From the NCBI RefSeq assembly GCF_902459525.1, contig NZ_LR699166.1:2988501-3052500 (forward strand): DNA of 64,000 nt. Direction: 5' to 3'. Source of the DNA: Sideroxydans sp. CL21 (GTDB lineage: Bacteria; Pseudomonadota; Gammaproteobacteria; Burkholderiales; Gallionellaceae). Under the pieces are notes generated by a model. It saw only the letters and a program-made list of their open reading frames with translations, was not told where the DNA came from and did no database searches. This document shows, piece by piece, positions 1 to 64,000 of the stretch (its first letter is position 1; every line of letters begins with the position of its first letter). A program made the position numbers and the translations under genes.

Positions 1-1
1 T

Positions 2-811
2 CGGGGTCGGCAGCGTGCCGAGGAAGCCGCCGACCAGCATGGCGAACACCGGAACGAGATTCAGGAAGATCGCAGCGCGCGCTGCTCCCAAACGTGCGAT
101 ACCGACGCCCCAGAACAGATAGGCCAGTACTGTGCCGCCGACGACCATGACGGCCATCGCAATTGCAGCCTTGCCATCAAGCGGGCTCATGTGGGTTCCG
201 CTATCGAGCGCGGCAAGAACCAGCAAGATGGCGCCTGCCGCCATGACCCAGCTGGTGTGCACGATGGGTGAGCCTTGTGGCATGTAACGGCGAACGAGGA
301 CGTTATACATCGCCCAGGACAGATCGGCGACCAGCATCAACAGGTCGCCCTGTGCAAAACTCAGCGACTGCAGCTTGTGCATATCGCCCTGCGAAATGAC
401 CACCGCCACGCCGATCAGCGCCAGCGGCAGTGCGACCAGATGCCGGGTCGCCAGCCGCTCGCCCAGGAACGCCACTGCCAGCAAGGCGGTGAGCAAGGGA
501 TTGGTCGCCATGATCAGCGAGGCGCTGTTAGCCGAGGTGGTACGAAGCGCATAGAAGAAGAACAGGTTGAAGCCGCAGATACCGACCGCCCCCAGCAGCA
601 GATAGATCCCCGCATGCCGCTTCAGCGGCGCCAGGAGTTTCTCGCGGCGGGCTAGGGCGACGATGAACATCAGCGCGGCGCCCAGCACGAAGCGTACGGC
701 TGCCGCCCATAATGGGGGCAGATCGGCAAGAATCGGCCCGGCCAGTACAAAATTGGCTCCCCAGAAAAATGCTGAAGCCGTCACAAGCAGATAGACAGTA
801 GAGATTCTCAT
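2..811 (-). CDS. EamA/DMT-family transporter (3' end beyond window)
   Basis: The frame opens at ATG 811 (MRISTVYLLVTASAFFWG) and runs without a stop for 270 codons off the left edge, so the gene is partial. The residues form successive hydrophobic helices of the drug/metabolite transporter superfamily. The first EamA repeat ends near a SANSASLIMATNPLLTALLA stretch, and the helix with GERLATRHLVALPLALIGV is typical of the fourth helix of the repeat. A second repeat starts at about residue 140 (QGDLLMLVADLSWAMYNVL). It is probably an inner-membrane exporter of metabolites or amino acids; the substrate cannot be read from sequence. It is divergent from the LysR-type regulator at 910, a common arrangement when the regulator controls the exporter. 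Confidence 0.85.
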   Translation of the reverse strand, partial: MRISTVYLLVTASAFFWGANFVLAGPILADLPPLWAAAVRFVLGAALMFIVALARREKLLAPLKRHAGIYLLLGAVGICGFNLFFFYALRTTSANSASLIMATNPLLTALLAVAFLGERLATRHLVALPLALIGVAVVISQGDMHKLQSLSFAQGDLLMLVADLSWAMYNVLVRRYMPQGSPIVHTSWVMAAGAILLVLAALDSGTHMSPLDGKAAIAMAVMVVGGTVLAYLFWGVGIARLGAARAAIFLNLVPVFAMLVGGFLGTLPTP

Positions 812-909
812 GGTCGTTTCCAGTAAGATTGTTCGATGTGGCACGACTCTAATGGCAGCAATGGCCGGTCACAAGCTAGACTTTTTTGAAGGCCCGTTAA
901 GGAAAACTA

Positions 910-1815
910 ATGGCACGTCACCTTCCTCCGCTCAATGCCCTGCGATTCTTCGAGGTTGCCGCGCGGCACCGCTCGTTTGTCCGTGCGGCGGAAGAATTGC
1001 ATGTCACCCCGGCGGCGGTCAGCCAGCAGATCAAATTGCTCGAGGACCATCTCGGCGTCACCTTGTTCAAGCGCGGCAAGACGCTGGTCGTGAACGAGGC
1101 CGCTACCGATGCGCTGAATCTGGTTTCGGACGCGTTCGACCAGCTCGAGCGCGCGATGCTGAGGGTGCGTTCCGGCAGTATCGCCGGGCCGCTGACGGTG
1201 TCGGCACCGCCGGTGTTTGCCGCGCGTTGGCTGGTCCCGCGCCTGGGAGACTTTTACGCGCGCTACCCCGACGTGGAGATCCACCTGCTGGCCACCAAGC
1301 GCGTCGTGGATTTTTCGATGGAAGAAGTCGACATGGCGATCCGCTTCGGCAGCGACATGCATCCCGGACTGAGCGTGGAACGCCTGATGCCGGAGATGAT
1401 CGTTCCGGTGGCCGCACCCAGGTTGGCGAGATCCGTCAAAAAGCCGTCCGACCTGGCGTGCGCCAAACTCATCGAGGATGATTGGCATGTCATGCGCGGC
1501 GTTTTCCCGGAATGGGAAACATTGCTTGCCTCCCTCGGTGTTGCCGGCGCTCCGCTGAATATCCGGCGCTTCGGCGATACGGACCTGGCGCTTCAGGCTG
1601 CAGTCACGGGACTGGGCGTCACCCTGGCATGGCATAGCCTGGTGGCAGACGACATCAGGTCACGCAAGTTGGTGCAAATACTGGATCACAGCATCCCCAC
1701 CGATCTCAGCTTCCAGTTGGTGATGCCGAAAAACAAGATCATGTTGAACAAGGTGGCCGCATTCAGGTCGTGGTTGTTTGAACAGGCAGGCTTACAGGGG
1801 AAAACGGAAGAATGA
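910..1815 (+). CDS. LysR-type transcriptional regulator (GcvA-like)
   Basis: A 301-residue protein of normal LysR length. Residues 5-64 form the winged helix-turn-helix (LNALRFFEVAARHRSFVRAAEELHVTPAAVSQQIKLLE). From about residue 90 onward is the periplasmic-binding-protein-like effector domain (GPLTVSAPPVFAARWLVPRL), which resembles the GcvA/AmpR branch. The 98-bp divergent gap to the EamA exporter is the natural operator site. Its stop overlaps the start of the GMC oxidoreductase by 4 bp (ATGA), so the two are co-transcribed and probably functionally linked. The effector is unknown. ATG 910 was chosen because it begins the conserved N-terminus directly. Confidence 0.9.
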   Translation: MARHLPPLNALRFFEVAARHRSFVRAAEELHVTPAAVSQQIKLLEDHLGVTLFKRGKTLVVNEAATDALNLVSDAFDQLERAMLRVRSGSIAGPLTVSAPPVFAARWLVPRLGDFYARYPDVEIHLLATKRVVDFSMEEVDMAIRFGSDMHPGLSVERLMPEMIVPVAAPRLARSVKKPSDLACAKLIEDDWHVMRGVFPEWETLLASLGVAGAPLNIRRFGDTDLALQAAVTGLGVTLAWHSLVADDIRSRKLVQILDHSIPTDLSFQLVMPKNKIMLNKVAAFRSWLFEQAGLQGKTEE

Positions 1816-3428
1816 ATCAACGGCAATTCGATTACATCATCATCGGCGCGGGCAGTGCCGGTTGTCTATTGGCCAAACGGCTGACGGAGAATCCCGATAC
1901 CAGGGTCTTGCTGCTGGAGGCCGGCAAGCGGGACAACTATATCTGGATCCACGTTCCCGTCGGCTACCTGTACTGCATCGACAATCCGAGGACCGATTGG
2001 CGCTTCAGGACGACGGAAGAGCCCGGTCTGAATGGGCGGTCCCTGATCTATCCGAGAGGAAAGGTGCTGGGCGGTTCCTCTTCCATCAACGGCATGATCT
2101 ACATGCGCGGACAGGATGCCGATTACGAGCGCTGGGTTAACGAGACCGGCGATTCCGCCTGGTCATGGCCCGAGGCGCTCAAGCGCTACAAGAAGTTCGA
2201 GGATTATCACGGCGGCGATAACGAATGGCATCGCCAGGGTGGAGAATGGCGCGTCGAAAGACAGCGCCTGAAATGGGAGATACTGGAAGTCTTCCGGCAT
2301 GCCTCCAAAGAAGCGGGCATCCCGTTCTCGGACGACTTCAATCGCGGCGATAACTTCGGCGTGGGTTATTTCGATGTGAATCAGCGTTCCGGCTGGCGCC
2401 TGAACACGTCTCGCGCCTTTCTGAAAGAAGCCGCAAAGAGACCGAATCTGACGTTACGGACCGGCGCACTGGTCAAGCAGCTGAAGATCGATCCGGCAAC
2501 CAGGCGCTGTCTTGGCGTCGAATACATACAGGATGGCAGCGTCCATCTGGCAGAGGCCGGGAAAGAGGTGCTGCTGACCGCAGGTTCGATCGGCAGCGTG
2601 CAGATACTGGAACGATCGGGCATCGGCTCCGCGCAACGCCTGGATCGCTTGGGCATCCAGGTGCACAGCGATCTACCCGGTGTTGGCGAGAACCTGCAGG
2701 ACCATTTGCAGCTGCGGATGGTCTATCGTGTCAACGGCATCACCACCCTGAACACCAAGGCCAATTCCTTGTGGGGGAAAGCCATGATCGGGCTGGAGTA
2801 CCTGATGAAACGTTCCGGCCCCATGGCGATGGCACCGTCGCAATTGGGAGCGTTCGCCTTCACCTCACCCGACCAGGCACGGGCCAATGTGGAGTATCAC
2901 GTGCAGCCCTTGTCGCTGGAAAAATTTGGTGAACCGCTGCACAGCTTCAATGCCTTCACGGCCAGCGTCTGCAACCTGCGCCCCACCTCGCGCGGAAGCG
3001 TCCATATCACTTCAACCGATATCGATGCCGCCCCGGAGATCAAGCCCAATTATCTGTCCACCGAGGAGGACTGCCGGGTCGCTGCCGAGTCGCTGCGATT
3101 GACCAGGAGGATACTGGCCAGTCCCGCCTTCAAGCCGTATGCGCCGGAAGAATACAAACCCGGCAACCAGCATCAAACCGACCAGCAACTGGTCAAGGCG
3201 GCTGGGGATATCGGCACCACGATCTTTCATCCCGTCGGCACCTGCAAGATGGGACGCACCGATGACCCGACGTCCGTGCTGGATTCCGAACTCCGCGTGA
3301 AGGGAATCGGTGGCTTGCGCGTCGTCGATGCCTCTGCGATGCCCTATATCACCTCGGGCAATACCGCGGCGCCCACGATGATGATCGCCGAGCGGGTAGC
3401 TGAACTGTTGAATGGTGATTTGCAGTAA
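1812..3428 (+). CDS. GMC-family FAD-dependent oxidoreductase (choline/alcohol dehydrogenase-like)
   Basis: 538 residues, the usual length for BetA/AlkJ-type flavoenzymes. The N-terminus carries the Rossmann dinucleotide motif GAGSAGC at residues 12-18. GMC signature 1 is around residue 80 (GGSSSINGMIYMRG). Signature 2 is near residue 255 (GSIGSVQILERSGIG). The C-terminal active-site region has HPVGTCKMG and ends GNTAAPTMMIAERVAELL. The enzyme should oxidise a primary alcohol to the aldehyde with transfer of electrons to FAD and then to the respiratory chain or oxygen; the substrate is not evident. It is translationally coupled to the upstream LysR gene. BetA is possible, but no betB or choline transporter lies nearby, so a specific symbol is not given. 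Confidence 0.88.
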   Translation: MNQRQFDYIIIGAGSAGCLLAKRLTENPDTRVLLLEAGKRDNYIWIHVPVGYLYCIDNPRTDWRFRTTEEPGLNGRSLIYPRGKVLGGSSSINGMIYMRGQDADYERWVNETGDSAWSWPEALKRYKKFEDYHGGDNEWHRQGGEWRVERQRLKWEILEVFRHASKEAGIPFSDDFNRGDNFGVGYFDVNQRSGWRLNTSRAFLKEAAKRPNLTLRTGALVKQLKIDPATRRCLGVEYIQDGSVHLAEAGKEVLLTAGSIGSVQILERSGIGSAQRLDRLGIQVHSDLPGVGENLQDHLQLRMVYRVNGITTLNTKANSLWGKAMIGLEYLMKRSGPMAMAPSQLGAFAFTSPDQARANVEYHVQPLSLEKFGEPLHSFNAFTASVCNLRPTSRGSVHITSTDIDAAPEIKPNYLSTEEDCRVAAESLRLTRRILASPAFKPYAPEEYKPGNQHQTDQQLVKAAGDIGTTIFHPVGTCKMGRTDDPTSVLDSELRVKGIGGLRVVDASAMPYITSGNTAAPTMMIAERVAELLNGDLQ

Positions 3429-3555
3429 GCAGCAGCGGGACATCTAGGAATAGTTATTGCGGAAACCAACAGTAGTCCGATTTGGCTTGTACTGCGCGCG
3501 GTGAACGCTGTGATCGCTTTGTTATCGAGCGCGCTTTTGGTTACTGCAGTCTGAA

Positions 3556-3855
3556 GTGGTGGAAATCCTGTTTGAGCCGGAACTGCTTGAGCATGAGACC
3601 CAGCTACTCCCAAAATCTTTTGATGCCGAATGCAAAGCACGCATAGTGGCGCTTGGCTGTTTTGATTCCTTGGTGGCAGCAGTATTGCGGGTGGCGATTT
3701 CAGAAGAAATTGCTTCGCCTGAATTGAGTGAAACTGCACTGAGTCTCTACTATGAACTCCAACCCCTGCTCAGGGAGAGGTTGGGATTCGCACCGTTTTA
3801 TCCGGCACTGTTTTCCTCGATAGACAAGAGGCGTAAGCGTTGGGTCTATCTGTAG
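3556..3855 (+). CDS. Hypothetical small protein
   Basis: A 99-codon frame beginning with two consecutive GTG codons; no ATG start is available. The product is acidic to neutral and probably helical (ELLEHETQLLPKSFDAECK) and ends in a basic RRKRW. No family was recognised. No convincing ribosome-binding site is visible, and it sits at the left end of an AT-richer accessory stretch, so it may be a gene fragment. Kept because it is the only substantial open frame in the 3429-4173 gap. Confidence 0.35.
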   Translation: MVEILFEPELLEHETQLLPKSFDAECKARIVALGCFDSLVAAVLRVAISEEIASPELSETALSLYYELQPLLRERLGFAPFYPALFSSIDKRRKRWVYL

Positions 3856-4173
3856 CCAAACCAGAGAATGGACGTGATTGTTTTTTGGCCAGGTGTTCAG
3901 GCTTATACTGAAAGCCATGCAACTGTTGGCGACATCAATACTCTTGTCGACGACGGTTCGACTACGCAGTCAGAGCATTGGCGAAACTCTTGAGAAGCCG
4001 CTTCTGTCCATACGCCGTCAGCGTACCGCTCTGTCATGCTTTCATTGGTACCTGCCATGTGTGGCTATCTCGTTTGATAGTGCATAGGCCACTATCTAGA
4101 CCGAATGGCATATTGACACTCTTCTTGGCTAGATTACTGTCGCGCACATTGTTCACGTCACAGGGAGTGCAGA
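3856..4173. other. Gene-free interval before the secreted-protein pair
   Basis: About 318 bp with only short overlapping frames (the longest is 77 codons and runs into the next gene), none with recognisable content. It holds a perfect 7-bp inverted repeat, GATAGTG at 4076-4082 and CACTATC at 4090-4096, without a following T-run. It may contain the promoter for the 4174 gene, but no convincing -35/-10 pair was found. Confidence 0.4.
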
Positions 4174-5508
4174 ATGAATATGTGGAGGCAGAAACATGGA
4201 ATTTCCAATGAATTTCTATTCTCTGATCTTAAAGAGATTGCTCGATTTACGAAAACTCTTGCCCTGTATTTTTTTATCATTATGAGCGGAGGGATGTCAG
4301 TAATCGGCACTGTTAGTGCAACTACAGTCACTCAGCCACAATACCCAACTAATCTCTACTATTGTTACAATTTGGGGGAGAATACTTGTACTGACATGTC
4401 TCCCTCTCAAACAGAAACTGCTTCCTTGTCCGCTTTTGCTGCTTGGTGTCTTAATAATAACGTGACTGGACCTGATCCTTCCTCTCACACGGGGCAAATA
4501 GTTACTCTAGGGACTATGCTTTTTCAAAGTATCCCTTCAGTTGGTAAAGGTGCTTACGTTTGTATGGAAAGGATGGATTACGAAAACGGCTGGTTATGGA
4601 GTGCATATTATGCATTGCCTATTGGTAATCTTGTTTGTCCAAGTAATACTGTTTTGGACCCCACTGGCAATTTTTGTGTAACGCAGCAAAACCTTACCAT
4701 CACCCTCTCAGGCAGTAGCGAAGTCGAGCCATCCAATGGCTCAACGATCAACACCCTGCCGTTCATCGCCACCGTTATTGATCAAAATACCGGTCAACCG
4801 ACTACAAACCCAGTCAACGTGCACATCAGCCTCAAAGTTGATCCAACCAGTGGCGGACACGACCACGGCGACAGCACACGACCCAGAGGCGGTATTGCTG
4901 AAGTGCAGACTTGCACTTCGGATGCAGAATGCTGGTCGAATTCAACAGCCAACGGTGCGGTGGTGTTTAACTTCAACCCGACGGATGCATCCGGTACGCA
5001 TACCATCACGGCTACTTGCGATGGATGCAGTAATACTGCAACGGCGAATGTGGATGTGAAGGTTGATGGACTTTGGCCGATACCGGACTCTGGATATTAT
5101 GCGTTAACTGAAGACGGTAGTTCTAAAGTCATCGGTAGTACGACAGATCATGTCTATAACCATTACCTGACCACTGCAGCATCAATGAAACTTTGGCGAT
5201 TAGCCGCTGATTTTTATAATTATCAGATACAGAATGGCGTGAAGACTCCAATACTGCTGCATTTAAACGATGGCAGTCTGAAATGGGGTGGTATTTTTGA
5301 TCTTGATACGGATTGGGATGAGCCACATGCAGAACATAGACGCGGTATTGTCATTGATGTGCGCGCGAATTCTAATCCAGGAGCCATTCCAGCAGCAGAT
5401 TATGCTGCTTTCAAACAAATGGCAAAACAGTTAAAAGTGGACCCTTATTTTGAAGGGGATTCTACAGGTCAACATTTCCACTTACGCTTGCTAAATAAAA
5501 GGGGATGA
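4174..5508 (+). CDS. Secreted protein with Ig-like domain and LAS-type (M15/M74-like) metallopeptidase signature
   Basis: 444 residues. A hydrophobic segment at about 28-49 ending VSA-TT looks like a signal sequence with a long N-region. Residues 51-172 carry six Cys (64, 72, 92, 130, 155, 168), suggesting disulfides outside the cytoplasm. Residues 173-298 read as a bacterial Ig-like module (LPFIATVIDQNTGQ...VNVHISLKVD...GTHTITATC). The C-terminus has H388-RRGIVI-D395 and H434-F-H436, that is HxxGxxxD plus HxH, the zinc-ligand pattern of LAS peptidases (VanX, MepA, D-Ala-D-Ala carboxypeptidases). The peptidase call rests on motif spacing alone. ATG 4174 follows GGGAG at a good distance. It overlaps the next gene by 4 bp. 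Codon use is AT-richer than its neighbours, consistent with acquisition. Confidence 0.6.
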   Translation: MNMWRQKHGISNEFLFSDLKEIARFTKTLALYFFIIMSGGMSVIGTVSATTVTQPQYPTNLYYCYNLGENTCTDMSPSQTETASLSAFAAWCLNNNVTGPDPSSHTGQIVTLGTMLFQSIPSVGKGAYVCMERMDYENGWLWSAYYALPIGNLVCPSNTVLDPTGNFCVTQQNLTITLSGSSEVEPSNGSTINTLPFIATVIDQNTGQPTTNPVNVHISLKVDPTSGGHDHGDSTRPRGGIAEVQTCTSDAECWSNSTANGAVVFNFNPTDASGTHTITATCDGCSNTATANVDVKVDGLWPIPDSGYYALTEDGSSKVIGSTTDHVYNHYLTTAASMKLWRLAADFYNYQIQNGVKTPILLHLNDGSLKWGGIFDLDTDWDEPHAEHRRGIVIDVRANSNPGAIPAADYAAFKQMAKQLKVDPYFEGDSTGQHFHLRLLNKRG

Positions 5509-6608
5509 AAATGCGTTCATTATTTTGTGTAGTTTGTGCATTCATGGTTTCTTCAATTTTTGCTTTGCAAGCTTCTGGGGCTACTGGTGAAAGTATTGTT
5601 CTTGATCCCAATACAGGGGATTATAAAATTACTTACCTTGGAACAGGGAGTCTCGGAAACAAGAAAGTCAAACCATTGCGTACAACAACATTTGTCCCTG
5701 CCACGAAAATAAATCCAGTCATTGGGTCTACTTTCATACTGCGAGAAGATAATGTTGTTTATTCCTATCGTGTGAGAAATGGCTCTACCAGCCGACAATC
5801 TTTGGCTTCATTCTTATTTGATCCTGTAAGCGATATTGTTTCAGCAGTACCTTTGCCTAAACGCAATGAGGATGTCGATATTAATACAATTGCGCAGATT
5901 GACGATATTGGAAAAAATTCCCTTACTACACCCCATGGCTGGTATGGGAGTGTCACAACAAGTGATGCAGTTGGATTGCGCATTGGCTGGATGTTTGCAT
6001 CTTTGAATTCGCCTAATGCGGGGTTAATTGCAGGTTCAACACAAAACGGATTTGGGTATTCAAGTAAAAATATTCCGGGAATTGTAATGGCACAATTTAG
6101 CGGACATTCTCCAATACTTGGTTTTGTTGATGAGGGACCAAGTGGAGAAATCGCAAACCAACTGGAAAATCTAACGCAAAATGATTTTGTGACTCGATAC
6201 GCAGCTGTTCCCACTATCGCTGCTCCGATACCCTTCGATGCTGCAGTTCTTCTCGATAGTATCCATACGCAAATGCTCACTTGGACTGGCATGCAATTAC
6301 TTGATCCTGCTTTTGCCTCCCAGTTGGATCGTTACATAGTTGCCGCAGCCAATGCCTATCGCAGCAACCAACCTAAAGTCGGAAAAGAAGATATTGAATC
6401 TGTGCGCAAGCTGTTGGAACACGAACACAACTACTTGGACCACGATGAAGAAGATCACGAAGATACAGCCGAACACAAAGCGGCTACACGTTTAACCATC
6501 GACCGCCTAGCAGCACGGGTTTTGGACTTCGATTTGAGGTATGTACTCAAGCGAATGGAGCATGAACACGAATATGAAGTGGGTGATAGAGGGAAAGAGC
6601 GGAATTAA
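5505..6608 (+). CDS. Exported protein of unknown function, coupled to the 4174 gene
   Basis: 367 residues. Residues 1-26 form a clear signal peptide (MKMRSLFCVVCAFMVSSIF followed by ALQASGA). The middle is beta-rich without a recognised family (YKITYLGTGSLGNKK; VVYSYRVRNGSTSRQ). The C-terminal 65 residues are highly charged and His/Glu/Asp-rich (EHEHNYLDHDEEDHED; RMEHEHEYEVGDRGKE), which could bind metal. Its ATG overlaps the stop of the putative peptidase gene (ATGA), so the two are translated together and probably act together in the periplasm or outside. No function is assigned. Confidence 0.6.
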   Translation: MKMRSLFCVVCAFMVSSIFALQASGATGESIVLDPNTGDYKITYLGTGSLGNKKVKPLRTTTFVPATKINPVIGSTFILREDNVVYSYRVRNGSTSRQSLASFLFDPVSDIVSAVPLPKRNEDVDINTIAQIDDIGKNSLTTPHGWYGSVTTSDAVGLRIGWMFASLNSPNAGLIAGSTQNGFGYSSKNIPGIVMAQFSGHSPILGFVDEGPSGEIANQLENLTQNDFVTRYAAVPTIAAPIPFDAAVLLDSIHTQMLTWTGMQLLDPAFASQLDRYIVAAANAYRSNQPKVGKEDIESVRKLLEHEHNYLDHDEEDHEDTAEHKAATRLTIDRLAARVLDFDLRYVLKRMEHEHEYEVGDRGKERN

Positions 6609-6661
6609 TCCCTGATTGCACTTTGGGCGGCGGGCATCAATCTTTGCTTTAGTGCGTACAG

Positions 6662-6915
6662 TTGCTCGTCCGCCGAGATTCTGTCACTTCAACACAAAAA
6701 CAGGAAAATGAACTGCCGAGAAGCCTTACCTTCCCCCTCTCAGACGGCAGCGAAGTCGGGCCATCCATTTGCTCGACGATCAACACCCTGCCATTCATCG
6801 CCACCGTTATTGACCAGAATACCGGACAAACAAGCACAAATCCGGTCACGGTGTACATCAGTCTCAAAGTTGATCTTACCAGCGTGCACGACCACGGCGG
6901 CGGCACATCAGGATG
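6662..6915 (+). pseudogene. Decayed duplicate of the Ig-like domain of the 4174 gene
   Basis: From about 6724 to 6912 the sequence closely matches 4692-4872 at both DNA and protein level (shared STINTLPFIATVIDQNTGQ, NPV, ISLKVD, HDHG). The copy has no signal peptide, no N-terminal Cys domain and no peptidase domain. The surrounding 120-codon frame runs on antisense into the thermonuclease gene. It is therefore best read as a remnant of a second, lost paralogue, or as a duplicated fragment. The similarity ends about 8 bp before the stop of the convergent thermonuclease gene. Confidence 0.7.
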
Positions 6916-6919
6916 CCCA

Positions 6920-7648
6920 CTATCTGCTTTCCGCACACAGACTCTCGCAAGGGATGCCGTTGTGATTTCCGTCCAGTGTCTTCACACCGCAACGCGTGAA
7001 GTAGAAGTTCGCCTCGTCGCATGAGCTCATTTGCGAACAGCGCCGCTTCTTGCCGCATTCCAGGTCGTACAACATCACGGGAGTCGCCTGATGGAAGATG
7101 CTGCCCTGCCGGGCTGGCAGGACAGGTCTGACAGAGGGGTGCTGCTTGCGCCACTGCCAGGGCGGCTGCGGGCTGTTCCGCGACCAGAGCCCGCGCCGCT
7201 CATGTTGAGCCTCGCTCTGCAAGCCGATGTAGGTTTTATCGGTGTGATAGTGCGAATACTCCCACGCCATGCCGCGTCGCACCTGCTCCTGGTTGACGTT
7301 GCGTCCTTCCACCGAGATGAAACCGACAGTGCGCCCGTATTGATCGACGGCCCGGCTGTCGATCTGCACCTGTTTCTTCCCCACCATTTCCAGCAGAGAA
7401 TCGCGCGATTGCTTGCCGAAAGGCTGGTCTTTTTCCGGTGCATCGATATCGGCCAGGCGTATCCTGATTTTTTGGCCGTCGCGCAACCCCCGCAAGGGGG
7501 ACGCCGGTGGGGACCCGGCAGCTTCGCCGCCACCCTCCCGCAGGACCATCACAGTATCGCCATCCATCACGACGATCACCCTGGCGCTGAAAGTCTCTGC
7601 CTGTGCGCCCAGCGCAAGGCAGCAACACAGCGCGATGAGCGCTTTCAT
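6920..7648 (-). CDS. Secreted thermonuclease-family (SNase-like) protein with C-terminal excalibur-type motif
   Basis: 242 residues from ATG 7648, which overlaps the pgpA stop as ATGA and begins a clean signal peptide (MKALIALCCCLALGAQA). The staphylococcal-nuclease fold carries DGDTVMVL, RIRLADIDAPEKDQPFG and DQYGRTVGFI, including the expected catalytic Asp, Glu and Arg. The C-terminus, Cys-rich with DGNHNGIPCE, matches an excalibur-type calcium-binding motif. Residues 38-56 are an extra Gly/Pro-rich segment between VMVLR and DGQKIRIRL, exactly 57 bp long and made of palindromic DNA; family members normally run straight through here. The protein probably degrades nucleic acid outside the cytoplasm. 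Confidence 0.85.
   Translation of the reverse strand: MKALIALCCCLALGAQAETFSARVIVVMDGDTVMVLREGGGEAAGSPPASPLRGLRDGQKIRIRLADIDAPEKDQPFGKQSRDSLLEMVGKKQVQIDSRAVDQYGRTVGFISVEGRNVNQEQVRRGMAWEYSHYHTDKTYIGLQSEAQHERRGLWSRNSPQPPWQWRKQHPSVRPVLPARQGSIFHQATPVMLYDLECGKKRRCSQMSSCDEANFYFTRCGVKTLDGNHNGIPCESLCAESR
7481..7537. repeat. In-frame palindromic insertion inside the thermonuclease gene
   Basis: A 57-bp (19-codon) segment interrupts the SNase fold. It contains two adjacent small hairpins, CCCCC-GCAA-GGGGG and GCCGG-TGGGGAC-CCGGC. TGCG occurs at both edges in the coding sense. Removing it restores a normal VLRDGQK junction. It is less similar to the hisH and fliI elements than those are to each other, so membership of the same family is tentative. 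Confidence 0.55.
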
Positions 7649-8148
7649 ATAAAACTCTTGATCGCCGCCAGACACAGCAGGGTGTATCCCGCCGCAAGGA
7701 TGTCGTCGAACATCACGCCCAGGCCGCCGTGCCAGGTCTGGTCAAAATGACGGATGGGCTGCGGTTTGACGATATCGAAGAACCGGAACAACAGGAACGC
7801 GAGCAACTGCCAGGCCAAGCCCTCCGGCGTAAAGAAGAGTACCAGCACGAACGCGACGATCTCATCCCACACGATGCCGCCGTAGTCTGACACGCCCAGC
7901 GCCTTGCCCGTCTTGTCGCACACCCACACACCGAAGGCGAAAGCCCAGATCAGCACCAGTATGAACAACGCGTCGGTCAGGCGCGGCGCAAGATACCAAT
8001 ACATGGGGAAGGCGATCAGCGTGCCTGCCGTGCCGGGCGCGCGCGGAGAAAGACCCGCGCCGAAACCGAAGGAAAGAAAATGCGCCGGATGGCTGAACAG
8101 GAAGCGCCAGTCCGGCTGGAATTTCAGTTGGTCATGCGAAGTGGTCAT
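7645..8148 (-). CDS. pgpA: Phosphatidylglycerophosphatase A
   Basis: 167 residues, normal PgpA size. It carries the conserved GFGAGLSPRAPGTAGTLIA segment near the N-terminus and several hydrophobic helices. The DKTGKALGVSDYGGIVWDEI region includes the conserved Asp/Glu residues of the family, and RFFDIVKPQPIRHFD follows. It dephosphorylates phosphatidylglycerol phosphate in the inner membrane during phospholipid synthesis. The thiL-pgpA order, with a 17-bp overlap here, is widespread in proteobacteria. Confidence 0.94.
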   Translation of the reverse strand: MTTSHDQLKFQPDWRFLFSHPAHFLSFGFGAGLSPRAPGTAGTLIAFPMYWYLAPRLTDALFILVLIWAFAFGVWVCDKTGKALGVSDYGGIVWDEIVAFVLVLFFTPEGLAWQLLAFLLFRFFDIVKPQPIRHFDQTWHGGLGVMFDDILAAGYTLLCLAAIKSFI

Positions 8149-9079
8149 AGCCGCTTTCCTTTATTTTCATCACGCTGCCGTCCGCTGCGCGCACTGTGCA
8201 ACCTTGTGCCGCACTGATACTGCCGATGCGCGTGAGCGGCAGTTGCAGTTTTGCCGCAACCGCATCAATCTCGCTGCGCTTCGCGGCGGATGCGGTAAAA
8301 CACAATTCGTAATCATCGCCGCCGGACAGGACGCAATGCCGCAACAGCGCATCATCAATGCCGTGCGTTTCAACTGCCGGAATGGCAGCGAACGCGATCT
8401 CCGCACCGACCTGCGAGCATTCCAGAATATGCCCGAGATCGGCAAGCAAGCCGTCGGAAATATCGATGGCACTGTTGGCGATATCGCGCAAGGCCAACCC
8501 CAGCGCGACACGTGGCCGGGGTTGATGCAAGGCTGCAAGGCAGGAAAGACGGGCATTTTCAGGCAGTGCAAACCGGCCCTGCAGGTGTGCCAGCCCCAAT
8601 GCAGCCTTGCCCAATGTTCCGGACACCCAGATGTCATCACCGGCGTTGGCGCCGCTGCGGCGCAATGCCCGACCCCGCGGCACCTCGCCCATGATGGTCA
8701 CGCTCAGGTTCAGGGGGCCGCGTGTGGTGTCGCCGCCAACGAGTTCCACGCCATACTCATCGGCCAAGGCGAAGAAGCCCTCGCTGAGCCGCCGCAGCCA
8801 GTTCTCGTCGGCACCCGGTAAAGCCAGGGCCAGCGTCGCCCAGCGCGGGACTGCGCCCATAGCCGCCAGATCGGAGAGATTAACCGCGAGCGTCTTGTGG
8901 CCCAACAGGAATGGATCGGCATCGGGGAAAAAGTGCGTGCCGCTGACCAGCATGTCGGTGGAGACTGCCAGCTCCATGCCCTCCGCGACGCGGAGCAGTG
9001 CGGCATCGTCGCCCACGCCGAGGATCGCATTCGGCGCGGGACGGGTGAAATAGCGCTGGATGAGATCGAATTCCGACAA
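8132..9079 (-). CDS. thiL: Thiamine-monophosphate kinase
   Basis: 315 residues, of the PurM/ThiL superfamily. The N-terminus has the typical MSEFDLIQRYF and GVGDDAALL metal/ATP motif. Further on are STDMLVSGTHFFPDADP and NLSDLAAMGAVPRWATLAL. The C-terminal half has GLLADLGHIL and SGGDDYELCFT. It phosphorylates thiamine monophosphate to the pyrophosphate cofactor. It lies between nusB and pgpA in the conserved rib-nusB-thiL-pgpA block. Confidence 0.95.
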   Translation of the reverse strand: MSEFDLIQRYFTRPAPNAILGVGDDAALLRVAEGMELAVSTDMLVSGTHFFPDADPFLLGHKTLAVNLSDLAAMGAVPRWATLALALPGADENWLRRLSEGFFALADEYGVELVGGDTTRGPLNLSVTIMGEVPRGRALRRSGANAGDDIWVSGTLGKAALGLAHLQGRFALPENARLSCLAALHQPRPRVALGLALRDIANSAIDISDGLLADLGHILECSQVGAEIAFAAIPAVETHGIDDALLRHCVLSGGDDYELCFTASAAKRSEIDAVAAKLQLPLTRIGSISAAQGCTVRAADGSVMKIKESGYDHFA

Positions 9080-9094
9080 GGCGGCTCCGATGGA

Positions 9095-9547
9095 TTATTT
9101 CGCGGCGACCTCGGTCGCGCGCACTTGTGCCGCCAGCTTGTCCAGCACGCCGTTGACGAATTTATGTCCGTCGCTGCCGCCGAAAGTCTTGGCCAGTTCC
9201 ACCGCCTCGTTGATGACGACGCGATAGGGCACTTCGGGATGGTGAGTCAATTCGTACGCTCCCAGCAGCAACACCGAGAATTCGACCGGGCTCAATTCAT
9301 TCACGGCACGATCCAGATGCGGGGCGATCTGTGCGGACAATGCCTCGCTCTCGGCGACCGCGCCTTTCAGCAATTGCCCGAAGAATTCCATGTCATAACG
9401 TCCCAGACTCTTTTCGGCCAGCGTGCCTTTCTCGATCAGTGCCGGATTTTTGCCGGAAAGCCGCCATTCGTAGACTCCCTGCATCGCCAGTTCGCGCGCA
9501 CGATGGCGCAGGCTCTTGGCGGGATTGTGCTGTTTGGCGTCGCTCAT
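9095..9547 (-). CDS. nusB: Transcription antitermination factor NusB
   Basis: 150 residues, all-helical, with conserved [14 protein letters not shown]-like start (here [17 protein letters not shown]) and the C-terminal [24 protein letters not shown] signature. It binds boxA RNA with NusE during rRNA transcription. It overlaps the ribH stop by 4 bp, giving the very common ribH-nusB coupling. Confidence 0.96.
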
Positions 9548-9996
9548 GCGAGCGCTTTCAGCAGGTGCACCATCTCGATGGCAACCAGCGCCGCTTCCGC
9601 ACCCTTCACGTTGACGCGCACTTCAGCCTGTTCGTCTGTATCGGTGGTCAGGATGGCGTTGGCGACCGGCACACCGCTGTGCAGTTGCACTTCACCCACG
9701 CCCCGCGCCGATTCGTTGGAAACGACCTCGAAATGATATGTGTCGCCGCGTATCACCGCACCCAGCGCAACCAGCGCGTCGAATTTCTTGCTCTGTGCCA
9801 TGGCTTGCAGCACCAGCGGTATCTCCAGTGCGCCCGGCACGGTGGCCAGTGTAATGTCGTTCTCGCTGACGCCGCTGAGTACCAGTTGCTGGCGACATGC
9901 AGCCAGCAACCCTTCGCACACGACTTCGTTGAAACGGCTCTGCACGATGCCGATGCGCAGGCCCTTGCCGTTCAGGTTCTGTTCGATCTCTTTCAT
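9544..9996 (-). CDS. ribH: 6,7-dimethyl-8-ribityllumazine synthase
   Basis: 150 residues from ATG 9996; the open frame extends further upstream but only into ribB antisense sequence, and the family starts at [14 protein letters not shown]. Conserved motifs include [29 protein letters not shown] and the [17 protein letters not shown] region. It condenses the butanone phosphate with the aminouracil in the penultimate step of riboflavin synthesis. Its start overlaps the ribB stop by 4 bp. Confidence 0.96.
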
Positions 9997-11093
9997 TTTG
10001 TTTCCTTGCATTGACAGTAACGCACCACTTCCAGCCCGAAGCCGGTCATGCTGGGCAATTTGCGCGGGGTGGCGATCAGGCACATCTTGCCGACGTTGAG
10101 ATCGCGCAATATCTGCGCGCCGATGCCATAACTGCGCGGATCCCACCGCGCGTGATCGGGTTCCGGTTTGGCTGCGGCCCGGGCCAGGAGGCTCGCCGAT
10201 GTCTCGGTATGATGCATCATCACCAGTACGCCCGCCTCGGATTCGCTGATCTTCTTCAGCGCATCATGCACGCTGGTCGTGTTCGGCAGGCTGACCTGTT
10301 CCATGAAATCCAGCGCGGACAAGGGTTCATGCACGCGCACCACCGTCTCGATCTGCGGCTGGATGTTGCCCTTCACCAGCGCCAGATGGGTACGCTGGGT
10401 GGTCTTGTCGGTGTAGGTCACCAGTTCGAATTCGCCGTAGGCGGTTTGCACCGTGCGTCGTGCGACGCGCTCGACCAGCGTCTCGTTGTGGATGCGATAC
10501 TCGATCAGATCCGCGATGGTGCCTATCTTCAGGCCGTGCTCCTTGGCGAACGGGATCAGATCCGGCAGGCGGGCCATCTCGCCGTCTTCCTTGATGATTT
10601 CGCAGATCACCGCTGCCGGCATCACGCCGGCCATTTGCGCCAGGTCGCAACCCGCTTCGGTATGTCCTGCACGCACCAGCACACCGCCCGGTCGCGCCAT
10701 GATGGGAAAGATATGGCCGGGCTGAACGATGTCGGCCGGCTTGGCGTCCCTCTTCACCGCGGCCCTGATGGTCGTGGCGCGGTCGGACGCGGAGATGCCG
10801 GTGGTCACGCCTTCCGCCGCCTCGATTGAAACGGTGAAATTGGTGCCCAGCGGGCTCTTGTTCTCGCGCGCCATGTGCGAAATGCCGAGCTGGCGGCAGC
10901 GCTCCTCGGTCAGCGTCAGGCAGACCAGGCCGCGCGCATGGCGGATCATGAAGTTGATGGCTTCGGGCGTGACGAATTCGGCGGCGAACAGAAGGTCGCC
11001 CTCGTTCTCACGGTCTTCCTCGTCCACCAGGACGACCATACGTCCGGCGCGTATCTCGTCGATTATTTCGGTTATCGGTGCGATGTCAGTCAT
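9993..11093 (-). CDS. ribB: 3,4-dihydroxy-2-butanone-4-phosphate synthase fused to a degenerate GTP cyclohydrolase II domain (RibBX type)
   Basis: 366 residues from ATG 11093. The N-terminal half is an intact RibB domain, with the catalytic acidic loop [11 protein letters not shown] and [13 protein letters not shown]. The C-terminal half is homologous to GTP cyclohydrolase II only in outline ([30 protein letters not shown]). It lacks the zinc-binding Cys trio (normally in SLRCDCG) and the RQEGRGIGL catalytic segment. This matches the known RibBX group, in which the second domain is not an active cyclohydrolase, so a separate ribA should exist elsewhere. The start was moved downstream to the family N-terminus [17 protein letters not shown]. 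Confidence 0.93.
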
Positions 11094-11505
11094 TGTCTGC
11101 GGCTCAGTTTTGGGTATCGCGAAATCGCGGGACAGGGATTTTAACACCATCGGCAATAATCCTTGCCGCCTCTGTCAGCGCCCCCGGCATTGCCTTCGGA
11201 CGGTATTCGCATTTCACATCAGGCTGCGATACCCCCTATAATCCGGTCATCGTCTTCACAGCCTTTCCTATGCCGCAACTGAACCTCTCAAAATGGGCAA
11301 TCCGCAACCGGGCCATCGTGCTCTATCTGTTGCCGACCTTGCCCATTTCGGGTGCGCTCGCCTATCCGGAATTGCCGCAGAACGAAGACCCTGGTTTTTC
11401 CTGCAAGGGAAAGACTTGCGCAGCTCGCTGGTGGGGTTCGTCATCCGCAAATGACGTGTCCGGAGCCGGAATACCGCAAAGCGACGTGGCATTCATTTCA
11501 GGAGA
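11094..11505. other. Interval between ribB and the methyltransferase gene
   Basis: About 412 bp without an intact gene. It should hold the ribB promoter on the minus strand and contains the RND-transporter remnant described separately. No FMN riboswitch-like fold was recognised by eye. The part from about 11400 to 11505 matches nothing recognised. Confidence 0.5.
11270..11401 (+). pseudogene. Remnant of the N-terminus of an RND efflux permease
   Basis: ATG 11270 opens MPQLNLSKWAIRNRAIVLY, then LLPTLPISGALAYPELPQNEDP. This is the standard N-terminus of AcrB-family inner-membrane pumps (first transmembrane helix followed by the EDP/F segment). After about 44 codons the similarity stops and the frame continues into unrelated sequence. 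Only the first helix of a roughly 1000-residue protein survives, so this is a deletion scar. Confidence 0.75.
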
Positions 11506-12060
11506 TTGACGTTGCTGGAAGGTATCGTGTTTACGCTCGCCACCATGGCATTGGCTTACGTTTCGAGAGCCTCGCTGCGCGTCCCCAGGTCGCACGGTTT
11601 CTATCGGTTTTTCGCGTGGGAGCTGATGCTGCTTCTGATCGTAATGAACATCGACGGCTGGTATGTCGTGCCAGTTTCGTTCGACCAGACGATCAGCGGA
11701 ATATTGATGGCCATTTCGCTGATCGTGATCATTCTGGGCTACGGGATATTGCGCCTGCTGGGTGAGAGGGACGACAGTCGCAATGACGGGGCGCTGATGG
11801 TGTTCGAGAAAACTTCCGTACTCGTCACCCACGGAATATATCGTTATATCCGCCACCCGATGTACAGCTCGCTGATCTTTCTGGACTGGGGCTTGTTTTT
11901 CAAACGCATGTCCTGGCTGAGCGGCGGTATTGCGCTGTTCGCCTGTCTCTTCCTCGTGATTACCTCGCTAGTGGAAGAGACCGAGAACATCCGCTATTTT
12001 GGCGCGCAATACCGGGAATACATGAAACGCACCAAGCGCTTCATTCCGTTCATGGCATGA
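11506..12060 (+). CDS. Isoprenylcysteine carboxyl methyltransferase-like membrane protein
   Basis: 184 residues with four to five hydrophobic segments. The C-terminal half carries the ICMT/PEMT-type signature GIYRYIRHPMYSSLIFLDWG and VEETENIRYFGAQYREYMKRTKRFIP, which forms the S-adenosylmethionine site in this family. Start is TTG 11506 or TTG 11512; the second has better spacing from AGGAG at 11500-11504. Substrate unknown. It lies on the opposite strand to the rib operon, between ribE and ribB, so it is an insertion into an otherwise contiguous block. It is convergent with ribE. Confidence 0.75.
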   Translation: MTLLEGIVFTLATMALAYVSRASLRVPRSHGFYRFFAWELMLLLIVMNIDGWYVVPVSFDQTISGILMAISLIVIILGYGILRLLGERDDSRNDGALMVFEKTSVLVTHGIYRYIRHPMYSSLIFLDWGLFFKRMSWLSGGIALFACLFLVITSLVEETENIRYFGAQYREYMKRTKRFIPFMA

Positions 12061-12061
12061 A

Positions 12062-12658
12062 TCACCCGGCGTCCGCGGTCATCATGCGTTCGACGTAGCG
12101 CGCGATCAGGTCGATCTCCAGATTGACTTTCGCTCCGACCGTCAGCTCGTTCAATGTCGTCACATCCAGCGTATGCGGAATGAGATTCACCTCGAATTCC
12201 GCCCCCGACACTTGGTTGACCGTCAGACTGACACCGTTGATGGTGATTGATCCTTTCACTGCAATATACTTTGCCAATTGTTGCGGTGCACGCACGATCA
12301 GTCTCCAGCTTTCACCGATATCGTTGAACGCGATCACCGTACCCACACCGTCCACATGACCGCTGACCAGATGCCCGCCCAGGCGGTCGGACAAGCGCAA
12401 AGCCTTTTCCAGATTGACATGGCCGCCCTGCATTTCCAGTCCGGTAGTGCAATTCAAGGTTTCGCGCGAGACGTCCACCGTAAAGTCGCTTCCGGCTATC
12501 TTCACCACGGTGAGGCAGACACCGTTCACGGCGATGCTGTCACCGAGCTGTACGTCGTCCATGCCGAGCACTTCAGTCGCCACTGTCAGGCGCAAACCGC
12601 CATCCCGGTCCTGCGCCAATTTGATGAGACCGACGTCGGCCACGATTCCGCTGAACAT
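12062..12658 (-). CDS. ribE: Riboflavin synthase
   Basis: 198 residues from ATG 12658 (MFSGIVADVGLI). It has the two internally similar lumazine-binding repeats, each with a GVCLTV or GVSLTV core (NGVCLTVVKIAGSDFTVDVS; NGVSLTVNQVSGAEFEVNLIPHTL). It dismutates two lumazine molecules to riboflavin. The stop of ribD lies 2 bp upstream of its start, so the two are co-translated. Confidence 0.96.
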   Translation of the reverse strand: MFSGIVADVGLIKLAQDRDGGLRLTVATEVLGMDDVQLGDSIAVNGVCLTVVKIAGSDFTVDVSRETLNCTTGLEMQGGHVNLEKALRLSDRLGGHLVSGHVDGVGTVIAFNDIGESWRLIVRAPQQLAKYIAVKGSITINGVSLTVNQVSGAEFEVNLIPHTLDVTTLNELTVGAKVNLEIDLIARYVERMMTADAG

Positions 12659-12660
12659 GA

Positions 12661-13752
12661 TCATTTCTCCTTTGATATTCTTGCGACGATACGCAGATCG
12701 CCGCCCACTTGCCGCACATCGTTCCATTGCAGCGCAACCCCTTGTTGCAACTGCGTCAGCTCTCCCAGGTCCGCCAGCCCCCGCGCGGCATCGCCCAACA
12801 ACTTAGGTGCGAGATACAGCACCAATTCATCCACCAGCCCTGCCTTCAGCAGCGCCCCGTTCAATGTGCGCCCCGCTTCCACGAGCACCTCATTGATGCC
12901 GCGCTTCCCGAGGTCGCGCAACACGCCGGGCACATCGATTTCGCCGTCCGCAGTTGCCAGAATTTTTACTTCCGCGCCACTGGTCTTTATTGCCTGGTGC
13001 TTTTCTGCATCCGAACAGGCGGTATAGATAAGCGTCTTTCCGCTCTGCAGGATTTTGGCTTTGGGCGGAATGCGCAACCGGCTATCCAGCACCACACGCA
13101 ACGGTTGCCTTTCTGTCGGGATATCCCTCACATCAAGCTGCGGGTCGTCCGCCAGTATCGTACCGATACCCGTGAGTACGGCACAGGAACGTGCGCGCCA
13201 ATGTTGCACGTCGTGTCGCGCCGCTGCGCCGGTGATCCATTTGCTGGTGCCGTTCGCCAGCGCCGTATGGCCATCCAGACTCGCTGCAATCTTGCTGCGT
13301 ATCCAGGGCGTGCCGCGCGTCATCCGCGAGAAAAACCCGATGTTCAGTTCGCGCGCGGCAGCTTCCATCAAACCGCTTTCGACCCCGATTCCGGCCGCAC
13401 GCAATTTGGCGATGCCTTGTCCTGCTACTTGGGGATTCGGATCCTGTACCGCTATAACCACGCGCCGGATCCTTGCCGCGATGAGCGCATCGGCACAGGG
13501 AGGCGTGCGGCCGTGGTGGCTGCACGGTTCCAGCGTGACGTAAGCTGTCGCACCGCGTGTCGCATCACCAGCCGCGCGCAAGGCATGAACTTCGGCATGC
13601 GACTCGCCGGCACGCTCGTGCCAGCCCTCCCCGACTACCTTGCCGTCACGGACCAACACGCAGCCAACACGGGGATTGGGGCTGGTCGTGTACAACCCCC
13701 GCTCTGCAAGACGCAGCGCCTGAGCCATCCACTGACTGTCGGCAACATTCAT
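12661..13752 (-). CDS. ribD: Bifunctional diaminohydroxyphosphoribosylaminopyrimidine deaminase / reductase
   Basis: 363 residues. The N-terminal deaminase domain (about 1-145) has the zinc motif HAEVHAL and the [15 protein letters not shown] loop. The C-terminal reductase domain (about 150-363) has [12 protein letters not shown] and the NADPH-binding [11 protein letters not shown]-like sequence (here [19 protein letters not shown]). It catalyses the second and third steps of riboflavin synthesis. It overlaps the nrdR stop by 4 bp. Confidence 0.96.
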
Positions 13753-14225
13753 TTTTTTTCGTTCTGGCGCCGCCGGGGATTTTTGACAGCGTCGATCGCA
13801 TCTGAAAAATCGCCGACATCCTGAAAACTCTTGTACACGGAGGCGAAACGAATGTAGGCGACCTTGTCGAGCTTGAGCAGCTCTTTCATCACCATCTCGC
13901 CTATCTGGCGCGAACCGATCTCGCGTTCGCCGATCGCAAATACCTTTTGCGTGACATTATCGATGGCGGCATCGACCAATTCGGTTGGAACGGGACGCTT
14001 GTGCAGCGCCCGGGTAAAGCTGGTGCGCAGTTTTTCTTCATCGAACTCGCTGCGCATGCCGTTCTGCTTGACCACCTGCGGCATACGCAGCTCGACTACT
14101 TCGTAAGTCGTAAAACGCTTGTCGCAGGATACGCACCGCCTGCGCCGACGAATGCTGTCGCCCTCCTCGTTCTCGCGAGTGTCAACGACCTGGGTGCCGG
14201 GATGCTTGCAGAAAGGACATTTCAT
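13749..14225 (-). CDS. nrdR: Transcriptional repressor NrdR
   Basis: 158 residues. The zinc ribbon is [16 protein letters not shown]...[12 protein letters not shown] at the N-terminus. It is followed by an ATP-cone domain ([20 protein letters not shown]). NrdR represses ribonucleotide reductase genes when dATP is bound. It is the first gene of the rib block and sits downstream of glyA in the same direction, the usual betaproteobacterial glyA-nrdR-rib order. Confidence 0.97.
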
Positions 14226-14226
14226 A

Positions 14227-14301
14227 GGATACGGGATACGGCATACAGGCCACAGGAACGGGCGGTTTCCCCCGAATCCAGTATCCCGTCTCCTGTATCC
14301 T
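14227..14301. repeat. Inverted repeat between glyA and nrdR
   Basis: GGATACGGGATAC near 14228-14240 is mirrored by GTATCCC at 14281-14287 and GTATCC at 14295-14300, giving a large interrupted hairpin in the 78-bp glyA-nrdR gap. No T-run follows. It may be an interspersed repeat or an RNA processing site rather than a terminator. Confidence 0.45.
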
Positions 14302-14303
14302 GC

Positions 14304-15548
14304 TTAGCCATACACGGGGAACTGCGTCGTCAGCTTTTTCACTTCACCCACCACGCGCGCGATCACCGCATCATCGTTCGGCGCATCCAGCACGTCGGCG
14401 ATGAGGTGAGCCAGCTTTTCGGCTTCCAGCTCCCTGAAACCACGCGTGGTCATCGCGGGCGAACCAATACGAATTCCGGAAGTGACGAATGGCTTTTCCG
14501 GGTCGTTGGGGATGGCGTTCTTGTTCACGGTGATGTGCGCCTTGCCCAGGGCGGCTTCCGCCTCTTTACCGGTCAGTTTCTTGGCACGCAGGTCGACCAG
14601 GAACACATGGCTGTCGGTACGACCGGACACGATGCGTGCTCCGCGCTCTTGCAATACCTTGGCCATTACCCGTGCATTGTCGATGACTTGTTTTTGATAT
14701 TCCTTGAATTCCTTGCTCGCAGCCTCTTTGAAGGCTACGGCTTTTGCGGCGATGACGTGCATCAGCGGGCCGCCTTGCAGTGCCGGGAAAATGGCAGAGT
14801 TGAGTGCTTTCTCATGTTCGGCCTTGGCCAGGATCAGGCCGCCGCGGGGGCCGCGCAACGTCTTGTGCGTGGTCGTTGTCACAAAGTCGGCAATACCGAC
14901 CGGGTTGGGGTAATAGCCGGCCGCAACCAAGCCTGCATAGTGCGCCATGTCCACGAACAGGTAGGCGCCAACGCTGTCGGCGATTGCGCGGAAGCGCTTC
15001 CAGTCGATGACAAGCGCATAGGCGGAGGCACCGGCCACGATCATCTTCGGCTTGTGCTCCGTTGCCAAGGCTTGCACCTGATCGTAATCAATCTCTTCTT
15101 TTTCATTCAGACCATACTGGATGGCGTTGTACAACTTGCCGCTGATGTTCACCGAGGCACCATGCGTCAAGTGGCCGCCGTGCGCCAGACTCATGCCCAG
15201 GATCGTGTCGCCGGGCTTCAGGACTGATACGTACACCGCCTGATTGGCCTGGGATCCGGAATGCGGCTGGACGTTGGCATATTCCGCACCGAACAGGGAT
15301 TTTGCACGGTCAATAGCCAGTTGTTCGGCCACATCAACGTATTCGCAACCGCCGTAGTACCGCTTGCCCGGATAACCCTCTGCATATTTGTTGGTCAGCT
15401 TGCTCCCCTGCGCTTCCATCACCGCCGGGCTGGTGTAGTTTTCCGAGGCGATCAGTTCGATATGATCTTCCTGACGGCGATTTTCATTCTGGATCACGGC
15501 CCAAAGTTCAGGGTCAGTGATTGCGATGGTGTTTTTGCTGGAGAACAT
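14304..15548 (-). CDS. glyA: Serine hydroxymethyltransferase
   Basis: 414 residues, normal length. It carries the N-terminal [12 protein letters not shown] motif, [13 protein letters not shown], and the PLP-lysine motif [14 protein letters not shown]. It is cytoplasmic and interconverts serine plus tetrahydrofolate with glycine plus methylene-THF. It is divergent from rpoH. Confidence 0.98.
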
Positions 15549-15617
15549 GGTGATTATCCGTAAAGGTTAGAAATTTATGAAGGCGCGAATTCTATCATGC
15601 CGGAATGAAGCCCTGAC

Positions 15618-15636
15618 AGACGGGCTCGTCCCGTCT
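15618..15636. other. Short perfect hairpin in the glyA-rpoH divergent region
   Basis: AGACGGG and CCCGTCT form a 7-bp stem with a CTCGT loop, followed by TTA. It is too weak to call a terminator. It lies between the glyA start and the rpoH CIRCE element. Confidence 0.3.
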
Positions 15637-15666
15637 TTACCCCTGCTGTTCGAACCTTTTTGCCAT

Positions 15667-15693
15667 CTGGCACTCATACGGTCCGAGTGCTAG
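15667..15693 (+). promoter_or_regulatory. CIRCE (HrcA operator) upstream of rpoH
   Basis: CTGGCACTC-N9-GAGTGCTAG is the canonical CIRCE architecture (TTAGCACTC-N9-GAGTGCTAA) with one substitution-pair at the ends and the correct 9-bp spacer (15676-15684). It lies 25 bp before the rpoH ATG and ahead of the AGGAGG site at 15706-15711. It predicts repression of rpoH by HrcA and release on heat shock. Confidence 0.85.
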
Positions 15694-15718
15694 AATTAAA
15701 CAAATAGGAGGAAATGCC

Positions 15719-16588
15719 ATGAATGCAACCATGAGTTTGCCGATACCTTCTGCCGTAGGCAGTCTGGAGGGCTATGTTCAGGCCGTGAATCGCTTTCCGG
15801 TACTGTCGCATGAAGAGGAGTTGTCCCTGGCTAACCGCTTCAAGTCAGAAAATGACTTGGAGGCGGCGCGTCAGCTAGTAGTTTCTCACTTGCGCGTCGT
15901 GGTCAGCGTAGCACGGGGTTATGCCGGTTACGGTCTGCCGCAGGCCGACCTGATTCAGGAAGGTAATATAGGCTTGATGAAGGCGGTAAAACGCTATGAC
16001 CCGGAGCGTGGCGTACGTTTGGTATCGTTTGCCTTGCACTGGATACGTGCCGAGATTCACGAGTACGTGATACGCAACTGGCGCATGGTCAAAATCGCCA
16101 CCACCAAAGCGCAGCGTAAGCTGTTCTTCAACCTGCGCAGCATGAAACAGGGACTGGAGCCGCTCAAGCCGCAGCAAGTCAGCGAGATCGCCCAGCAACT
16201 CAACGTGAGCGAGCATGATGTGGTGGATATGGAAGCCCGCTTTGCCGGACATGAGATCGCGCTCGAACCGCTTGCAGGCGACGAAGATGAGAGTTATTCG
16301 CCCATCAATTATCTTGCCGACAATGCGGAGCACGAACCTTCATACATCCTTGAAGCAGCGGAACGCGAACACTTGCACACTTCCGGCTTGGCGCAAGCCT
16401 TGGCGAGCCTGGATGAGCGCAGTCGCCGCATCGTGGAAGCACGCTGGTTGCGCGAAGAGGAAGAGCATTCGTCAACATTGCATGAGTTGGCTGCCGAGTT
16501 CAATGTTTCCGCCGAGCGCATCCGCCAGATCGAGCAAAAGGCACTGATCAAGATGCAGTCACAGTTTGGTTTGCCTGCAACTGCCTGA
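15719..16588 (+). CDS. rpoH: RNA polymerase sigma-32 (heat-shock) factor
   Basis: 289 residues. Region 2 contains DLIQEGNIGLMKAVKRYDP and VRLVSFALHWIRAEIHEYV. The RpoH box is represented by RKLFFNLRSMKQ. Region 4 ends with LAAEFNVSAERIRQIEQKAL. It directs transcription of chaperone and protease genes. AGGAGG at 15706-15711 supports ATG 15719. It is headed by a CIRCE element and followed by a terminator. Confidence 0.97.
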   Translation: MNATMSLPIPSAVGSLEGYVQAVNRFPVLSHEEELSLANRFKSENDLEAARQLVVSHLRVVVSVARGYAGYGLPQADLIQEGNIGLMKAVKRYDPERGVRLVSFALHWIRAEIHEYVIRNWRMVKIATTKAQRKLFFNLRSMKQGLEPLKPQQVSEIAQQLNVSEHDVVDMEARFAGHEIALEPLAGDEDESYSPINYLADNAEHEPSYILEAAEREHLHTSGLAQALASLDERSRRIVEARWLREEEEHSSTLHELAAEFNVSAERIRQIEQKALIKMQSQFGLPATA

Positions 16589-16610
16589 TCTGGATTAGCC
16601 AAAGAAAAAA

Positions 16611-16638
16611 CCGCGGAAGTTTCTTCTGCGGCTTTTTT
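16611..16638 (+). terminator. Rho-independent terminator after rpoH, shared with sspB
   Basis: CCGCGGAAG / CTTCTGCGG (one mismatch, TTT loop) is followed by six T on the plus strand. A run of A precedes the stem, so it can also terminate sspB transcription from the other side (sspB stop at 16640). Confidence 0.85.
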
Positions 16639-16639
16639 A

Positions 16640-17041
16640 TTACTTCACAACTCTGAGAGTAGGCTTGCCCTGTGGAGACGGCCCATCTGGCGGTTCGCCC
16701 GCACCTGTCACCGCGCCCATGGGAGAAGACTCCTGCCCTTGAAACACCAGCCCCTGCCCGGTCTCTTTGGCGAAGATACCGATCACTGCCGACATCGGAA
16801 CGATAAGTTGGTGTGCCACGCCGCCGAAACGTCCGCCGCAGGTAATATCTTCGTTGCCCAGCTGCAAATTGCGCACTGCGTCCATGCCGATGTTCAGGAC
16901 GATCTTGCCGTCCTTGACGTAGGCCATCGGCACTTGCGTGTACTCGTTTACCTGCACCGCCAGGTACGGCGTGTATCCGGCATCGGCGCACCAGTCGAAA
17001 ATGGCGCGGATCAGGTAGGGTTTAGTGGATGGCTCGCTCAT
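16640..17041 (-). CDS. sspB: ClpXP protease specificity-enhancing factor SspB
   Basis: 133 residues. The N-terminal substrate-binding domain starts STKPYLIRAIFDWCADAGYTPYL and includes NIGMDAVRNLQLGNEDITCGGRFGG. A flexible Pro/Gly-rich tail ends in KPTLRVVK, the ClpX-docking peptide. It delivers ssrA-tagged proteins to ClpXP. It lies directly downstream of sspA. Confidence 0.95.
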   Translation of the reverse strand: MSEPSTKPYLIRAIFDWCADAGYTPYLAVQVNEYTQVPMAYVKDGKIVLNIGMDAVRNLQLGNEDITCGGRFGGVAHQLIVPMSAVIGIFAKETGQGLVFQGQESSPMGAVTGAGEPPDGPSPQGKPTLRVVK

Positions 17042-17054
17042 ACCAAACCTGAAA

Positions 17055-17654
17055 TCACTTGCGCATTGCCTTTTCGGCAGGCGTCATCGCCTCGATGTAG
17101 GCAGGGCGCGAGAACAAACGCTCTGCATATTTCATCAACTGCGCGGCTTCCTTGTCCAGTTGGATTCCGTAATGATCAAGACGCCAAAGCAAGGGAGCGA
17201 CCGCCACATCGAGCATGGAAAATTCATCGCCCAGCATGAACTTTTGCTTGGTGAACACGGGCGATATCTGGGTCAGGTTTTCGCGCACGGCAGCGCGCGC
17301 CTTTTCCGCAATCTTCGTATTGCTGCTTTCCAGACCCGGAATATGGCAGAACAACTCGTTCTCGAAGCGATGCAGAAACAGGCGCGCACGAGCACGCATC
17401 ACCGGATCCGGCGGCATCAATTGCGGATGCGGGAAACGTTCGTCGATGTATTCGTTGATGATGTTAGCCTCGTACAGGATCAGGTCACGCTCAACCAGAA
17501 CCGGCACGGTGTTATACGGGTTCATCACCGCCAGGTCTTCAGGCTTGTTAAAGACGTCCACATCAATGACCTGGAAATCCATGCCTTTTTCAAATAAAAC
17601 GAAGCGACAGCGGTGGCTATAGGGATCAGTTGTCCCCGAATACAATGTCATCAT
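17055..17654 (-). CDS. sspA: Stringent starvation protein A (GST fold, RNA polymerase-associated)
   Basis: 199 residues with an N-terminal thioredoxin-like domain (TLYSGTTDPYSHRCRFVLFEKGMDFQVIDVD) and a C-terminal GST-like helical domain. PHPQLMPPDPVMRARARL is characteristic of SspA. It follows actF by only 8 bp, in the place where petC usually precedes sspA in betaproteobacteria. Confidence 0.95.
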   Translation of the reverse strand: MMTLYSGTTDPYSHRCRFVLFEKGMDFQVIDVDVFNKPEDLAVMNPYNTVPVLVERDLILYEANIINEYIDERFPHPQLMPPDPVMRARARLFLHRFENELFCHIPGLESSNTKIAEKARAAVRENLTQISPVFTKQKFMLGDEFSMLDVAVAPLLWRLDHYGIQLDKEAAQLMKYAERLFSRPAYIEAMTPAEKAMRK

Positions 17655-17662
17655 GTAGCAAA

Positions 17663-18679
17663 TTATCCTTTTATCAATTGGTTACGCGCCATTGTGCTGC
17701 GCACCAGTTGATACCCTACCATGATGACACCTATGCTGACCAGCCCTCCCCACAGAACAGGGATCGTTCCGGTACCGTTTATGCCTGCAATCCAGATGAA
17801 ACGCTCGAACAATGTGCCGATGATCATGCCCACGGCAATCGTCACCGTCAGCTTCGGATTGTGCCGGGTTATCGGGAAGCAAAGCGAAATGAACGGGATC
17901 ACGAACTTCAACGCTATCATGGACCACCATATCGCGCTGAAATCACCATTCTGCATTGCGTCTATGCGGTCGCGCTCATCCCCGAGGTTGCCGTACCAGA
18001 TCGTCAGGTATTGCGCGAAGAAGGTGTACATCCACAGCAAGGTGAACGCCAGCATCATTTGCGCCAGGTAGTTGTAAATGAATTCGTCCACTCGTTTCAC
18101 CAGCGCGTCACGGGTGTTCAGCACATAAATCCAGATCAACAGGAAAGCCAGGAACATGCCGAAGTTGCTGACCAGGTTCTGCATCCCGTAGATCGCACTG
18201 TGCCAGGAAGGCTTCAGCGTCATCTCAAAGTCCCACGCAATCATGGTGGCATACAGCACGGTGAAGAACGGGATCCAGCAGGCCACATGATGGAACTTCA
18301 CACGGTCTTCCTCGCTACGCTCGGCGACTTCCTGGCGCTTGATGAAGGTACGCCACACGAACATGATCACCAGCATGCCGATCACTTCACGCGCAGCCAG
18401 CAGCGGCAGGGTGTACCAGCCAGGCATATGCACATCCTCGCCGTGCGAAACGTGGCCGATCCAGGGGAAAGTCTGATTGCCGCCGATCAGCAAAATCACC
18501 AACAACGCAAAAGCCAGTGGAAACAGTGCATACAAGGACACTGCCAGCGGGCGTACCTGAAAGCGCCACTTGGCACCAACCAGATAAAGCACCGAGCACA
18601 AGGCCACGCCGCTCAGCGCCAAGTAAGTCACCACCATGAAGCTGGCGGTAAGAACCGACCAATTACTGTAAGAAATCAT
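17663..18679 (-). CDS. actF: Alternative complex III membrane subunit ActF
   Basis: 338 residues with about ten hydrophobic segments. The arrangement matches ActF of the quinol:electron-acceptor alternative complex III: WFWIGHV-like (FPWIGHVSHGEDVHMPGWYT), MFVWRTFIKRQ, MIAWDFEMTLKPSWHSAIYGMQ, and a final NGTGTIPVLWGG helix. The subunit contributes to quinol binding or proton handling in the inner membrane. It is the last gene of the act operon. Confidence 0.92.
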   Translation of the reverse strand: MISYSNWSVLTASFMVVTYLALSGVALCSVLYLVGAKWRFQVRPLAVSLYALFPLAFALLVILLIGGNQTFPWIGHVSHGEDVHMPGWYTLPLLAAREVIGMLVIMFVWRTFIKRQEVAERSEEDRVKFHHVACWIPFFTVLYATMIAWDFEMTLKPSWHSAIYGMQNLVSNFGMFLAFLLIWIYVLNTRDALVKRVDEFIYNYLAQMMLAFTLLWMYTFFAQYLTIWYGNLGDERDRIDAMQNGDFSAIWWSMIALKFVIPFISLCFPITRHNPKLTVTIAVGMIIGTLFERFIWIAGINGTGTIPVLWGGLVSIGVIMVGYQLVRSTMARNQLIKG

Positions 18680-18694
18680 GCTTATCCCCTTTAA

Positions 18695-19231
18695 TTAGCG
18701 GCCGTTGACATTGGCGTGCACAGTTCCACCCTGTTGCAGCACCTTGCGCACGTAATTGACCACATTCCAGCGCTCGGTCGGCGACAGGTCGTTTGCATAG
18801 GACGGCATCACCGCCCCCCCGAATGTCATCATTCCCCAGATATAACCGTCGCTGACTTCCCTGGCATGGTCTGCGGTCAAATTGTAGGGTTGCAATACCA
18901 GCTTCTGCCCCACCAGCCCGTCACCCTTGCCTGCATAGCCGTGGCACGGAGTGCAGTAGATACCGAACAGCCTGCCCCCGAACTCGATCGATTTCTGATT
19001 GGCAACCACCGGGTTTTTCTGCTTGTCGGCGGCTTCCATATCCTTCACGAAACTGTTCGTGCCGGGAACCGGTACTGAACGCTCCGGATAGGTTGCCATG
19101 CCTGGATGAGCCGGATCGACGCTTTCCTGCGGCTTGATGCTGATCTGTTCCGACATATCCTTGGACCATGGCCATGCTTGCGCCACCGCAGGCGCAACGA
19201 GCAAAGCAATTGCTAAAGTTATTTTTTTCAT
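18695..19231 (-). CDS. actE: Alternative complex III monohaem cytochrome c subunit ActE
   Basis: 178 residues with a cleavable signal (MKKITLAIALLVAPAVAQA). It has one c-type haem site, CTPCH, at about residue 93, and a distal Met candidate in GGAVMPSYANDLS. It lacks the lipobox Cys seen in some ActE proteins. It passes electrons from the core to periplasmic acceptors. It overlaps the actD stop by 4 bp. Confidence 0.92.
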   Translation of the reverse strand: MKKITLAIALLVAPAVAQAWPWSKDMSEQISIKPQESVDPAHPGMATYPERSVPVPGTNSFVKDMEAADKQKNPVVANQKSIEFGGRLFGIYCTPCHGYAGKGDGLVGQKLVLQPYNLTADHAREVSDGYIWGMMTFGGAVMPSYANDLSPTERWNVVNYVRKVLQQGGTVHANVNGR

Positions 19232-19758
19232 CTGCCAGCCTCTTCCTGAATTTCCAATGCCTTGTGCCTGGTAAAAATCTCCCTGAGTTTTGCCAAAGAA
19301 CCATCGTCACCCTTCACCAGGATACCGATCTGGTCTTCCGACACCTTGGCGCTGTAAAGCGGCGAACGCCTGGCCGGCAAACCGGCGCAAATCAGGAAAC
19401 CCAGCACGGTGATGTACACCCCTCCCAGAATGAACATTTCATAGGTCAATACCAGGTCGGGGGGAATCGGCACGATCGGTTTGCCGCCCTTCATCTGGGA
19501 GAAAAAGCTGGCCTGCGATCCGGAAATCAGCGAGAAAGCCAGCAATCCGCCCGTAAGAGCCCCTCCCAAAGTAAACCATTGCACCTTCACCGACTTTTCG
19601 CCGAGAAACTCCTCGACTTCCGGGTGTTCGATGGGCGATTTGACCACCAGGTCGTCAGCCGCATTGAAACCCTTGATTTCGGAGTTGCGCAGCTCGCGGA
19701 CGACTGCTTCGGCTTCGTCGAAATTGTTGTACAGGGCCAGCAAGTAACGTTTGCTCAT
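19228..19758 (-). CDS. actD: Alternative complex III subunit ActD (DUF3341)
   Basis: 176 residues. A soluble N-terminal part opens LLALYNNFDEAEAVVRELRN and is followed by two transmembrane helices (VQWFTLGGALTGGLLAFSL; FILGGVYITVLGFLICAGL). This is the DUF3341 plan of ActD. Its start directly abuts the actC stop. Confidence 0.92.
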   Translation of the reverse strand: MSKRYLLALYNNFDEAEAVVRELRNSEIKGFNAADDLVVKSPIEHPEVEEFLGEKSVKVQWFTLGGALTGGLLAFSLISGSQASFFSQMKGGKPIVPIPPDLVLTYEMFILGGVYITVLGFLICAGLPARRSPLYSAKVSEDQIGILVKGDDGSLAKLREIFTRHKALEIQEEAGR

Positions 19759-21144
19759 TTAGTGGGCTCCCTTCACAGCGAGTTCATCCTGCACAGCCAG
19801 CTCTTCCTTCTTTCGCGCCAGGCTGCGGTGATAGACCATCTCCTTCACTTCATACATCGAGACGGACGGCACGATCTTGCAGAACACCATGAACAGCAGG
19901 GTGAACCAGCCAAAGCTGCCGAACACGATGCCCCACTGGATCAGGCTCGGCCACTGGTCGTGGTCCCATGTCCACGGGTAGTAGCCGTGCGAGAAAGTCG
20001 GCGCCACAATCATCCAGCGCTCCAGCCACATGCCGAGATTCAGCAGCAACGACACCGCAAACATCACCGGGATGTTGGTCTGCCACTTCTTGACCATCAT
20101 CGCGAACGGCACTACTGAACCACAGAAGATCATCGCCCACCAGAACGGTGCATAGGTTCCGGTCGCCTTCTGGATCAGCACGTCCTTGGCTACCTGGTCA
20201 TGGCTGTACCACACCGAAGCGAACTCGATGCAGTTCAGGTAAGTCCATACCATGGCAATCGCGAAGGTCAGGCGCACCGTCTTTTTCAGGATCGGCAGCG
20301 TCATGTATTCCTCGAACCTGAACACGTAGCGCAGGATGATGAACAGCGTGATGATCGCCGCACAGCCGGAGTACAACGCACCTGCCACGAAGTACGGCGG
20401 GAACGATGTCACGTGCCAGCCGGGCTGCTGCGACATGGCAAAGTCTGATGCCACGATGGAGTGCACCGACACCGCCAGCGGGATCAGGAAGCATGCGATG
20501 GTCAGATAGGTGATGCGGAAATTGCGCCACTGACGGTCGGTACCTTCCCATCCCAGTGCGAGCAGGGTGTACAGCTTCTTGCGCCAGCCCTGATGGATGT
20601 TGTCGCGGCAGATCGCAAGGTCAGGAATCGAGCCGATATACAGGAACAGGACGGACGAGCTCAGGTAAGTGAAGATCGCCATCGCATCCCATAGCAGCGG
20701 CGACTGGAAGTTGGGCCATATCCAACGTTCGCTCGGATAGGGCAGCGCGTAGTAAACCTGCCACAAACGGCCCAAGTGCACGGCCACGAACAAACCAGCC
20801 GTCATCAGCGAGAACGTGGTCATCGCCTCGGCAAAACGGTAGATCGGTTTGCGCCAGTCCGCATGCATCAAATGCAGAATCGCAGACAACAAAGTGCCGG
20901 AGTGGCTCATGCCGATCCAGAAAATGAACGAGGCAATGTACAAACCCCACACATGCGGATTGTCCATGTTGGCCACGCCCATGCCGGTGTTGTACTGGTA
21001 AATCTCACAGCCGACGCCCACACTGAAAACCAGCAGTGCCACGAAGATGATGACCCAGTACAGTTTGCGAGGCGACTCCAGGCTCTTGAGCACATCAGTG
21101 TTGATCTGTGCCCAAGCGATGTCTTCGCGGATATCTTTTCCCAT
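19759..21144 (-). CDS. actC: Alternative complex III quinol-binding NrfD-like subunit ActC
   Basis: 461 residues with about ten transmembrane helices of the NrfD/PsrC family. Conserved segments include GMSHSGTLLSAILHLMHADWRKP, HLGRLWQVYYALPYPSERWIWPNFQSPLLWD and SQQPGWHVTSFPPYFVAGALYSG. It is the principal quinol-oxidising membrane subunit in this complex. It is paralogous to ActF. Confidence 0.94.
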   Translation of the reverse strand: MGKDIREDIAWAQINTDVLKSLESPRKLYWVIIFVALLVFSVGVGCEIYQYNTGMGVANMDNPHVWGLYIASFIFWIGMSHSGTLLSAILHLMHADWRKPIYRFAEAMTTFSLMTAGLFVAVHLGRLWQVYYALPYPSERWIWPNFQSPLLWDAMAIFTYLSSSVLFLYIGSIPDLAICRDNIHQGWRKKLYTLLALGWEGTDRQWRNFRITYLTIACFLIPLAVSVHSIVASDFAMSQQPGWHVTSFPPYFVAGALYSGCAAIITLFIILRYVFRFEEYMTLPILKKTVRLTFAIAMVWTYLNCIEFASVWYSHDQVAKDVLIQKATGTYAPFWWAMIFCGSVVPFAMMVKKWQTNIPVMFAVSLLLNLGMWLERWMIVAPTFSHGYYPWTWDHDQWPSLIQWGIVFGSFGWFTLLFMVFCKIVPSVSMYEVKEMVYHRSLARKKEELAVQDELAVKGAH

Positions 21145-21167
21145 TTTTCTTTTCCTTCCCTTTTGCC

Positions 21168-22043
21168 TTATACGGCGCTTTCGCGCACCCGCTCCAGATA
21201 CATCACCGAAGGATAGGGACGCAGTTCTTCCAGAATGCGGTAGCCGCGCAAACGGTTGCCTTCCTTCTCGTCCTTTTCCTGAATGTCCTTAATCAAGTCG
21301 ACCTGCTGGCTCTGCCACTGTTTGGCGACCTGCGATTCCGGATTGTGCAGATTGCCGAACGTGATCGCACCGGCCGGGCACGCTTCCTGGCATGCGGTCT
21401 GCACGTCACTGTCCTGCACCGGACGGCCCTCAGTCTTCGCGTTGTTGCGGGCGGTGTAAGTGCGCTGTTTGCAGAATGTGCATTTTTCCATCACACCCTT
21501 GGTACGCACGGTCAGATCCGGATTGAGCTGCTGGTTCAACGGCTCAGGCCAGGCGTTCTCCTGTTCCGGATAGTTGTACCAGTTGAAGTAACGCACCTTG
21601 TACGGACAGTTCGCCGAACAGTAGCGAGAACCGATGCAGCGGTTGTAGATCTGCGAATTGAGGCCGTCCTCAGTGTGGTTGGTGGCGCCGACCGGGCACA
21701 CCGTTTCGCACGGTGCTGCCTCGCATTGCTGGCACATCATCGGCAGGAAACGCGCACCCTGTTCGGCCTCGAAGCCGTTGTCGGTCTCGTCCCAATAGCG
21801 CTCGACACGCATCCAGTGCATGGCCTGACCGTGTGAATATTTCTCCTTGCCCACGACCGGCAGGTTGTTCTCGGCGTAGCAAGCCACGCTGCAGGCATTG
21901 CAACCGGTACAGGCATCGAGGTCTATGCTCATTGCCCATTTGATGTCGGATGGATAAGCCTCCCAGTCGGGGTACCCTTTGTCTTCGACCGGGTGGGTAT
22001 GGCGAAATTTCGACCAGTTTTCTAACAGATTGGAAACTGACAT
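21168..22043 (-). CDS. actB2: Alternative complex III iron-sulfur subunit ActB2
   Basis: 291 residues. Four Cys clusters are visible: [35 protein letters not shown] and CTFCK...CQEAC. In the third, Ser replaces the second Cys (CIGSRYC rather than CIGCRYC), consistent with a [3Fe-4S] cluster beside three [4Fe-4S] clusters, as known for this complex. In several phyla this part is fused to the B1 domain; here it is a separate gene 3 bp after actB1. Confidence 0.93.
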
Positions 22044-22046
22044 GCT

Positions 22047-24290
22047 TTAGACCTCCTTCGAAAGATCGACTTTGTCTGCCGATACTTGGACCGCAATCTT
22101 CTGTTTGCCCGCCTGGCTACCGCCTGCAGGGCCCTCTTCCTTGACAATGATGACGCGTTGGCCGGTCTTGCTGATCTTCACGTTGGTTTCGTTAAGGGCC
22201 AGTTCACCGGTCTCCTTGTCGAATACCGAATCCAGTATGCCGAACACGTTGGCGCCAACACCCCTGGCGTACCGTCCCATCGCTTCGTGGCCGTAACCGA
22301 CCGGCACGGAAACCGCATCGGGGTGAATGCCCGGGAACAGGTAAGCCTGCGTCTTGATGGAGCCGCTCTTGGAAGCGATTTCGACGATGTCACCTTCAAC
22401 GATGCCGAGTTTGGCTGCCGTCTTGGGATTGATCTCGACCCAGGAATCCCACACGATGGTGGTCAAGGGATCTGGCGATTCCTGCAACCACGGCTCGTTG
22501 GCATTGCGCCCGTCGCGCATGCTGGCCGACACTGCCGGAATCAGGCGCAGCGGATAGGACGGATCGGCATCGGCAGACGCCGGCAATTTCAAACCCGCCG
22601 CAGATGCCTTGGCCGACACCGGGCTGGAGATGCCTTTCAACGGCACAATGCCCTTGCTCAGTGTTTCGTTCCAGAACAATTCGTCGTCATCACCGGCCTT
22701 GCCGCCGAGCGCAACCTTGTTCTTCAGCACAGCGCTGCGCAAGTAGGAATAGAAGTCGTCGAATTCCTTGTATTTGTCGGCCTTGCGCTGCTTGAGCAGG
22801 GCCAGCAGGATGTCGCCAACACCGCGGGTATCCGGAAACACTTTCTCCATCATGGGCTGGCGGAAACTCATCTGCGTATAAGTACTTGAGTATTCCCCTT
22901 CCGGCGCTGCCATGTACTCGGGCACCACGGTGGCCCAGTCTTCCATTGCCGAGTCCAGCGGCAAAATCAAGTCGGCCGCCAGCGCGGTTTCGTCCATGTA
23001 TTGCGCGAACACCACTTTGAAGTCGGCCTTGGCGAAATTTTCCTTGAACTTCATCGAAGCCGGGGCACTGAACACCGGATTGACACCGTAGCTGAACACC
23101 ACCTTGTATTTGCCCGCAGCCAGGCCGTCGTTGAGGCCGATCAGCGAGGAACGGTTGCCTACGGTCGGCGCGATTTGCGGGAACGGCACGCTGGCGGATG
23201 CTTCAACAGTCTTGCCTATGTTGCCCAGTACCCGATTGAGCAAGGCGATGGCTGCCGCATTCTGCGAACCGTGCGCATAACCCTCTGCCGCGCCACCCGC
23301 CAACACCAGGCTCGGTGTTCGGTCCTTCAACAGGGCCGCCAGTTTTTCGATCTGTTCGGCAGAAACATCGGTCTCTTTGCTCGTGCGCTCTGTCGTATAT
23401 TCATTGCTTACCGCGGCAATATCTGCAGGAATGGACAGACCGGCTTTACCAAGCGCATTGATGATACCCAGCGCCAGCACACCTTCAGTACCCGGCCGAA
23501 CCGCAATCCAGCGATCCGCATTCGCACCCGTCAGCGTCATTTTCGGTTCGATCTGCACCAGCACGCCGCGGCCTTCCGGACGGTTACCCTTGCGGAACTG
23601 CGAATACAGTTGCGAAAAATACACCGGAGAAATCCATGCGCCGAGGAAGTCGGCACCGAACGACACCACCACCTTGGCCTTGTCGATGCGATAGCGCGGC
23701 ATCGACACGCCATAGGCTTTCTTGTTGGCGGCGCGCAGTACGGCAGGAGAGATCGCTTCATAGGAGAAATGGTTCTTGCTGTCCAGTTCGTCCATGTAAT
23801 TGCCCAGCAACGCCTGCACATGACCGCTCATGCCGCCGGTGACGAAAGCGATTTCCGCTCCCTTGGCGCCGTTCAATTTCTCGTTGATCAGTCCGAGCGC
23901 CTTGTCCCAGGTGATGGTTTCACCCTTGTCGCCGGTACGCAGCAGTGGCTCGCGCACGCGATCCGGGTTGTAGTGCGCTTGCACGCCCGACAGCCCGAGA
24001 CCGCACATCCTGCCGCGGTTGATCGGCGAATTCGGATTGCCTTCCGCCTTGAGCACGCGGCCTTCGCGCACGCGCCCCATGATGTTGCACCCGGCATCGC
24101 ATTGCGCACAGGTCGAATTGAAATAGTTTGAAATGCTGGGAGTGACGTAGGAAGGCAGGGTCACATAGGAAGTGACCGTTTCCTTGCCATCCTGAATCGA
24201 GGTATTGCCGCAACCGCTCAAGGCGACGGCTGTTCCGCCCCACCCCAGCACCTTCAAAAAATCACGCCGATTAAAATCGTTTTCTGTCAT
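22047..24290 (-). CDS. actB1: Alternative complex III molybdopterin-oxidoreductase-like subunit ActB1
   Basis: 747 residues from ATG 24290. The N-terminus has a twin-arginine motif (RRDFLKVLGW) and a lipobox-like SGC. It belongs to the DMSO-reductase superfamily by fold. A CxxCxxxC-x27-C motif (CAQCDAGC ... MC) in the first 90 residues could bind a [4Fe-4S] cluster. The C-terminal domain resembles the molydopterin dinucleotide-binding region (SWVEINPKTAAKLGIVEGD), but the subunit is not expected to bind molybdenum in this complex. The longer upstream open frame runs into actA and was discarded. Confidence 0.92.
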   Translation of the reverse strand: MTENDFNRRDFLKVLGWGGTAVALSGCGNTSIQDGKETVTSYVTLPSYVTPSISNYFNSTCAQCDAGCNIMGRVREGRVLKAEGNPNSPINRGRMCGLGLSGVQAHYNPDRVREPLLRTGDKGETITWDKALGLINEKLNGAKGAEIAFVTGGMSGHVQALLGNYMDELDSKNHFSYEAISPAVLRAANKKAYGVSMPRYRIDKAKVVVSFGADFLGAWISPVYFSQLYSQFRKGNRPEGRGVLVQIEPKMTLTGANADRWIAVRPGTEGVLALGIINALGKAGLSIPADIAAVSNEYTTERTSKETDVSAEQIEKLAALLKDRTPSLVLAGGAAEGYAHGSQNAAAIALLNRVLGNIGKTVEASASVPFPQIAPTVGNRSSLIGLNDGLAAGKYKVVFSYGVNPVFSAPASMKFKENFAKADFKVVFAQYMDETALAADLILPLDSAMEDWATVVPEYMAAPEGEYSSTYTQMSFRQPMMEKVFPDTRGVGDILLALLKQRKADKYKEFDDFYSYLRSAVLKNKVALGGKAGDDDELFWNETLSKGIVPLKGISSPVSAKASAAGLKLPASADADPSYPLRLIPAVSASMRDGRNANEPWLQESPDPLTTIVWDSWVEINPKTAAKLGIVEGDIVEIASKSGSIKTQAYLFPGIHPDAVSVPVGYGHEAMGRYARGVGANVFGILDSVFDKETGELALNETNVKISKTGQRVIIVKEEGPAGGSQAGKQKIAVQVSADKVDLSKEV

Positions 24291-24334
24291 CGCTAAATCC
24301 CCTGAAATCTTGCTCGTAGTAAACGTCACGCCGC

Positions 24335-24940
24335 TTACTTGTGGCATGTGAAGCAATCGTTGGGACCATGTCCCGTCACGCTTGAATTGGCGCTGACCAG
24401 GTGATCCTTCTGATGGCAACTGACACACCAACCCATGGTGAGAGGTTTCTGGCGCTGCGCTACCGTCATGGCCTTCACATTGCCGTGGCAGTAACCACAC
24501 ACCTCCTGATAGGGGCGGTCCTGCTGAAAATAGAAACGCTGGATATGGCGCTCGTGATTGAACCGCACGAAATCGGGAAGATCGTGCACCTTTTTCCAGG
24601 GAATCGGTTTCTTGGCGTCCCAGTATTCGAACAGCTTCTGGATGCGCGGTTTGTCCCGCACCGATTCGATACTCTGGTGACATCCGATACATTTCTGTAT
24701 CGGCGGAATGCCGGCCACCATGCTGCGGCGAGCGTAGGTGTGGCAATACATGCAGTTGATCTGCATGCCGCCGTCCTTGGCATCGCCTGCATGGCGAAAA
24801 TGCGGAAACTCGATAGGCTGTTCGACTGCCGGACCTACGTCGTCAGGTGTCGTGAGAGTCGGAAGCGCATCGGCTGCATGACTGCTCGCATAAAAAAACA
24901 GGCCAACGAGCAGCGTAAGTGAACGTAAAAAACACTTCAT
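24335..24940 (-). CDS. actA: Alternative complex III pentahaem cytochrome c subunit ActA
   Basis: 201 residues from ATG 24940, preceded by GGGGGAG at good spacing, with a signal peptide (MKCFLRSLTLLVGLFFYAS). Five CxxCH sites are present: CMYCH, CIGCH, CGYCH, CVSCH and CFTCH. It is a periplasmic electron-transfer subunit, first gene of actA-B1-B2-C-D-E-F. An in-frame ATG seven codons upstream is less likely because the Shine-Dalgarno sequence would then lie inside the gene. Confidence 0.93.
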   Translation of the reverse strand: MKCFLRSLTLLVGLFFYASSHAADALPTLTTPDDVGPAVEQPIEFPHFRHAGDAKDGGMQINCMYCHTYARRSMVAGIPPIQKCIGCHQSIESVRDKPRIQKLFEYWDAKKPIPWKKVHDLPDFVRFNHERHIQRFYFQQDRPYQEVCGYCHGNVKAMTVAQRQKPLTMGWCVSCHQKDHLVSANSSVTGHGPNDCFTCHK

Positions 24941-25373
24941 CGTATGTAGCTCCCCCAACAAAACAATATTCAGACGCCGGCAATATTTCGGCCGGAAAAA
25001 TTACGGAAAAACGGATTTATCCAAAACGCATGCGGTCGCTGTTCTTGTGATTTAGATGTGATTTCATCAGCCTCCATTGCCAGCTGTTGCGACTACACGC
25101 GATGAATAATGTCGATGTTAAAAAATAATGTCAACCATCCTGCTCAACATTTCTGCACCACCTATTCCCCAAGCTAGAGCAGACAAGGTATTGAAGTATT
25201 TGCTTATATTCGCGCGGCAAATTTTATAAAGTTAAGGACGCGTTAAGATGCGGCCTTCAAGGTCAAGGACACGTCAAGACGGGATTTGAAGGAGAAAAAA
25301 TTTCTTCCATCCGAGTCCCGATTTTTGGCTGTAAACTCCGGTCGCAAATTTTAATTTTTCGAAGCTTTCAAAA
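24941..25373. other. AT-rich divergent region between actA and an unknown gene
   Basis: About 433 bp without a gene, noticeably richer in A and T than its flanks. It must hold the act operon promoter (minus) and the promoter of the 25374 gene (plus). A set of direct GTTAAG/GTCAAG repeats lies at 25231-25292 and is listed separately. No FNR-type site was found here. Confidence 0.6.
25231..25292 (+). repeat. Tandem 31-bp repeat with four GTYAAG half-sites
   Basis: Two adjacent 31-bp units (25231-25261 and 25262-25292) share GTYAAGGACRCGTYAAGAYG. GTTAAG occurs at 25231 and 25242, and GTCAAG at 25262 and 25273, so each unit holds two half-sites exactly 11 bp apart. Such helical-turn spacing is typical of direct-repeat operators for OmpR-type regulators. 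The regulator is unknown. Confidence 0.55.
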
Positions 25374-26009
25374 ATGAACGAAGAACATTCCGTACTCAAT
25401 TTTTTTTCACAGGAAGAAAATTTTTCGCTCGCGTTAATCACCGCCGAACATCTGGATGAAATCCGGTTGCAGTACAACAATCGATTCTGGAAAGCGCTGA
25501 GCGCACAACTCGATGCTTTGCTCGTGAAAAATGCCCTGCCGTGGCAGAGCGAACTCACTGAAGATCGCAATACCGAAGACTGCCTCGTCGGTTTGCGGCT
25601 TGAACCGCTCTTCAGTCAGCGCACTTTCCTGCGCCCGTTCATGGAACAGCAACTGCTGGGCGAGAACTATCGCATCTATTACGGACTGATGTGGAACGCA
25701 GCACCCGAACCTGTCCAGAAAAACTTGCCTGCCGTGGACACACTGCGCGCACTTTTGGGCGCGACCGGATTCAAGCACAGCGACAGCTTCCTTGGGTGGC
25801 AATGGTCTTCCTGGTATCCGCGCCGCAAAGATTTCCTGCTGCGATTCTCGGTACAGCCAGATGAATTGCTGAAAGATGCGATGCGGCCATGGCACGCGTT
25901 GCTGGATGAAATTGGTGAGCCATTGCGCCTTGCCAACCTTGCCCTGAATGAAGTGCCGCGCAGCGCAACGATCTCGCTGGACCAGTTGCGCGGCAAATCT
26001 GCCGGCTAG
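25374..26009 (+). CDS. Conserved-looking hypothetical protein
   Basis: 211 residues, soluble, no signal peptide or membrane segment, rich in Leu, Glu and aromatic residues (GWQWSSWYPRRKDFLLRFS). No family was recognised. The frame shows normal codon use for the window and ATG 25374 is the first start in it. It stands alone between the act operon and mgtC, downstream of the GTYAAG repeats. Confidence 0.65.
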   Translation: MNEEHSVLNFFSQEENFSLALITAEHLDEIRLQYNNRFWKALSAQLDALLVKNALPWQSELTEDRNTEDCLVGLRLEPLFSQRTFLRPFMEQQLLGENYRIYYGLMWNAAPEPVQKNLPAVDTLRALLGATGFKHSDSFLGWQWSSWYPRRKDFLLRFSVQPDELLKDAMRPWHALLDEIGEPLRLANLALNEVPRSATISLDQLRGKSAG

Positions 26010-26117
26010 CAAAGCCATCTCCGGATGCGTTGGCCGTCATGGAAGGCGCATAACAACGCGGCAGTAATCCGGCGCCGATTCTTGTACACTCCCTACAAAT
26101 AAAAATGGAGAACGGAC

Positions 26118-26867
26118 ATGGACGCGTTATCGTTTGCCAATCTGTCGGCTTACTGGTCTGCGCCGGAAGTGGCGACCAACATGATTGTATTTTTCAACAT
26201 GTTTGGCGCACTGGTACTGGGCCTGATCGTTGGATATGAACGCTCCTACCACGGCCGCGCAGCCGGCATGCGCACCTACGGACTGGTCTGCATGGCCGCT
26301 GCTGCTGTCACCGTCATCGCCGGCTATCCCTCATTTTGGTTCGGCGGGCATGTGAACACCTATCTTGCCGGAGACCCCACCCGCGTCATTCAGGGCATCC
26401 TCACGGGTATCGGGTTTCTTGGCGCCGGGGTCATCATGCGCGACGGCCTCAACATCAGCGGCCTCACCACCGCCGCCTCCATCTGGACCTGCTCCGCCAT
26501 CGGCGTCATGGTCGGCGTCGGTTTCTACGCTTCGGCCATCATGCTCACCATTCTTTCCGCGCTGTGCATGATGTGGATTTCCAAGCTGGAGAGTTGGTTG
26601 CCCTCGCGCCCCGCCATCGCCGTCACCCTTGAATTCCAGAAGAATTTTGTGCCGCTGGAACACACCCTGCGCGAAGTCGTCTACTCCAACGGTTATGAAG
26701 TCGCTTCAGGTTCTTTCGCCATACGCTCCAGCGACGAAAAACTTGAATGGCACTTCGTCGCCATCGCTCTGAGCAAGAGCAGCGGCGTATCGATGAACGA
26801 ACTGGCCAGCGGGCTCACCACATTGCAAGGCGTAGAAAACTTCTCTCTCTCGCATGCAAGGAACTGA
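26118..26867 (+). CDS. MgtC/SapB family membrane protein
   Basis: 249 residues. The N-terminal membrane domain has GLIVGYERSYHGRAAGMRTYGLVCM, TGIGFLGAGVIMRDGLNISGLTTAASIW and TCSAIGVMVGVGFY, the conserved MgtC/SapB core. A soluble C-terminal domain of about 80 residues follows. Members of the family affect magnesium homeostasis and ATP synthase activity; transport is not proven. AATGGAGAACGG precedes the start. Confidence 0.88.
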   Translation: MDALSFANLSAYWSAPEVATNMIVFFNMFGALVLGLIVGYERSYHGRAAGMRTYGLVCMAAAAVTVIAGYPSFWFGGHVNTYLAGDPTRVIQGILTGIGFLGAGVIMRDGLNISGLTTAASIWTCSAIGVMVGVGFYASAIMLTILSALCMMWISKLESWLPSRPAIAVTLEFQKNFVPLEHTLREVVYSNGYEVASGSFAIRSSDEKLEWHFVAIALSKSSGVSMNELASGLTTLQGVENFSLSHARN

Positions 26868-26936
26868 CATTCGCGGCGGACACATTTTTTGTCCCTCGTT
26901 ACCAGGTTTCATGAATGCCAAATTTAAGGAATTGCC

Positions 26937-27368
26937 ATGCAAAATCCTGCTGAAATTATGACTGTCGCCCGCGTGATTCAACAGGCGGTTGCGCCTGTCT
27001 TTCTGCTTACCGGCATCGGCGCGATGCTTTCCGTGATAACGAATCGTATCGCCCGCATCGTCGATCGCTCAAGAGTATTGAGGAACTCAAGCGATCCCAA
27101 GCTGCCTGCCCAGATGGAGGAAATGGCGATGCTTTCGAGGCGGGTACGCTGGGTACATTGGGCGGTGAGTCTCTGCACAATGTCCGCTCTTTTCATCTGC
27201 ATTGTGATCGCGGCACTATTTGTGGGCTCGGAGATAGGGGTTGATCCTTCGCGCGCCGTTTCGCTGTTCTTCATCTCAGCGATGCTGGCCCTGATTTCGG
27301 GTTTGTTATGTTTCCTCCGCGAAATCTATCTGGCCACCCAAAACCTGGAAATGCGAGACAAGACGTGA
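26937..27368 (+). CDS. DUF2721 membrane protein
   Basis: 143 residues. It opens with a helix of the pattern VIQQAVAPVFLLTGIGAMLSV followed by TNRIARIVDRSRVL, the hallmark of DUF2721. Two more helices follow (CTMSALFICIVIAALFVG; AVSLFFISAMLALISGLLC). Function unknown. Convergent with the nif3-like gene. Confidence 0.8.
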   Translation: MQNPAEIMTVARVIQQAVAPVFLLTGIGAMLSVITNRIARIVDRSRVLRNSSDPKLPAQMEEMAMLSRRVRWVHWAVSLCTMSALFICIVIAALFVGSEIGVDPSRAVSLFFISAMLALISGLLCFLREIYLATQNLEMRDKT

Positions 27369-27421
27369 AAATCCGGTTTGATGCCGGTTTTGCATAAAGC
27401 CAGCCAATCTTCAGCTGACCG

Positions 27422-28168
27422 TCATACCGGATTGTCCTGATCAAAAAACTGGTGCTCCAATCCAAACTGCGATGCAAGATGTTCACCCAACGCCTGCACG
27501 CCGTAACGCTCGGTGGCATGGTGCCCGGCTGCGATAAAGGCGACACCCGTCTCTTGTGCGACATGCACGTTCTGTTCTGAAATCTCGCCTGTCAGGAATG
27601 CATCCACGCCCAGTGCCACCGCCTGTTCGAAGTAGCCTTGCGCCCCGCCGCTGCACCACGCGATGCGGGTAATGTTGGGATTGGCATGAGCGATGACTTG
27701 CGGCACACGCAGCAAAGTATGCTGAATATGCTGGGTGAGTTGCTGCAGGGTCTGCGGGCGCGCCAGAACGCCATGCATGGCGATGTCCTGATCACCGAAT
27801 CGGCCCTGTTCGACGAAACCGAGCACCTTGCCCAACTGCGCGTTGTTGCCGAATTCCGGGTGGGCATCCAGCGGCAGATGATAGGCCAGCAGACTGATAT
27901 CGTGCTGCAGCAGATGGGCAATGCGGCGCTTCTTGATACCGGCGATCGCGGCGTCTTCGTTGCGCCAGAAATAGCCGTGATGAACGAGGATGGCATCCGC
28001 GCCCCATGCCGTGGCGGCTTCCAGTACGGCTTGCGAGGCTGTCACGCCGGTCGCAATGCGCCTCACCTCGGCCCGCCCTTCCACCTGCACGCCGTTCGGA
28101 CAGTAGTCACGAAAACGGCTGACTGCAAGCTCGCTTCCGATATAATCGCGCAAATCATTCAATCGCAT
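27422..28168 (-). CDS. Nif3-like dinuclear metal-centre protein (YbgI family)
   Basis: 248 residues. Metal-ligand motifs of the family are present: LVHHGYFWRN near residue 62, HLPLDAHPEFGNNAQLG near 98, and the C-terminal FIAAGHHATERYGVQALGEHL. It forms a hexameric toroid in homologues; the reaction is uncertain, and the annotation as GTP cyclohydrolase I type 2 is unproven. It normally lies between degS and complex III genes in betaproteobacteria, as here. Confidence 0.9.
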   Translation of the reverse strand: MRLNDLRDYIGSELAVSRFRDYCPNGVQVEGRAEVRRIATGVTASQAVLEAATAWGADAILVHHGYFWRNEDAAIAGIKKRRIAHLLQHDISLLAYHLPLDAHPEFGNNAQLGKVLGFVEQGRFGDQDIAMHGVLARPQTLQQLTQHIQHTLLRVPQVIAHANPNITRIAWCSGGAQGYFEQAVALGVDAFLTGEISEQNVHVAQETGVAFIAAGHHATERYGVQALGEHLASQFGLEHQFFDQDNPV

Positions 28169-28208
28169 CGGGTTCGTCCCAATAATTTTTAGCGGCTCAA
28201 ATCATACC

Positions 28209-29366
28209 ATGCGCAAATTCTGGCTCCTGTTCGCCCAAGCTACCACCGTCGGTCTCGCGATGCTGTTCGTGATCCACACGCTCAGGCCGTCGCTGCTGCC
28301 CAATGCAGCGCGTAGCGGCGTCGTGACCTTGTACGAGAATAATGTCAAGGACGGCGGCGACCTGCCGGCCGTGGGCTTCAGCAAGGCGGCCCAGAAAGTG
28401 ATGCCGGCGGTGGTCAACGTCTTCACCAGCAGCGAGGTGAAACCGCAAGCGCATCCGTTCATGGACGATCCGCGCTTCCGTTTCTTTTTCGGCGACCAGT
28501 TCGAGGATAACGTTCCGCAACAAACCTCCAGCCTAGGTTCCGGCGTCATCGTCAGCCATGACGGCTACATCCTCACCAACCACCACGTCATCGAGAGTGC
28601 GGATCAGATCGAAGTTGCCCTTTCGGATGGCCGCACTGCCAAGGGTCACATCGTCGGCTCCGATCCTGACACCGACCTCGCGGTCATCAAGGTCGATATT
28701 GGCAATAACCTGCCCGCGATCACTTTCGCCCAGTCCGATCAGGCGCATGTCGGGGACATCGTACTCGCCGTCGGCAATCCGTTTGGCGTGGGCCAGACCG
28801 TGACCATGGGTATCGTCAGCGCACTGAAGCGCAATCACCTCGGGCTCAGCACCTTCGAGAACTTCATTCAAACCGATGCGGCTATCAACCCCGGCAATTC
28901 GGGCGGTGCGCTGGTGGATGTGGAAGGCAATCTGGTCGGCATCAACAGTGCGATCTATTCGCCCAACGGCGGGTCGCTCGGGATCGGTTTTGCCATCCCG
29001 GTGAGCACGGCCAAGAAGATCATGGAACAGATCATTCAGAATGGATCGGTCACACGCGGCTGGATCGGCGTAGCGGTACAGGATCTCACACCCGAATTGC
29101 TGGAATCGTTCAAGCTCGGCGATGTGCAGGGCGTTCTGATCGCCGAAGTGGTGCGCGGCAGCCCCGCAGACAAGTCCGGCGTCAAACCGGGAGACATCCT
29201 GCTCAGCATCGCGGACAAACCGCTGACGGATTCCACCATCATGCTGGAAACCATCTCATCGTTGCCACCGGGCAAAGTCACCTCGCTCAAGTTGCTGCGC
29301 AACCAGGCTGAAGTGGAAGTTCAGGTCAAGGTCGGCAAACGCCCCAAACCCAAAGCTCAGGAATAA
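28209..29366 (+). CDS. Membrane-anchored trypsin-like serine protease with one PDZ domain (DegS/DegQ type)
   Basis: 385 residues. An uncleaved N-terminal anchor (FWLLFAQATTVGLAMLFVIH) is followed by the protease domain with the triad H126 (TNHHV), D156 (DTDLAVIK) and S231 (NPGNSGGAL). A single PDZ domain covers about 285-375. One PDZ plus an anchor is the DegS plan. It degrades or senses misfolded periplasmic proteins. The last 111 bp overlap the 3' end of the convergent tatC. Confidence 0.92.
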   Translation: MRKFWLLFAQATTVGLAMLFVIHTLRPSLLPNAARSGVVTLYENNVKDGGDLPAVGFSKAAQKVMPAVVNVFTSSEVKPQAHPFMDDPRFRFFFGDQFEDNVPQQTSSLGSGVIVSHDGYILTNHHVIESADQIEVALSDGRTAKGHIVGSDPDTDLAVIKVDIGNNLPAITFAQSDQAHVGDIVLAVGNPFGVGQTVTMGIVSALKRNHLGLSTFENFIQTDAAINPGNSGGALVDVEGNLVGINSAIYSPNGGSLGIGFAIPVSTAKKIMEQIIQNGSVTRGWIGVAVQDLTPELLESFKLGDVQGVLIAEVVRGSPADKSGVKPGDILLSIADKPLTDSTIMLETISSLPPGKVTSLKLLRNQAEVEVQVKVGKRPKPKAQE

Positions 29367-30101
29367 ACCTGAAGGACGGGGATCAAACTGATTTCCCCCC
29401 GTCCACCCCGCCACCACGATGCCGGCTTCGTAAAGCAGCCACAGCGGCATCGCCAGCATGCACTGGGAAACCACATCCGGCGGAGTGAAGATCGCGCCGA
29501 CGACAAATGCACCGACGATGACGTAAGGGCGAACCTCGCGCAATTTGGCTGTCGTCACCATGCCGGTCTTCACCAGCAGCACCACGGCGATGGGCACCTG
29601 GAATGCCAATCCGAAAGCGACGAACATGCTCAGCACGAAACTGAGATATTTGTCGATATCGGTCATGACGGCGACACCCTTGGGCGCGGCGGCGGTAATG
29701 AAACCGAACACCACGGGAAAGACCGCAAAGTAGGCGAAGGCCATGCCACAGAAAAAAAGAATCACACTGGAAACCAGCAACGGCAATATCCACCGCTTCT
29801 CGTTCAGATACAAGCCAGGTGCGATAAAGCGCCATAACTGATAAAGGATGTAGGGAAGCGCGATCAGAAAAGCCGCCATCATCGCGACTTTGAGCGGCAC
29901 GAAAAACGGCGTCGTGACATCTGTCGCGATCATTTGCCCGCCCTTGGGCAACTTGGCCAGCAGCGGACGGGCCAATAAACTGTAGAGATCGGACGCCCAC
30001 GGAAACAGGCAGATGAAGACCAGCAAGAGGGCGACGGCGGAATTGAGCAGGCGCGTGCGCAGCTCAATCAGGTGTGAGATCAGGTTTTCGCTTGTACTCA
30101 C
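29256..30101 (-). CDS. tatC: Sec-independent translocase subunit TatC
   Basis: 281 residues with six transmembrane helices. Conserved segments are SHLIELRTRLLNS at the N-terminus, the periplasmic KGGQMIATDVTTPFFVPLKVA region, and FGLAFQVPIAVVLL. It recognises twin-arginine signals together with TatB; ActB1 in this window carries such a signal. The C-terminus after about residue 226 is unusual: about 55 residues are read antisense to the degS-like gene, and TatC normally ends soon after the sixth helix. Confidence 0.92.
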   Translation of the reverse strand: MSTSENLISHLIELRTRLLNSAVALLLVFICLFPWASDLYSLLARPLLAKLPKGGQMIATDVTTPFFVPLKVAMMAAFLIALPYILYQLWRFIAPGLYLNEKRWILPLLVSSVILFFCGMAFAYFAVFPVVFGFITAAAPKGVAVMTDIDKYLSFVLSMFVAFGLAFQVPIAVVLLVKTGMVTTAKLREVRPYVIVGAFVVGAIFTPPDVVSQCMLAMPLWLLYEAGIVVAGWTGGNQFDPRPSGLFLSFGFGAFADLDLNFHFSLVAQQLERGDFARWQR

Positions 30102-30116
30102 GATAAAAAGAAGAAA

Positions 30117-30500
30117 TTAGTCAATCGGAAACTGCCTCTGTTCGGGAGCTGGCTGTTCTTTTGGGGTGTTGCCAACTGCGGGGGCACTACGCGGCTTGGG
30201 CTGTTCGACCGAGGCTGCTTCCTGCTCAAGCGATTTCAAATGATTATCCACCGCCTGACCGGCCTGGCTTGCAGCTTGCATCGCCGCAGCGGCTTCCTGC
30301 TCCACTTTCTGCTTGAGTTGTTTCAGTTCGTCCATCTGCATGTCGCGCTCGATATCGGCGCGCACACCGTTGATATAGCGTTGCGCCCTGCCCCACAGCA
30401 AGCCCATGGTGCGGGCCACTTTGGGCAGGCGCTCTGGGCCGATGACGATTAGCGCCACCACCATGATCACCACCAGTTCGGAAAAACCGATATCAAACAT
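30117..30500 (-). CDS. tatB: Sec-independent translocase subunit TatB
   Basis: 127 residues. One N-terminal membrane helix (MFDIGFSELVVIMVVALIVI) is followed by GPERLPKVARTMG, an amphipathic helix, and a long polar tail rich in Gln, Ala and Pro. It forms the twin-arginine receptor with TatC. Gene order tatA-tatB-tatC is standard. Confidence 0.95.
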   Translation of the reverse strand: MFDIGFSELVVIMVVALIVIGPERLPKVARTMGLLWGRAQRYINGVRADIERDMQMDELKQLKQKVEQEAAAAMQAASQAGQAVDNHLKSLEQEAASVEQPKPRSAPAVGNTPKEQPAPEQRQFPID

Positions 30501-30515
30501 AAGTAATTTTCAGGC

Positions 30516-30734
30516 TCAAACCTTGGTTTGAGTCTTCTCTTTCGCTTCGCCTTCGATGGTCTTGCCGTCATGCGTGACCTGCTTGTGAGCTTCTTCTTCG
30601 CCTTTCATGCCGTCCTTGAAGCCTTTCACCGCCCCACCCAGATCTTCGCCGATGTTGCGCAGCTTCTTGGTACCAAATATCAGCACCACAACCAACAACA
30701 CGATCAACCAATGCCATATGCTCATTGAGCCCAT
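30516..30734 (-). CDS. tatA: Sec-independent translocase subunit TatA
   Basis: 72 residues. Short hydrophobic helix ([15 protein letters not shown]), then the [21 protein letters not shown] amphipathic helix, and a charged tail. It oligomerises to form the pore. ATG 30734 follows GGAG at proper spacing; a second Met at codon 4 is a weaker start. Confidence 0.95.
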
Positions 30735-30748
30735 TTCACTCTCCTCGT

Positions 30749-31099
30749 TTAATCTCGTTTAACCATGGGCGGAATGTTGCCGCCGCCGATGACATGGATG
30801 TGCAGGTGAAATACTTCCTGCCCACCGCCCTTGCCGCTATTGATGACGGTGCGGAAACCGTTTTTCAAACCCTGCTCCAGCGCCAACTTCGGCGCCAGCA
30901 ACAACATCCTGCCAAGCAAAGCTGCATGGACTTCTTCAGCCTCCAGCAGCGACACAATATGCAGCTTGGGAACCAGCATGAAGTGTACCGGTGCGACCGG
31001 ATTGATGTCGTGGAAGGCAAATACCTCGTCATCCTCATACACTTTGCGGCTCGGAATGTCGCCGTGCACAATTTTGCAAAAAATGCAGTTGTCGCTCAT
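30749..31099 (-). CDS. hinT: Histidine-triad (HIT) nucleotide-binding protein
   Basis: 116 residues. [20 protein letters not shown] at the N-terminus and the triad [11 protein letters not shown] at the C-terminus identify the HinT branch, which hydrolyses purine nucleoside phosphoramidates. It overlaps hisE by 4 bp and is followed by tatA, the conserved his-hinT-tat order. Confidence 0.94.
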
Positions 31100-31413
31100 T
31101 TCCGGCTCGCTTTTTCTTCAATTCCGGACACGCCTTCGCGTCGCGCCAGTTCCTTCAGCACATCGTCGGCGCTCAATCCTTTTTGCGCCAGCAACACCAT
31201 GCAGTGAAACCATAGATCGGCAACTTCGTATACCAAATGTTGCCTGTCTGCCTCTTTGCTTGCCAGTAAAACCTCACCCGCCTCTTCGATCACTTTTTTC
31301 AGAATGGCGTCCTCGCCCTTGCTGAACAGTTTTGCGACGTAAGACGAATCGGCTGCGGCCTGTTTGCGCGCCTCAATCGTCCCGGTCAGTCGTTGCAGAA
31401 TCTCGTTGCTCAT
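31096..31413 (-). CDS. hisE: Phosphoribosyl-ATP diphosphatase
   Basis: 105 residues. The MazG-like helical fold includes [28 protein letters not shown] and [15 protein letters not shown] with the acidic metal ligands. It removes pyrophosphate in step two of histidine synthesis. It overlaps hisI by 4 bp; HisI and HisE are separate proteins here, unlike the fused enterobacterial HisIE. Confidence 0.95.
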
Positions 31414-31799
31414 TTTTTATAAATCTCGTCGGGCGACTTCAGAACCACATCCGTTTCTACCCAGCGGCCTTGTTCCAGTTTGCTATAGAAGCAACTCTCG
31501 CGCCCGGTATGGCAAGCGATGCCGCCTTTTTGTTCCACCTGCAGCAAAACCACATCGCTATCACAATCCAGACGTATCTCTTGCACCTTCTGAATGTGGC
31601 CGGACTCCTCACCCTTGTGCCAGAGTTTCTTGCGCGAACGCGACCAGTATATCGCCTCGCCGGTCTCTGCCGTGCGTTTGAGGGCGTCGCGGTTCATCCA
31701 CGCCACCATCAGCACGCGCCCGGTCGCCGCATCCTGCGCGATGGCCGGAACCAGACCGTCTTCGGACCAATTAACTTTGTTCAACCAACTATCTGTCAC
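31410..31799 (-). CDS. hisI: Phosphoribosyl-AMP cyclohydrolase
   Basis: 129 residues. It has [37 protein letters not shown] and the metal-binding [13 protein letters not shown] with a downstream C(H)TGRESCF. It opens the purine ring in step three of histidine synthesis. It overlaps hisF by 4 bp. Confidence 0.95.
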
Positions 31800-32554
31800 A
31801 GCCGCACCTCAATACCTTGTTGTGCCATGAACTGCTTCGCCTGCTGCACCGTGTATTCGCCGAAGTGGAAGATGCTGGCCGCCAGCACCGCATCCGCGCC
31901 GCCCAGTTTCACGCCGTCGGCGAGATGTTGCAGATTGCCCACGCCGCCGCTGGCGATCACCGGTATTTCCAGCGCATTGGTCACGGCGCGGGTCAGCGCC
32001 AGGTCGAAGCCGCTTTTCTGTCCGTCTTTGTCCATACTGGTCAGCAGTATCTCTCCTGCGCCCAGACTTTGCATCTTCTTCGCCCATTCGACCGCATCCA
32101 GGCCGGTAGCCTTGCGTCCACCATGGGTAAACACTTCCCACTTGTTTGGTGCAGTTTGCTTGGCATCGATGGCAACCACGATGCATTGCGAGCCGTAACG
32201 CGCCGAAGCATCGGCCACCAGCTGCGGATTGACCACGGCAGAAGTATTGATACTGACTTTATCTGCGCCGGCATTGAGCAGATTGCGCACATCCTGCACT
32301 TCGCGCACCCCGCCACCAACCGTCAGCGGAATGAAAACCTGCTCTGCCACCTGTTCGATGATGCGGAAGATGATGCCGCGATCATCCGAACTCGCCGTGA
32401 TATCGAGGAAAGTCAGTTCGTCCGCACCCTGTTCGTCGTAGCGGCGCGCGATCTCCACTGGATCTCCCGCATCGCGCAGTTCGACAAAGCTGACGCCTTT
32501 GACCACCCGACCGGCGGTCACATCAAGACAGGGAATGATACGTTTGGCGAGCAT
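31796..32554 (-). CDS. hisF: Imidazole glycerol phosphate synthase, cyclase subunit
   Basis: 252 residues, a TIM barrel. It starts [20 protein letters not shown] with the catalytic Asp at residue 11; the second catalytic Asp lies in [10 protein letters not shown]. It joins ammonia from HisH with PRFAR to give IGP and AICAR. It directly abuts hisA. Confidence 0.97.
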
Positions 32555-33313
32555 TTAGAGTTTCGGCGACAACTCATCGGCCAAGGCCTGGGCTGCCTTG
32601 AAATCCAGCGTGCCTTCATAGATGGCACGGCCCGTAATCGCGCCGGTGATACCTTCCGAACGCACGGCACACAAGGCACGCACATCATCCAGATTGGTGA
32701 TGCCACCGCTGGCGATGACCGGCACATGCAATGGCCGCGCCAGATCGACAGTAGCCGGGATATTCACACCCGACAACATCCCGTCGCGACCGATGTCGGT
32801 GTAAATGATGGCTTCCACGCCATAGTCTTCAAAGCGTTTCGCCAGATCGGCCACATCGTGTCCGGTAAGCTTCGACCAGCCATCCACTGCGACCTTGCCG
32901 CCCTTGGCATCAAGGCCGACCATGATGTGCCCCGGGAATGCATCGCATGCCTCGTGCAGAAAGCCCGGCACTTTGACGGCAGCGGTGCCGATAATGACGT
33001 AGGTGACCCCGATATCGAGGTAGCGCTCTATGGTTTCCAGATCGCGAATACCGCCGCCCAGTTGTATCGGAATATCTCCGCCCACGGCATCAATGATGCT
33101 GCGCACAGCTGCTTCGTTTTTGGGTTTTCCGGCGAAAGCGCCGTTCAAGTCCACCAGATGCAGGCGTCGCGCGCCTTGTGCCAGCCAATGCTTGGCCGTG
33201 GCGGCGGGATCTTCTGAAAAGACTGTTGCGTCCTCCATCACACCTTGTTTGAGGCGCACACAATGACCGTCTTTCAGGTCGATAGCAGGGATGATCAGCG
33301 TTTTAGTATCCAT
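32555..33313 (-). CDS. hisA: Phosphoribosylformimino-5-aminoimidazole carboxamide ribotide isomerase
   Basis: 252 residues, TIM barrel paralogous to HisF. N-terminal [18 protein letters not shown] with the catalytic Asp, [13 protein letters not shown], and [13 protein letters not shown] with the second catalytic Asp. It performs the Amadori rearrangement in histidine synthesis. It lies 10 bp after hisH. Confidence 0.97.
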
Positions 33314-33323
33314 GATTAGCAGA

Positions 33324-34043
33324 TTAAGCAGGATTCCAGTTGATAAAATTCTGCAGCAGTTTCAATCCTGCAGCAGCACTCTTTTCCGGGTGAAATTGCA
33401 CCGCAAACAAATTCTCTTTGGCCACCGCACAGACGAAGGGTTGCGGATAGTCGCTGGTGGCTTGCACCAGACTCGAATCCCTCGGCTCCACATAATAACT
33501 GTGCACGAAATAAAAACGCGCATCCTGCTCGATTCCAGACCATAGGGGATGCTCGGGAGTATTCCCCCACCCCAACCCTCCCCCGGGGGGAGAGGGAGCA
33601 ACCGTCGCCTCCCCGCGCGGGGACGCGAGAGTATTGACTCTCCTGACCTGGTTCCAGCCCATGTGCGGCACTTTGAGTTTGCTGCCTTGCACATCCTGCT
33701 GGCCTGAAGCAAAGCGCCTGACCTGCCCGGAGAACAATCCCAGACAAGGTGTATCTCCCTCTTCGCTGTGTTCGAAAAGCACCTGCAGGCCCATGCATAT
33801 ACCGAGAAATGGCTTCCCTTCTCTGATTACGCCCGCAATCACGCTATCGAGACCGCGAGTATGAATTTCGCGCATGCAGTCCGGGGCAGCACCCTGCCCG
33901 GGAAAGATCACCCGTCCGGCAGAAGCAATCACATCGGCCTCGCCGGTAACCGCAATGTCCGCCCCGGGCGCAACTTTGCGCACGGCCTGCTGCACCGAAC
34001 GCAGGTTGCCCATACCGTAATCGACGACTGCGATATCAACCAT
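33324..34043 (-). CDS. hisH: Imidazole glycerol phosphate synthase, glutamine amidotransferase subunit, with a 24-residue inserted element
   Basis: 239 residues from ATG 34043 ([20 protein letters not shown]). The class-I amidotransferase triad is present: C83 (GICMG), H218 and E220 (FHPEKS). HisH is normally about 200-216 residues. The excess lies between PHMGWNQV and HPLWSGI, where 24 Gly/Pro/Ser-rich residues (including [11 protein letters not shown]) are encoded by a palindromic repeat flanked by a 7-bp direct repeat. Removing one unit gives [15 protein letters not shown], an ordinary HisH sequence. The frame stays open, so the enzyme is probably still functional. Confidence 0.93.
33557..33635. 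repeat. Palindromic repeat element inserted in hisH with 7-bp direct repeats
   Basis: GAGTATT at 33557-33563 and again at 33629-33635 bracket a 65-bp GC-rich element (33564-33628). The unit plus one duplication is 72 bp, exactly 24 codons. The element has two dyads: CCCTCCCCC/GGGGGGAGAGGG, and TCCCCGCGCGGGGA. Read on the minus strand it resembles the CTCCCTCTCCC...GGGAGGGTTGGGGTG type of interspersed repeat, which is also in fliI. Confidence 0.85.
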
Positions 34044-34050
34044 GGCGTGG

Positions 34051-34638
34051 CTACAGAGTTCCCTTGGTGGAAGGCATGACGCCGGCCATGCGCGGATCCA
34101 GCTCTGCCGCGATGCGCAGTGCGCGACCGAACGCTTTGAAGACAGTCTCGGCTTGATGGTGGGCATTCCCGCCCGCAAGATTGTCGATATGCAGCGTGAC
34201 CAAAGCGTGGTTGACGAAGCCCTGAAAGAATTCGCGGATCAGATCGACGTCGAATTCGCCCACATTGGAACGCACGAACTCAACATTGAAAACAAGCCCG
34301 GGGCGGCCGGAAATATCCAGCACCACACGCGACAGCGCCTCATCGAGCGGCACATAAGCATGTCCGTAACGACGCAAACCTTTCTTGTCGCCCACCGCCT
34401 GATTGAATGCCTGACCCAGCGTGATGCCGATGTCTTCAACCGTGTGGTGCGCGTCTATGTGCAGATCACCCTTGGCATTGATTTCCAGGTCGATGAGGCC
34501 GTGGCGCGCGATCTGATCCAGCATGTGCTCAAGGAAAGGCAATCCGGTATCCAGTTTGGCTTTGCCGTTACCGTCGAGATTCAGTTCGACGCTGATCTTG
34601 GTTTCCAGGGTGTTGCGACTGACTTTTGCGCTACGCAT
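34051..34638 (-). CDS. hisB: Imidazoleglycerol-phosphate dehydratase
   Basis: 195 residues, monofunctional (no phosphatase domain). Conserved metal motifs are [21 protein letters not shown] and the second-half equivalents PGLVFNVEF... and [13 protein letters not shown]. It dehydrates IGP to imidazole acetol phosphate. It lies between hisC and hisH. Confidence 0.96.
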
Positions 34639-34646
34639 GATTCGCC

Positions 34647-35741
34647 TTATGCGAGTTGGTTAATGACGTCCTGCAATGCTGCAATAAATTTTTGGTTCTC
34701 GGCCGGCGTACCCACTGTCACTCTCAAACAATCGGTTAATGCCGTATGTCCGCCATCCAGGTTCTTGATAAGCACGCCGCGTTGCTTCAGCCCTTCAAAT
34801 ATCCGCGTGGCTTTTGCCACACGGAACAGGATGAAATTGGCAGCACTGGGATAAGCCCGCACACCGCTGATCTCATCCAGGGCGGCCAGCAACCCGGCCC
34901 GCTCCAGCTTGATGTCCTCTGCCTGTGCCAGTAGTACATCGTGATGTTCAAGCAACCTTGTCGCAACCAGTTGCGGCAGAACGCCCACATTATACGGTAA
35001 GCGCAGTTTTTCCAACTGGCTCAACCATGCAGCAGAGCCCGCCAAAAAACCCAAGCGCAGTCCGGCCATGCCAAGCTTGGAAAAGGTGCGCATGACCAAC
35101 AGGTTGTCGTAGTCTGGCAGATGCGGAATAAAGCTGTCGCTGGCAAAGGCGTAATAAGCCTCATCCACCACCACCAGGCCGGGCGCTGCCTGAATGATTT
35201 GCCGGACCGCCGCCGCGTCAAACAGGTTGCCGGTGGGGTTATTGGGATAAGCCAGAAACACCAGTGCGGGTTGTTCCCGTTTGATGGCATCCAGCGTTGC
35301 TTGCAGATCAAGCGAGAAATCTTCAGTCAGCGGCACGCCGACATATCTCATGCCGGTGAAAGTGGCGATCATTCTGTACATGACGAAGGAAGGCTCTACG
35401 CTCAACAGCACTGCGCCAGGCTTGGCGACGGCCAGCGCCAGCAATTGAATGATCTCGTCGGAACCGTTGCCTAGCAGGATATCCATGCCGGGCAACAAAT
35501 TTGTCACTTTGCAGATAGCAGCCTTGAGTTCCCGCGCAGCGGCATCCGGATACCGGTTGATCTCGGCGTCCGCCACCAGCCGCGCGATCTCATCGCGCAG
35601 CGTTTGGGGCAACAAATAAGGATTTTCCATCGCATCCAGCTTGATCATTCCGCCGGCTGGCGGAACGTGATAGGCATGCAACGCCAGCACTTCCGGGCGC
35701 AGCAGCTTCTCTGGAGTAACAAGGGATCGGACGGAAGACAT
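34647..35741 (-). CDS. hisC: Histidinol-phosphate aminotransferase
   Basis: 364 residues, fold type I PLP enzyme. It carries [45 protein letters not shown] and the PLP-lysine region [18 protein letters not shown]. It is the first his gene in this block; hisG and hisD, which often precede it in betaproteobacteria, are not in this window. Confidence 0.96.
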
Positions 35742-35812
35742 GATGTGGCGAGTTCGTTAACCGGCGGCATTCTATCGTAATATCCAGCCTAGTGTGCAGC
35801 GCGGACGCCGCT

Positions 35813-35818
35813 TATAAT
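35813..35818 (+). promoter_or_regulatory. Probable -10 element (TATAAT) for the hybrid kinase gene
   Basis: A perfect TATAAT lies 26 bp before the ATG of the kinase gene at 35844. The expected -35 position (around 35790) reads TAGTGT and is poor, so activation by a regulator is possible. Confidence 0.45.
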
Positions 35819-35843
35819 CGGAGCACCTGTACGGAATAACAGA

Positions 35844-37355
35844 ATGACAGCCAAGAAACTCCGAATATTGCTGGTCGAATCTTCGCACGCAGATGCCCAG
35901 CACACCATGAATAAATTGTCACATTCGGGCTATCTGCCCGATTGCCGGCATGTGGATAACGCAACGGATATGAAAACGGCCCTGTCCGGAGAGCAGTTCG
36001 ACCTTGTGCTGTGCAGCTACGATCCCCCCGGTTTCGGCGGGCTGGCCGCGCTCGAATTGATGCAACACAGCGGCGTTGACTTGCCTTTCCTGTTCCTGTC
36101 CCATGACTTGCGCGAAGAGACCATCATTTACACCATGAGGTGCGGCGCAGACGATTACATCTTCAAGGGCAGCCTGAATCGTCTTGCATCTTCCATTGAA
36201 CATAACCTGCACGCAGCACGCGTCCGGCAGGAACACCGCGATGCGCAGCTGGCATTGCAGGAAAACCAGACCCGACTGCATGCCTTCATTGCCGACCTGC
36301 CGGGCATGGCTTATCAGATGTTGCTGTGTAATGACGGGCATATCACCTTCCCTTACGTCAGCGAAGGATGCCAAGCCCTGTTGGGCATCACTCCGCAAAA
36401 CTTGACCTACAACTCGTCGCTGTTCGAAGCCTTGCTGCATCCCGAAGATTTCAAGTCCTACCAGCAAAGCATGCACGCCTCGGCAGCAAATCTGTCGTTC
36501 TGGAATTGGGAGGGGCGCATCCTCACCATGCCGGACAACGAGGTCAAATGGATCAATTTGCGCTGCAGTCCGCGCAAGACGGTAATTGGCATTCAATGGG
36601 AAGGCATCATCTTCAACATCACCCACAGCAAACTGGCCGAGCTGGAAATCCTGCGTTCCAAGTCCCAGTTGCGCGAATTGTCTTCACACATACAGGATGT
36701 GCGCGAGCAGGAACGCATCGCCATCGCCCGCGAGGTGCATGACGACATGGGTAGCACGCTCACCGCGATCAAGCTGGATATCGCATGGCTGGGCGGCCGC
36801 CTGGCCGACAAGCCCGCGCTTGCCGAAAAGGCAAAGAACATTGAAGTGCTGGTGGACAGATGCCTCGCGGCTGCAGGCAACATCTCGCGCAGCCTCCGTC
36901 CCAGCATACTGGACACATTCGGTATCGTCGCCGCGATCGAGATGGAAGCGGGTGAATTCGAGCAGCGTACCGGCATCTCCTGCGTGTTCGAGCATGACCC
37001 ATCCATCGAAGACATTTCGCCCGACATCTCGATCGCTCTTTTCAGAATCTTTCAGGAAACACTGGCCAATATCACCAAACATGCCCAGGCCAACGAAGTG
37101 GTGGTTCTCATGCACGACCGCGACGGCATTATCGAACTGAAGGTACTGGACAACGGCCGCGGATTCACGGAAGCCGACCGCACCAAACCCCGTTCATTCG
37201 GCTTACGCGGCATCCGCGAAAGGGTAGAATATTTCGGCGGCAGGGTGGAAATCGAAAGCGCCCTCGGCCAGGGAACGCAGATCGGTGTGTATATCCCGCG
37301 CGAAGCTGGCCTCACAGCGACGGACGACCCGTTGTCACAACAGAATCTATTTTGA
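35844..37355 (+). CDS. Sensor histidine kinase with degenerate receiver, PAS and NarX-type kinase domains
   Basis: 503 residues, no membrane segment. Residues 5-125 have a receiver fold, but the acidic pair is lost (VESS at 11-14) and the phospho-acceptor Asp is Ser58 (DLVLCSYDPPGFGG); Lys108 is kept. Residues about 145-260 are PAS-like. The HisKA_3 motif REQERIAIAREVHDDMGSTL has H299. The HATPase ends with DNGRGF and FGLRGIRERVEYFGG. A cytoplasmic kinase for the NarL-type regulator 13 bp downstream; the signal is unknown. Confidence 0.88.
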   Translation: MTAKKLRILLVESSHADAQHTMNKLSHSGYLPDCRHVDNATDMKTALSGEQFDLVLCSYDPPGFGGLAALELMQHSGVDLPFLFLSHDLREETIIYTMRCGADDYIFKGSLNRLASSIEHNLHAARVRQEHRDAQLALQENQTRLHAFIADLPGMAYQMLLCNDGHITFPYVSEGCQALLGITPQNLTYNSSLFEALLHPEDFKSYQQSMHASAANLSFWNWEGRILTMPDNEVKWINLRCSPRKTVIGIQWEGIIFNITHSKLAELEILRSKSQLRELSSHIQDVREQERIAIAREVHDDMGSTLTAIKLDIAWLGGRLADKPALAEKAKNIEVLVDRCLAAAGNISRSLRPSILDTFGIVAAIEMEAGEFEQRTGISCVFEHDPSIEDISPDISIALFRIFQETLANITKHAQANEVVVLMHDRDGIIELKVLDNGRGFTEADRTKPRSFGLRGIRERVEYFGGRVEIESALGQGTQIGVYIPREAGLTATDDPLSQQNLF

Positions 37356-37368
37356 AAAGCGATACCCT

Positions 37369-38001
37369 ATGATAAAAGTGCTGATAGCAGATGATCACGC
37401 ACTCATCCGCAAGGGCCTGAAGCAATTGCTTGACGACACCGATGACATGCGCGTCACCGGCGAGGCAGAGAACGGCATGCAGGCCATCCGCATGGCGGAA
37501 GAAACGGATTACGACGTGGTCTTGCTCGACATCAGCATGCCGGACAAGCACGGCGTCGAAGTTCTCAAACAGCTCAAGGCCAACAAACCCCAATTGCCCG
37601 TGCTGATGCTCAGCATGCATCCGGAAGAGCAATACGCCCTGCGCTCGATGAAAGCCGGAGCGGCCGGTTACCTGAACAAGCAAAGCGCCCCGCTGCAACT
37701 GGTCACCGCCATCCGCCAGGTCGCCAGCGGCAAGAAATACATCAGCACGGAATTGGCCGAGCAACTGGCCAACGGACTGTCGCAAGGCTATCAGGAGTTG
37801 CTGCACCAGACCCTGTCCAACCGCGAATACCAGACACTATGCCTGATGGCCTCGGGCAAGAAACTGAGCGAGATGGCGGATATCATGTCGCTCAGCCCCA
37901 AGACCGTCAGCGTCTATCGCTCCCGTTTGCTTGAAAAGATGAAACTCAAGAACAATGCCGAGGCAATCCATTACGCGATCAGCAATCACCTGATCGAATA
38001 A
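37369..38001 (+). CDS. NarL/FixJ-type response regulator
   Basis: 210 residues from ATG 37369 (MIKVLIADDHALIRKGLKQL). The receiver has the acidic DD pair, the phospho-acceptor in YDVVLLDISMPDKHG (Asp54) and a conserved Lys in AAGYLNKQSA. The C-terminal LuxR helix-turn-helix is LSNREYQTLCLMASGKKLSEMA followed by LSPKTVSVYRSRLLEKM. It is the cognate partner of the upstream kinase. Targets unknown; it resembles UvrY/GacA-type regulators in length. Confidence 0.9.
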   Translation: MIKVLIADDHALIRKGLKQLLDDTDDMRVTGEAENGMQAIRMAEETDYDVVLLDISMPDKHGVEVLKQLKANKPQLPVLMLSMHPEEQYALRSMKAGAAGYLNKQSAPLQLVTAIRQVASGKKYISTELAEQLANGLSQGYQELLHQTLSNREYQTLCLMASGKKLSEMADIMSLSPKTVSVYRSRLLEKMKLKNNAEAIHYAISNHLIE

Positions 38002-38100
38002 CCCGCTCAAATTGGAGCGATAAACAGCCGCTATTCCCTGTTTCGCAACTGCCACACAACCGGATAATGCCCCGCATGAACCCACACCGAATATCTGCCC

Positions 38101-39762
38101 ATGACCAAACCCAAAAATCCTTCTGAAATCGCCCGCGAAACACTGACTGCGCTCGCCTCGCGCAAACTCGCGCCGACGCCGGAACATTATGCACAGATGT
38201 ACCGGGAAATCAGCGGCGAAACCGTACAAGCCCCTTCCGCCGACATCGGTGCAACAACCAGCAAAGGCAAGCTCGTTCCCGCCTGGTCGGAATTGATCCG
38301 GGACTTGTTGCGCCAACTGGAAACACCGCACAAAGGCATCACCATCACCCGCAAGAAGGACGGCGTGGATACCGTGCTGACAAAATTCTCCAAGGATCCG
38401 GAAGTATTGTTCGGCAAATTGCAAAGCCTGCTGCGCTCCTGGTCTACGGCTCCGACAGGCTCCAGCGCCAGCGAACTGGTTCCGTCCGTCATGCCGGACG
38501 CCTCACCCGTCGTTACCTCGCCTCAATCAGTCGCAACTTCCGCCCCTGTGCCTATACAGGGCGATAACAACGAACTGATCGTTCAACTGCGCGAGCTCTT
38601 GGCGCAAACCCTGGAAAACACCCTCTCTACCCAACCCGAGCTGGGCAGCGAAATACAGGCGCTGGTGGAACAAATACGGGCCACAGACAACAAGAATCGC
38701 CTGAACGACCTTGCCAAACAACTGCGCCAGTTCTGGCTCAAACTGGAGTTGCGCGGAGGAGACAAGGTCAAGATACAGGAAGGCCTGCTGCGCCTGTTGC
38801 GCCTGTTGGTCGAAAATGTCAGCGAAATGGTGGAAGACGACAAGTGGCTGCGCGGGCAGATCACCGCACTTCAGCTGATCATCAATGAACCGATGGACAA
38901 GCGCTCCATCGCCGATGCAGAGCGCAATTTGCGCGATGTCATTATCAAACAGAGCACACTCAAACAAAGCCTGACCGATGCCAAGGCAACCCTGAAGAGC
39001 CTCATGACCACTTTCATCGACCGCCTGGGTGACCTGACGGCCAGTACGGGTGAGTACCACAACAAGATAGAAGGCTACAGCCAGAAGATCGGCCAGGCCG
39101 ATAACCTGACCGAACTCAGCCATATTCTTAAAGATGTGATGCACGACACCCGCATCATCCAGACCAGCACCATGCGTTCGCACGAAGAACTGCTCGCCCA
39201 CAAGAAGCAGGCCGATGAGGCCGATGCCCGCATCAAGGAACTGGAACTTGAACTGGAACAAGTCAGCGAACTCGTACGGGAAGACCAGCTGACCGGCGCT
39301 CTCAACCGGCGCGGCCTGGACGAAACCATAGACCGCGAAATCAAGCGTGCCGAACGCGGCCAGTCGGCCGTCAGCGTTGCCCTGCTCGACATCGACAACT
39401 TCAAGCAACTGAATGACGCGCTCGGACACCAGGCCGGCGACCGCGCACTGAAACATTTGACCCAGGTCATTAAAGAAACGCTGCGCCCTGCCGATAGTGT
39501 AGGACGCTACGGCGGCGAGGAATTTCTCATCGTGCTCCCGGATACCGATTTGAAAGCCGGGATCGAGGCCATGCAGCGCCTGCAACGGGATCTGACCAAG
39601 AAGTTCTTCCTGCACAACAATGAGCGGGTTCTGGTCACGTTCAGCGCCGGCGTTGCCCTGCGGCGCGAGAACGAAGACAGCGAAGACCTCATCGGCCGTG
39701 CCGACAAGGCCATGTACAAGGCCAAACAGACCGGGAAGAATCGCGTGGTGGCTGCCGAATGA
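38101..39762 (+). CDS. Cytoplasmic diguanylate cyclase with long helical N-terminal region
   Basis: 553 residues, no membrane segments. Residues 1-370 are largely helical and coiled-coil (KLAPTPEHYAQMYREISG opening; DEADARIKELELELEQVSEL before the catalytic domain). The GGDEF domain (about 385-553) has the active motif GGEEF and an upstream RPAD, a product-inhibition I-site at the correct 5-residue distance. It makes c-di-GMP. Its position between a two-component system and fliC suggests a role in the motile-sessile switch. Confidence 0.9.
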   Translation: MTKPKNPSEIARETLTALASRKLAPTPEHYAQMYREISGETVQAPSADIGATTSKGKLVPAWSELIRDLLRQLETPHKGITITRKKDGVDTVLTKFSKDPEVLFGKLQSLLRSWSTAPTGSSASELVPSVMPDASPVVTSPQSVATSAPVPIQGDNNELIVQLRELLAQTLENTLSTQPELGSEIQALVEQIRATDNKNRLNDLAKQLRQFWLKLELRGGDKVKIQEGLLRLLRLLVENVSEMVEDDKWLRGQITALQLIINEPMDKRSIADAERNLRDVIIKQSTLKQSLTDAKATLKSLMTTFIDRLGDLTASTGEYHNKIEGYSQKIGQADNLTELSHILKDVMHDTRIIQTSTMRSHEELLAHKKQADEADARIKELELELEQVSELVREDQLTGALNRRGLDETIDREIKRAERGQSAVSVALLDIDNFKQLNDALGHQAGDRALKHLTQVIKETLRPADSVGRYGGEEFLIVLPDTDLKAGIEAMQRLQRDLTKKFFLHNNERVLVTFSAGVALRRENEDSEDLIGRADKAMYKAKQTGKNRVVAAE

Positions 39763-39795
39763 GACACCTATCCGGCACGCAATCCTGTTCAGCCC

Positions 39796-39822
39796 TAAAG
39801 TTTTCCCATAAATCTCCGATAA
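39796..39822 (+). promoter_or_regulatory. Sigma-28 (FliA) promoter for fliC
   Basis: TAAAGTTT-N11-TCCGATAA matches the FliA consensus (TAAAGTTT-N11-GCCGATAA) at 15 of 16 positions with exact spacing. It lies about 87 bp before the fliC ATG. Confidence 0.93.
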
Positions 39823-39908
39823 CTGGTTCATACCGCGGTTGATGTGCATCACCAACCAAGGTAAACGGCAAAAAACCGGATCAAAGTGCCACACTAAGGA
39901 GAATTAAA

Positions 39909-41408
39909 ATGTCCCTATTCATCAATACCAACATCGCCTCGCTCTATGCGCAGAACAACGTTGCCAATTCGCAAAGCGCATTGGCCACTTCGATTCAGCG
40001 CCTGTCTTCCGGCCTGCGCATCAATAGCGCCAAGGACGATGCGGCAGGCATGGCGATCGCCGCGCGCATGACTTCACAGATTGGCGGCATGACTCAGGCT
40101 GCTCAAAATGCCAATGATGGTATTTCTCTGGCCCAAACTGCCGAAGGGGCGTTGCAACAAGTTACCAACGACCTGCAAACCATGCGCAACCTGTCTGTCC
40201 AAGCCGCAAACGGCACCAACTCTTCTGGTGACCGCGCCTCCATTCAGGCAAGTATCACCCAGTTGCAAGCAGATATCTCACAGATTGCCCAGAATACCCA
40301 ATATAACGGCTTGAATTTGCTGGACGGCACACTGTCCAATGTGCAATTCCAAGTCGGTGCCAATGCCAACCAAACCGTCTTGGCTTCCATTGGCAATGCG
40401 CAAGCCAACGCGATTGGCAACAACAGCGTTTCTTCCGGCAACGCAGCGGTCATGGCCGTTGCTACAGCAGCAGGCGCGACAAAAGCAGCCAACGGCTACA
40501 CGGTTGCGGCGCCTCTGATCATCTCGGGAGACGGCGCAACGCTCACGATACCCACAGGAACCATCCCCGCCGGCTCCTCAGCCTATACTGTGGCACAAGC
40601 GGTTAACACAGCTGCAAACAACACTACAGGCGTGACGGCCACTGCTCTGACCACTGCAACCTTAGGTAGCTTCTCGGCAGGCGGAACGGTGTCGTTCAAC
40701 TTGTATGGCGCCAACGCAACTGCCGTGGCTATTTCGGCAACGATGGCCAATACAACCGACTATGGCAGCTTGGTCACCGCAATCAACGCCCAATCGACCA
40801 CCACAGGCATTACGGCTGCGGTGGTGAGCGGCTCGATTGCGTTAACCTCGGCAAAAGGTTATGACATCTCTGTTGAGAACTTCCTCAACTCCACTACGGC
40901 GGCTGCTACCACCACTTTGACCGGCGCCTCGGGCGCAGGTGCAGTATTGGGGGCAGCCGTTGGTACCGACAGTTCCACCGTCGGTGGCGTAATCACGTTC
41001 AACTCTTCGAGCAGCTTCAATGTGGTCAACACAGGCGGTACAGGATTGCTCTCCGCAGCAACCATATCAAGCTCGCTGCAAGCAGTATCCAGCATTGACG
41101 TCACATCGATGACCGGCGGCATCCCGACAGGCGCAAACAATGCCTTGCAGATTGTTGATTCCGCGATCAACACCATCAACGGATTGCGCGCCAACTTGGG
41201 CGCATTGCAGAACCGCTTCACCAATGCGCAAAGCTCGTTGACTACCACCAGCACCAACATGCAACAAGCCCGCAGCCGGATTCAGGACACCGACTTCGCC
41301 GCGGAAACTGCGAATCTGACTCACAACCAGATTTTGCAGCAAGCAGGTACTGCAATGTTGGCCCAAGCCAATGCCTTGCCCAACAGCGTGCTGACACTGT
41401 TGAAGTAA
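39909..41408 (+). CDS. fliC: Flagellin
   Basis: 499 residues. The conserved D0/D1 N-terminus (INTNIASLYAQNNVANSQS; RINSAKDDAAGMAIAARM; LQQVTNDLQTMRNLSVQAANG) and C-terminus (IQDTDFAAETANLTHNQILQQ; MLAQANALPNSVLTLLK) flank a variable Ala/Thr-rich surface region at about 150-400. Exported by the flagellar type III system. AGGAGAATTAAA precedes ATG 39909, and a FliA promoter lies upstream. Confidence 0.97.
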   Translation: MSLFINTNIASLYAQNNVANSQSALATSIQRLSSGLRINSAKDDAAGMAIAARMTSQIGGMTQAAQNANDGISLAQTAEGALQQVTNDLQTMRNLSVQAANGTNSSGDRASIQASITQLQADISQIAQNTQYNGLNLLDGTLSNVQFQVGANANQTVLASIGNAQANAIGNNSVSSGNAAVMAVATAAGATKAANGYTVAAPLIISGDGATLTIPTGTIPAGSSAYTVAQAVNTAANNTTGVTATALTTATLGSFSAGGTVSFNLYGANATAVAISATMANTTDYGSLVTAINAQSTTTGITAAVVSGSIALTSAKGYDISVENFLNSTTAAATTTLTGASGAGAVLGAAVGTDSSTVGGVITFNSSSSFNVVNTGGTGLLSAATISSSLQAVSSIDVTSMTGGIPTGANNALQIVDSAINTINGLRANLGALQNRFTNAQSSLTTTSTNMQQARSRIQDTDFAAETANLTHNQILQQAGTAMLAQANALPNSVLTLLK

Positions 41409-41429
41409 GGGCTTAGTATGACCAGTAGC

Positions 41430-41458
41430 CTGGCCGGAGTCATCCGGCCAGGATTTTG
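41430..41458 (+). terminator. Perfect hairpin between fliC and flaG
   Basis: CCTGGCCGG (41430-41438), loop AGTCAT, CCGGCCAGG (41445-41453), then ATTTT. The stem is nine perfect pairs. The T-run is short, so it may act as a partial terminator or RNA-stabilising end that keeps fliC mRNA in excess over flaG-fliD. Confidence 0.7.
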
Positions 41459-41476
41459 AACAAAAGGAGAGGCAAC

Positions 41477-41914
41477 ATGCTTATCCAGAATTTATCAGGT
41501 AATACCGTTCCGACGCCGCCTGCCAGTTATGGCAACGCGGGTACGCCGGTTGTTTCCGTTTCAGCGCCAACCACGGGCAGCGCAACGGTCGAATTACCGC
41601 AGGTAGCAGTGCCTCAAGCCACCGGAACTCAGAGCGCGAATACGCAAACATCGAGCGCTCAGGCCGCACAACCAGCCTCGCAGCCTACCAATGCCCAATT
41701 ACAGAGCGCCTTGGATAAGGTCAACCAGGCCATGCTTCAGGCCAACACGGGTGTGGAGTTCAGCATCGACCAAAGTTCCGACAGGACCCTGATCAAAGTG
41801 GTCGATACCAAGACCGGGGATACGATCAAGCAGTTTCCGTCCAAAGAGATGATTGCCATCAGCCAGTCGATTGACCAGTTTCAGAAAGGTTTGCTGTTAA
41901 AACAGAAGGCATAG
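41477..41914 (+). CDS. flaG: FlaG family protein
   Basis: 145 residues from ATG 41477, with AGGAGAGG just upstream. A low-complexity Thr/Ala/Gln N-terminal half is followed by the FlaG domain (GVEFSIDQSSDRTLIKVVDTK, KTGDTIKQFPSKEM). FlaG affects filament length. It lies between fliC and fliD as in many proteobacteria. Confidence 0.9.
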   Translation: MLIQNLSGNTVPTPPASYGNAGTPVVSVSAPTTGSATVELPQVAVPQATGTQSANTQTSSAQAAQPASQPTNAQLQSALDKVNQAMLQANTGVEFSIDQSSDRTLIKVVDTKTGDTIKQFPSKEMIAISQSIDQFQKGLLLKQKA

Positions 41915-41926
41915 GCGAGACCAAAC

Positions 41927-43936
41927 ATGACGACTTCCTCCGTATCAGGCAACAATGCAGCCACTTCCTCAGCGGGGATAACCACTCCGACGATTGACGT
42001 GGCGGGAATCGTCAGTTCATTGATGGCGGTCGAGCAGCGACCGATCACCACGCTGAACAAACAGATCAGCAGTTACAACGCAAAGATTTCTGCAATCGGT
42101 TCCGTTCAGTCTGCACTGGCGTCGTTTCAAACAGCCGCGCAGGGCCTCAACAATCTGACGTTCAACTCGTTTGCGGCCACTTCGTCGAATACTGCGGCGG
42201 TATCCGCGACTGCGTCCAGCATCGCCAAGCCGGGCAACTATTCCCTGACGATCGGCCAACTGGCACAAGCGCAGAATCTGGTTGTTGCGGGACAAGCCAG
42301 TGCCACGACTGCCATCGGCAGCGGCGCAGCGACCACGCTGACCTTTGACTTCGGCACGATCTCTGGCGGCACACTGACCAACGGCACCTACACCGGCGCC
42401 AGTTACACCTCCAATGGCGGTACCACCAAGAGCGTCACCATCGATTCCAGCAACAACACGCTTTCCGGCATACGCGATGCGATCAACTCCGCCAATGTCG
42501 GCGTGACTGCCAGCATCATCAATGACGGCAGCACTTCACCTTACCGTCTGGTTCTGACTTCAAACACCACCGGTGTTGCCAACAGCATGAAGATTTCCGT
42601 TGCAGGGGATGCGACGCTGAGCGGTCTGTTTTCTGAAAATCCGGCTGGCACCCAGAACCTGTCGCAGACCAGCGCCGCGCAGAACGCGAATTTCACTGTC
42701 AATGGCATCGCCGTCAGCAAGGCATCCAATAGCGTTGGCGATGTAGTGTCGGGTGTCACCTTGAATCTGGCCAGCACTAGCACATCCCCGGTCGCTCTGA
42801 GCGTCGCACCTAATACATCCGCCGTCAGTACGGCCATCAACGGATTTGTGACTGCATTCAATGCCGCAGTCACAGCTATTCAGAACCAGACTAGCTACGA
42901 CCCGACCACCAAGACGGCAGGTACGTTACAAGGGGATGTTTCGCTGAGCATCGTCCAGTCCCAGATGGCGGCGATGCTGACCACAACGATGGGCAGCAAT
43001 CCAAACGGATTTACAAATCTGACCCAGATCGGCATTGGTTTCCAGAAGGATGGCACGCTTGCCGTGGACTCGACCAAACTGAACGCCGCGCTGAACAGCA
43101 ATTATCAAAGTGTCGCCAATTTGTTCGTTGCCGCCGGTAGCGCAACCGACAGCTTGGTGAATTACACCTCGGCCAGCAGCAGCACCAAAGCCGGAACCTA
43201 TGGAGTCAACATCTCCCAGCTGTCTACACAGGGCACAGCAATAGGAAGCACCGCAGCGGGATTAACTATTACCAGCGGCAGCAACGACACCCTGAGCCTG
43301 ACAATTGACGGAACCAGCACCTCGGTGACTATACCTGCCGGCACCTATACCGCGGCCGCGCTGGCTACTCAATTGCAAACCTTGATCAATGGTTCCGCGC
43401 CGATCTCCGGTGCCGGCAAATCGGTCACGGTCTCGCAAAATGCGGGAGTGCTCACCCTGATTTCCAGCAGCTATGGATCTTCTTCCAGCGTTGCGGTCGG
43501 CGGTAATGGCGCCAGCAGTCTGTTTGGCACGCCAACGCAAACCACTGGCCTGGATGTGGCCGGTACCATCAATGGCTTGGCGGCAACAGGCAGCGGTCAG
43601 CTCTTGACCTCATCGAGTGGAGACAGCACAGGGCTATCCGTCGCAATACAAGGCGGTACCACAGGCAATCGTGGCTCCATCAGCTATACACAAGGCCTGT
43701 CCAGCCTCTTCAACAGCCAAATCGCCGCCATGCTGGGAACTAATGGCACGCTTGCGAGTGAAACCACACAGTTCAATAGCAACATCAGCGATGCTCAAAA
43801 ACAGATTGATGCGCTGAATGCCCAAATCGCCGTCGATCAAACCAACCTGACCAACCAGTACGCACAACTGGATGCCATGCTTGGGTCGATGAACTCACTC
43901 AGCAGTTACCTTACTCAACAACTGGCGCGACTCTAG
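41927..43936 (+). CDS. fliD: Flagellar filament cap protein
   Basis: 669 residues, longer than the enterobacterial form (about 470). N-terminal FliD domain (IDVAGIVSSLMAVEQRPITTLNKQISSYNAKISAIGSV) and C-terminal coiled-coil (TQFNSNISDAQKQIDALNAQI; YAQLDAMLGSMNSLSSYLTQQLARL) are intact. The extra length is in the middle, where a flagellin-hook-like module of about 150 residues (SLTIDGTSTSVTIPAGTY) occurs. It caps the filament tip and folds flagellin. Confidence 0.95.
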   Translation: MTTSSVSGNNAATSSAGITTPTIDVAGIVSSLMAVEQRPITTLNKQISSYNAKISAIGSVQSALASFQTAAQGLNNLTFNSFAATSSNTAAVSATASSIAKPGNYSLTIGQLAQAQNLVVAGQASATTAIGSGAATTLTFDFGTISGGTLTNGTYTGASYTSNGGTTKSVTIDSSNNTLSGIRDAINSANVGVTASIINDGSTSPYRLVLTSNTTGVANSMKISVAGDATLSGLFSENPAGTQNLSQTSAAQNANFTVNGIAVSKASNSVGDVVSGVTLNLASTSTSPVALSVAPNTSAVSTAINGFVTAFNAAVTAIQNQTSYDPTTKTAGTLQGDVSLSIVQSQMAAMLTTTMGSNPNGFTNLTQIGIGFQKDGTLAVDSTKLNAALNSNYQSVANLFVAAGSATDSLVNYTSASSSTKAGTYGVNISQLSTQGTAIGSTAAGLTITSGSNDTLSLTIDGTSTSVTIPAGTYTAAALATQLQTLINGSAPISGAGKSVTVSQNAGVLTLISSSYGSSSSVAVGGNGASSLFGTPTQTTGLDVAGTINGLAATGSGQLLTSSSGDSTGLSVAIQGGTTGNRGSISYTQGLSSLFNSQIAAMLGTNGTLASETTQFNSNISDAQKQIDALNAQIAVDQTNLTNQYAQLDAMLGSMNSLSSYLTQQLARL

Positions 43937-43946
43937 GAGTAACAAC

Positions 43947-44414
43947 ATGTCTGTCAAAAACGCACTTAAGGCTTATTCCCACGTTGGCATTGAATCCGGC
44001 ATCACCACGGCCGATTCGCACAAGTTGATTTCGATGTTGTACCAGGGGGCCTTGCTGGCGATCGCGAATGCCAGAAATGCGATGTTGCGCAAAGACATGC
44101 CGGTAAAAGGCAAGTCCATCACCCATGCCATCCGCATCATCGGCGAAGGTCTGCAAGCCAGCCTGGACAAGGAAGTTGGCGGCAAGCTGGCACAGGATCT
44201 GAATGCGCTGTATGACTACATGACTGTGCGTCTGGTTGAAGCCAGCTCGAAAAACGATACCGCAATGCTGGACGAAGTGTCGGGCCTGTTAAATGAAATA
44301 AAAGGCGCCTGGGACATTATCCGTCCGGCGAATAGCGTGGCGCCGGCAGCTGTCGTACCACAACAGCCTGCACCTGTGCACAAACAAGCTGCGCTCGTTT
44401 ACGGAAGGGGTTGA
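43947..44414 (+). CDS. fliS: Flagellin export chaperone
   Basis: 155 residues, four-helix chaperone. Conserved features: AYSHVGIESGITTADSHKLISMLYQGALLAI, KGKSITHAIRIIGEGLQASLD, and GGKLAQDLNALYDYMTVRL. It binds the C-terminus of flagellin in the cytoplasm. A 10-bp gap separates it from fliD. Confidence 0.95.
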   Translation: MSVKNALKAYSHVGIESGITTADSHKLISMLYQGALLAIANARNAMLRKDMPVKGKSITHAIRIIGEGLQASLDKEVGGKLAQDLNALYDYMTVRLVEASSKNDTAMLDEVSGLLNEIKGAWDIIRPANSVAPAAVVPQQPAPVHKQAALVYGRG

Positions 44415-44417
44415 ACG

Positions 44418-44738
44418 ATGTCATTGGTCCTCGAAGATTTCCAGCGTCTCTCCGGCATCACAGGGCAGATGCGCGAAGCCGCAACCGTCGGAGAGTGGGA
44501 TCGCCTGATCTCGCTGGAGCAGGAATGCAAACGCAAATTTGAAGAGATCAAACCGCGCGACGTTATCCCTTCGAGCGCGGAGGAACGCGCCCAGAAGCTG
44601 GCGCTGCTCAAGAAAATCCTCGCCGACGATGCCGCCATACGCAACCGCACCGAGGGTTGGATGGAACAGATACGGCGCATCATGCAAAGCAACCGCAGCG
44701 AGCAACGCCTACAGCAGACTTATCTGGCCAATTACTAG
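44418..44738 (+). CDS. fliT: Flagellar export chaperone FliT-like
   Basis: 106 residues, predicted all-helical and highly charged (EWDRLISLEQECKRKFEEIK), the size and placement of FliT directly after fliS. FliT chaperones FliD and can inhibit FlhDC in enterics. Sequence conservation in the family is low, so the call leans on position. Confidence 0.82.
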   Translation: MSLVLEDFQRLSGITGQMREAATVGEWDRLISLEQECKRKFEEIKPRDVIPSSAEERAQKLALLKKILADDAAIRNRTEGWMEQIRRIMQSNRSEQRLQQTYLANY

Positions 44739-44753
44739 CCGTTTCTGCGATGC

Positions 44754-45761
44754 ATGCTGCCTGCCAACCTTATCTCCACGCTCAAGGCGCTATCGGTCAC
44801 CGATAAACCGCTGATCACAGCGACACCGGACAAAGGTTCTATCGATGTCGGCAAGCAATTCGAGCCGGGGCAAAAAGTTCAGGGCACGGTGCAGGCGCAA
44901 GTCGCCCCCAACGTATTCAATGTCCGCGTTGCCACCCAGCTGCTACAAATGCAACTTCCAGCGTTTGTCCGCTCTGGTGACACGATCACCCTGCAAGTCG
45001 TTTCACTGCAACCGCGTCTGACGTTCACGCTGGCGGCATCCTCCAACCCCGTCTCCACCCCCGAGTCGCTCAGTGCCGCCTCGCGCCTGCTTTCCTCGCT
45101 TTCGCAACAGCCTTTGGAAAGAAGTTATGTGCGCCCTCTCCAAAGTTCTCCGCTATGGACCGGCGAGAAAGTACAACCCGACACGACGCAGCTTGCCGGA
45201 AAGCTGCACGAGGCGCTCAGCCAGAGCGGCCTGTTCTACGAGTCGCATCAGGCGCAATGGATTGCCGGCGCCCGCCCCACCGCACAACTGCTGTTGGAAC
45301 CGCAGAACCAGTTGTCGCAAGGTGCAAAAAATTTGGAAACTGCCCAAACTGGAAGCGGGCAGCAGTTTGCCGCACTCAACATCCCTGAGCATTTGCAGAC
45401 GCTGGTACAGCAACAGATGAGTACGTTGGAAACACACCAAGTGCTATGGCAAGGACAAGTATGGCAAGGCCAGGAGATGCGCTGGAAAGTCAGCGAAGAA
45501 TCGCCCCATCGCAATGCGCAAGGGATTGAGGAAGGGCAGTGGGTCACCCAAATCAATCTGGACTTGCCCAATCTTGGCGGCGTCTCCGCACGTCTGAGCT
45601 TCAACGGCAATGCGCTAAACCTGTCGTTTGATGTGTCCGACGCGCAAGCGCGGGAGAAACTTGGCAATGCCAGCTCGCAATTGATAGCGGCCCTTTCCGA
45701 ACGCGGCATCCCGGTCGTGCATACGCAAATCACCCAAACGATCATCGCGCAGGACAACTGA
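44754..45761 (+). CDS. Second FliK-like hook-length-control domain protein
   Basis: 335 residues. The C-terminal about 95 residues resemble the Flg_hook domain of FliK (EGQWVTQINLDLPNLGGVSARLSFNGNALNLSFDVSDAQAREKLG ends in a beta-rich fold). The N-terminal half (GQKVQGTVQAQVAPNVFNVRV; FVRSGDTITLQVVSLQPRLTF) has an OB-like barrel instead of the usual disordered region. A separate canonical fliK lies at 52880. It may act with the FlhB C-terminal-like protein next to it. Exact function unknown. Confidence 0.7.
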   Translation: MLPANLISTLKALSVTDKPLITATPDKGSIDVGKQFEPGQKVQGTVQAQVAPNVFNVRVATQLLQMQLPAFVRSGDTITLQVVSLQPRLTFTLAASSNPVSTPESLSAASRLLSSLSQQPLERSYVRPLQSSPLWTGEKVQPDTTQLAGKLHEALSQSGLFYESHQAQWIAGARPTAQLLLEPQNQLSQGAKNLETAQTGSGQQFAALNIPEHLQTLVQQQMSTLETHQVLWQGQVWQGQEMRWKVSEESPHRNAQGIEEGQWVTQINLDLPNLGGVSARLSFNGNALNLSFDVSDAQAREKLGNASSQLIAALSERGIPVVHTQITQTIIAQDN

Positions 45762-45806
45762 AAAATGAATCGCATGCGCCATGATCGTTTTCCCTCTCCC
45801 CCGTCC

Positions 45807-45829
45807 CCCCTCTCCCATAGGGAGAGGGG
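45807..45829. repeat. Palindromic element between fliK-like and flhB-C-like genes
   Basis: CCCCTCTCCC-ATA-GGGAGAGGGG is a perfect 10-bp inverted repeat in the 100-bp gap, preceded by another CCCTCTCCC at 45792. It shares the CCTCTCCC/GGGAGAGG core with the fliI element. The element is outside the likely coding region because the next gene starts at 45862. Confidence 0.75.
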
Positions 45830-45861
45830 TACAGCCGGATGCTACGCAAGATTCTCGTTAT

Positions 45862-46206
45862 ATGAGCACGCCGGATAAACCTCCGTCCAGGCAGATGGCG
45901 GTCGCTCTGGCCTACCGCAACGGCGATGCTGCGCCCAAAGTGGTCGCCAGCGGGCGCGGACTGATTGCGCAGGCCATCATTGAGCGTGCCCGGGAGAACG
46001 GCGTATTTGTGCATGAATCGGAAGAACTGGTCAGCATGTTGATGCAGGTGGAACTGGATCAGCACATTCCGCCACAGCTCTATCTGGCCGTGGCCGAGTT
46101 GCTGGCTTGGCTATATCGTTTGGAAAGGGGGGAAACCACCTCAATTCCCCATACTGCGCCAATTATAAACCCGCTACAATCGTCACAAGTGAAACCACGT
46201 CGATGA
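45862..46206 (+). CDS. FlhB C-terminal-domain-like protein
   Basis: 114 residues from ATG 45862. It aligns with only the cytoplasmic domain of FlhB/YscU exporters (VALAYRNGDAAPKVVASGRG; ARENGVFVHESEELVSMLMQVELDQHIPPQLYLAVAELLAWLYRLE). The NPTH autocleavage site and all membrane helices are absent. Such stand-alone proteins can substitute for the cleaved FlhB domain in other flagellated bacteria. The longer frame from 45781 begins inside a palindromic repeat and was rejected. Confidence 0.85.
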   Translation: MSTPDKPPSRQMAVALAYRNGDAAPKVVASGRGLIAQAIIERARENGVFVHESEELVSMLMQVELDQHIPPQLYLAVAELLAWLYRLERGETTSIPHTAPIINPLQSSQVKPRR

Positions 46207-46213
46207 TAGCCCC

Positions 46214-46978
46214 ATGCGCACCAAAGAGATTCCGCTAAAGATAGAACTGTTCTCCAACGACGAAGAAAACGACTACCTCGTCAGCAATCCCAAAGAGATC
46301 GTATCCATCCTGCAAACCGTCGTTGAGCGCAAATCTCGCGTCGCCCTTTATTACAACGAGGGCAACAGCATGGTGCTGACCCTGATTCTGGCGGCAGGCG
46401 AAAATGGCGTCTGGGTAGACGCGGCATCCAACCCGCTCGACAATAGGCACATCGAGCGCAGCAAGCGCATCATATTCGTGACCACACATAATCAGGCCAA
46501 GGTGCAGTTCATCGCCACCGATGTCATGCTGGGGATATACGAGGATGCACCCGCATTCAGCCTGGCCTTGCCAAGTAAACTGCTGCGCCTGCAACGGCGC
46601 GACTATTACCGGCTGGTCACCCCCGATATTGATGCTCTCAAATGCATCATCCGCCCCGTTCCCGGCCAGACCCATATCCAGCACGAAGTCACCGTAATGG
46701 ATATCAGCATCGGCGGCGTCGCATTGGTCTGTGAAGCAAGCGGTATCGAACTGCAACCGGGTATGGTGTACGAACACTGCCAGATCGAACTGCCGGAAAT
46801 CGGCAAGCTGGAAGCATCCATCGAAGTGAAGAATGCTTTTGAAATTACCGACCGCAACGGCAGGGTAAAACGTCGTGCGGGTTGCGTGTTCGTCAAGCCG
46901 GATGGCAAGACCACCATGCTGTTACAGCGTTATGTGGCGCATATGCAGCAGCGGCAAGCCAGAAACACAAAGGACTGA
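46214..46978 (+). CDS. ycgR: Flagellar brake protein YcgR (PilZ, c-di-GMP receptor)
   Basis: 254 residues. N-terminal YcgR domain (about 1-120) and C-terminal PilZ domain. The c-di-GMP motif RLQRRDYYRL (RxxxR pattern) lies near residue 128 and the DISIGGVAL segment (D/NxSxxG) near 160. When c-di-GMP is bound it slows the motor. It is the natural output of the two diguanylate cyclases in this window. Convergent with fliE. Confidence 0.92.
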   Translation: MRTKEIPLKIELFSNDEENDYLVSNPKEIVSILQTVVERKSRVALYYNEGNSMVLTLILAAGENGVWVDAASNPLDNRHIERSKRIIFVTTHNQAKVQFIATDVMLGIYEDAPAFSLALPSKLLRLQRRDYYRLVTPDIDALKCIIRPVPGQTHIQHEVTVMDISIGGVALVCEASGIELQPGMVYEHCQIELPEIGKLEASIEVKNAFEITDRNGRVKRRAGCVFVKPDGKTTMLLQRYVAHMQQRQARNTKD

Positions 46979-46985
46979 ACTCAAC

Positions 46986-47312
46986 CTATACCTGCATATT
47001 CATGATGTCGTTATAGGCAGCCACCACCTTGTTCCGCACCTGTATAGTGGTCTGAAACGAGATATTGGCTTTCTGCATGGCAATCATCGTATCACTCAGA
47101 CTCACTTTGTCGTCACCCATGGCAAAAGCCTGTTGCAAGTCTGTCGCCTGATGTTGCGCCTGATTGACGCCGTCCAGGGAAGACTTCAGCACATTGGCGA
47201 AATCGAGGCCGCCTGTCGCTGCAGGCGCTTGGGCGGGTTGCCCTTGAGTTGCGGCCACCGCCGCCCGCATCTGGCTTAACAGACTATCCACGTTGGAAAC
47301 ATCCATGCTCAT
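46986..47312 (-). CDS. fliE: Flagellar hook-basal body complex protein FliE
   Basis: 108 residues. The C-terminus has the typical SLSDTMIAMQKANISFQTTIQVRNKVVAAYNDIMNMQV. It joins MS ring and rod. An unusually perfect AGGAGGTGA precedes ATG 47312. It faces away from fliF, so the fliE-fliF gap carries divergent promoters. Confidence 0.96.
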   Translation of the reverse strand: MSMDVSNVDSLLSQMRAAVAATQGQPAQAPAATGGLDFANVLKSSLDGVNQAQHQATDLQQAFAMGDDKVSLSDTMIAMQKANISFQTTIQVRNKVVAAYNDIMNMQV

Positions 47313-47499
47313 GATTCACCTCCTGTTTTTTCGAAACTCGCCGCACTCGTTTTCATGATGGCACTGTACCCCCTATGGCAGCGTGGCTAGCAGCGGAAAA
47401 GCACCCGATTTCCCCCGCTTTTCGGCATACTGATCTTGTTTCTCAGGCAGATAATGCGCAGCGTGAGGGAGTGCCCCTTGTTCGATTTGGAAGAAAAGC

Positions 47500-49131
47500 A
47501 TGGCTGATACAGATACCGCGAACCCTTCTTTGACCCGGCTGCTGCTCGGCATGCCCAGTCAGCAGAAACTGGGTTTGATCGTGGCGGTCGCCGCCACGGT
47601 TGCACTGCTTGCAGGGTTGTTCATGTGGGGACAGACGCCGGATTACCGCGTGCTTTATGCAAACATGTCCGAACGTGACGGCGGAGCCGTCATAGAAGCC
47701 CTGCAACAGCAAAACATCCCCTACAAATTCTCTGAAGGCGGCACGCTGATGGTTCCGGCCGACAAAGTGCATGAAGTGCGCCTGCAGATGGCGGCAAAAG
47801 GCCTGCCCAAGGGTGGCACGGTCGGCTTCGAGCTGATGGAGAACCAGAAGTTCGGCACCAGCCAGTTCCTCGAACAGGTCAACTATCAACGCGCCCTGGA
47901 GGGCGAACTGGCCCGTTCGGTGGAAACCATGGCATCGGTCGCCAGTGCGCGCGTCCATCTTGCCATCCCCAAACAATCTGTTTTTGTCAAAGAACAGCAA
48001 AAGCCGAGCGCCTCGGTGGTGCTCGCGCTGCATGCCGGCAGTTCACTGGATGCGGGACAGGTGAGTGCGATCGTCCATCTGATCTCGAGCAGCGTACCCA
48101 ATATGCCGTCGCAGGGCGTCACCGTGGTGGACCAGAGCGGCACCCTGCTAAGCTCCGCACGCGACAGCAGTGCCGAACAACTGATGGATGCGACGCAGCT
48201 CAAATACGTGCGCCAAATCGAACAGGATTACGTCAAACGCATCGAGGATATTCTGATCCCGATCACCGGCGTGCAAAATGTGCGCGCGCAGGTCACCGCC
48301 AATCTGGATTTTGCACAGTCGGAACAGACTGCAGAGACCTTTAAACCCAATCAGCCGCCCAATCAGGCCGCAGTGCGCAGCCTTCAAACATTGGAGACGA
48401 TGAACGGTACGCCCAGCACTGGCGGCGTCCCCGGTGCGTTGTCCAACCAGCCGCCCGTTCCTGCGACTGCGCCCATTGCCGCACCGGCCAGCGCGGTTGC
48501 AGCTGCTGCAGCCGCTGCAACCAACACGCACAAGGAACTCACCACCAACTATGAAGTCGATCGTACTATCCAGCACACCAAGTTGCCGGTGGGTAGCATC
48601 AAGCGCCTGTCCATCGCGGTAGTCGTGAATAACCCCAGCACAACAGACAAGGATGGCAAGACCACTTCCCGCCCCTACACCGAAGCTGAAAAGGCCCAGA
48701 TCACAGCACTGGTCAAGGAAACGGTCGGCTTCGATGCAAAACGCGGTGACAGCCTGAACCTGCTCAACAGCGCCTTCAATGAACAGCAGGAAGTGATTCC
48801 GGAAACCCCCATTTGGAAGCAACCGGACACCATCGCAATGGCAAAGGATATCTTCAAGTATCTGTTGATTGCGGGCGGCATCGGTTTCCTGTTGTTCGGC
48901 ATCATCAAGCCCGCCTTCAAAACCATCACCCAACAGAGCGCCGCTCAGGAAGCGGCGCAGGCAACTTACGGGCAGGTCTCACATAGTGCAGGTGGCGCAA
49001 CAGGACAATATACGGCCCAACAGTCGGCAAACTCTTACGAAGATAACCTGCAACTCGCCAAGCAACTGGCGAAAGACGACCCCAAGATCGTCGCCACGGT
49101 GGTCAAGGAATGGGTGAACAAAGATGAGTGA
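47500..49131 (+). CDS. fliF: Flagellar M-ring protein FliF
   Basis: 543 residues. Two transmembrane helices (LGLIVAVAATVALLAGLFM near 30; IFKYLLIAGGIGFLLFGII near 455) flank the periplasmic ring-building region (YRVLYANMSERDGGAVIEALQ; GTSQFLEQVNYQRALEGELARS). The C-terminal cytoplasmic tail ends KDDPKIVATVVKEWVNKDE, the FliG-binding motif. It overlaps fliG by 8 bp and heads the fliFGHIJKLMNOPQR operon. Confidence 0.97.
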   Translation: MADTDTANPSLTRLLLGMPSQQKLGLIVAVAATVALLAGLFMWGQTPDYRVLYANMSERDGGAVIEALQQQNIPYKFSEGGTLMVPADKVHEVRLQMAAKGLPKGGTVGFELMENQKFGTSQFLEQVNYQRALEGELARSVETMASVASARVHLAIPKQSVFVKEQQKPSASVVLALHAGSSLDAGQVSAIVHLISSSVPNMPSQGVTVVDQSGTLLSSARDSSAEQLMDATQLKYVRQIEQDYVKRIEDILIPITGVQNVRAQVTANLDFAQSEQTAETFKPNQPPNQAAVRSLQTLETMNGTPSTGGVPGALSNQPPVPATAPIAAPASAVAAAAAAATNTHKELTTNYEVDRTIQHTKLPVGSIKRLSIAVVVNNPSTTDKDGKTTSRPYTEAEKAQITALVKETVGFDAKRGDSLNLLNSAFNEQQEVIPETPIWKQPDTIAMAKDIFKYLLIAGGIGFLLFGIIKPAFKTITQQSAAQEAAQATYGQVSHSAGGATGQYTAQQSANSYEDNLQLAKQLAKDDPKIVATVVKEWVNKDE

Positions 49132-50113
49132 CACAGGCATCAACAAAAGTGCAATCCTGCTCATGACGCTGGGCGCAAGCGAAGCGGCCGAGGTGATGAA
49201 ATATCTGGAACCGAAGGAAGTGCAGAAGATCAGTTCCGCCATGGTCGCGTTGAAGAACCTGTCGCGCGAGGAAATCACCAATGTGTTCGACGAATTCCAT
49301 CAGATCGCTGCCGGAAAAACCACCTACGGCATGGACTCCGACGAATATATCCGCGACATGCTGACCAAGGCGCTGGGCGACGACAAGGCCGCAGGTCTGC
49401 TCGACCGCATCCTGCACAACAGCGACACCAGCGGCATCGAAAGCCTGAAGTGGATGGATCCCTCTTCCGTCGCCGACCTGATCGCCAACGAGCACCCGCA
49501 GATCATTGCCACCATCATGGTGCATCTGGAACCGGACCAGGCGGCCAGCGTAATGGCGCTCATGACCGAGCGCACCCGCAACGACGTGATGCTGCGCATC
49601 GCCACGCTGGACAGCGTCCAGCCTACCGCCCTGCACGAATTGAACGATGTTCTGACCAAGCTGCTTACAGGCAACGTGGTGGGCAAGAAGAGCATCAAGG
49701 GCGGCGTCAAAACCGCGGCCGAGATCCTCAATTACATGGGCAACCAAGATGCCGTGCTGGAATCGGTACGCAGTCACGATTCCGAATTGGCGCAAAAAAT
49801 GATGGACGAGATGTTCGTGTTCGAAGACTTGCTGGAAGTGGACGATCGCGGCATCCAGCTGGTGCTGCGCGAAGTACAGTCCGAGTCGCTCATCGTCGCG
49901 CTCAAGGGCGCCAGCGAAGAACTGCGCGAGAAAGTCTTCAAGAACATGTCGCAGCGCGCTGCCGAGATGCTGCGCGAGGATCTGGAAGCCAAGGGACCGG
50001 TCAAGCTCAGCGAAGTCGAATCCGAACAGAAGGAAATTCTCAAAGTCGTGCGCCGTCTGGCCGACGAAGGTCAGGTAGTGATCGGCGGCAAGGGGGAGGA
50101 AGCCTATGTCTGA
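49124..50113 (+). CDS. fliG: Flagellar motor switch protein FliG
   Basis: 329 residues with the three armadillo-like domains. The middle domain contains EHPQIIATIMVHLEP and the C-terminal domain holds MFVFEDLLEVDDRGIQLVLREV with the charged torque helix. It interacts with FliF, FliM and the stators. It overlaps fliF and fliH by 8 bp. Confidence 0.97.
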   Translation: MSDTGINKSAILLMTLGASEAAEVMKYLEPKEVQKISSAMVALKNLSREEITNVFDEFHQIAAGKTTYGMDSDEYIRDMLTKALGDDKAAGLLDRILHNSDTSGIESLKWMDPSSVADLIANEHPQIIATIMVHLEPDQAASVMALMTERTRNDVMLRIATLDSVQPTALHELNDVLTKLLTGNVVGKKSIKGGVKTAAEILNYMGNQDAVLESVRSHDSELAQKMMDEMFVFEDLLEVDDRGIQLVLREVQSESLIVALKGASEELREKVFKNMSQRAAEMLREDLEAKGPVKLSEVESEQKEILKVVRRLADEGQVVIGGKGEEAYV

Positions 50114-50768
50114 ATTCTCAGTACCCGCAAGGGGTACGCCGGCGGGTACCCAGCCGTTTCACGGCGACCCTTCCGCAGCCCCCGAAAAGCTTACCGCCTG
50201 GCAGCGCTGGGAAGCGCCGAACCTGGCCACAAATGGATTACGTGCAGGCGAGGTAGCACTGCCTACTGCCGCGCAGATCGAGGAGATACAGCGGCAGGCG
50301 CGCGAGGAAGGTTTTCGGACCGGCCATGCCGAAGGTGTGCAAAAGGCCATCCAGGAAAAGCAGCGATTGTCCGAGCTGATCGATGCACTGGAGACACAGG
50401 TGGATGAACAAGTCGCGCGCGAACTGCTCGAACTGTCTCTCGACGTCGCACGCCAGATGCTGCACCAGGCACTCAAAGTGAATCCCGAACTGTTGCTTGG
50501 GGTAGTCCGCGAAGCCATCGCCACACTGCCACACTACAATCAGGGCGCGCATCTGGTATTGCATCCGGACGATGCGATCCTGGTGCGCGAACGCATGGGC
50601 GAACAATTGTCGCATTCCGGCTGGAAAATATTCGAGGACGCCCGTGTCGAACGCGGTGGTGCACGTCTGGAAACTGCAAACAGCCAGATCGACGCATCGC
50701 CGGAGACCCGCTGGAACCGCATCGTGGCGGCATTGGGGCAGGAAACCTCATGGTTGCTACCGGAATGA
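50106..50768 (+). CDS. fliH: Flagellar export ATPase regulator FliH
   Basis: 220 residues. A Glu/Arg/Gln-rich coiled-coil ([23 protein letters not shown]) is followed by the C-terminal FliH/V-ATPase E-like domain ([32 protein letters not shown]). It binds the FliI ATPase. Its stop overlaps the fliI ATG. Confidence 0.94.
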
Positions 50769-52396
50769 ACAGCAGCCCTGACATGATTAATTCAAGCCTC
50801 CCGTCTGGTTCCGGGCTGCAGGAGGTTGCTGATGTGACAACTAGCCATTCGACTAAGCCCGCAAGCGGGCAAGTCGCTGGTTATCCCGCAAACGGCCGCA
50901 ACCCTCACCTCAATCCTCTCCCGCTTGCGGGAGAGGAAGCGATCGCCCTTTCCCCCTCTGGGGGAAAGTTGGATAGAGGGCTGGCGGTAACGAGTCGCAA
51001 CCTCCACCAAGAGCGTTGGCAGGATCTGCTGCATGTGAACCGCGACCTGGTCGCGCAGAGTGCGCCCTTGCTGGTGAGCGGTCGACTGACCAAAGTCACC
51101 GGGCTGGTGATGGAAGCCGTCGGTTTGCGCATGGCGGTGGGGAGTACCTGCTGGATAGAACTGCCGAACAATCGCATCGAAGCCGAAGTCGTCGGCTTTG
51201 CCGGCGACAAGCTGTTCCTGATGCCGGAAAACGATGTGCAGGGTCTGGTTCCGGGTGCCCGTGTAATCCCTTCCGAGCCGGTGCGCACACCCGTTACCAT
51301 CGGGCAGCGTCAACCGCCGCGCCGCCGTAGCGCCGACCTGGCACGTCATCTTCCGGTCGGTGAACATCTGCTGGGACGCGTACTGGATGGCGCCGGACGC
51401 CCGCTCGACCAGCTAGGGCCTTTGTTGGAAAGCAAGAGCGCACCGCTGCAAAGCCGCCCCATCAACCCGCTGGAGCGGGCCGCCATCAAGGATGAACTGG
51501 ATGTCGGGGTACGCGCCATCAATAGCCTGCTGACCGTCGGACGCGGGCAACGTATGGGGCTGTTCTCCGGTTCGGGCGTTGGCAAAAGCGTGCTGCTCGG
51601 CATGATGGCGCGCTACACCAGCGCCGATGTGATCGTGGTCGGACTGATAGGCGAACGCGGCCGCGAAGTAAAAGAATTCATCACCGACATTCTGGGCAAG
51701 GAAGGGTTGGCGCGCTCAGTCGTGGTCGCCGCCCCTGCCGACACCAGTCCGTTGATGCGCTTGCAGGGTGCCGCCTACGCCACCACCATCGCCGAATATT
51801 TTCGGGATCAGGGCAAGAACGTATTGCTCATCATGGACTCGCTCACCCGCTACGCCATGGCGCAACGCGAGATCGCACTGGCCATCGGCGAGCCTCCGGC
51901 CACCAAGGGCTATCCGCCCTCAGTATTCGCCAAACTGCCGCAATTGGTAGAGCGCGCGGGTAACGGCGTGGAAGGCGGCGGTTCGATCACCGCGTTCTAC
52001 ACGGTACTGACCGAAGGCGACGACCAGCAAGACCCCATCGCCGACAGCGCGCGCGCCATCCTCGACGGCCATATCGTGCTGTCTCGCCGACTGGCGGAGT
52101 CCGGGCACTATCCCGCAATCGACATCGAAGCCTCGATCAGCCGGGCAATGAACCACCTGGTCAGCTCGCAACACTTTCAGCAGGTGCAGCAATTCAAGCA
52201 TCTGTATGCGCATTACCAGCGCAACCACGACCTGATCAGTGTGGGCGCCTACGTAAAGGGCAGCGATCCATTGCTGGATAGTGCGATCCAGCTGTATCCT
52301 CATATGGAGCATTTCCTCAAACAAGGCATGTATGAGTCGGAACGATATGTTTCGAGCATGGAAAAGTTCTCCGAATTGTTCCCGAATGAAAGTTGA
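50765..52396 (+). CDS. fliI: Flagellum-specific ATP synthase FliI, with expanded N-terminus
   Basis: 543 residues from ATG 50765 (ATGA overlap with fliH). The catalytic core is intact: Walker [18 protein letters not shown], Walker [18 protein letters not shown] and [14 protein letters not shown]. FliI is normally about 440-470 residues. The excess is an N-terminal stretch of about 80 residues made largely of palindromic repeat sequence ([20 protein letters not shown]). The extra stretch is open and in frame. Alternatively translation starts at a downstream TTG or GTG, which would leave the repeats in the leader. Confidence 0.92.
50850..50876. repeat. First palindromic element at the start of fliI
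   Basis: CGACT-AAGCCCGC-AA-GCGGGCA-AGTCG is an imperfect inverted repeat just inside fliI, about 20 bp upstream of the second, 7-bp-flanked element. It shares the CCGCAAGCGG core style of that element. Confidence 0.6.
50897..51002. repeat. Palindromic repeat element in fliI with 7-bp direct repeats
   Basis: CGCAACC at 50897-50903 and again at 50996-51002 bracket a 92-bp element. The unit plus one duplication is 99 bp, exactly 33 codons. It contains the perfect dyad CCTCTCCCGC/GCGGGAGAGG and a second dyad CTTTCCCCC/GGGGGAAAG. Same core and same duplication length as the hisH element. Confidence 0.85.
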
Positions 52397-52403
52397 TTAA
52401 TCG

Positions 52404-52862
52404 ATGAAACCGTTTTCACTACAACCTCTGGTTCACCTGGCGCAACAAAAGAATGATGCCGCCACCAAAAAGCTCGGCCAGCTCAACCAGCAGCACCAGA
52501 CTGCACAGGAAAAGCTGGACGCCCTGCAGCAATATCGCAGGGACTATCAGGTGAAATTTCAGGAAGAAGCGAAGAACGGCATGGCGCCTGCCGACATGAA
52601 AAATTTCCAGGACTTCATCGCACGCCTGGATCAGGCCATCCAGCAACAGACAGCGGTGATCAAACAGACCAATGCGGGTGTGCAAACCGGGCGCAGCGAA
52701 CTGATGGATGCGACACGCAAGATGAAATCTTTCGACACTCTGGCGCAGCGCCATGTCGATGCCGAAAAGAAACAGGAAGCAAAAAGCGAGCAACGCATCC
52801 AGGATGAACACACCGGACGTTTTACCGCTTATCGCACGGCTGAAAAAAACGGCGACCAATAA
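52404..52862 (+). CDS. fliJ: Flagellar export protein FliJ
   Basis: 152 residues, a long antiparallel coiled-coil (LNQQHQTAQEKLDALQQYRRDYQ; RHVDAEKKQEAKSEQRIQDE) with the FliJ signature FDTLAQRH. It cycles export chaperones at the FliI ring. It begins 8 bp after fliI. Confidence 0.93.
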   Translation: MKPFSLQPLVHLAQQKNDAATKKLGQLNQQHQTAQEKLDALQQYRRDYQVKFQEEAKNGMAPADMKNFQDFIARLDQAIQQQTAVIKQTNAGVQTGRSELMDATRKMKSFDTLAQRHVDAEKKQEAKSEQRIQDEHTGRFTAYRTAEKNGDQ

Positions 52863-52879
52863 TCTCAGGAGTGAATGCC

Positions 52880-53953
52880 ATGACCAATCTTCCCATCACA
52901 ACCAGCACACCCCAGGCAGCAACTGCCCCAACTCAGACGCCTAACGCTGCCGCAAGCGGCGACGCGCAGAGCAACCAACCTTTCGGTGAAGTCCTTGCGC
53001 GGCAGATCAATGATCCTGCCGCGAAAGACGCGAAAGCGAACGACAAACTGGGCGCCGAAGCGCTCTTGCAGTCGGCCAAGGATGCAACCGACAACAAAAA
53101 ATCTATTCCCGTGGCCCCGGACAATACGGCTGCGTTACCGACCGGTATGCTGGCAGCCCTGATGCCGCAAGCCATAAACACCGCTGCAACTTCGAGCACC
53201 AAGCCCGAGATTTCTGCAAACGCTGCACAGGACAAGCTCGGCATTGGAACCCTTAAGGCCAATATTACCGCCGGTGTCCAGGCCGACGCGGCAAATACTG
53301 CCGCGGTTGCGAACCACAGCGCCCAAGTCAAGGAGCAATCGTTTGTTGCCGCCTTCACCGAATCGGCCAACCGAACTCCCGTCGGCATGGAATTGAACAC
53401 GGCCTCACATGCAGCGATTACCTCTCTTGCCGCACCGAAATCCGATGCCGCTGCGATCGCTTCATTGCAGAACACTGCTGCCAGCATCGCCGCACCTGTC
53501 CTCCAGCCCGTGCAATTAACGATCAATGCACCTGTCACACAGAACAAATGGAGCGATGAATTCAGCCAGAAGATTACCTGGCTGGCTTCTGCCAACAAGG
53601 ATCAGACCGCGGAACTTCACCTCAATCCACCGCAGCTGGGCCCGCTGGATGTGGTGATCAAGGTCAGCGGCGACCAGGCAACTGCGCTCTTCACCTCGCC
53701 CCACGCGGCGGTACGAGATGCGATCGAACAGGCCATGCCGAAATTGCGCGAAATGATGGCCGACAACGGCATCATGCTGGGCAATGCCACGGTCAGCGAT
53801 CAGACTCCGCGCGATCAGGGCCAATCCGGCGCACAGCGCTCGTCCGTTTCTCCCGTCAGCGATATCCGCAGCATTCCGACCGGCACCGGCAATAGTAGCG
53901 CCCGGGTATCCCCAATCTCGCGCCATAACGGTATAGTGGATACATTCGCCTGA
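52880..53953 (+). CDS. fliK: Flagellar hook-length control protein FliK
   Basis: 357 residues from ATG 52880, with AGGAG at 52867-52871 (a GTG three codons upstream overlaps that site). A long Ala/Thr/Asn-rich, probably disordered N-terminal ruler is followed by the conserved Flg_hook domain (about 215-310: LHLNPPQLGPLDVVIKVSGDQATALFTSPHAAVRDAIEQAMPKLREMM). It terminates hook assembly and switches export specificity through FlhB. Confidence 0.94.
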   Translation: MTNLPITTSTPQAATAPTQTPNAAASGDAQSNQPFGEVLARQINDPAAKDAKANDKLGAEALLQSAKDATDNKKSIPVAPDNTAALPTGMLAALMPQAINTAATSSTKPEISANAAQDKLGIGTLKANITAGVQADAANTAAVANHSAQVKEQSFVAAFTESANRTPVGMELNTASHAAITSLAAPKSDAAAIASLQNTAASIAAPVLQPVQLTINAPVTQNKWSDEFSQKITWLASANKDQTAELHLNPPQLGPLDVVIKVSGDQATALFTSPHAAVRDAIEQAMPKLREMMADNGIMLGNATVSDQTPRDQGQSGAQRSSVSPVSDIRSIPTGTGNSSARVSPISRHNGIVDTFA

Positions 53954-54045
53954 TGATTGAAATAAGGTCGGTTTTCCACCTTATTCCAGCGATGGCAGGC
54001 GATAGATCAAATCCATAATGCCAATCAACTAAAAGGAATCGCTAA

Positions 54046-54663
54046 ATGGCGACGAAACCCCCAGCCAAACCTGTTGCTCCAGCCGCCAAAGAAGAAGCAC
54101 CGGCCGCCGCACCACCCAAAAGCAAGAAAATGCTGATCATCGGCATCGTCTCGTTGCTGGTGATCGTCGCAGGAGGAGCGGGCTGGTTCTTCACCAGGAG
54201 TCATGCTCCGGCTGATGCACACGCGGATGCACCCAAAGTGGAAGCTCCCCATGAAGCGAAATTCGTTTCCCTGGGCGAGAACTTCACTGTCAACCTGCAA
54301 CGCGAAGAAGGAGACCAATACCTGCAGGCAGGCATCACGCTGAAGGTGCTGCAACCGGAACTGGAAGAAAAAATCAAAGCCACGATGCCCGAGATCCGCA
54401 GCAAGTTGTTGTTCCTGCTTTCCAGCAAGAAACCTTCCGAACTCCAGACTATAGAAGGCAAAAAGAAACTGATCTCCGAAATCATCGCCGAGACCGATGG
54501 CGTGCTCGGCCTGAGCGCTTCGCCCGCCGCAACCGCTCCGGCACATGAGCTTGCAGCCTCGGGCGCCGCCTCCGCACCAGTGGTTGTCGCGCCCCCTGCT
54601 GTTGTCGAACCCAACCCCAAGGGTGTGGTGGACGTATTGTTCACCTCGTTCATTATCCAGTAA
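54046..54663 (+). CDS. fliL: Flagellar basal body-associated protein FliL
   Basis: 205 residues. N-terminal Ala/Pro-rich stretch, one transmembrane helix (MLIIGIVSLLVIVAGGAGWFF), and the periplasmic FliL domain (FVSLGENFTVNLQREEGDQYLQAGITLKV). Notably an Ala/Pro/Val-rich insert (about 165-190) precedes the C-terminal VDVLFTSFIIQ. It interacts with stators. Confidence 0.93.
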   Translation: MATKPPAKPVAPAAKEEAPAAAPPKSKKMLIIGIVSLLVIVAGGAGWFFTRSHAPADAHADAPKVEAPHEAKFVSLGENFTVNLQREEGDQYLQAGITLKVLQPELEEKIKATMPEIRSKLLFLLSSKKPSELQTIEGKKKLISEIIAETDGVLGLSASPAATAPAHELAASGAASAPVVVAPPAVVEPNPKGVVDVLFTSFIIQ

Positions 54664-54678
54664 CGGCGAACTGATGCC

Positions 54679-55680
54679 ATGAGCAAGGAATTTCTCTCCC
54701 AGGACGAAGTCGACTCGCTGCTGCGGGGCGTCACTGGCGAAGCCGAAGAAACCAAATCGGACGCGCCGGAAGGAGGAGTACGCCCATACAACATGGCAAC
54801 GCAGGAACGCATCGTGCGCGGGCGCATGCCCACGATGGAAATCATCAACGAGCGCTTCGCACGCCTGTTCCGTATCTCTCTGTATAACTTTATCCACCGC
54901 AGTTCCGAGATCTCGGTCGGGCCGGTGAGAGTGATGAAATTCTCCGAGTTCATCCGCAACTTGCCCGTACCTGCCAACCTGAACCTGGTTCAGGTCAAAC
55001 CGCTGCGCGGCAACGCGCTGTTCATCTTCGACCCAAACCTGGTGTTCATGGTAGTGGACAGCCTGTTCGGCGGCGACGGGCGTTTTCACACGCGTGTCGA
55101 GGGACGCGAGTTCACCCAGACCGAGCATCGCATCATCCAGAAGTTGCTGGAAGTGGTATTCCAGACTTACGGTAAATCCTGGGAAACCGTGCAGAAGCTG
55201 GATTTCGAATTCGTCCGTTCGGAAGTGAACCCGCAGTTCGCCAACATCGCGACGCCGAACGAAGTAGTGGTGGTGACGACCTTCGAGGTTGAGTTCACCG
55301 GCGTCGGCGGTTCCATCCATATTTGCATGCCCTACGCGATGATCGAACCGATCCGCGAACTGCTCTACAGCACCATGCAGGGGGATCATGTCATCGCCGA
55401 CAAGCGCTGGCTGCACATGCTTTCCAAGCAGATCCAGTCGGCAGAGATTGATCTCACTGCCGTGCTCGGTCATGCCATGACCAATGTTGAACATGTTTTG
55501 AAAATGCGTGTCGGCGACGTCATTCCGCTGGAGGTTGCCGATCATATTCAGGTCATGGTCGACAATGTGCCGGTAATGGAATGCAAATACGGCGCATCCA
55601 ATGGGCAATACGCACTGAGAGTTGAGAAGATGCTGGCGACGGAACCCGTCGAATCATTGAATGGAGGAAAAAATGGCTGA
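54679..55680 (+). CDS. fliM: Flagellar motor switch protein FliM
   Basis: 333 residues. The CheY-P binding N-terminus MSKEFLSQDEVDSLLRGV is intact. The middle domain has YNMATQERIVRGRMPTMEIINERFARLF and GPVRVMKFSEFIRNL; the C-terminal SpoA domain ends EVADHIQVMVDNVPVMECKYG. It overlaps fliN by 8 bp. Confidence 0.97.
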   Translation: MSKEFLSQDEVDSLLRGVTGEAEETKSDAPEGGVRPYNMATQERIVRGRMPTMEIINERFARLFRISLYNFIHRSSEISVGPVRVMKFSEFIRNLPVPANLNLVQVKPLRGNALFIFDPNLVFMVVDSLFGGDGRFHTRVEGREFTQTEHRIIQKLLEVVFQTYGKSWETVQKLDFEFVRSEVNPQFANIATPNEVVVVTTFEVEFTGVGGSIHICMPYAMIEPIRELLYSTMQGDHVIADKRWLHMLSKQIQSAEIDLTAVLGHAMTNVEHVLKMRVGDVIPLEVADHIQVMVDNVPVMECKYGASNGQYALRVEKMLATEPVESLNGGKNG

Positions 55681-56077
55681 AGAATCCACGGAACAAATCA
55701 GCGCGGACGATTGGGGCGCTGCCATGGCGGAACAAGCCGCTGTCGATCCCGCAGCACCTGCAGTTCAACCGCATGTATTCGAGCAATTCGGCGGTGCCGG
55801 CGGCGCGACCGCGCACAACGACCTGGACATGATCCTGGACATCCCGGTGCAGCTTACCGTGGAGCTGGGCCACACCAAAATGCCGATCAAGAACCTGCTG
55901 CAACTGGCCCAGGGCTCGGTCGTGGAGCTGGCCGGCATGGCGGGGGAACCGCTGGACGTGCTGATCAACGGCTTTCTCATCGCACAGGGCGAAGTGGTGG
56001 TGGTAAACGACAAGCTGGGCATCCGTCTCACCGACATCATCACGCCGTCGGAGCGTCTGCGCCGCATCAACAAGTAA
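55673..56077 (+). CDS. fliN: Flagellar motor switch protein FliN
   Basis: 134 residues from ATG 55673, the start next to a GGAGG site; an in-frame ATG four codons upstream is possible. The conserved SpoA domain is LDIPVQLTVELGHTKMPIKNLLQLAQGSVVELAGMAGEPLDVLINGFLIAQGEVVVVNDKLGIRLTDI. It forms the C-ring with FliM. Confidence 0.96.
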   Translation: MAEESTEQISADDWGAAMAEQAAVDPAAPAVQPHVFEQFGGAGGATAHNDLDMILDIPVQLTVELGHTKMPIKNLLQLAQGSVVELAGMAGEPLDVLINGFLIAQGEVVVVNDKLGIRLTDIITPSERLRRINK

Positions 56078-56080
56078 CGG

Positions 56081-56536
56081 ATGTCCATCATGCAAATTCG
56101 CATTCTTGCTGCTTTGACGTCGGCAGTTTTCTCCCCGCTCGCCCTTGCCGCCGACCCGGCGCGTCCAGTGTATGTACCTCCGCCCGCCGCGGCGATGTCT
56201 TCCGGCAGCGTGCTGCAAGTCGTTCTGAGCCTGCTCCTGGTGCTGGCGGCTGTCGTGCTGGTCGGATGGATACTGAAACGTATCAACCTGCCTCAACAGG
56301 GTGCAGGCAATGCGCTCAGGGTCATCAGCGGCGTTGCGGTCGGCCAGCGCGAACGCATCGTGCTGGTTGAAGTGAACGATACCTGGCTGGTAGTCGGTGT
56401 TGCTCCCGGCCAGGTCAACGCGCTGCACACGATGCCCAAAGGTTCCTTGTCCGCCGCGCCGGGTAATCCCGCAGGAGACGACAGCAAGTTCCAGGTCTGG
56501 CTGAAACAGATGATGGAGAAGCGCAATGTCCGTTAA
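56081..56536 (+). CDS. fliO: Flagellar biosynthetic protein FliO
   Basis: 151 residues. An N-terminal signal-like segment, one transmembrane helix ([22 protein letters not shown]), and a cytoplasmic FliO domain ([41 protein letters not shown]). It assists FliP ring assembly. ATG 56081 or 56090 is possible. It overlaps fliP by 11 bp. Confidence 0.92.
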
Positions 56537-57272
56537 AAGGATAGCAATCGCTGCCCTGCTGTTTGCAACAAGCGCTTCGGCGTTCGCCGCCGAAACCGGC
56601 ATGCTGGCACTGACCAGCACCCCCGCAGCGGGCGGCGGGCAAACTTACACACTCAGCCTGCAGACGCTGATCCTGATCTCGTCGCTCACTTTCCTGCCGG
56701 CCATTCTGCTCATGATGACCGGCTTCACCCGCATCATCATCGTATTGTCGCTGTTGCGTTCCGCCCTCGGCACCCCCTCGTCGCCGCCCAACCAGGTACT
56801 GGTCGGTCTGGCCCTGTTCCTCACTTTTTTCGTGATGTCGCCCGTGTTAGACAAAATCTACGACGATGCCTACTTGCCCTTCAGCGAGAACAAAATCACG
56901 CTGCAACAAGCCTATGAAAAGGGCAGTGCCCCGCTCAAAGCCTTTATGTTGCGCCAGACGCGCGAAACGGATCTTGCACTGTTCGTGCGCATCTCGAATA
57001 GCGAACCTCTGGAAAGTGCCGAGGATGTGCCGCTTAAAATTCTGGTTCCAGCCTACGTGATCAGCGAATTGAAGACCGCCTTCCAGATCGGTTTCGTGGT
57101 GTTCATCCCTTTCCTCATCATCGACATGGTGGTGGCCAGCGTGCTGATGTCGATGGGTATGATGATGGTTTCGCCCGCCGTGATCTCCCTGCCGTTCAAG
57201 ATCATGCTGTTCGTACTGGCGGACGGCTGGAACCTGCTGGTCGGCTCGCTTGTGCAGAGCTTCTATACGTGA
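56526..57272 (+). CDS. fliP: Flagellar export gate protein FliP
   Basis: 248 residues with a cleavable signal ([18 protein letters not shown]) and four membrane helices. Conserved segments are [39 protein letters not shown] and [36 protein letters not shown]. Part of the FliP5-FliQ4-FliR1 export gate. Confidence 0.97.
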
Positions 57273-57282
57273 GGAAAGAACC

Positions 57283-57552
57283 ATGACACCCGAATCGGTA
57301 ATGACCATAGCGCAGCAGGCGATGGAACTGACGCTGATGGTTTCTGCGCCGCTACTGCTCACTGCACTCATCATCGGCCTGGTCGTCAGCATCTTTCAGG
57401 CCGCGACGCAGATCAACGAAATGACATTGTCATTCATTCCAAAGTTGATCGGGATGTTTGCCGTGCTCATCCTGTCCGGCCCGTGGATAATCGGCCTCCT
57501 GCTCGATTACATGATCCGGTTGTTCAGCAGCATTCCCTACCTGGCCGGCTGA
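57283..57552 (+). CDS. fliQ: Flagellar export gate protein FliQ
   Basis: 89 residues from ATG 57283, preceded by GAGGAAAG. Two membrane helices with the conserved VMTIAQQAMELTLMVSAPLLL and FQAATQINEMTLSFIPKL. Export gate subunit. The fliP-fliQ gap is 10 bp. Confidence 0.96.
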   Translation: MTPESVMTIAQQAMELTLMVSAPLLLTALIIGLVVSIFQAATQINEMTLSFIPKLIGMFAVLILSGPWIIGLLLDYMIRLFSSIPYLAG

Positions 57553-57553
57553 C

Positions 57554-58345
57554 GTGATCAGTTTTACCAGTGCTCAGCTCACGACCTGGCTGGCCGCTTT
57601 CATCTTCCCGCTGTCCCGCATACTCGCCTTCATTGCCAGTTCTCCCATCTTTGGCAACAAAGAGGTTCCTGTTCGCATCAAGATCGGGATTGGATTGGCG
57701 ATCACCTTTGTCATCGCACCGACGCTCAGCATCCCTGCCGATCTGGATCCCGTTTCGGCACAGGGCTTGTTCGTGCTGGTGGAGCAAATTGTGGCCGGAG
57801 TCATCATGGGGTTTTCCATTCAGATCATTTTTGCCGCGGTGGAGATGGCGGGTGATCTTGCCGGCATGCAGATGGGCCTGGGCTTCGCCAGCTTTTACGA
57901 CCCGCAGAATGCATCCTTTACTCCCGTGGTCGCTCAATTCCTCGGCATTATTGCCGCGCTGGCCTTCCTCGCCGCAGACGGGCACCTTTACATGCTTTCC
58001 GCTCTGGCCGACAGTTTTCGTGATTTCCCGATTGGCGCCGGCATTCCCCCTTCAGCCCAAGCTTTCCGCACCATGGCAGAATGGGGAGGTTCCTTGTTCA
58101 GCCTTGCGCTGCAATTCTCGTTGCCGCTGATCGGCGCTCTGCTTATCGCCAATCTGGCGCTTGGCATCCTCACCCGCAGTGCCCCGCAGCTCAACATCTT
58201 CGCGGTCGGCTTCCCTATCACCCTCGCGGTTGGATTTGCCACATTGATGTTAACAATTCCTTACCTGGCACCGCTAATGGAATATTTCACCCGTTCCGGG
58301 CTGGACACGATATCGCGCATCATGCAGCAACTGGGTGCGCACTGA
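57554..58345 (+). CDS. fliR: Flagellar export gate protein FliR
   Basis: 263 residues from GTG 57554. Six membrane helices, with FSRIMAFIASSPIF-like (FPLSRILAFIASSPIFGNKEVPVRIKIGI) and GFSIQIIFAAVEMAGDLAGMQMGLGF. It is the last gene of the fliF-fliR operon; flhB, which commonly follows, is not present here. Confidence 0.95.
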   Translation: MISFTSAQLTTWLAAFIFPLSRILAFIASSPIFGNKEVPVRIKIGIGLAITFVIAPTLSIPADLDPVSAQGLFVLVEQIVAGVIMGFSIQIIFAAVEMAGDLAGMQMGLGFASFYDPQNASFTPVVAQFLGIIAALAFLAADGHLYMLSALADSFRDFPIGAGIPPSAQAFRTMAEWGGSLFSLALQFSLPLIGALLIANLALGILTRSAPQLNIFAVGFPITLAVGFATLMLTIPYLAPLMEYFTRSGLDTISRIMQQLGAH

Positions 58346-58585
58346 GCTGAATGCGCTCGGCAATCAAGTTCATTTGGCCAAAATACCCATTTCCAAAAGG
58401 ATGTTAATTGGCAATTCCCTACATATTTCGGTGTATTTCAATCTCAAGGTGACAAGCGTAAAGTTGTATCGGTGAATATTTGGGGTTATCTGCCCATATT
58501 GATTGAGGACAGCATGTGAGCATCAGTAAACATTCCAAAATTGGCAAAACAGAATAATTGAAATCTGCAACCGAAAAGGGCTGAT

Positions 58586-60217
58586 ATGTTTTCAAATCTC
58601 CTGCATGCATCCCGCAGTTCAATACAGTTAAAGCTGTTTCTGTCTTTGACCGCCATTGTTGCGCTCAGTCTCACGGCAATTTTAGCCAGCCAGGTCTATC
58701 TGGTTCAGGACTATTTCGTGCGCCAGGCAGAAGCCAATTTGCGCAGCAGCAATTACTTGCTGAGCCGGGTATTGGCCGATCCCCTGTTTGAAAAGGATTT
58801 GTCACTACTGCAGGCGAGGTTGCAGGAAGTCCAGACCAAACTGCCGCTGTGCAATTTTCAGTTGAAGGACGATATCGGGACGGTTGTTTACAAAGTCGGA
58901 GAAGTACATGCGCGGAGCGATACCGAATTCGACCCGAACAGTCTTGACGGGTGCTACAACACAATCATCCCCGTGGTTCATGAGAATCGGCTGTTGGGCA
59001 CAGTGCGCATGGGCGTACGGACCGACGACATTGCGCAGGCGCGAGAAAGCCTGATCCAGCACAGCGCCTTTTTCGCCGTGTTCTGGTTCGCGGTATTCAT
59101 GCTGCCTTTCTTTGTGCAAATCCGCCGCCTGGTCAACCCGCTAGGCGACCTGTCCCGAGCCGCCCAGGAAATCGCCAATGGCAATCTCGACTACCCCACT
59201 CCTGAACCGGTGCGCGGAAATGATGAAATCTCGCGACTGCTTACCAGTTTCCAGGGAATGGCACAGGCACTGGTAAGCAACAGGAATACGCAAGCAGCCA
59301 GCCTGGCCGCGCTAAACAATGAAAAATCCACGCTGGACGCGCTGCTCGCCACCCTTCCGGTCGGTGTGATATTTGCCGATCGCAGTCATATCCGGTATTG
59401 CAACAATGCGTTCCGGCAGTTGTACCTGCTTGGCCCGAATGAAGAGCTGGTTGGCATGAAGAACGATACTATGCTGTTGCGCCTGGGCCAGATCGCCGCC
59501 GAAGCGGATTCTTTCCTGAAGACCCTTGCAGAAATCCTGGAAACTCGCAAGCTGATCGAGCCGAAGTACATCGCGCTTAAAGATGGCCGCCACCTCCGAT
59601 TGATTTCAAACATCGTGATCGCTCCCGAGAGCAGCGGTTATCTTGGGCGTTTCTGGCTCTTCGAGGATGTGACGGAAGAAAGAAAGACACTGCACATGGC
59701 AGAGCTGCGTGCCGAACATGATGCGCTGACATTGCTTTTTAACCGTCAACGCTACGATCAGGATCTGCCTCGCCTCATTGCCCAAGCCGAGCGTGATGGA
59801 TCGCGGCTTGCCCTGTTGCTGTTCGACCTCGACAATTTCAAGCCGGTCAATGACCTGCACGGTCATGCGGCAGGCGATATCGTGCTCAAGAAAGTCGCTG
59901 AAACGCTTACTCTGCAGTTACGCCGTAACGAAGTGCTGTATCGGATCGGGGGCGACGAGTTCGCACTATTGCTGGTCAATGCCAGCAATGACGAGATCGC
60001 GTTGCTGGCGGAGCGTATCGTACAAACCGTTCACTCTCTGACATTCGATTTCAATGGTACGACTGCGAAGGTCGGATGCAGTCTGGGGGTTGCGCGTTTT
60101 CCTCACGATGCGATAACACTCCAGGTCTTGCTGCAGCTTGCAGACCGCGCCATGTATGAAGCAAAACAGCGCGGCAAGAACAATTGGGTGATGCATCAGG
60201 ACAAAACAAGGCACTGA
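58586..60217 (+). CDS. Membrane diguanylate cyclase with HAMP and PAS domains
   Basis: 543 residues. A first membrane helix (about 14-38), a periplasmic domain (about 40-160), a second helix (AFFAVFWFAVFMLPFFV), HAMP (about 180-232), a PAS-like domain (about 250-370) and GGDEF (about 385-543). The active motif is a canonical GGDEF within YRIGGDEFALLL. At the I-site position the residues are RRNE rather than RxxD, so product inhibition may be lost or altered. An inner-membrane sensor that makes c-di-GMP, possibly regulating motility next to the flagellar genes. Confidence 0.9.
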   Translation: MFSNLLHASRSSIQLKLFLSLTAIVALSLTAILASQVYLVQDYFVRQAEANLRSSNYLLSRVLADPLFEKDLSLLQARLQEVQTKLPLCNFQLKDDIGTVVYKVGEVHARSDTEFDPNSLDGCYNTIIPVVHENRLLGTVRMGVRTDDIAQARESLIQHSAFFAVFWFAVFMLPFFVQIRRLVNPLGDLSRAAQEIANGNLDYPTPEPVRGNDEISRLLTSFQGMAQALVSNRNTQAASLAALNNEKSTLDALLATLPVGVIFADRSHIRYCNNAFRQLYLLGPNEELVGMKNDTMLLRLGQIAAEADSFLKTLAEILETRKLIEPKYIALKDGRHLRLISNIVIAPESSGYLGRFWLFEDVTEERKTLHMAELRAEHDALTLLFNRQRYDQDLPRLIAQAERDGSRLALLLFDLDNFKPVNDLHGHAAGDIVLKKVAETLTLQLRRNEVLYRIGGDEFALLLVNASNDEIALLAERIVQTVHSLTFDFNGTTAKVGCSLGVARFPHDAITLQVLLQLADRAMYEAKQRGKNNWVMHQDKTRH

Positions 60218-60415
60218 CGATCAGGATCGTGACGTCCAGTTTGCACGCTTGTGAATGGCCTGTGTTTAACCGTCAGAGCCGCATACGGAATATGGATTAA
60301 TGGCGATTTCCATATTTTAAATATCGTACGGCATTGGCGATGCTGATTGCTTCGCGGATCAACACTGAAAGGTTATCGGGTATATCAGACCTTCCTTGAG
60401 TTTCCGGGGAAATTG

Positions 60416-61312
60416 ATGAAGACCAATACACAATCGGAGCGGGCACGCTGGTTAGCGTTCATCAGTATCGTGGGAATAGTCATTGTCGGGGGTTATTTTG
60501 TGCTTTACCCCCAGACGCTCTTCAAGCCCGGTGCAAAGCTGTTCGACATGGGTTACAACCTTGGGTTGGCGGGCGGCCTGATGATGCTGACGCTCTTGCT
60601 TTACCCGCTGCGCAAACGGCTCAGGTTCGCCGGCAAATTGGGGGCGCTGCCGAAATGGTTCAGGTGGCACATGTTGCTGGGGATCCTGGGTCCGCTCACG
60701 ATCATTTTCCATTCCACTTACCATGTTTACATTCCCTACATTCACCCTATCGGCTCCCCGAATGCAGCGGTAGCCATGTTCAGCATGCTGCTTGTCGCAG
60801 GTAGCGGCATTTTCGGCCGGTTCTTTTACACAAAAATCCACCACGGCTTGTATGGCCGCATGTCCACACTCAGCGAATTGCGTTCGGATCTGGAAAATTC
60901 GGAAGATTTGAAAGCTGTGTTAAACGCCGCCCCGGGCATCGGGAAAACACTTGAGGATTTTCATACGCGCGTTGACGCCTGCGCCCGACAATCGGGCTCA
61001 GGGTTCATGAATTTTTTTACCGTGGGTTTCCAGACGATGAAGCTGTCCCGGTCCCTGCCACGGGAAATCAGCCTCGTCATGCACGACGAGGCAGTGGGAA
61101 ACAATTTCAGTCCGGAGCAACGCGCCAACATGGAACAGCGGGTTCCGGACTATCAGAAAATGATCGTTTCCTATCTCAACGCGGTACGGGATGCATCGCA
61201 ATTCAGTACCTACGAACGATTGTTCTCGTGGTGGCACATATTCCATGTCCCGCTGGTCTATTTAATGTTTTTCAGCGCGTTCTATCATGTTTATGCGGTG
61301 CATTTCTACTGA
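60416..61312 (+). CDS. Putative haem b-binding membrane protein, unknown role
   Basis: 298 residues from ATG 60416, with GGGGA upstream. There are five or so membrane helices. Paired His residues sit in two helices: RWHMLLGILGPLTIIFHSTYHV (His spaced 13-14 apart) and WWHIFHVPLVYLMFFSAFYHVYAVHF. This resembles the bis-haem helices of ferric-reductase-like or cytochrome b561-like proteins. A 100-residue soluble loop (about 155-255) separates them. No NAD or flavin domain is fused. Specific function not assigned. Confidence 0.55.
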   Translation: MKTNTQSERARWLAFISIVGIVIVGGYFVLYPQTLFKPGAKLFDMGYNLGLAGGLMMLTLLLYPLRKRLRFAGKLGALPKWFRWHMLLGILGPLTIIFHSTYHVYIPYIHPIGSPNAAVAMFSMLLVAGSGIFGRFFYTKIHHGLYGRMSTLSELRSDLENSEDLKAVLNAAPGIGKTLEDFHTRVDACARQSGSGFMNFFTVGFQTMKLSRSLPREISLVMHDEAVGNNFSPEQRANMEQRVPDYQKMIVSYLNAVRDASQFSTYERLFSWWHIFHVPLVYLMFFSAFYHVYAVHFY

Positions 61313-61416
61313 CTATAGATTGATGGCTTCCTGTGTCCGTATGGGGCAAGGTGTCATTATTTTTTAATCAGCAAGTTATAACCATTACCCTGAGTCACCT
61401 TTAGACTCTCTGGAAA

Positions 61417-61430
61417 TTGACAATGATCAA
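61417..61430 (+). promoter_or_regulatory. FNR/Anr-type site upstream of ubiUVT
   Basis: TTGAC-AATG-ATCAA matches the FNR consensus TTGAT-N4-ATCAA with one mismatch. With a TATACT -10 element at 61452-61457 the site is centred near -41, the class II activation position. It predicts induction of ubiU-ubiV-ubiT when oxygen is low. Confidence 0.8.
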
Positions 61431-61451
61431 TAGACCAAATGAGGTCATGGC

Positions 61452-61457
61452 TATACT
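61452..61457 (+). promoter_or_regulatory. -10 element of the ubiU promoter
   Basis: TATACT lies 27 bp before the ubiU ATG and 21 bp after the FNR site. There is no good -35 element, as expected for an activator-dependent class II promoter. Confidence 0.65.
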
Positions 61458-61483
61458 GAATTCCCTTGCACAAGAGAATCCAC

Positions 61484-62497
61484 ATGTTGCGCGACAATAT
61501 CCCCCAGCTCATTTGCCCCGCCGGCAGTTTGCCTGCCCTGAAAGCGGCGGTCGATAACGGTGCCGATGCCGTCTATTTCGGCTACAAGAACGACACCAAC
61601 GCGCGCAACTTCGCAGGCCTCAATTTCGACGACAAGGCCATGCGCGAAGGAATCCGCTACGCGCAGTCGCGCAGCCGCGAGGTCCTTCTGGCCATCAATA
61701 CCTTCGCGCAGCCCGGTCGCGACGCCGATTGGCAGCGCGCCGTCGACGGTGCCGCCGAACTTGGCGTCGATGCCGTGATTCTTGCCGACGTCGGACTGCT
61801 CGACTACGCCGCCAGACGCCATCCCGGTCTGCGTCTGCATCTCTCGGTACAGGGGTCGGCAACCAGCTACGAAGCGGTGAATTTTGCGCAGCGCGAATTC
61901 GGTGTGCGCCGTGCGGTGCTGCCGCGTGTGCTAACGCTGGCGCAAGTCGAGAACGTGATCAGGAACACTACAGTCGAGATCGAGGTCTTCGGTTTCGGCA
62001 GCCTGTGCGTGATGAACGAAGGACGCTGCTGGCTCTCTTCCTACGCCACCGGCGAATCTCCAAACACGGTCGGCGCATGTTCACCGGCCAAATATGTCAA
62101 ATGGGAAAAATCGCCGGGCATGATGTCGACACGATTGAACGGCATTCTGATCGACCGTTTCGGCGACAACGAACCGGCTGGCTACCCCACGCTGTGCAAG
62201 GGACGCTTCGAGGTGAACGGCGCGACCTACTACGCGCTGGAAGAACCGACCAGCCTCAACGTGCTGGAGATCCTGCCGGAGATCGCCGAAATCGGCGTTG
62301 CAGCGATCAAAGTCGAAGGGCGCCAGCGCAGCCCGACCTATGTCGCGCAAGTCACAAAAAACATGCGCGCAGCGCTTGATACGCTTGCCAGCGAAGGCAA
62401 GCGCTACCAGGTAAAGCAAGCCTGGCAGGCCGAACTGGCCAAAGTTTCGGAAGGCAGTCAGGCCACCCTCGGCGCGTACAGCCGCCCTTGGAGGTAA
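61484..62497 (+). CDS. ubiU: O2-independent ubiquinone biosynthesis protein UbiU
   Basis: 337 residues, U32-peptidase family. The four iron-sulfur Cys have exactly the UbiU spacing: C-x6-C-x16-C-x38-C (CVMNEGRC ... GAC ... LCKG). N-terminal [25 protein letters not shown] is typical. With UbiV it hydroxylates the quinone ring without oxygen, using prephenate. A TTG start six codons upstream is possible but ATG 61484 has the better AAGAG spacing. Confidence 0.95.
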
Positions 62498-62501
62498 ATC
62501 G

Positions 62502-63407
62502 ATGAAACTTGCCCTGGGTCCCCTGCTCTACTTCTGGCCGAAACAGGCCGTGCTCGATTTCTACGCCGAGATGGCGCAGAACCCGGCCATCGACATCATC
62601 TACGTCGGCGAGGTGGTCTGCTCGCGTCGCCAGCAATTGCGAGTTGCCGACTGGATCGCACTGGCACGCGAACTCTCCGACGCCGGCAAGGAGGTCGTCG
62701 TCTCGGCACAGGCCCTGCTCGAATCGGAGAGCGACCTGAAGGCATTGCGCCGACTGATGGACGAAGCCAACTGCAAGGTCGAAGCCAACGATCTGGGCGC
62801 AGTGAACATCGCTGCGGGCCGTCCTTTCGTCGCAGGCCCGCACCTGAACATCTACAACGAAAGTACGCTAAAAACTTATGCGCGTTATGGCATGCAGCGC
62901 TGGGTGCCTCCGCTGGAGGCAGACCGCAAGCTGATTGAAACGCTGCACGTCAGCCGGCCGACGGGAGTCGAGACCGAGGTCTTCGCCTTCGGCAAACTGG
63001 CGCTGGCATTTTCGGCCCGCTGTTTCACCGCCCGCCATCACGACCTGAACAAAGACGATTGCCAGTTCAAATGCATGGAGCACCCGGAAGGGATAATACT
63101 GAAAACGCGCGAAGGCCAGCCGTTCCTGACCATCAACGGCATCCAGACCATGTCGGCGCAAAGTTACAATTTACTCGACCAGATGCCGGACATGCTGAAG
63201 ATGGGGATCGACATCGTTCGTATCAGCCCTCAACCGCAACATACATCCGCTATCGTCGCCGCGTTCGACGCGGCAAGACACGGAAAAACGTCCTGTCCGG
63301 ATACCAGCGACTGGAACACTGACGGTATGGTTGACGGATACTGGTTTGGCGAAGCCGGCATCGTACAGCGCCATCAAAGTAAAATTCACGAACTGCAAGG
63401 AGCTTAA
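62502..63407 (+). CDS. ubiV: O2-independent ubiquinone biosynthesis protein UbiV
   Basis: 301 residues, U32 family. Cys40 (GEVVCSRR) and C-x12-C-x3-C ([14 protein letters not shown] ... CQFKC) are the four expected cluster ligands. It works as a heterodimer with UbiU. It starts 4 bp after ubiU. Confidence 0.95.
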
Positions 63408-63409
63408 AC

Positions 63410-63862
63410 ATGAGCCAGCGTTTCAATATCCCGAAATTCAAGTTGCCCGCGCTGGTTGCGCGCATCGGCGTTCACCTGCCGCAATGGCCGCATGCAATGA
63501 CGCTGACTGCAGGACTGAATGCTGCAGCAAAGATGAATCTGCTGCCGATGGATAGCCTGGAATTACTGGAAGGCCGCAGCTTCCTTGTCGAGGTGCTGGA
63601 TACCGGCGGACGCGCCTGTTTTACCTATCATGCAGGCCTGTTCCGTCCTCTGTTTTCGGCTCCGCTCACACCGGATCTTTCCTTCCGTGCAAACCTCTCC
63701 GCTTTCATGCAACTGCTGGCCCGCCAGGAAGATCCCGACACACTTTTCTTCAACCGTGAATTGTCGATCGAAGGCGATACCGAACTCGGGTTGATCGTCA
63801 AAAACATGCTCGATGCGGTCGAATGGCCGCAACTCCCGAAATTGCCTGTTTTCAGCAACTGA
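63410..63862 (+). CDS. ubiT: O2-independent ubiquinone biosynthesis accessory factor UbiT
   Basis: 150 residues with an SCP2 lipid-binding domain (FLVEVLDTGGRACFTYHAGLF; LFFNRELSIEGDTELGLIVKNMLDAVEW). It is thought to hold polyprenylated intermediates. It starts 2 bp after ubiV. The 138 bp after it hold no recognised gene. Confidence 0.93.
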   Translation: MSQRFNIPKFKLPALVARIGVHLPQWPHAMTLTAGLNAAAKMNLLPMDSLELLEGRSFLVEVLDTGGRACFTYHAGLFRPLFSAPLTPDLSFRANLSAFMQLLARQEDPDTLFFNRELSIEGDTELGLIVKNMLDAVEWPQLPKLPVFSN

Positions 63863-64000
63863 ACGTATCCGATCGGAATCGCCATATCTTCCGCGATTCG
63901 CCCGCGGACACAGCGGTGCTCGCAAAAGCGAAAGCCTCCGAGAAGCAGCGCGGCAGGACTGGAGTTTTAATTTGTTTCGAATACATGTACGCTTTATTAA

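Follow-up and report, generated by a model that had tools for sequence, protein, structure and literature searches.

A palindromic in-frame cassette in hisH of Sideroxydans sp. CL21 and its possible link to DUF559 nuclease genes

In-frame palindromes in known systems and in hisH of Sideroxydans sp. CL21

In REP/RAYT systems the partner gene is flanked by copies of the palindrome. Published accounts of REP/RAYT systems and REPINs describe non-autonomous palindromes that go with a dedicated nuclease-like gene (PMC2817692, PMC3116915, PMC8266576). Intragenic palindromes are also already known. Rickettsia palindromic elements (RPEs), which are about 150 bp long, form in-frame fusions with numerous metabolic genes, as summarized in PMC10969869 (citing Ogata 2000), and GTAG/CGTC REPs are reported in frame inside uvrD, polA, recBCD, and tRNA synthetases, with recB of two Xanthomonas species carrying different REPs at nearly the same position and with CGTC REPs that lack an associated transposase gene (Di Nocera et al., 2013, PMC3733652). 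DUF559 proteins are represented by VsrA of Caulobacter crescentus, a Vsr-like nuclease that is needed for a DNA-damage response in vivo and is described as a putative mismatch-repair endonuclease (PMC12907096).

The repeats considered here resemble intragenic REPs in being short palindromes that lie in frame within unrelated genes, notably repair genes; however, the main text of PMC3733652 contains neither of the terms DUF559 and Gallionella, and its passages on these REPs describe no family-wide exchange at a single site. They share with RPEs the in-frame placement of palindromic elements in metabolic genes, but RPEs are longer, occur in another host, and are presented in the relevant part of PMC10969869 without mention of a nuclease partner. 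They are like REP/RAYT systems in that palindromes are paired with a nuclease-like gene, whereas the partner here would be DUF559, a PD-(D/E)XK protein, and not a Y1 HUH transposase. Unlike the present case, the main text on VsrA (PMC12907096) contains neither 'palindrom' nor 'mobile element'. A search of the open-access literature, judged by title and the start of the abstract, returned no work on a link between DUF559 and palindromes.

The window (the whole 64,000-nucleotide stretch analyzed) comprises bases 2988501-3052500 of the 3.77 Mb single-contig genome of Sideroxydans sp. CL21 (hereafter G000). It includes hisH (Table 1), whose product matches the PDB HisH chains 4gud, 1ka9, and 1gpw. 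The Pfam GATase match covers the full protein and the reading frame is open through the insert. The genome yielded one full-length hisH match, while two further matches were short translations of the element. The ORFs on either side are presumably hisB and hisA; apart from hisH, the his genes were named by us from their sequences.

Table 1. Coordinates of hisH, its insert, and a second element-bearing ORF in the window.
Feature	Position	Strand	Basis
hisH, glutaminase subunit of imidazole glycerol phosphate synthase, 239 aa	33324..34043	-	ORF; Pfam GATase; PDB
In-frame insert cassette plus replaced host loop codons, residues 134-164, between MGWNQV and HPLW	33552..33644	-	Family comparison; pLDDT
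Palindrome 1 (P1), type T2	33606..33627	-	Sequence; family search; pairing counts (weak)
Palindrome 2 (P2), CCCTCTCCCCCCGGGGGAGGG on coding strand, core of dispersed repeat	33576..33596	-	Sequence; genome copies
G-rich tail of repeat, TTGGGGTGGGGG on coding strand	33564..33575	-	Like tails in own-genome copies
GAGTATT, copy 1 of 7-bp direct repeat	33557..33563	.	Sequence; chance estimate
GAGTATT, copy 2 of 7-bp direct repeat	33629..33635	.	Sequence; chance estimate
ORF with in-frame two-palindrome element near N-terminus	50750..52396 (palindrome 50948-50968)	+	Palindrome pattern

An AlphaFold2 model of HisH alone, computed as a single model without HisF, had a mean pLDDT of 89, with 180 of the 239 residues at 90 or above and residues 139-160 below 50. 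The low values at these residues and the high values of the core predict a well-formed HisH core from which the insert projects as a disordered or floppy loop. We also considered an RNA structure as the role of the insert and rejected it: the fold of the insert was ordinary for its composition (z = -0.78), an Rfam scan of positions 33300-33900 returned no family above its gathering score, and covariation in P1 was weak (8 and 5 sequences). An assembly artefact is likewise unlikely, because inserts are present in two single-contig, near-complete genomes, G000 (99.98% complete) and G002 (100% complete).

Distribution and local exchange of the hisH insert

Homologs of hisH were matched in 149 of the 158 genomes of the family. 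We take this family to be the Gallionellaceae because the HisH stretches of a Sideroxydans MAG (L012) and a Gallionellaceae MAG (L034) match those of G023 and G121, respectively; among named HisH relatives, MAGs labelled as Gammaproteobacteria, Sideroxydans, and Nitrosomonadales came closest, and a Gallionellaceae MAG ranked lower. We retrieved the hisH loci of 88 of the 149 genomes and read 87 loops, the locus L144 ending inside its loop. A palindromic in-frame insert at this one loop was found in 27 of the 87, spread over 8 of 15 genera, and 60 were insert-free; this share overstates that of the family because genomes with long matches were retrieved first, and among the matches listed for the remaining 61 genomes most stop at residue 134-137, like those of insert-free genes. 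Of 80 loci of HisH relatives, only L013 had a similar insert, with the same loop and DNA as G118 (L126).

Insert-free loops mostly comprise four residues (HHGD-like) and at most nine between MGWNQV and HPLW, and insert-free HisH is mostly 211-212 aa long, compared to 239 aa in G000. HisH of other lineages (L019, L025, L053, L073, and L083) shows short length variants at the same position, suggesting that the loop is permissive in general.

Insert types were defined by P1. One gene, hisH of G156, carries two types stacked in tandem, and three others (L129/G067, L141/G126, and L142/G120) have an extra stretch nested within the cassette. Separately, L137/G101 has a long in-frame palindrome at the same loop that is unrelated to the P2 family, and L153/G123 has about five extra loop residues that resemble the deletion scar of a T1-type insert.

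Many subclades show a patchy distribution of the insert. Insert-bearing genes stand next to insert-free sisters (G028/G019, G113/G048, G040/G042, and G148/G150) in trees of the HisH core or of the his operon, the latter serving as a stand-in for the species tree. On the HisC-B-A-F tree (83 rows, 25 with the insert) at least 18 changes of state were required; L098, L138, L139, L144, and L156, two of which bear the insert, were set aside in the trees.

Identity of the insert is decoupled from that of the host gene (Spearman -0.11 over 351 pairs of insert and flank identities). The hisH genes of G024 and G025 are 96% identical upstream and 92% identical downstream of the insert, yet they carry different insert types, and in 30-nt windows their differences cluster from about 90 nt before the insert to 30 nt after it. 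Conversely, the inserts of G024 and G002 are 96% identical whereas their flanks are 78-81% identical, and the tract they share continues past the insert for about 60 nt of hisH (30-nt windows). Inserts were also more alike than flanks in G025 and G076, which belong to different genera (84% versus 69-77%), and in G113 and G135 (87-90% versus 76%), while in G000 and G081 the contrast was slight, the insert (80%) being hardly above the nearest flanking windows. These observations indicate that the segment has been gained, replaced, and lost locally, and that the hisH insert behaves as a locally exchanged cassette.

The second half of this cassette is a dispersed repeat (see below), whereas P1 of the two types searched was not seen dispersed. 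When P1 and the linker of types T1 and T2 were searched against the 158 genomes, full-length matches were found at hisH only, the long P1 matches being those of G113, G135, G139, G063, G002, and G024 and of G067, G073, G120, G156, G118, and G000. Matches outside hisH covered the linker and P2, except for three of 23-31 nt that touch P1 (G007, G107, and G151); these short partial matches leave the confinement of P1 to hisH slightly open, and weak P1 copies could escape a search restricted to T1 and T2 in which the best five candidates at most were scored per genome. Since P1 was not seen dispersed and its long matches fall at hisH, the hisH inserts appear to be homologs of each other, and the whole cassette looks shared and exchanged at this locus and not simply a fresh copy of a dispersed element. 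On the P1 types T1 and T2, repeated insertion of a whole dispersed element at hisH is accordingly disfavored.

The 7-bp repeat around the insert of G000 is a separate matter. As the earlier note had reported, a GC-rich double palindrome lies between perfect copies of GAGTATT in hisH, and both its coordinates and the 65-bp interval were reproduced; the copies are 72 nt, or 24 codons, apart from start to start. The claim that the insert adds exactly 24 codons does not hold, since measured against insert-free loops of mostly four and at most nine residues the net gain is about 27-28 codons. Deleting one repeat unit does give the reading that had been proposed, but its identity with the ancestral loop was not confirmed, because insert-free loops of the family are shorter than the reconstructed one and RRVNTPE belongs mostly to the cassette; rebuilding the ancestor to the base in this way is therefore unsupported. 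The expectation that some relatives would lack the loop was borne out, but insert-free loops do not fit the duplication exactly.

Dinucleotide shuffles gave some 7-mer repeat at a spacing of 66-78 in 202 of 2000 sequences and a 7-mer repeat that brackets the element in 54 of 2000, and because such repeats arise by chance in 2.7-10% of shuffles the GAGTATT pair is weak evidence. We scanned 24 rows for direct repeats, two of which were identical and with the inserts L139-L142 set aside. Among the resulting 23 distinct hisH inserts the AATACTC/GAGTATT repeat occurs in G000 only; 9 of the 22 others have another direct repeat of at least 7 nt at a spacing of at least 40, and L129/G067 is the sole other insert with a 7-mer (TCGAACA) at both ends. 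A target duplication of constant length at both ends, as in MITEs or IS elements, was not found among the 23.

Dispersed repeats and their association with DUF559

The second half of the hisH cassette belongs to a dispersed CCCTCTCCC..GGGAGAGGG repeat that comprises the P2 palindrome and a G-rich tail. BLAST identified 25 matches in G000 including that in hisH. The earlier description of a mobile-looking, in-frame repeat is consistent with the 24 further copies, of which 13 lie within recognised proteins whose frame stays open: NifN, TadA, UvrD, AddA, Mpl (two copies), an RlmN-like methyltransferase, PolA, HrpA (two copies), MutS, RecJ, and MetG. The same element is thus in frame in several unrelated genes, as are RPE-like palindromes. 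Four copies are N-terminal to a recognised domain and may be untranslated (RimM, NifB, FlgH, and an ORF with a pilin-type methylation motif), and seven lie elsewhere (three without a covering ORF of more than 100 aa, three in a covering ORF without a Pfam family, and one whose ORFs were not scanned). Five or six frames are stop-free in 21 of the 24 copies, compared to 48% of random 42-mers from the window, which would have helped the repeat to survive in frame. Inspection of the 24 copies by eye revealed no regular GTAG beside P2, although GTAG occurs inside P1 of some.

Several further elements were noted. The second element-bearing ORF of the window (Table 1), which we take to be fliI, has the P1-linker-P2-tail plan of some hisH inserts together with a stretch that resembles a nested palindrome. 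A lone palindrome of the family at 45808-45828 lies at the very start of the ORF 45781-46206 and may precede the true start codon. A second palindromic element, ATAACCAGCGAC..GTCGAATGGCTAG or its reverse as judged by eye, is nested in the first and is in frame within genes; it was seen in L129, L142, L204, L210, L222, and L223 and in hrpA of G002 and G008. Besides its CCCTCTCCC repeat, mutS of G000 (L191) contains a distinct in-frame stretch, RPEPVEG..STSSGRTG, that looks like another repeat.

In G000, hrpA contains a complete DUF559 domain in frame, with a pair of palindromes on either side, and no intein was listed for the HrpA ORF by Pfam or NCBIfam. The site was readable in 28 genomes of the genus: DUF559 was present in 10, a palindrome alone in G004, another insert in G015, and 16 were empty. 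The presence and absence of a nuclease-bearing insert at the same site in close relatives, a homing endonuclease-like trait, was therefore found at hrpA. The ORF itself (L190) is 1493 aa long and combines several palindrome-coded stretches with the DUF559 domain; the insert of G015 (L240) is short and unrelated, KQPPNVGASLLANDGVEKIASKLAPTYN.

We then examined the flanks of the 30 best-scoring DUF559 loci of the family, one per genome, using a written palindrome pattern in place of an nhmmer profile, which found nothing near the 30 loci or in the controls, the model being too weak. With the fixed pattern, a palindrome was found within 150 bp at 29 of the 30 loci, on both sides at 20, and as an inward-facing inverted pair at 17; several loci share the same neighborhood and are not fully independent. 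Palindrome density was 6.4 per kb near DUF559 and 0.074 per kb beyond 500 bp, and with the same pattern 61 insert-free his loci (213 kb) yielded one match and 80 HisH-relative loci (491 kb) three.

Phylum-wide, DUF559 was present in 25 of 80 genomes. We screened 23 of 30 loci from 18 genomes (two loci from G000; the weak partial matches L276-L282 set aside), and a palindrome was found within 200 bp of DUF559 at 22 of the 23 (20 of 21 without G000) and on both sides at 14, with one match in 45 kb beyond 500 bp. A similar hairpin is present at the single locus that lacks a pattern match. We also selected eight plasmid DUF559 loci out of 44 records. A hairpin of 8 bp or more lies within 250 bp at six of them (three from Azospirillum and one each from Sphingomonas, Deinococcus, and Synechocystis), three of which fit the fixed pattern, and at the remaining two, which are cyanobacterial, shorter palindromes can be made out by eye.

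Across the 158 genomes the number of DUF559 matches (counted to E 0.001, some of them weak) was correlated with the number of repeats (rho = 0.67), with a median of 21 repeats in the 107 genomes with DUF559 and 2 in the 51 without; this correlation is partly built in because the count includes the copies that flank DUF559. Repeats were counted with one pattern allowing at most one mismatch, so that other palindrome types were missed (G077 scored 0). Phylogenetically independent pairs also linked DUF559 to repeats (9.4 for and 0.2 against, median p = 0.004). Fourteen genomes have DUF559 with at most 2 repeats and 12 have at least 10 repeats without DUF559, several of these genomes being incomplete.

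The hisH insert did not significantly track the presence of DUF559 (22 of 27 genomes with the insert versus 37 of 60 without; Fisher p = 0.085; independent pairs 2.7 for and 1.9 against), and G118, which is 99% complete, has a hisH insert and 3 repeats with no DUF559 match. The insert does track repeat richness (median 30 versus 9, p = 3.5e-5), which on independent pairs is a trend (4.1 versus 0.1, median p = 0.125). This suggests that any link between DUF559 and hisH runs through the shared repeat family and is not direct.

Origin of the hisH insert and its significance

Collectively, we lean modestly towards reading the hisH insert as a non-autonomous palindromic cassette that belongs to a repeat system linked to, and putatively mobilized by, DUF559, for which hisH would be a stable site of exchange. 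The repeat of P2 and G-rich tail is dispersed and often in frame inside proteins, related but different two-palindrome cassettes come and go at the hisH loop, and palindromes flank ORFs of a Vsr-like PD-(D/E)XK nuclease, often as inward-facing inverted pairs, with one such unit in frame in hrpA. The nuclease may recognize or nick the palindrome or an empty site, and repair may then copy the palindrome, or palindrome, nuclease, and palindrome together, into new places. Selection would retain only insertions that are stop-free and a multiple of three in length in tolerant loops, and later spread at hisH would proceed by short-tract conversion between related species, perhaps stimulated by the nuclease in a homing-like manner. 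Nuclease action by DUF559 is plausible, given the solved structure of a relative of the domain (3hrl) and the requirement for the Caulobacter DUF559 protein in a DNA-damage response.

Ordinary homologous recombination among Gallionellaceae hisH alleles, acting on an old insertion with many subsequent losses and with no role for DUF559 at hisH, is a less probable but serious competitor. Under this explanation an inert cassette sits in a permissive loop and moves on short donor tracts for which the conserved MGWNQV and HPLW codons serve as anchors. The full-length matches of P1 types T1 and T2 at hisH only, the tract that G024 and G002 share past the insert, the slight contrast between insert and flanks in G000 and G081, the apparent scar in G123, and the lack of a significant association between the insert and DUF559 presence all agree with it. 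It fits less well with inserts that are more alike than the surrounding gene (G113-G135 and G025-G076) and with patchiness in so many subclades, and it leaves both the genome-wide repeat family and the insertions of DUF559 in hrpA unexplained.

Insertion by transposases was weighed in two forms. A Y1 (HUH) transposase that inserted REPIN-like two-hairpin elements repeatedly and independently at a preferred target in hisH would account for the two-hairpin architecture, for the lack of a clear target duplication, and for the two-palindrome element in another ORF of the window, and Y1_Tnp matches occur in 122 of the 158 genomes. However, no palindrome was found in the retrieved flanks (62 kb) of 20 Y1_Tnp loci from 18 genomes, drawn from the RAYT-like middle of the list and not from the top IS200-like matches, or at the two Y1_Tnp loci of G000. 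The number of Y1 genes was weakly related to the number of repeats (rho = 0.21; partial 0.11, not significant), independent pairs gave 4.0 versus 1.0 (p = 0.375), and P1 of types T1 and T2 has no full-length match outside hisH. A Y1 or RAYT mobilizer is therefore unsupported and this origin is improbable. The origin proposed in the earlier note, one recent transposition that left a 7-bp target duplication, is the least probable of all, and we give it very little credence: the perfect GAGTATT pair around the element speaks for it, but the chance frequency of such pairs, the absence of the repeat from the 22 other scanned inserts, and an insert-free loop that is shorter than the reconstruction all speak against it.

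A broader reading of the DUF559 association, to which we give even chances, is that DUF559 and CCCTCTCCC..GGGAGAGGG palindromes together make up a class of mobile elements that has so far gone unrecognised and that crosses phyla, the loci at hand being from many Pseudomonadota, one Deinococcus, and three cyanobacteria. The nuclease would copy either itself or bare palindromes in frame and would revisit sites such as those in hisH and hrpA in a homing-like manner; splicing-out would not be needed, because the host protein tolerates the insert.

For the spread of in-frame palindromes that lack a RAYT partner, DUF559, which lies beside palindromes at nearly every locus examined, is a testable candidate. 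If this is true, a widespread domain of unknown function would gain a role. The hisH loop of this family, with its pairs that have, lack, or have swapped the insert, offers a natural experiment on the gain of disordered protein loops.
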